Below, piece by piece: positions 1-12,224 of a DNA stretch of 12,224 nt; positions within the stretch are counted from its first letter, which is position 1, and every line of letters begins with the position of its first letter. The notes beneath the pieces are model-generated. The model searched no databases and had not been told where the DNA came from. It worked only from the letters and a program-made list of their open reading frames with translations. This DNA comes from Candidatus Woesearchaeota archaeon (lineage in GTDB: Archaea; Nanobdellota; Nanobdellia; Woesearchaeales; J091). A program made the translations under genes and the position numbers. Where the stretch lies: contig RFJB01000041.1 in NCBI GenBank assembly GCA_003695045.1, forward strand, positions 1 through 12,224. The letters are read 5' to 3'.

Positions 1-159
1 AAAAGAAGGCTTGAAGAAGCATTGATGAACATGTCATCGGAATATCGCGACACAGTTACCGTAGCAAAGACGGTGCCTCCCATAAAGGTTGAAGTGCTTG
101 AGCCCGATACAATGTACGAGGGCACAGGCAAATTCAGAAGGTTCGTGGATGAAAGGTAA
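1..159 (+). CDS. 3' end of an unrecognised protein (partial)
   Basis: The reading frame is open from the first base and ends with TAA at 157-159, giving the last 52 residues of a protein that starts outside the window. The visible tail begins KRRLEEALMN and ends KFRRFVDER. It is charged and soluble-looking, with no membrane segment. I do not recognise the family from so short a piece. Frame choice rests on the continuous open frame and on the hairpin that begins at the stop codon. It converges on the V4R gene that ends at 191. Confidence 0.6.
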   Translation, partial: KRRLEEALMNMSSEYRDTVTVAKTVPPIKVEVLEPDTMYEGTGKFRRFVDER

Positions 160-180
160 GAGACGATCAGAACGTCTCTT
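158..180. terminator. Perfect 8-bp hairpin between convergent genes
   Basis: AAGAGACG (158-165) and CGTCTCTT (173-180) are perfect inverted repeats around a 7-base loop. The left arm includes the last two bases of the upstream stop codon. The element sits in the 31-base gap between two convergent genes. On the plus strand it is followed by a short T-rich stretch (GTGTTTTCCC), so it could act as a terminator or mRNA 3'-end protector, possibly for both strands. The structure is seen; the function is inferred, because archaeal termination relies mainly on T-tracts. Confidence 0.55.
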
Positions 181-190
181 CGTGTTTTCC

Positions 191-814
191 CTACTGCCTC
201 TTCATCGGCACTCCGCCTGATGGGATTGCCTTTTTGGCGTTCTCCCAGATTTCATTCTTGAACCCTTTATTTTTTGTCCCTTCTTTTCCTTCCCTTACTA
301 CAAACTCACATGTCTGGCTCCCCATGGCAATGCACTGAACTTCCTCGCAAACGACATTCTTTATTCCTGTATGCTCTCTAATGAATGCACGCAGTCCTCC
401 GATGAGAAGGTAGTCAATACCTTTCTTCTGTATGCCAAACATTTTCTTGTATTCCCGTGCGAATGTTGATTCGGCAACAAACCTGAATTCTTTCTTCTCA
501 AAATCGCATTTGGTCATTCTTATCTTTCCTGCTCCTATCATCTCAACGTGTCCCAGCTGCATCTTCATGGCTTCGGCCTTCTTGTATCCGAACCTTTTTG
601 TCATCATTCTCGCAGCCATAGCGGTCTGGACCTCAAGAAAGCTTTCCATAATCTCCCTTCCCTTATCTTTCAGAGTGTCTTCAAGGGTCTTCTGGAGTAT
701 TACAAGAGCATTCAAAGAAAAAAGATATGCAGGAGTGTTCATGAGAGTTAATGAGCCGTCCTCTTCATACTTCAGCTTGTTTGCAAAAAGGACCTTTTTC
801 AGGAAAGGGTGCAT
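191..814 (-). CDS. V4R (4-vinyl reductase-type) domain sensor protein
   Basis: A soluble protein of 207 residues. Residues about 60-175 look like a V4R domain, a small-molecule or metal-binding fold found in regulators and in bacteriochlorophyll and phosphonate proteins. The signature is the cysteine cluster C156-x4-C161-x7-C169 within CEEVQCIAMGSQTCEF, with a further C103; these are plausible metal or cofactor ligands. The N-terminal 50 residues and the basic tail after 178 lie outside the core. ATG (812-814) shares one base with the TGA of the upstream KaiC-like gene, and GGGTGAGAG lies just before it, so the two are probably translationally coupled. It is the last gene of a three-gene operon. 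Likely role: ligand-sensing partner of the KaiC-like ATPase. The family assignment is fairly firm; the ligand is unknown. Confidence 0.8.
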   Translation of the reverse strand: MHPFLKKVLFANKLKYEEDGSLTLMNTPAYLFSLNALVILQKTLEDTLKDKGREIMESFLEVQTAMAARMMTKRFGYKKAEAMKMQLGHVEMIGAGKIRMTKCDFEKKEFRFVAESTFAREYKKMFGIQKKGIDYLLIGGLRAFIREHTGIKNVVCEEVQCIAMGSQTCEFVVREGKEGTKNKGFKNEIWENAKKAIPSGGVPMKRQ

Positions 815-1548
815 CAGCTCTCACCCAGTCCAGGATGAACGACAATTCCCTTATGCGTTATTTCCATGGGATGAATGTCAGGGTTGTTCCTGGTTTCGCG
901 CATCTTCCTTATCATGAGGCTTCTTGTGTACTGGCCTGCAATTGCCTCATACATGATGTAGATTATGCCGTCGCACACGAACTCGCTTACGCCGTCGCTT
1001 GATATCTGGCCGTCGACAGTTTGGGATATTATCAGGCTTGTGGTTTCTTTGAGCTGCCTGAGGTCATTTATGAAACCATAAACGAACTTCTTTACTGCCA
1101 TTTCAGTAAGTTCTGATGTCTTAAGATATGTTGTCGGAGTGTTTATTGCAAGAGAGCTTATGGAGTCAAGAACCAGACGCCTTATTTTTCCTTTCTTTGC
1201 CTTTCTTACTATGTCCTGCACTGTCCTCTCTGTTATGCTTTTTATCCCTATCTCCATAACTTCAAGAAGGCCTTTTTTTTCGAGTTCTTTGAAATCCCAC
1301 CCAAACTGCATTGCCTGATTTATCAGGGCATCCTTCTTTTCTTCCAAAGTGACATAAAGTCCTCTCTCTCCGAACTTTGAAGCACCATTGTAGAGGTATT
1401 CCATCGCGAATATGCTTTTTCCTGTGCCAGGAGTTCCGCTCAGCAGAATTATCTTGCCCTCTTTGAATCCACCTTCAATTAGTTCATCAAACCCTTTAAT
1501 GCCCGTTTTTATTATCACGCTCTCCATCTTCTTTTTCGTTCTTTTCAT
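814..1548 (-). CDS. KaiC-like RecA-superfamily ATPase (single domain)
   Basis: A protein of 244 residues, the length of a single-domain archaeal KaiC/RadA-like ATPase. Walker A is GTPGTGKS (38-45), the paired glutamates typical of KaiC are E69-E70 (YVTLEE), and Walker B is RRLVLDS with D128. The opening GIKGFDELIEGGF is the classic start of the KaiC domain. All residues needed for ATP binding and hydrolysis seem present, so activity is likely. In Archaea such proteins act as ATP-dependent signalling modules rather than clock parts. The start at 1548 is supported by the GGAGGT at 1554-1559, five bases upstream; an internal ATG at residue 8 is less well placed. It sits between an AbrB-like gene (32-base gap) and a V4R gene (one-base overlap), which suggests a stoichiometric partner set. 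Confidence 0.9.
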   Translation of the reverse strand: MKRTKKKMESVIIKTGIKGFDELIEGGFKEGKIILLSGTPGTGKSIFAMEYLYNGASKFGERGLYVTLEEKKDALINQAMQFGWDFKELEKKGLLEVMEIGIKSITERTVQDIVRKAKKGKIRRLVLDSISSLAINTPTTYLKTSELTEMAVKKFVYGFINDLRQLKETTSLIISQTVDGQISSDGVSEFVCDGIIYIMYEAIAGQYTRSLMIRKMRETRNNPDIHPMEITHKGIVVHPGLGES

Positions 1549-1553
1549 TCTCG

Positions 1554-1559
1554 ACCTCC
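1554..1559 (-). promoter_or_regulatory. Ribosome binding site GGAGGT deciding the KaiC-like start
   Basis: On the minus strand GGAGGT lies five bases before the ATG at 1546-1548. It favours that start over the in-frame ATG seven codons further in. Confidence 0.75.
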
Positions 1560-1580
1560 GTTTTGCGGATTTTTACATTA

Positions 1581-1877
1581 TCACATCTTCTCTACAATGT
1601 AGAGAAAGAGCGTGTTCTTCTTGGTGTCTATGCGCTGGCATTTTACCTTTGAGCCGGCATTCAGATGGGACCTCAACTCTTTGGGAATAAGGAAATATCT
1701 TGTGGCTCCATTTTGGCCGCGCTGGGCTATTCGCGATTTGGTTTCTGCAGCGTCCTCAGCAAAGACATACACCTTGTCCATGTGGCCCTTCAGGTTGAGG
1801 GCCTCTTCATATTCCATAAGAATCTCCATCACGACATGGTCACTGTCCTTTGCTACTGTACTTAATACAGTCCCCAT
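1581..1877 (-). CDS. AbrB/SpoVT-like small DNA-binding protein (putative)
   Basis: A protein of 98 residues. The C-terminal half, RGQNGATRYFLIPKELRSHL (53-72) followed by KVKCQRIDTKKNTLFLYIVEK, has the strand-turn-helix-strand pattern of a swapped-hairpin AbrB-type domain: 'YFLIPKELR' matches the usual IPKxLR core. The N-terminal half (1-50) is a separate acidic segment. I recall similar small proteins in DPANN-type genomes, but have not checked this. It is the first gene of the operon with the KaiC-like ATPase and V4R protein, so it may be the DNA-binding output or autoregulator of that set. The ATG start has a GAGAGGT-type site 10 bases upstream and a TATA-like box at 1900-1907. The fold assignment is moderate; DNA binding is inferred. 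Confidence 0.6.
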   Translation of the reverse strand: MGTVLSTVAKDSDHVVMEILMEYEEALNLKGHMDKVYVFAEDAAETKSRIAQRGQNGATRYFLIPKELRSHLNAGSKVKCQRIDTKKNTLFLYIVEKM

Positions 1878-1899
1878 AAAGATGCTTACCTCTCCTTTC

Positions 1900-1907
1900 T
1901 ATTTAAA
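1900..1907 (-). promoter_or_regulatory. TATA-like box for the AbrB-KaiC-V4R operon
   Basis: The minus strand reads TTTAAATA here, preceded by a purine-rich AAAAAAAG run that resembles an archaeal BRE. A start about 26 bases from the box centre would fall near 1878, at the ATG. That conflicts with use of the GAGGT site upstream of the ATG, so the actual transcript start may differ. Confidence 0.4.
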
Positions 1908-2074
1908 CTTTTTTTACGTCTTTTTAGTACTTTCTGACGATTTTTTACATCAAAACAACATTTCTTGTCTTTTTTGCCCTTTTGGTTCCTCATAAAAACA
2001 GGTTCTTCTCCAATTTCGTTACTACATCTTCTTTTATGTTTAGTTGTTATAGTAACCTTTTGTCTGCTTATTCA

Positions 2075-2082
2075 TTTTATAT
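2075..2082 (+). promoter_or_regulatory. TATA-like box for the PAS-kinase operon
   Basis: TTTTATAT lies with its centre about 26 bases before the GTG at 2105. If used, transcription would begin at or beside that start codon, giving a leaderless mRNA, which fits the lack of any ribosome binding site there. A second AT-rich stretch (AATAATTATA, 2091-2100) could instead serve the ATG at 2126. Confidence 0.4.
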
Positions 2083-2104
2083 GTAAACCAAATAATTATA
2101 ACCT

Positions 2105-3481
2105 GTGCTTAAGAAGTTTTTCCCGATGCCCGGGAAAAAGCAAAGACCTGCCAAAAAAAGAGGTGCGCAGAAGCAGAAACGGATTTCAAACACCCAGTCG
2201 GAGCCCTCCGATGAGTTGTATCAAGAGCTTCTCCAAGCATACAAGAACGCTTCCCCTGCAGCCATGTTCATTCTGGACAAATACACCTTTACAGACATAA
2301 ACAGGGAAGCGCTCTCTCTTTTCTCATGCGCAAAGGATGACATTCTCGGAAAGCACCCCTGGGATATCTCGCCTCCTAAACAGCCGGACGGAACATCATC
2401 CCTCAGGAAGGCAAAAGCGCACATTGATGCCGCACTCTCAGGCAAACCGCAGATGTTTGAATGGGTTCACAGGAGAAAAGACGGCACTGACTTCACTGCT
2501 CTGGTCCGCCTCAGGAGGGCGAAAATCAGCGGAAAAGTCAAGGTCTTTGCCTCAGTCCAGGATCTCAGCGATATCGTTCGCACACGCGAAGAACTCCGCA
2601 TCCTCTGGAGCGCGGTGAGAAACAGCAAATTATCATTCCTGATAACAGACGCCGACGAGAAGATAATCTACGCGAATCCATTTGCCTCCAAACTGACCGG
2701 CTATTCAAAATCCGAGATTCTCGGCAGCACGCCGAGAATATTCAAGAGCGGGCTGACTCCCAGGGAAACATACGAAGAAATGTGGTCAACCCTCAGGAAG
2801 GGAAGGTCATGGCACGGCGTTTTCATAAACAGGAAAAAGAGCGGAAAATTGTTCTATGAGGATGCTGTTATCATACCTGTTCTGTCCAAAGAAGGAACCC
2901 TTACTCATTATGTTGCTTTGAAACAGGACATAACGCCAAGAATTCTTCTTCAGAAGAAAATAGAAAAGAATCAAAAGCTCCTTGAGTCGTATCTTGAGCT
3001 CATCCCCCTAATGGTTGTTGTCCTTGACAGAAAGGGAAAAATAAGGTTTCTCAACAAGGCGGGCGGCGAAATCCTCAAAGCGAACCCCGCCGAATGCATT
3101 GGAAAGGACTGGTTTTCTCTCTTTATACCAAAGAACGAAAGGGCGGAACTGAAGCGGTACTTCAAACAGCTTCTTTCACAATCCGGCGCGGACCACGACA
3201 GGGTTCTCTCTCATGAAAATCCGGTGCTGACGACAACAGGAGAGAAACGGATGATAAGATGGAACAACCGCCTCTGGTTTGACGAGGGCGAACTGAAAAG
3301 GATTATTGCCGTAGGCGAGGACATAACAGGAAAGAAGCGCGCGGAGGAGGAACTCAGGAAACGCTATGAGGAACTTGAGGTCTTCAAGAAGGTCTCGGTT
3401 GAGCGCGAACTCAAGATGATATCACTCGAGAAGGAGATTGAGAAACTCAGGAAGAAACTCAGCAGAAAAGGCAGGCGGTGA
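2105..3481 (+). CDS. Triple-PAS sensor protein with C-terminal coiled coil, no kinase domain
   Basis: A cytoplasmic protein of 458 residues. After a basic N-terminal tail it carries three PAS-type sensory domains at about 38-158, 164-282 and 292-410. Each closes with the usual strand plus D-[IL] linker (SVQDLSDI, ALKQDITPR, VGEDITGKK). Residues 408-455 form a charged coiled coil containing VERELKMISLEKEIEKL, a tail often seen at the end of PAS proteins. No HisKA, HATPase, GGDEF or other output domain follows. It therefore probably works by protein contact, most likely with the kinase encoded seven bases downstream. The start is uncertain: GTG 2105 directly follows an in-frame TAA and suits a leaderless transcript, while ATG 2126 is the alternative. 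Ligand unknown. Confidence 0.85.
   Translation: MLKKFFPMPGKKQRPAKKRGAQKQKRISNTQSEPSDELYQELLQAYKNASPAAMFILDKYTFTDINREALSLFSCAKDDILGKHPWDISPPKQPDGTSSLRKAKAHIDAALSGKPQMFEWVHRRKDGTDFTALVRLRRAKISGKVKVFASVQDLSDIVRTREELRILWSAVRNSKLSFLITDADEKIIYANPFASKLTGYSKSEILGSTPRIFKSGLTPRETYEEMWSTLRKGRSWHGVFINRKKSGKLFYEDAVIIPVLSKEGTLTHYVALKQDITPRILLQKKIEKNQKLLESYLELIPLMVVVLDRKGKIRFLNKAGGEILKANPAECIGKDWFSLFIPKNERAELKRYFKQLLSQSGADHDRVLSHENPVLTTTGEKRMIRWNNRLWFDEGELKRIIAVGEDITGKKRAEEELRKRYEELEVFKKVSVERELKMISLEKEIEKLRKKLSRKGRR
3474..3481 (+). promoter_or_regulatory. Ribosome binding site GGCGGTGA for the histidine kinase
   Basis: GGCGGTGA overlaps the stop codon of the PAS gene and lies seven bases before the kinase ATG at 3489, which ties the two genes together in translation. 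Confidence 0.6.
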
Positions 3482-3488
3482 ATGACAA

Positions 3489-6056
3489 ATGTTTGCTCCG
3501 AACTGGTATATGATTCTGGCGTTTCACATAGTCCTCTTTGACTTTTACTTCATATACCTCCTCATGCGCTCGGACGTGAAGAAGCGCGAGAAATCATTCC
3601 TTCTTGCGGCAACTGTCATGATAATACTCTGGCAGTCAGCCAAGGCAGCATCTCTCTCATTTTCAGACGCGGCAGGCGCGCTTGCCTTAGCAAAGCTTTC
3701 CAAGATTCCGCCCCTGTTCATGGTGGCATTCGTTCTTCTCTTCGTGAGAGAGCACATTGGAAAGAAGAATTCATCATTGCATGAAAGCATTTTTTACTCT
3801 CTTGCAGGCATAATGTCACTTGTTGCAGCTTTCACTGACGGGGTGGTTTCCCCTCCTGTCCAATTTATGGCATGGGGCAGTTATCCTTCGTCCGGCGCTC
3901 TTTCCCCTGCCTACGCGCTTCTGCTGATTTTCTTCTTCGGAGCATCGCTGCTTGAACTCTTGCGCGCCTATCTCAGGTCGTCGGGCGCCGAAAAAAAACG
4001 GCTGAAACGCCTGTTCCTCTTTCTGCTAACCTCTTCTTCCCTTGGATTGATTACCGATACCCTGCTTCCGCTTGCGGGGTATCCCGTGCCGCCGCTTGGC
4101 GGCCTTATGTCTTCCCTCTTTTTGGGAGGCGTTGTCCTGCTCATCTCAAACACAGGACTTTCAGAGCATTCAAAACCGGCCCACCTTTCGGACGCGTTCA
4201 TCGCGTCATCCCTCATCGCATTCTTCGTGCTCTCTCTTACCACTCTGAGCGCTACCGCGCACTATCAGGGAAAAACCGCAAGGCAAATGCTTTCCTCAGT
4301 TCACAACTTTGAGTTTTCGCTTGTCGAGAACAACCTGCGATGGCACACCCAGGAGTTTTCTGAATACCTTGAACAGGTCCGTCTCAATAAGAACATTGAA
4401 GAGCTGCAGGTTCCGTCTTCAAGAGGACACCTTCTGTTAAGAATAACCCACTCTGAAGAGGACTTCCTTTCTGCTACCGACTGCTATTTTGAGCAGCCCC
4501 CCTCTGATTCGGAAAAGCGGGCGGAATACTTTTTTTCATGGGCGCACTGCTCCGGCTCAAATGAGTTTGTTCTCGCATCGCTTGTCGGGAAGAATGGCGG
4601 CGGCGAAATCTACGCTTTCTTCCCCTTTGACGCGACCGGCCTCATAAACAGGGAACTTCAAAACACGACCTTCCGAAACTGGGTTTCACTATCACTCTTC
4701 CTTCCAAAAGCAGAAATCTCCGTCCGGAGAAACGGAACCTTTGCGCCGGTGCCCTTTGCCGGGCATGATGTCCCGTGCCGGCAGGAATTTCTGGAAAGGG
4801 CTTCTGACCACGGCTTAGGCATAATAATCTCCAGAAAATTCATTCCTGAATTCTCTGCGTGCGTTGAAGTGGCGACTCCTCTTGATGTTTATTATTCTTT
4901 CTCTTCCGAGTGGTACCGGACATACGCCTTTGTTTCGTCCGCAGTCCTCGTTATTCTTGCGGCACTCTCCGTATTTGTAGCGCGTAGAATCTCCAGACCC
5001 CTCCCCGGAATTCTTGACACTCTGGCTTCGTTCGCTTCCGGCAATTTCGGCGTGAGAATGCCTGTCAAAGGCGTCTATGAGTTCCGGATGTTTGCTTCCA
5101 GTTTCAACAAAATGGCGAGGGATGTGGAAGACATTTACCGCGAACTTGAATCATACAGAGGAACTCTTGAAAAGAAGGTTGAGCAGAAGACGAGGCAGCT
5201 CAAGAAGAAAGTGCTTGAAGCCCAGCAGTCCAGCCAGGCGGTGCTTCATGTCCTCAAAGATGTTCTTAAGGCAAGGGAGGAGCTGAAGAAAAGCCAGAAG
5301 AAGCTCCTCATAGCAAACAGGCAGTTGAAAGCGCTCGACAAGAAGAAAGGCGAATTCATGAACATTGCAGCCCACGAACTCAAAACGCCGTTGATTCCCA
5401 TAGTCGCATACACAGAAATAATCCTCAAAAGCTCAAAACTCACTCCCGAGGACAGGCACCGGCTTGAAATAGTGCTCTCCAGCGCCAAACGGCTTCAGCG
5501 CCTCGTCCAGGACGTTCTTGACATAAACAAGCTTGAATCAGGAATCATGAAATTCAAGATGGAGCCGTTTGACATTGCCTCAGAGATACGCAAGATTGCC
5601 GAGGGATACGAGCCGGATATAACGGCAAAAGGCGTCAAGCTTATAAAGCACATTCCCTCTAAGCCAATTATGGTTATGGGGGACTACCAACGCCTTAACC
5701 AGGTTTTCGCGAACCTCCTGGACAACGCGTACAAGTTCACAGAGAAGGGCAGCATAACTGTTCGCGTAACCAGGGAGAAGAAAAAAGTGTGGGTGTATGT
5801 CAAGGACACGGGAATGGGCATATCAAAGGAGGACCAGAGCAAAGTGTTCACAAAGTTCTTCCAGGCGGACACCTCGCTGAGAAGAAAGCAGGGCGGCACA
5901 GGACTCGGTCTTTCAATCTGCAGGAACATAGTGAGGCACCACGGAGGCGACATCTACTTTTCATCCACGCTTGGAAAAGGAACAACTTTCTATTACTTCG
6001 TCCCCGTGTTAAGGAGGGATTCAAATGCCGAAAAAGAAGGAAATACTGGTAGTTGA
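3489..6056 (+). CDS. Membrane histidine kinase: 7TM region, extracytoplasmic sensor, HAMP, HisKA, HATPase
   Basis: A protein of 855 residues that autophosphorylates on histidine. The N-terminal part (about 7-221) has seven hydrophobic segments, like the 7TM input region of some archaeal and bacterial kinases. An eighth segment (236-254) leads into an external domain of about 220 residues (255-476), then a ninth (477-498). A HAMP-like linker (499-550) and long coiled coil (550-620) follow. The HisKA H-box is MNIAAHELKTPLIP, with phosphoacceptor H629. The ATPase domain has the N box NLLDNAYKF (N742, N746), G1 DTGMGI (773-778), F box around 787-792 and G2 GGTGLGLSI (802-810). All catalytic motifs are intact. 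Its 3' end overlaps the response regulator by 32 bases, so the two are cognate. The combination of two membrane input modules in one chain is unusual. Confidence 0.92.
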   Translation: MFAPNWYMILAFHIVLFDFYFIYLLMRSDVKKREKSFLLAATVMIILWQSAKAASLSFSDAAGALALAKLSKIPPLFMVAFVLLFVREHIGKKNSSLHESIFYSLAGIMSLVAAFTDGVVSPPVQFMAWGSYPSSGALSPAYALLLIFFFGASLLELLRAYLRSSGAEKKRLKRLFLFLLTSSSLGLITDTLLPLAGYPVPPLGGLMSSLFLGGVVLLISNTGLSEHSKPAHLSDAFIASSLIAFFVLSLTTLSATAHYQGKTARQMLSSVHNFEFSLVENNLRWHTQEFSEYLEQVRLNKNIEELQVPSSRGHLLLRITHSEEDFLSATDCYFEQPPSDSEKRAEYFFSWAHCSGSNEFVLASLVGKNGGGEIYAFFPFDATGLINRELQNTTFRNWVSLSLFLPKAEISVRRNGTFAPVPFAGHDVPCRQEFLERASDHGLGIIISRKFIPEFSACVEVATPLDVYYSFSSEWYRTYAFVSSAVLVILAALSVFVARRISRPLPGILDTLASFASGNFGVRMPVKGVYEFRMFASSFNKMARDVEDIYRELESYRGTLEKKVEQKTRQLKKKVLEAQQSSQAVLHVLKDVLKAREELKKSQKKLLIANRQLKALDKKKGEFMNIAAHELKTPLIPIVAYTEIILKSSKLTPEDRHRLEIVLSSAKRLQRLVQDVLDINKLESGIMKFKMEPFDIASEIRKIAEGYEPDITAKGVKLIKHIPSKPIMVMGDYQRLNQVFANLLDNAYKFTEKGSITVRVTREKKKVWVYVKDTGMGISKEDQSKVFTKFFQADTSLRRKQGGTGLGLSICRNIVRHHGGDIYFSSTLGKGTTFYYFVPVLRRDSNAEKEGNTGS
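6012..6017 (+). promoter_or_regulatory. Ribosome binding site AGGAGG inside the kinase gene
   Basis: AGGAGG lies seven bases before the ATG at 6025 and within the last codons of the kinase. It confirms the response regulator start despite the 32-base overlap. Confidence 0.75.
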
Positions 6057-6396
6057 TGACGAGCCAATAACTGTCGAGCTGCTTGAGGACATCCTCTCTC
6101 ATGCCGGCTTCTCAGTGAGGAAGGCATACAACGGAAAGGAATGCCTTTCTGCTGTCAAGAAGAAGATGCCAGACCTCATACTGCTGGACATAATGATGCC
6201 CGACATGTCCGGCTGGGATGTTTTCACGCGTCTTCAGCAGGAATATAAGGACAAGGTGAAGGTAATCTTTGTGAGCGCCATAGAGGTCTCGCAGGAACGC
6301 CTTGAAGCGCTGAAGAATCACGGGCTGAAGGACTACATAACAAAGCCGTTTGAGCCGGACGACCTTCTTCAGCGCGTCCAAAAAGCGCTTGAATGA
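6025..6396 (+). CDS. Single-domain response regulator (receiver only)
   Basis: A CheY-like receiver of 123 residues with no output domain. Acidic pocket residues D11 and D12 (VVDDEP), phosphoacceptor D55 (LILLDIMMPD), S84 (FVSA) and K107 (TKPF) are all in place, so it should accept phosphate from the adjacent kinase. As the chain ends with the receiver fold, signalling must go through a partner protein. The nearest candidates are the P-loop-less KaiC-like protein 22 bases downstream and the two KaiC-like ATPases in flanking operons. The start is fixed by AGGAGG at 6012-6017. Confidence 0.93.
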   Translation: MPKKKEILVVDDEPITVELLEDILSHAGFSVRKAYNGKECLSAVKKKMPDLILLDIMMPDMSGWDVFTRLQQEYKDKVKVIFVSAIEVSQERLEALKNHGLKDYITKPFEPDDLLQRVQKALE

Positions 6397-6407
6397 CTGG
6401 CATTGAA

Positions 6408-6412
6408 AGGTG
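6408..6412 (+). promoter_or_regulatory. Ribosome binding site AGGTG selecting ATG 6419
   Basis: AGGTG lies six bases before ATG 6419. The earlier in-frame GTG at 6410 overlaps this site itself and has no ribosome binding site of its own, so the ATG is preferred. Confidence 0.6.
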
Positions 6413-6418
6413 TGCCGT

Positions 6419-6979
6419 ATGGATGTGTGCGAAAAACTAAAGGGTTTGGGCGAAAATTACTCAGCCCTGATTGTGACGCCCATATCTCTTCTAAAGGATG
6501 AACTGCTCCATGTCGTGCGCAAAGCGACAGGCACAGGACTTCCGATACTCCTTCTTACCCTTAACAAGCCGCAGGAGGCGCTTGACGAGCAGTTCAGGGC
6601 AGAGGGCATTGACACTTCAAAAATCCTTTATGTTGACTGCATCGCCAAGTCCCTTGGCACGGTAACAAGAAAGAAGAACGTGATTCACATAGAGCACGCA
6701 TCAGACCTGACTTCCATAAACATCGCGGTCTCGGAATTTATTGAGAAGATAAAAACCGAAAAGTTCATCATAATTGATGCGCTCGCAACCCTCCTCATCT
6801 ACAATTCAGAAGACATGGTGGTAAAGTTTGTAAGGTCTGTCGTGCAGTCGGCAAGGGGCTCGCGGTTAATCTGCTTCACCCCCAGCGCGAAGGGCTTGTC
6901 TTTCATAGAGAAGATAAGCGTTTATTTTGACGAGGTTGTCGACCTGTCGGCTGAAGAGAATGCTTCTCAGAGCAGATAG
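6419..6979 (+). CDS. KaiC/RecA-like protein lacking a P-loop (putative signalling partner)
   Basis: A protein of 186 residues. It has the alternating strand and helix pattern of a RecA-like core: ALIVTP (16-21), PILLLTLNKPQEAL (42-55), the GIDTSKILYVDCI segment (63-75), then EKFIIIDALATLLIYN (114-129), whose hhhhD (D120) resembles Walker B, then SRLICFTPS. There is no Walker A GxxxxGK[ST] and the KaiC glutamate pair is replaced by LNKP. It is therefore probably unable to hydrolyse ATP. The 'TLNKP..L...GID.SKI..VDC' pattern resembles inactivated KaiC-like proteins I associate with archaeal two-component genes. It is the last gene of the kinase operon (22-base gap), so it may be the receiver's target. 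Its end overlaps the opposite-strand KaiC-like gene by 13 bases. Confidence 0.65.
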   Translation: MDVCEKLKGLGENYSALIVTPISLLKDELLHVVRKATGTGLPILLLTLNKPQEALDEQFRAEGIDTSKILYVDCIAKSLGTVTRKKNVIHIEHASDLTSINIAVSEFIEKIKTEKFIIIDALATLLIYNSEDMVVKFVRSVVQSARGSRLICFTPSAKGLSFIEKISVYFDEVVDLSAEENASQSR

Positions 6980-7698
6980 TTTATCTTGTGATACGGCTCC
7001 TGGTTTGGATAGACCTTCATTCCCTCCTTGCTTATGGTGATGCTTCTTATTGACTTCGAGTGGTCAATTCCGCGCATCTTGATTACCGCAACAGCCCTCT
7101 CAAATGTGTTGTCAAAGGGTATTCTGTAAAGCATTATGACGCCGTCAACCGCGAACTCCTCGAAGCCGTAGCGCGAGAGTTTTTTAGAGCCCTCCTCCAC
7201 CTCGCAGGTCATTATTGTTGTGCACCCCATGTTGCTGAGCAGTGATGAGAGCCGCGCAAGAGCGTCTCTTCGTTCAACATCATTGTCAAGCAGCATGGTA
7301 AAAAGGTTGACCGAGTCAAGAACAACCCTCTTTGCCTTCATCTCCGAAACGACTTCTCTTATCTCGTCAATTATGTCGTCTGCGGTTGCTTTTGTCTTCA
7401 ACTGGGCTCTCTTTACCTTTCCGATAGGCCCGCCTATGAGGCGGAACTTCCCCGTCTTTTTCAGCTCGTCAATGTGGATTCCCATTTCATAAAGGTCTTC
7501 CTTGAGCTTGTCTTCATCTTCCTCAAATGAGATGTAAAGCCCCGGCTCGTTCTTTTTCACTCCTTCCCTGATGAACTGAGCGCAAAAGGTTGTTTTTCCG
7601 GTGCCGCAGCTTCCCGAAAGAAGAACAGTTCTTCTGTAAGGTATTCCTCCGTTGAGAAGAACGTCCATGCCGGGCACTCCTGTGCTTATCTGCTTCAT
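6967..7698 (-). CDS. KaiC-like RecA-superfamily ATPase (second copy)
   Basis: A single-domain protein of 243 residues. It opens with ISTGVPGMDVLLNGGIP, the KaiC-domain start, then Walker A GSCGTGKT (29-36), the glutamate pair E59-E60 (YISFEE) and Walker B KRVVLDSV (D128). All ATPase residues are present. It is clearly a different paralogue from the copy at 814-1548: the Walker A loop differs (SC against TP) and the stretch 85-110 is basic here (GPIGKVKRAQLKTK). Its ATG overlaps the stop of the rhomboid gene by four bases (ATGA, 7695-7698), indicating translational coupling with a membrane protease. Probable role: an ATP-dependent signalling switch linked to the rhomboid and, by location, to the kinase operon. 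Confidence 0.9.
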   Translation of the reverse strand: MKQISTGVPGMDVLLNGGIPYRRTVLLSGSCGTGKTTFCAQFIREGVKKNEPGLYISFEEDEDKLKEDLYEMGIHIDELKKTGKFRLIGGPIGKVKRAQLKTKATADDIIDEIREVVSEMKAKRVVLDSVNLFTMLLDNDVERRDALARLSSLLSNMGCTTIMTCEVEEGSKKLSRYGFEEFAVDGVIMLYRIPFDNTFERAVAVIKMRGIDHSKSIRSITISKEGMKVYPNQEPYHKINYLL

Positions 7699-8291
7699 TC
7701 TTCCACCCTCTGCTGAAGTATTCTCTTCTTCCGTTTAAATTTTTTGCTTATTCCAAAGAATGCGAGACCTGACACGAATCCCGAGAAGTGGAATGCCAGT
7801 TCTGCATTCGCAAGGTCGCCTGCTCTGCCGTTGGCAACATCCGACGCATACTTTACGATGATGGGAACCAGCAGCACAGGGATGAGTATGTATTCGTCTA
7901 TATAGCGCCTGCCTTCTATCGACAGAAGACCGAGCAGGGCGGCAATTCCCACAGAGGCGCCTGCCATCATTATCCACGGGAACAGCGGCGATTCCAGAAG
8001 CGCCACGACGAGCGAGCCGGCCATGAAGCATGCAAAGAACTTCCACCCCTTCAGTTCAAGCTCGAGCGCAAACAGCGCGACGAGAGCAAGCGCAACCATG
8101 TTCTCCCACAGGTGCGCTTTCGTTACATGGGTGAATTCAAATGTGAAGAGCCGGTGGACTTCCCCGCTCATAAGCTTCTCTGCAGAATATGACAATCTCT
8201 CAAGCCCGTTGCCGACTGCGAAGAATACGATGACCGACGCGGTTATAATGAAAACTGCACTCGCCACTATGGCAATTTTATCCTTATCCAA
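7695..8291 (-). CDS. Rhomboid-family intramembrane serine protease
   Basis: A protein of 198 residues with six hydrophobic segments (about 6-26, 62-78, 82-100, 108-124, 134-148, 165-182), the minimal rhomboid core. Hallmarks in order: GEVHRLFTFEFTHVTKAH in the loop after TM1, H60-x3-N64 (HLWEN) in TM2, the serine motif GASVG with S113 in TM4, and H168 (AFHFSGFVSG) in TM6. The usual motif is GxSG, so V replaces the glycine right after the serine. The Ser-His dyad is kept, so activity is possible but not assured. It ends with a basic tail. The TTG start is supported by GAGGTG at 8297-8302, five bases upstream. It lies between a 49-residue single-TM gene and a KaiC-like ATPase; substrate unknown. 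Confidence 0.82.
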   Translation of the reverse strand: MDKDKIAIVASAVFIITASVIVFFAVGNGLERLSYSAEKLMSGEVHRLFTFEFTHVTKAHLWENMVALALVALFALELELKGWKFFACFMAGSLVVALLESPLFPWIMMAGASVGIAALLGLLSIEGRRYIDEYILIPVLLVPIIVKYASDVANGRAGDLANAELAFHFSGFVSGLAFFGISKKFKRKKRILQQRVEE

Positions 8292-8296
8292 GCGCG

Positions 8297-8302
8297 CACC
8301 TC
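8297..8302 (-). promoter_or_regulatory. Ribosome binding site GAGGTG for a TTG start
   Basis: The minus strand reads GAGGTG, then CGCGC, then TTG (8289-8291). This close match to the archaeal anti-SD supports TTG as the rhomboid start codon. Confidence 0.7.
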
Positions 8303-8318
8303 TTTTTCAGGGTTTTCC

Positions 8319-8468
8319 TTATTCTTCATCCAGATATCTCTTTATTCTGTCCTGCCTCAGTATGCTTTTCCTTATCTTTTTTTTCAGAAATTTGAGGTAT
8401 ACTATGAGCCCTGCAACTATTGCCGCGAACCCTATTCCAACTCCCTGCCACGCCTGTTCTGCTGCCAT
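8319..8468 (-). CDS. Small single-TM protein, 49 residues (unknown function)
   Basis: ATG at 8466-8468 reads through to TAA at 8319-8321. The protein starts MAAEQAWQGVGIGF, continues with a hydrophobic helix at about 9-25 (GVGIGFAAIVAGLIVYL), then a strongly basic amphipathic stretch (KFLKKKIRKS) and ends RYLDEE. By the positive-inside rule the C-terminus should be cytoplasmic. An AAGGA-type site lies five bases upstream. The frame is well formed, with a TM helix plus charged tail, and sits 27 bases before the rhomboid start on the same strand. I do not recognise a family. It could be a rhomboid partner or regulator, or a membrane anchor for the KaiC-like ATPase; neither is shown. Confidence 0.65.
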   Translation of the reverse strand: MAAEQAWQGVGIGFAAIVAGLIVYLKFLKKKIRKSILRQDRIKRYLDEE

Positions 8469-8544
8469 TTTTCCTTTTTTATTTCTTCAGCATTTCTTTC
8501 CTGCCATTGTAAACTCTGCGCTGCTCTGAATTCCTTTCTTCCGT

Positions 8545-8562
8545 AATTTTGTTAACAAAATT
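8545..8562. promoter_or_regulatory. Perfect 18-bp palindrome, candidate operator
   Basis: AATTTTGTTAACAAAATT is identical to its reverse complement over all 18 bases. Its centre lies about 86 bases from both divergent start codons (8468 minus, 8640 plus), so it is central to the control region. The AT-rich two-fold symmetry is typical of a dimeric regulator such as the Lrp/AsnC protein encoded at 8960-9508, but that pairing is inferred. Confidence 0.55.
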
Positions 8563-8607
8563 TGTTCTTATCCTAATCATTTGTTGAGTATTTTCAAGTA
8601 GTAAAAC

Positions 8608-8613
8608 TTTTAT
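8608..8613 (+). promoter_or_regulatory. TATA box giving a leaderless transcript for the 89-aa gene
   Basis: TTTATA within ACTTTTATAGG is centred about 27 to 30 bases before ATG 8640. There is no ribosome binding site between it and the ATG (CACCACTCTAAAATG), so transcription probably starts at or within a few bases of the start codon. Confidence 0.55.
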
Positions 8614-8639
8614 AGGGGTGCCTTTTCCACCACTCTAAA

Positions 8640-8909
8640 ATGGTTCCACTGAAACCTCTCACAAAAGCGCACATACAGAGGTTGCTCTCCAGCAACAACC
8701 CCCGGCAACTCCTTCAGGAGTTCCATCTGAAGGGCTTCTGGATTGAGGACTTTCTCATTGAGGTCCTCAACGGCGAGATTCCCTGTCCTGAGGGCTTGAC
8801 TTTTGAGGATGTAACATTCGGAAAGGAGGCCTTGAAGGCATTCTCTCTTTCCAATGTCACCCTGTTTTTCAAAAAAACCGGGGACGGAAGCTACGCTCCC
8901 TGGCCCTGA
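8640..8909 (+). CDS. Small soluble protein of 89 residues (unknown function)
   Basis: Starts MVPLKPLTKAHIQRLL and ends GDGSYAPWP. It appears mixed helical in the first 45 residues (LLSSNNPRQLLQEFHLKGFW) and strand-rich later (FEDVTF, FSLSNVTLFF). One cysteine (C49), no membrane segment, no recognised domain. The clean TATA box at the right leaderless distance supports it as a real gene in preference to the longer opposite-strand frame that overlaps it. It converges on the Lrp/AsnC gene with a 50-base gap and shares the palindrome-bearing control region with the small-TM/rhomboid/KaiC operon. Function unknown. Confidence 0.65.
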   Translation: MVPLKPLTKAHIQRLLSSNNPRQLLQEFHLKGFWIEDFLIEVLNGEIPCPEGLTFEDVTFGKEALKAFSLSNVTLFFKKTGDGSYAPWP

Positions 8910-8959
8910 GCATTGATGAACCCTGAACAGGGCTGACAGCTGATTTGCGGGGCTTTTGT

Positions 8960-9508
8960 TCAACCCTCTATCCTTTTTCTGAACCGCTCTATCTCCAAAA
9001 ACTGCGCCTTGTACTTCTTGCCGTCTTTCCTGTTGAGTATTTCCTTTATGAGCTCTGTCGGGTCGTTCTTCACAAGCCCGATGTGCGAGCATACATGAAT
9101 CTTCTTTATGTCCACTGAGTCGTCGGGCATTCTGTGAAAGTAGTTTGTCAACTCGTCAAGGTCCTCAAAGCCGTATATTATTATGTGGGTTATGTCTCCG
9201 CTCGGAACTCTGAAGATGTTGATTACATGCGGGTTCCGCGTAAGGTTTTCCTCTGCCTCAAGAAATCCCTTCTGCATTCCCTCTCTGGAAAGAACCGCTG
9301 TTGCGATGGCAAATGACTTTATTCCCAGCCGCTCGTAATCAATGTTTACTTTGTAACCCTTTATTATGCCCTCCTTTTCCAGCTTCCGCCTTATCTTTCC
9401 CACTGCCTGTTTTGTTATTTTCAATTTTGAGGCAATTTCTGTGTCCGTTATTCTGCCGTTTTCAAGAAGAAGCATCAGGGTTTTGCGGTCGTTTTTTGTC
9501 AGTTGCAT
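8960..9508 (-). CDS. Lrp/AsnC-family transcription regulator
   Basis: A protein of 182 residues, slightly longer than the usual 150. The winged helix-turn-helix occupies about 4-50: LTKNDRKTLMLLLENGRITDTEIA is followed by the recognition helix in ITKQAVGKIRRKLEKEGIIKGY. The C-terminal RAM-like alpha/beta domain (about 65-145) should bind a small effector and drive oligomerisation. A charged tail of about 35 residues (KDGKKYKAQFLEIERFRKRIEG) extends beyond the RAM core and is less usual. The ATG start at 9506-9508 has only a weak AAAGG upstream, with a TATA box at 9534-9541, so a nearly leaderless mRNA is likely. Autoregulation is common in this family; its other targets are unknown. Confidence 0.88.
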   Translation of the reverse strand: MQLTKNDRKTLMLLLENGRITDTEIASKLKITKQAVGKIRRKLEKEGIIKGYKVNIDYERLGIKSFAIATAVLSREGMQKGFLEAEENLTRNPHVINIFRVPSGDITHIIIYGFEDLDELTNYFHRMPDDSVDIKKIHVCSHIGLVKNDPTELIKEILNRKDGKKYKAQFLEIERFRKRIEG

Positions 9509-9533
9509 TTGTAAACCTTTCTCTTCTCTTATG

Positions 9534-9541
9534 TTTATAAA
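9534..9541 (-). promoter_or_regulatory. TATA box of the Lrp/AsnC gene
   Basis: The minus strand reads CTTTATAAAC over this segment. The centre lies about 30 bases upstream of the ATG, so the transcript should start close to the start codon. GTAAAC hexamers at 9511-9516 and 9557-9562 flank the box, as expected of repressor sites but not proven. Confidence 0.5.
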
Positions 9542-9579
9542 GTTAATGTCTAAATGGTAAACGAGAATTATTTTTTTAC

Positions 9580-9587
9580 TATATAAA
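9580..9587 (+). promoter_or_regulatory. TATA box of the exported-protein operon
   Basis: TATATAAA is the strongest TATA match in the window. Transcription would start near 9610, which leaves a leader of roughly 145 bases before the ATG at 9756. Confidence 0.55.
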
Positions 9588-9609
9588 GTAAACCGCTATT
9601 TAATAAACT

Positions 9610-9755
9610 ACTGGTATATCTTTCTGTATACTAATCCCTCTATTGCACAATTGACTATTCCCACCACATCGCACAACCGACACACAACTGATACACCTGT
9701 GCAACTCATACCCCCATACGATACAGCCGAGGTGGAACATACTGAGGTGGAACCT
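9610..9755 (+). promoter_or_regulatory. Long G-poor leader with duplicated ribosome binding site
   Basis: Between the predicted transcript start and ATG 9756 the plus strand is rich in A and C and nearly free of G over about 9652-9728, so it should be unstructured. It ends in two copies of GAGGTGGAAC (9729-9738 and 9744-9753). The second copy places GAGGTGG five bases before the ATG. The first copy is 15 bases upstream of the second and has no start codon at a matching distance. Confidence 0.5.
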
Positions 9756-10715
9756 ATGAACAAGCCCTTCATGGTCGCGAACAAGACATTCACGGTTGCC
9801 GTGTTGCTCTCGCTCTTCATGTTCTCTGCGGGCATCTTCCTGGAGATGCCCCTCTCTTCCCTTCCTGCGAGGGGGGAGCAGATAAACACTTCTGCCTCGG
9901 TCCAGAATTCCCCGCCCGTGGCAAGCAGCCCCGTAATCAACGGAGGCAACGACATAACCCTGACAGAAGGAACCACAACAGAAGTGCTTGGCACAGTCAC
10001 AGTCACTGACGACAACGGCTGCACGGAAATACAGACAGTGGACGCTGTCCTATACAGGGAAGGCGTCGGCGAGATAGCGGGGGACGATGAAAACAACCAC
10101 TACTCGGCAACATGCGTCGGGAACAACGACTGCATCAACTCAAGCGATCTGGACCAGACATTCAACTGCACATTTAACATGTGGTATTACGCAGACCCGA
10201 CTGATGTCGGCTCCATATATGAAAGCGAGGTATGGATCTTCAAGGTAACGCCCTCAGATGTCGATACGGGCACTCCCGCGAACACAAGTGTGGAAGTCAA
10301 TACCCTGACAGCAATAGAGATAAGCCCGCTTACGATAGATTACGGCGCCCTTGCTCTCGGCGCAGACACGGGCGCATTCAACGAAGTCCTTACCATAAAC
10401 AACACCGGCAACGAAGGTGTTGATGTTTCTGTGGACGGATACGGCTCCGTGGACGGAGACGGATACGCAATGGTCTGCACTGTCGGGGCAATACCCCTTT
10501 CATACGAGCAGTATTCTGCCTCGCCGTTCGCATACGGTGCCGGAACAGCGCTGACCGATACAGCAGCAGACGTTAACCTTAACATTGCGCAGAGAACAAC
10601 AACACCCACAACAGCAGACCTCTACTGGGGATTCGGAATGCCCGCAAGCGGGGTCAGCGGTTCGTGCTCCGGCGTGGTTAACATTCTCGCAGTCAGCGAC
10701 CCGCAATTGCGATAA
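9756..10715 (+). CDS. Exported beta-rich surface protein with six cysteines
   Basis: Starting at ATG 9756, the protein has 319 residues; an in-frame TTG at 9651 would add 35 implausible residues, while ATG 9756 has GAGGTGG five bases upstream. Residues 11-30 form a hydrophobic signal peptide or anchor. The mature part is low in lysine and rich in T, S, D, N and G. A first domain (about 50-182) opens with NSPPVASSPVINGGNDITLT, Ig/cadherin-like in style, and has four cysteines (C89, C120, C126, C138). A second (about 187-312) has two (C241, C304), which suggests disulfides within each domain. Sequons such as N128-S-S and N137-C-T would allow N-glycosylation. No catalytic motif is seen. Probably a cell-surface or secreted structural protein; exact family not recognised. 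Confidence 0.75.
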   Translation: MNKPFMVANKTFTVAVLLSLFMFSAGIFLEMPLSSLPARGEQINTSASVQNSPPVASSPVINGGNDITLTEGTTTEVLGTVTVTDDNGCTEIQTVDAVLYREGVGEIAGDDENNHYSATCVGNNDCINSSDLDQTFNCTFNMWYYADPTDVGSIYESEVWIFKVTPSDVDTGTPANTSVEVNTLTAIEISPLTIDYGALALGADTGAFNEVLTINNTGNEGVDVSVDGYGSVDGDGYAMVCTVGAIPLSYEQYSASPFAYGAGTALTDTAADVNLNIAQRTTTPTTADLYWGFGMPASGVSGSCSGVVNILAVSDPQLR

Positions 10716-10736
10716 AACGTTGAAGGTGCAAAGCAG

Positions 10737-12023
10737 GTGGAGCAACACTCAAAAAGAATTTTTTCTCTTCGTTTTCTCTTTTTTCTATCTGTCTCCCTCC
10801 TCTATTCTTTGCCAATTGTTTTCTCGTCAAGCTTTGGAGCCAGCCCCGGAAGGATAGAGATAGACAACGCGCTCCGCGGCTCGGTAATTGAAAAGACCGT
10901 TACCTTCAGCAGCTCCACAATAAGCGACCCTGTCATGTATTCCCTCTCGTATTCCGGCCGGATAGCCGACTGGATAAAGTCAAAGCAGGGGGATATGGCA
11001 ACCAATATGATAACCATAAGCCCCGACACCTACCGGACTGAAGCAACCTTCGTGTTTTCGGTTCCGCCTGATGTTCCCAACGGCGTCTACACAGGCAGGA
11101 TTACCGCTTCATACGCTGGCTCCGGCGGAAACTCCGACTCAGGGGGCTCCGTCTCATCGGTGAGCGCCGGCGCCGCCATTCTTGTCACAATACATGTTAC
11201 AGGAGACCAGAACATTGACTTTGATGTAATCAAGGTTTCAATACCTGACAGCGAGGAGGAAAGCGAAGCCAGAATCATTATGGATGTCCGCAACAAAGGC
11301 AACATTGCGGCGAGTCCTGACAAGATAATTCTGAAGATTCAGGAGAAATTCGCGAGAACAACGCTGAAAGAGATAGTTGTTGACTCTTTTGAAGATTTGC
11401 TGCCTCCTTTCTCGCGGGGGGACATTGTCGCAACCTTTAATCCGGGGCTTCCGCCAGACAGGTACTGGGCTGAAATCAGCGTTTATTCAGAAGGAAAAGT
11501 CGTTCATCAGGATTCAATACCATTTACCATTCTTCCAAAAGGCGCATTAAAGAGGGACGTGAAACTCCTCAAGCTTCAGGCCGATTCAGAGGCAGAATAC
11601 GGATTCCCTCTCAAGATTGTTGCTTACCTGAAGAATGCGGGCGAGACCATGACCGGCTGCGTTCTCAAGGCAGAAATCCGCAGACCAGAAGAGCCGGACA
11701 TACTTCTCGCAGCACTGGAAAGCGACAGGGTAATGGTAAATGCAGGAGAGATGAAGCAGCTCGCTGTTTATTTCGCTCCGCGCATGACAGGGCTCCACGA
11801 GGCAACAGCGTTTGTGAGATGCGACGGGGTTGACAGTGAAACGCGCAGCGCATCATTCAATGTTGCCAGCAGGTATGCCTCTCTTTCAACACCTGCCATT
11901 GGCGGAGGCCTGCTCTTCTTCATACTGCTGATAGTCCTGCTGAGGAAGCGCCCAAAGCAGGACCCAAGTATCATCCCGAAGCATGACCCGCAACAGAACT
12001 CGCAGCAGGGCTTGTTGAAGTAG
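10737..12023 (+). CDS. Exported membrane-anchored surface protein with Ig-like/CARDB-like domains
   Basis: A protein of 428 residues. A basic N-terminus and hydrophobic stretch (about 9-30) form the signal peptide, with GASPGRIEI just after. The ectodomain has a first beta-rich part (about 38-155, GRIEIDNALRGSVIEKTVTF and onward), a G/S-rich linker (127-145), a second part (about 160-266, with RNKGN typical of CARDB-like domains) and a third (about 273-375, LKNAGETMTG). A TM helix (387-402) is followed by the stop-transfer RKRPKQ and a Q-rich cytoplasmic tail. Start GTG 10737 has GAAGGTG eight bases upstream, 21 bases after the preceding stop. It is probably co-transcribed with its neighbour. 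The TAG stop lies inside a 27-base tandem repeat. Family assignment is by general architecture only. Confidence 0.78.
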   Translation: MEQHSKRIFSLRFLFFLSVSLLYSLPIVFSSSFGASPGRIEIDNALRGSVIEKTVTFSSSTISDPVMYSLSYSGRIADWIKSKQGDMATNMITISPDTYRTEATFVFSVPPDVPNGVYTGRITASYAGSGGNSDSGGSVSSVSAGAAILVTIHVTGDQNIDFDVIKVSIPDSEEESEARIIMDVRNKGNIAASPDKIILKIQEKFARTTLKEIVVDSFEDLLPPFSRGDIVATFNPGLPPDRYWAEISVYSEGKVVHQDSIPFTILPKGALKRDVKLLKLQADSEAEYGFPLKIVAYLKNAGETMTGCVLKAEIRRPEEPDILLAALESDRVMVNAGEMKQLAVYFAPRMTGLHEATAFVRCDGVDSETRSASFNVASRYASLSTPAIGGGLLFFILLIVLLRKRPKQDPSIIPKHDPQQNSQQGLLK

Positions 12024-12047
12024 AACTCGCAGCAGGGCTTGTTGAAG
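11994..12047 (+). repeat. 27-base tandem direct repeat carrying the stop codon
   Basis: Two 27-base (nine-codon) units, 11994-12020 and 12021-12047, are identical except at their first base: the first begins CAG and the second TAG. The repeat encodes Q-N-S-Q-Q-G-L-L-K. The base change C to T creates the stop codon at 12021-12023. A third CAG (12048) begins the next partial unit. Confidence 0.85.
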
Positions 12048-12131
12048 CAGCGCTTGGGCGCGGCTTTCCGTCTTATGAAATATGTCGTGGAATCTGCACA
12101 GACGAAATATGCGCAGCCCGAAAATGAATGA
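12024..12131 (+). other. In-frame extension beyond the TAG stop
   Basis: After TAG 12021-12023 the frame stays open for 35 codons to TGA at 12129-12131, beginning NSQQGLLKQRLGAAF. It reads as a former C-terminal tail cut off by the CAG to TAG change, or as a readthrough product. It overlaps the start of the next predicted gene. Confidence 0.35.
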
Positions 12132-12224
12132 TGATGCCCTTGTTTTCCACCATAAGAACCGCCGCAGGCGCCGTGTTTTGTCTGCTGCACTCATCATCTC
12201 AGCAGTTCTGTTCAGCTTTCACTC
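12124..12224 (+). CDS. Start of another exported protein (partial, runs off the window)
   Basis: From ATG 12124 the frame stays open to the last base: MNDDALVFHHKN, then a run of five arginines and a hydrophobic stretch, VLSAALIISAVLFSF. This is a typical signal peptide or N-terminal anchor. In-frame ATGs at 12109 and 12082 would lengthen the N-terminus; none of the three has a clear ribosome binding site, so the start is open. It follows two other exported-protein genes on the same strand and probably belongs to the same operon. Confidence 0.5.
   Translation, partial: MNDDALVFHHKNRRRRRVLSAALIISAVLFSFH

Follow-up and report, generated by a model that had tools for sequence, protein, structure and literature searches.

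Whether an archaeal two-component system that lies between two operons for KaiC-family ATPases acts together with them in one signalling pathway is the question raised by a 12.2-kb contig that probably belongs to a Woesearchaeales genome. The window, meaning the whole stretch of DNA analysed (12,224 nucleotides), is a meeting place of three conserved modules. As the preliminary description had it, and at the coordinates it gave, ten genes are found here, with a plus-strand operon for a PAS protein, a kinase, a receiver and a P-loop-less KaiC-like protein between two minus-strand KaiC operons, called module A and module R below:

191..814, minus strand: V4R-type sensor protein of 207 aa, module A (PF02830 below cut-off)
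814..1548, minus strand: KaiC1, the KaiC-family ATPase of module A (PF06745, E 3.8e-58; Walker A GTPGTGKS intact)
1581..1877, minus strand: conserved protein of 98 aa, module A (family present in genomes of the order)
1878..2104, no strand: divergent intergenic region of 227 bp separating the kinase operon from module A (from ORF coordinates)
2105..3481, plus strand: PAS protein (PAS families in three stretches; no kinase domain found)
3489..6056, plus strand: membrane histidine kinase (7TM-type N-terminus, HAMP, HisKA, HATPase)
6025..6396, plus strand: receiver-only response regulator (PF00072, E 3.6e-31)
6410..6979, plus strand: iKaiC, a KaiC fold without P-loop, DUF7504/DUF835-like (profile and predicted fold)
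6967..7698, minus strand: KaiC2, the KaiC-family ATPase of module R (PF06745, E 9.7e-64; Walker A GSCGTGKT)
7695..8291, minus strand: predicted rhomboid intramembrane serine protease, TTG start (PF01694, E 2.3e-10; Ser113, His168)
8319..8468, minus strand: single-TM protein of 49 aa (family alignment A2; no Pfam match)

The KaiC1 and V4R genes overlap by 1 nt, and the receiver and kinase genes by 32 nt.

The receiver gene and its iKaiC neighbour

The kinase scores above cut-off with PF00672, PF00512 and PF02518, and its 7TM-type N-terminus, which has seven hydropathy segments, falls just under the cut-off of PF16927 (28.5 bits against 28.6). By alignment, the receiver carries the complete phosphorylation set (Asp11/Asp12, Asp55, Ser84 and Lys107), and the corresponding columns are intact in 32 of the 35 full-length receivers adjacent to an iKaiC gene, the window's own included. 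The AF2 model of iKaiC (pLDDT 93.2) adopts a KaiC/RecA fold, with PH0284, ArlH/FlaH and KaiC as the best PDB matches (entries 2dr3 and 4yds among them), and the protein scores 29.4 bits with DUF7504 (cut-off 27). A Walker A motif was found in none of the 157 distinct ORFs that score better with the iKaiC profile than with the KaiC profile.

With profile A1, iKaiC is detected in at least 117 of the 287 genomes of the order. Metagenome contigs encode further iKaiC proteins that share 47-53% identity with the window's (P0068, P0072, P0074, P0079, P0082, P0086 and P0105). A same-strand receiver gene lies at most 100 bp from 33 of 155 iKaiC genes and at most 5 kb from 60 of them, and a kinase is found within 8 kb for 31 of the 36 receiver-iKaiC pairs (genes at most 150 bp apart). 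This adjacency is inherited along the iKaiC tree, on which it requires 14 changes, whereas 200 shuffles gave 32.7 on average and never fewer than 28. Receiver-iKaiC fusions, sought as Rosetta-stone evidence, were absent among the ORFs annotated. According to Galperin et al. 2018 (PMC5847659), who mention Makarova, Galperin and Koonin 2017, archaeal KaiC ATPases are signalling proteins and inactivated KaiC (iKaiC) domains serve as outputs; Table 2 of the same source lists iKaiC-REC and REC-DUF835 response regulators. In these regulators, a receiver and a P-loop-less KaiC likewise make up one functional unit, whereas the window has them as two adjacent genes.

The order PAS, kinase, receiver, iKaiC is repeated in L183, L187 and L195, which hold three of the four closest relatives of the window's iKaiC, with 1.3 kb separating the PAS and kinase genes in L183; in the fourth (L032), kinase, receiver and iKaiC genes follow each other in an operon cut off by the contig end. 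No KaiC was found in the retrieved DNA flanking these four operons, and their genomes (G032, G131, G274 and G160) are absent from the 24 rhomboid-positive genomes among the 287. G032 does have the 98-aa gene, but on another contig than the kinase operon. The preliminary description, which had read the locus as a multi-part relay, would have ascribed it to chance proximity if related genomes carried the kinase operon without either KaiC operon and if complex predictions gave no interface; the four closest operons, with flanks free of KaiC in rhomboid-negative genomes, correspond to the first half of that statement. More broadly, a KaiC is found within 8 kb for 11 of the 36 receiver-iKaiC pairs, or for 9 of the 13 with at least 8 kb of DNA on either side, and 71 of the 155 iKaiC genes have one within 5 kb; the counts within 8 kb of these 155 genes are 14 for the 98-aa gene, 16 for V4R and only 3 for the rhomboid. 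A fixed relay is therefore disfavoured, both by the KaiC-free nearest operons and by the last of these counts. That the kinase operon is accompanied by its two flanking KaiC operons is a recurring but not an obligatory feature: what holds of the proposed linkage is the association of receiver and iKaiC, together with the co-localisation of the modules in other genomes, and what does not is the flanking KaiC operons as a constant part of it.

The two KaiC operons

The 98-aa family of module A is present in 54 of the 287 genomes, and its gene directly precedes a KaiC gene at 25 of the best 29 loci outside the window. KaiC1 reaches 197 bits with PF06745 and KaiC2 215.3 bits (cut-off 26.6). Both were rejected as circadian clock KaiC, as each has a single domain and scores far below the TIGR02655 cut-off of 546.25 bits (102.2 bits for KaiC1, 117.1 bits for KaiC2). 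Among 26 module-A KaiCs, one (L123) is without a P-loop; the P-loop is present in the KaiC of L124. The window's V4R protein matches PF02830 with an E of 4.2e-6 and 27.2 bits, below the cut-off of 31, and its relative in L098 reaches 42.7 bits. Relatives are found in 28 of the 287 genomes (that of the window counted). At the retrieved loci, weak V4R calls (23-49 bits) are uncertain, since these loci were annotated with profiles built iteratively from the window proteins. The 98-aa protein had been labelled AbrB-like, but an identity as an AbrB/SpoVT DNA-binding protein finds no support in Pfam, PDB sequences, AF2 or Foldseek. AbrB Pfam models are matched by none of 26 members (E<=1), and the protein has no match among PDB sequences at E<=5. 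Its low-confidence AF2 model (pLDDT 69.4) gives no Foldseek match at E<=0.001, although a swapped dimer could escape such single-chain prediction. The DNA-binding arm of the earlier relay depends on this unsupported label.

Module R consists of the small TM gene, the rhomboid and KaiC2. The same unit occurs at 14 of the 21 rhomboids of the order examined outside the window, the small TM gene being clear in 13 of these and weak in one (G068), and also in L238 and L239, two genomes from a different order, and on an Altiarchaeales contig (L098). The rhomboid-linked KaiCs form one clade with a support of 1.0, and the P-loop is present in that of L239. The window's rhomboid scores 41.3 bits with PF01694 (cut-off 22.6), and the Ser113 and His168 dyad of this predicted protease is invariant in the 16-member alignment A3. 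Its best NCBIfam match is the rhombosortase model TIGR03902, an identity rejected at 46.8 bits, well below the cut-off of 84.

The 49-aa protein combines a Gly/Ala-rich TM segment with a basic tail, predicted to be cytosolic, whose basic stretch ends in -hLR. In the 15 genomes searched, strong matches to it lie only beside KaiC-linked rhomboids. A strict form of the tail motif occurs in 16 of the 18 small TM proteins, where a match at any position counted; in the other proteins, of which only the last 24 residues were considered, it occurs in 7 of the 18 linked rhomboids but in none of the 7 unlinked ones and none of the 526 further annotated ORFs. It is absent from the window's own rhomboid. 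A looser form raises the count to 11 among the 18 linked rhomboids and to 5 among the 526 other ORFs, the 7 unlinked rhomboids still having none. With close to an even chance, the 49-aa protein would be a membrane anchor or scaffold that keeps the KaiC2 ring beside the rhomboid and not a substrate, since across alignment A2 it is the basic tail, with its invariant K, L and R, that is best conserved, rather than its TM sequence or the part facing outward; on the other hand, the small TM residues and the tie to a Ser/His-intact rhomboid fit a substrate like pro-TatA (PMC3712462, PMC2941825, in the parts concerned). As outlined in PMC3712462, the rhomboid AarA activates the small TM protein TatA, which the 49-aa protein resembles in being short and in having few residues ahead of its TM segment, whereas the window's rhomboid and 49-aa protein share their gene set with a KaiC.

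Co-localisation and a possible common pathway

The modules cluster above expectation. In the Altiarchaeales contig L098, one apparent operon holds the small TM, rhomboid, two KaiC, UbiA, V4R, iKaiC, FIST and HAMP genes, and in L238 and L239 an iKaiC gene stands beside the small TM-rhomboid-KaiC unit. Among the 16 rhomboid modules whose discovery did not depend on iKaiC as a query, 4 have iKaiC within 10 kb, against about 3% expected from gene densities estimated by hand, the distance limits having been chosen after looking and the test repeated at others. Related loci enter these statistics as non-independent samples. The test for clustering of the 98-aa gene with iKaiC kept 31 of the 53 genomes with the 98-aa gene, the place of iKaiC being taken from among the matches listed.

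It is rather unlikely, yet to be reckoned with, that the modules are separate, the kinase-receiver-iKaiC operon being self-contained and the KaiC operons lying nearby through a clustering of signalling genes, with no common pathway. The KaiC-free nearest kinase operons, the occurrence of each module alone in many genomes and the rarity of rhomboids near iKaiC all favour such independence, against which stand the three loci just described and the excess of iKaiC near rhomboid modules, hand-estimated and with its post hoc limit.

Our preferred reading, held tentatively and at somewhat less than an even chance, is that the three separately conserved modules form a membrane signalling island in which a signal passes from the receiver through iKaiC to the KaiC rings, with KaiC2 controlling the rhomboid. 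The genes, their conserved residues and the conservation and co-localisation of the modules are observed; every physical contact, the direction of the signal and the substrate of the protease we infer. The 7TM/HAMP histidine kinase, aided by the PAS protein, would phosphorylate the stand-alone receiver, which in its phosphorylated form would act on the adjoining iKaiC. The latter may serve as a non-hydrolysing adaptor that can insert itself into intact KaiC rings or cap them. KaiC1, with the V4R and 98-aa proteins, would contribute a soluble ligand input, and the basic tails of the rhomboid and of the 49-aa protein would hold KaiC2 at the membrane, where its ATP state may decide whether the rhomboid cuts or releases the 49-aa protein, the candidate substrate. 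A wider proposal, unlikely as it stands, is that of a KaiC-gated intramembrane protease in small-genome archaea, namely probable Woesearchaeales and a second order of the same class, and in Altiarchaeales: a membrane-held KaiC ring would control a rhomboid acting on a dedicated TM protein of 40-60 aa, and in genomes such as the window's the two-component system would switch the protease via the P-loop-less KaiC adaptor.

Rhomboids paired with ATPases are known from RHBDL4, which binds p97 through a short VCP-binding motif (PMC5725882, in part), and from YqgP, which works with FtsH (PMC7231995, in part), although both ATPases, p97 and FtsH, belong to the AAA proteins and not to the KaiC family, and the comparison is one of function. 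The steady KaiC-rhomboid pairing and the basic rhomboid tail resemble these cases (same portions of PMC7231995 and PMC5725882) and could indicate that module R serves membrane-protein quality control and not signalling, KaiC2 providing ATP-driven handling of membrane proteins that the rhomboid cleaves or recruits. This is quite improbable, as the small TM gene and the nearby V4R, PAS and iKaiC genes suggest regulation. KaiC-family rings, moreover, are not known to act as unfoldases.

Compared with the archaeal KaiC hubs, which in the portions of PMC5847659 considered also combine KaiC ATPases for signalling with iKaiC outputs, the window-type KaiC clade differs in its association with a rhomboid protease and a very small TM protein. 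While iKaiC outputs are thus already known, a rhomboid-KaiC module was not found in the literature searched, the 2017 KaiC-hub paper lying outside that search.

A recurrent partner, iKaiC, accompanies a set of receivers in one archaeal order, and since both proteins are small and soluble the question can be put to the test. If the proposed control holds true, small-genome archaea would possess, in the rhomboid-KaiC-small TM unit, an intramembrane protease under the control of an ATPase, its candidate substrate being encoded in the same gene set.

Gene layout of the contig

The window corresponds to one complete contig (C78 of genome G000, 12,224 bp), drawn from a 1.06-Mb genome assembly that is 84% complete. 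The gene layout put forward in the preliminary description, a kinase operon between two KaiC operons, is borne out by ORF and family searches, which give the features below.

Minus strand: V4R, KaiC1 and a 98-aa protein (module A)
Plus strand: PAS protein, 7TM-type HAMP histidine kinase, receiver-only regulator and iKaiC, a KaiC-like protein without P-loop (kinase operon)
Minus strand: KaiC2, rhomboid and a 49-aa single-TM protein (module R)
8640-8909, plus strand: 89-aa ORF lying between the small TM and Lrp genes, without Pfam match; may or may not be a real gene
8960-9508: Lrp/AsnC-like regulator adjoining the rhomboid module (family searches)
9651-10715 and 10737-12023: ORFs of 354 and 428 aa without Pfam match above the cut-off; judged by eye, probably secreted or surface proteins

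According to the ORF coordinates, the genes within each of the three sets overlap or are spaced by about 30 bp or less, the kinase and receiver genes sharing a 32-nt overlap. The iKaiC and KaiC2 genes converge, their 3' ends overlapping by 13 nt, and a 227-bp gap separates the divergent 98-aa and PAS genes. Regulators related to the Lrp/AsnC-like one are also encountered near other iKaiC loci.

The iKaiC family and its receiver

The AF2 model of the window iKaiC confidently predicts a KaiC/RecA fold (pLDDT 93.2), with PH0284, ArlH/FlaH and KaiC as the best Foldseek matches. DUF7504 is the sole Pfam family above the cut-off for this protein, and the 22 aligned relatives include 15 with a DUF7504 match and 14 with a DUF835 match (E<=0.01). 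The family was detected with its profile (A1) in 117 of the 287 genomes searched in the host order, and the Walker A motif was found in none of the 157 distinct ORFs scoring better on the iKaiC than on the KaiC profile. Two database iKaiCs, P0042 (293 aa) and P0070 (288 aa), show by eye an additional C-terminal stretch with hydrophobic segments, and some iKaiCs may therefore be membrane-bound.

The receiver-iKaiC step is the best-supported part of the mechanism proposed below. Among the 141 fetched loci that were annotated, 123 contain iKaiC, for a total of 155 distinct genes. A same-strand receiver lies within 100 bp of 33 of these genes (upstream in 25 of the 33), and a receiver occurs within 5 kb of 60. 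Since receivers are sparse genome-wide (present in 209 of the 287 order genomes, mostly 1 to 10 per genome), only a few percent would be expected, by our estimate, within 5 kb of iKaiC. Besides, a histidine kinase is found within 8 kb for 31 of the 36 receiver-iKaiC pairs (pair distance of at most 150 bp), and the phosphorylation residues are kept in 32 of the 35 full-length adjacent receivers, the window's being counted. Mapped onto the iKaiC tree, receiver adjacency requires 14 changes, whereas 200 shuffles averaged 32.7 and never fell below 28. The clade of the window iKaiC (support 0.756) comprises four other members, every one receiver-adjacent. Three of these loci, L183 (where PAS and kinase are 1.3 kb apart), L187 and L195, have the order PAS-kinase-receiver-iKaiC, and the fourth, L032, has kinase-receiver-iKaiC at the end of a contig.

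The two KaiC modules and their possible link to the kinase operon

The 98-aa protein of module A had been called AbrB-like; no AbrB signature was found for it. Its family yields 69 matches across 54 of the 287 order genomes. Leaving the window aside, the 29 loci with the highest scores were inspected with just 1.5 kb of flank: KaiC is directly downstream in 25, and a V4R-type gene, several of them scoring weakly, lies beside that KaiC in 17. Genes of this family often form divergent pairs, one alone leading into KaiC (L128, L130, L132, L133, L144 and others).

Rhomboid relatives occur in 24 of the 287 order genomes, the window's included. Beyond the window there are 26 matches, of which 21 were covered by fetched regions; the five omitted, in G036, G114, G184, G255 and G220, are the weaker ones. 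KaiC follows the rhomboid in 14 of the 21, with the small TM gene in between at L104, and 7 are without it. The small TM gene is present at 13 of these 14 KaiC-linked rhomboids, and the fourteenth (L117, genome G068) shows a weak match within a longer ORF (E 1.8e-4). Across the 15 module-bearing genomes searched, the strong matches to the small TM family (E no higher than 3e-14) adjoin KaiC-linked rhomboids. The rhomboid-linked KaiCs form a single clade of 17 (support 1.0) in a tree of 117 domains, and all 16 aligned linked rhomboids keep the catalytic Ser and His. A phylum search returned a match in 9 of 194 genomes, three of them outside the order: G318 and G361 carry small TM-rhomboid-KaiC and, roughly 1.2 kb off, a divergent iKaiC, and at the G337 locus (match E 4.7e-4) none of the families searched for was found.

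A basic stretch follows the TM segment of the small proteins, approximating K-x-[KR]-h-[KR]-[KR]-x-[VI]-L-R; one K and the closing L and R do not vary across the 15 aligned sequences. Its strict form, [KR][KR]?x[VIL]LR, is present in 16 of the 18 small TM proteins. Among rhomboids, it lies in the final 24 residues of 7 of the 18 linked ones and in none of the 7 unlinked ones, and it is absent from the 526 other annotated ORFs; shuffled tails match it at 1.4%. The window rhomboid has a basic cluster and lacks the strict motif. Because related proteins are not independent, these counts are suggestive only; the basic tail shared by small TM proteins and rhomboids is read as a putative KaiC2 docking tail.

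The claimed link of the kinase operon to the KaiC operons stands in part: the modules co-localise above expectation, whereas the nearest kinase operons are without KaiC in their fetched flanks. With distance limits picked after looking and gene densities that are our own estimates, the 98-aa gene lies within 11, 10, 5 and 2 kb of iKaiC in 13, 11, 7 and 7, respectively, of the 31 genomes having both among the matches listed (expected per genome: 2.8%, 2.6%, 1.3% and 0.5%), iKaiC lies within 10 kb of 4 of the 16 rhomboid modules detected independently of any iKaiC query (expectation about 3%, P 0.001), and the 98-aa gene occurs at 3 of 14 order rhomboid modules (P 0.0025). The Altiarchaeales locus L098 (QMZJ01000009.1), left out of these counts because it was found with an iKaiC query, carries in succession on one strand small TM, rhomboid, KaiC2, second KaiC, UbiA, V4R, iKaiC, FIST-domain and HAMP-domain genes. 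The UbiA prenyltransferase (8493-9395) and the FIST-domain protein (10602-12128) sit amid the KaiC, V4R, iKaiC and HAMP genes. KaiC2 and iKaiC are tail to tail at L108, as in the window, and iKaiC, receiver and module A are combined at L219, L178, L208 and L163.

As for the four nearest kinase operons, KaiC is absent from their fetched flanks (longer side 3.3 to 8.3 kb), and their genomes are not among the rhomboid-positive ones. KaiC lies within 8 kb for 11 of the 36 receiver-iKaiC pairs, and for 9 of the 13 where flanks are full; within 8 kb of the 155 iKaiC genes, a rhomboid is found at 3, a 98-aa gene at 14 and a V4R gene at 16. The coupling is accordingly optional, or acts on KaiCs encoded elsewhere in the genome.

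Proposed mechanism and relation to published work

Receiver fusions with iKaiC and with DUF835, as well as the KaiC-hub idea, are already published (PMC5847659). In the one library searched, nothing was found on KaiC and rhomboid for archaea or on KaiC in Woesearchaeota signal transduction, the three matches for KaiC and rhomboid in general were unrelated by title, and a word search for archaea, KaiC and operon in the main text of a 2025 rhomboid review (PMC12615303) was negative.

Most likely, the receiver, once phosphorylated, would bind iKaiC, which would join or cap KaiC rings, while the basic tails would tether KaiC2 and KaiC2 would control the rhomboid or its small partner. That the rhomboid might cleave the small TM protein is a guess modelled on AarA/TatA (PMC3712462 and, for the recognition motif, PMC2941825). 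With a partner set of rhomboid and small TM protein, of which no description was found, beside the known parts KaiC, iKaiC and receivers, the arrangement is real, conserved and partly new.
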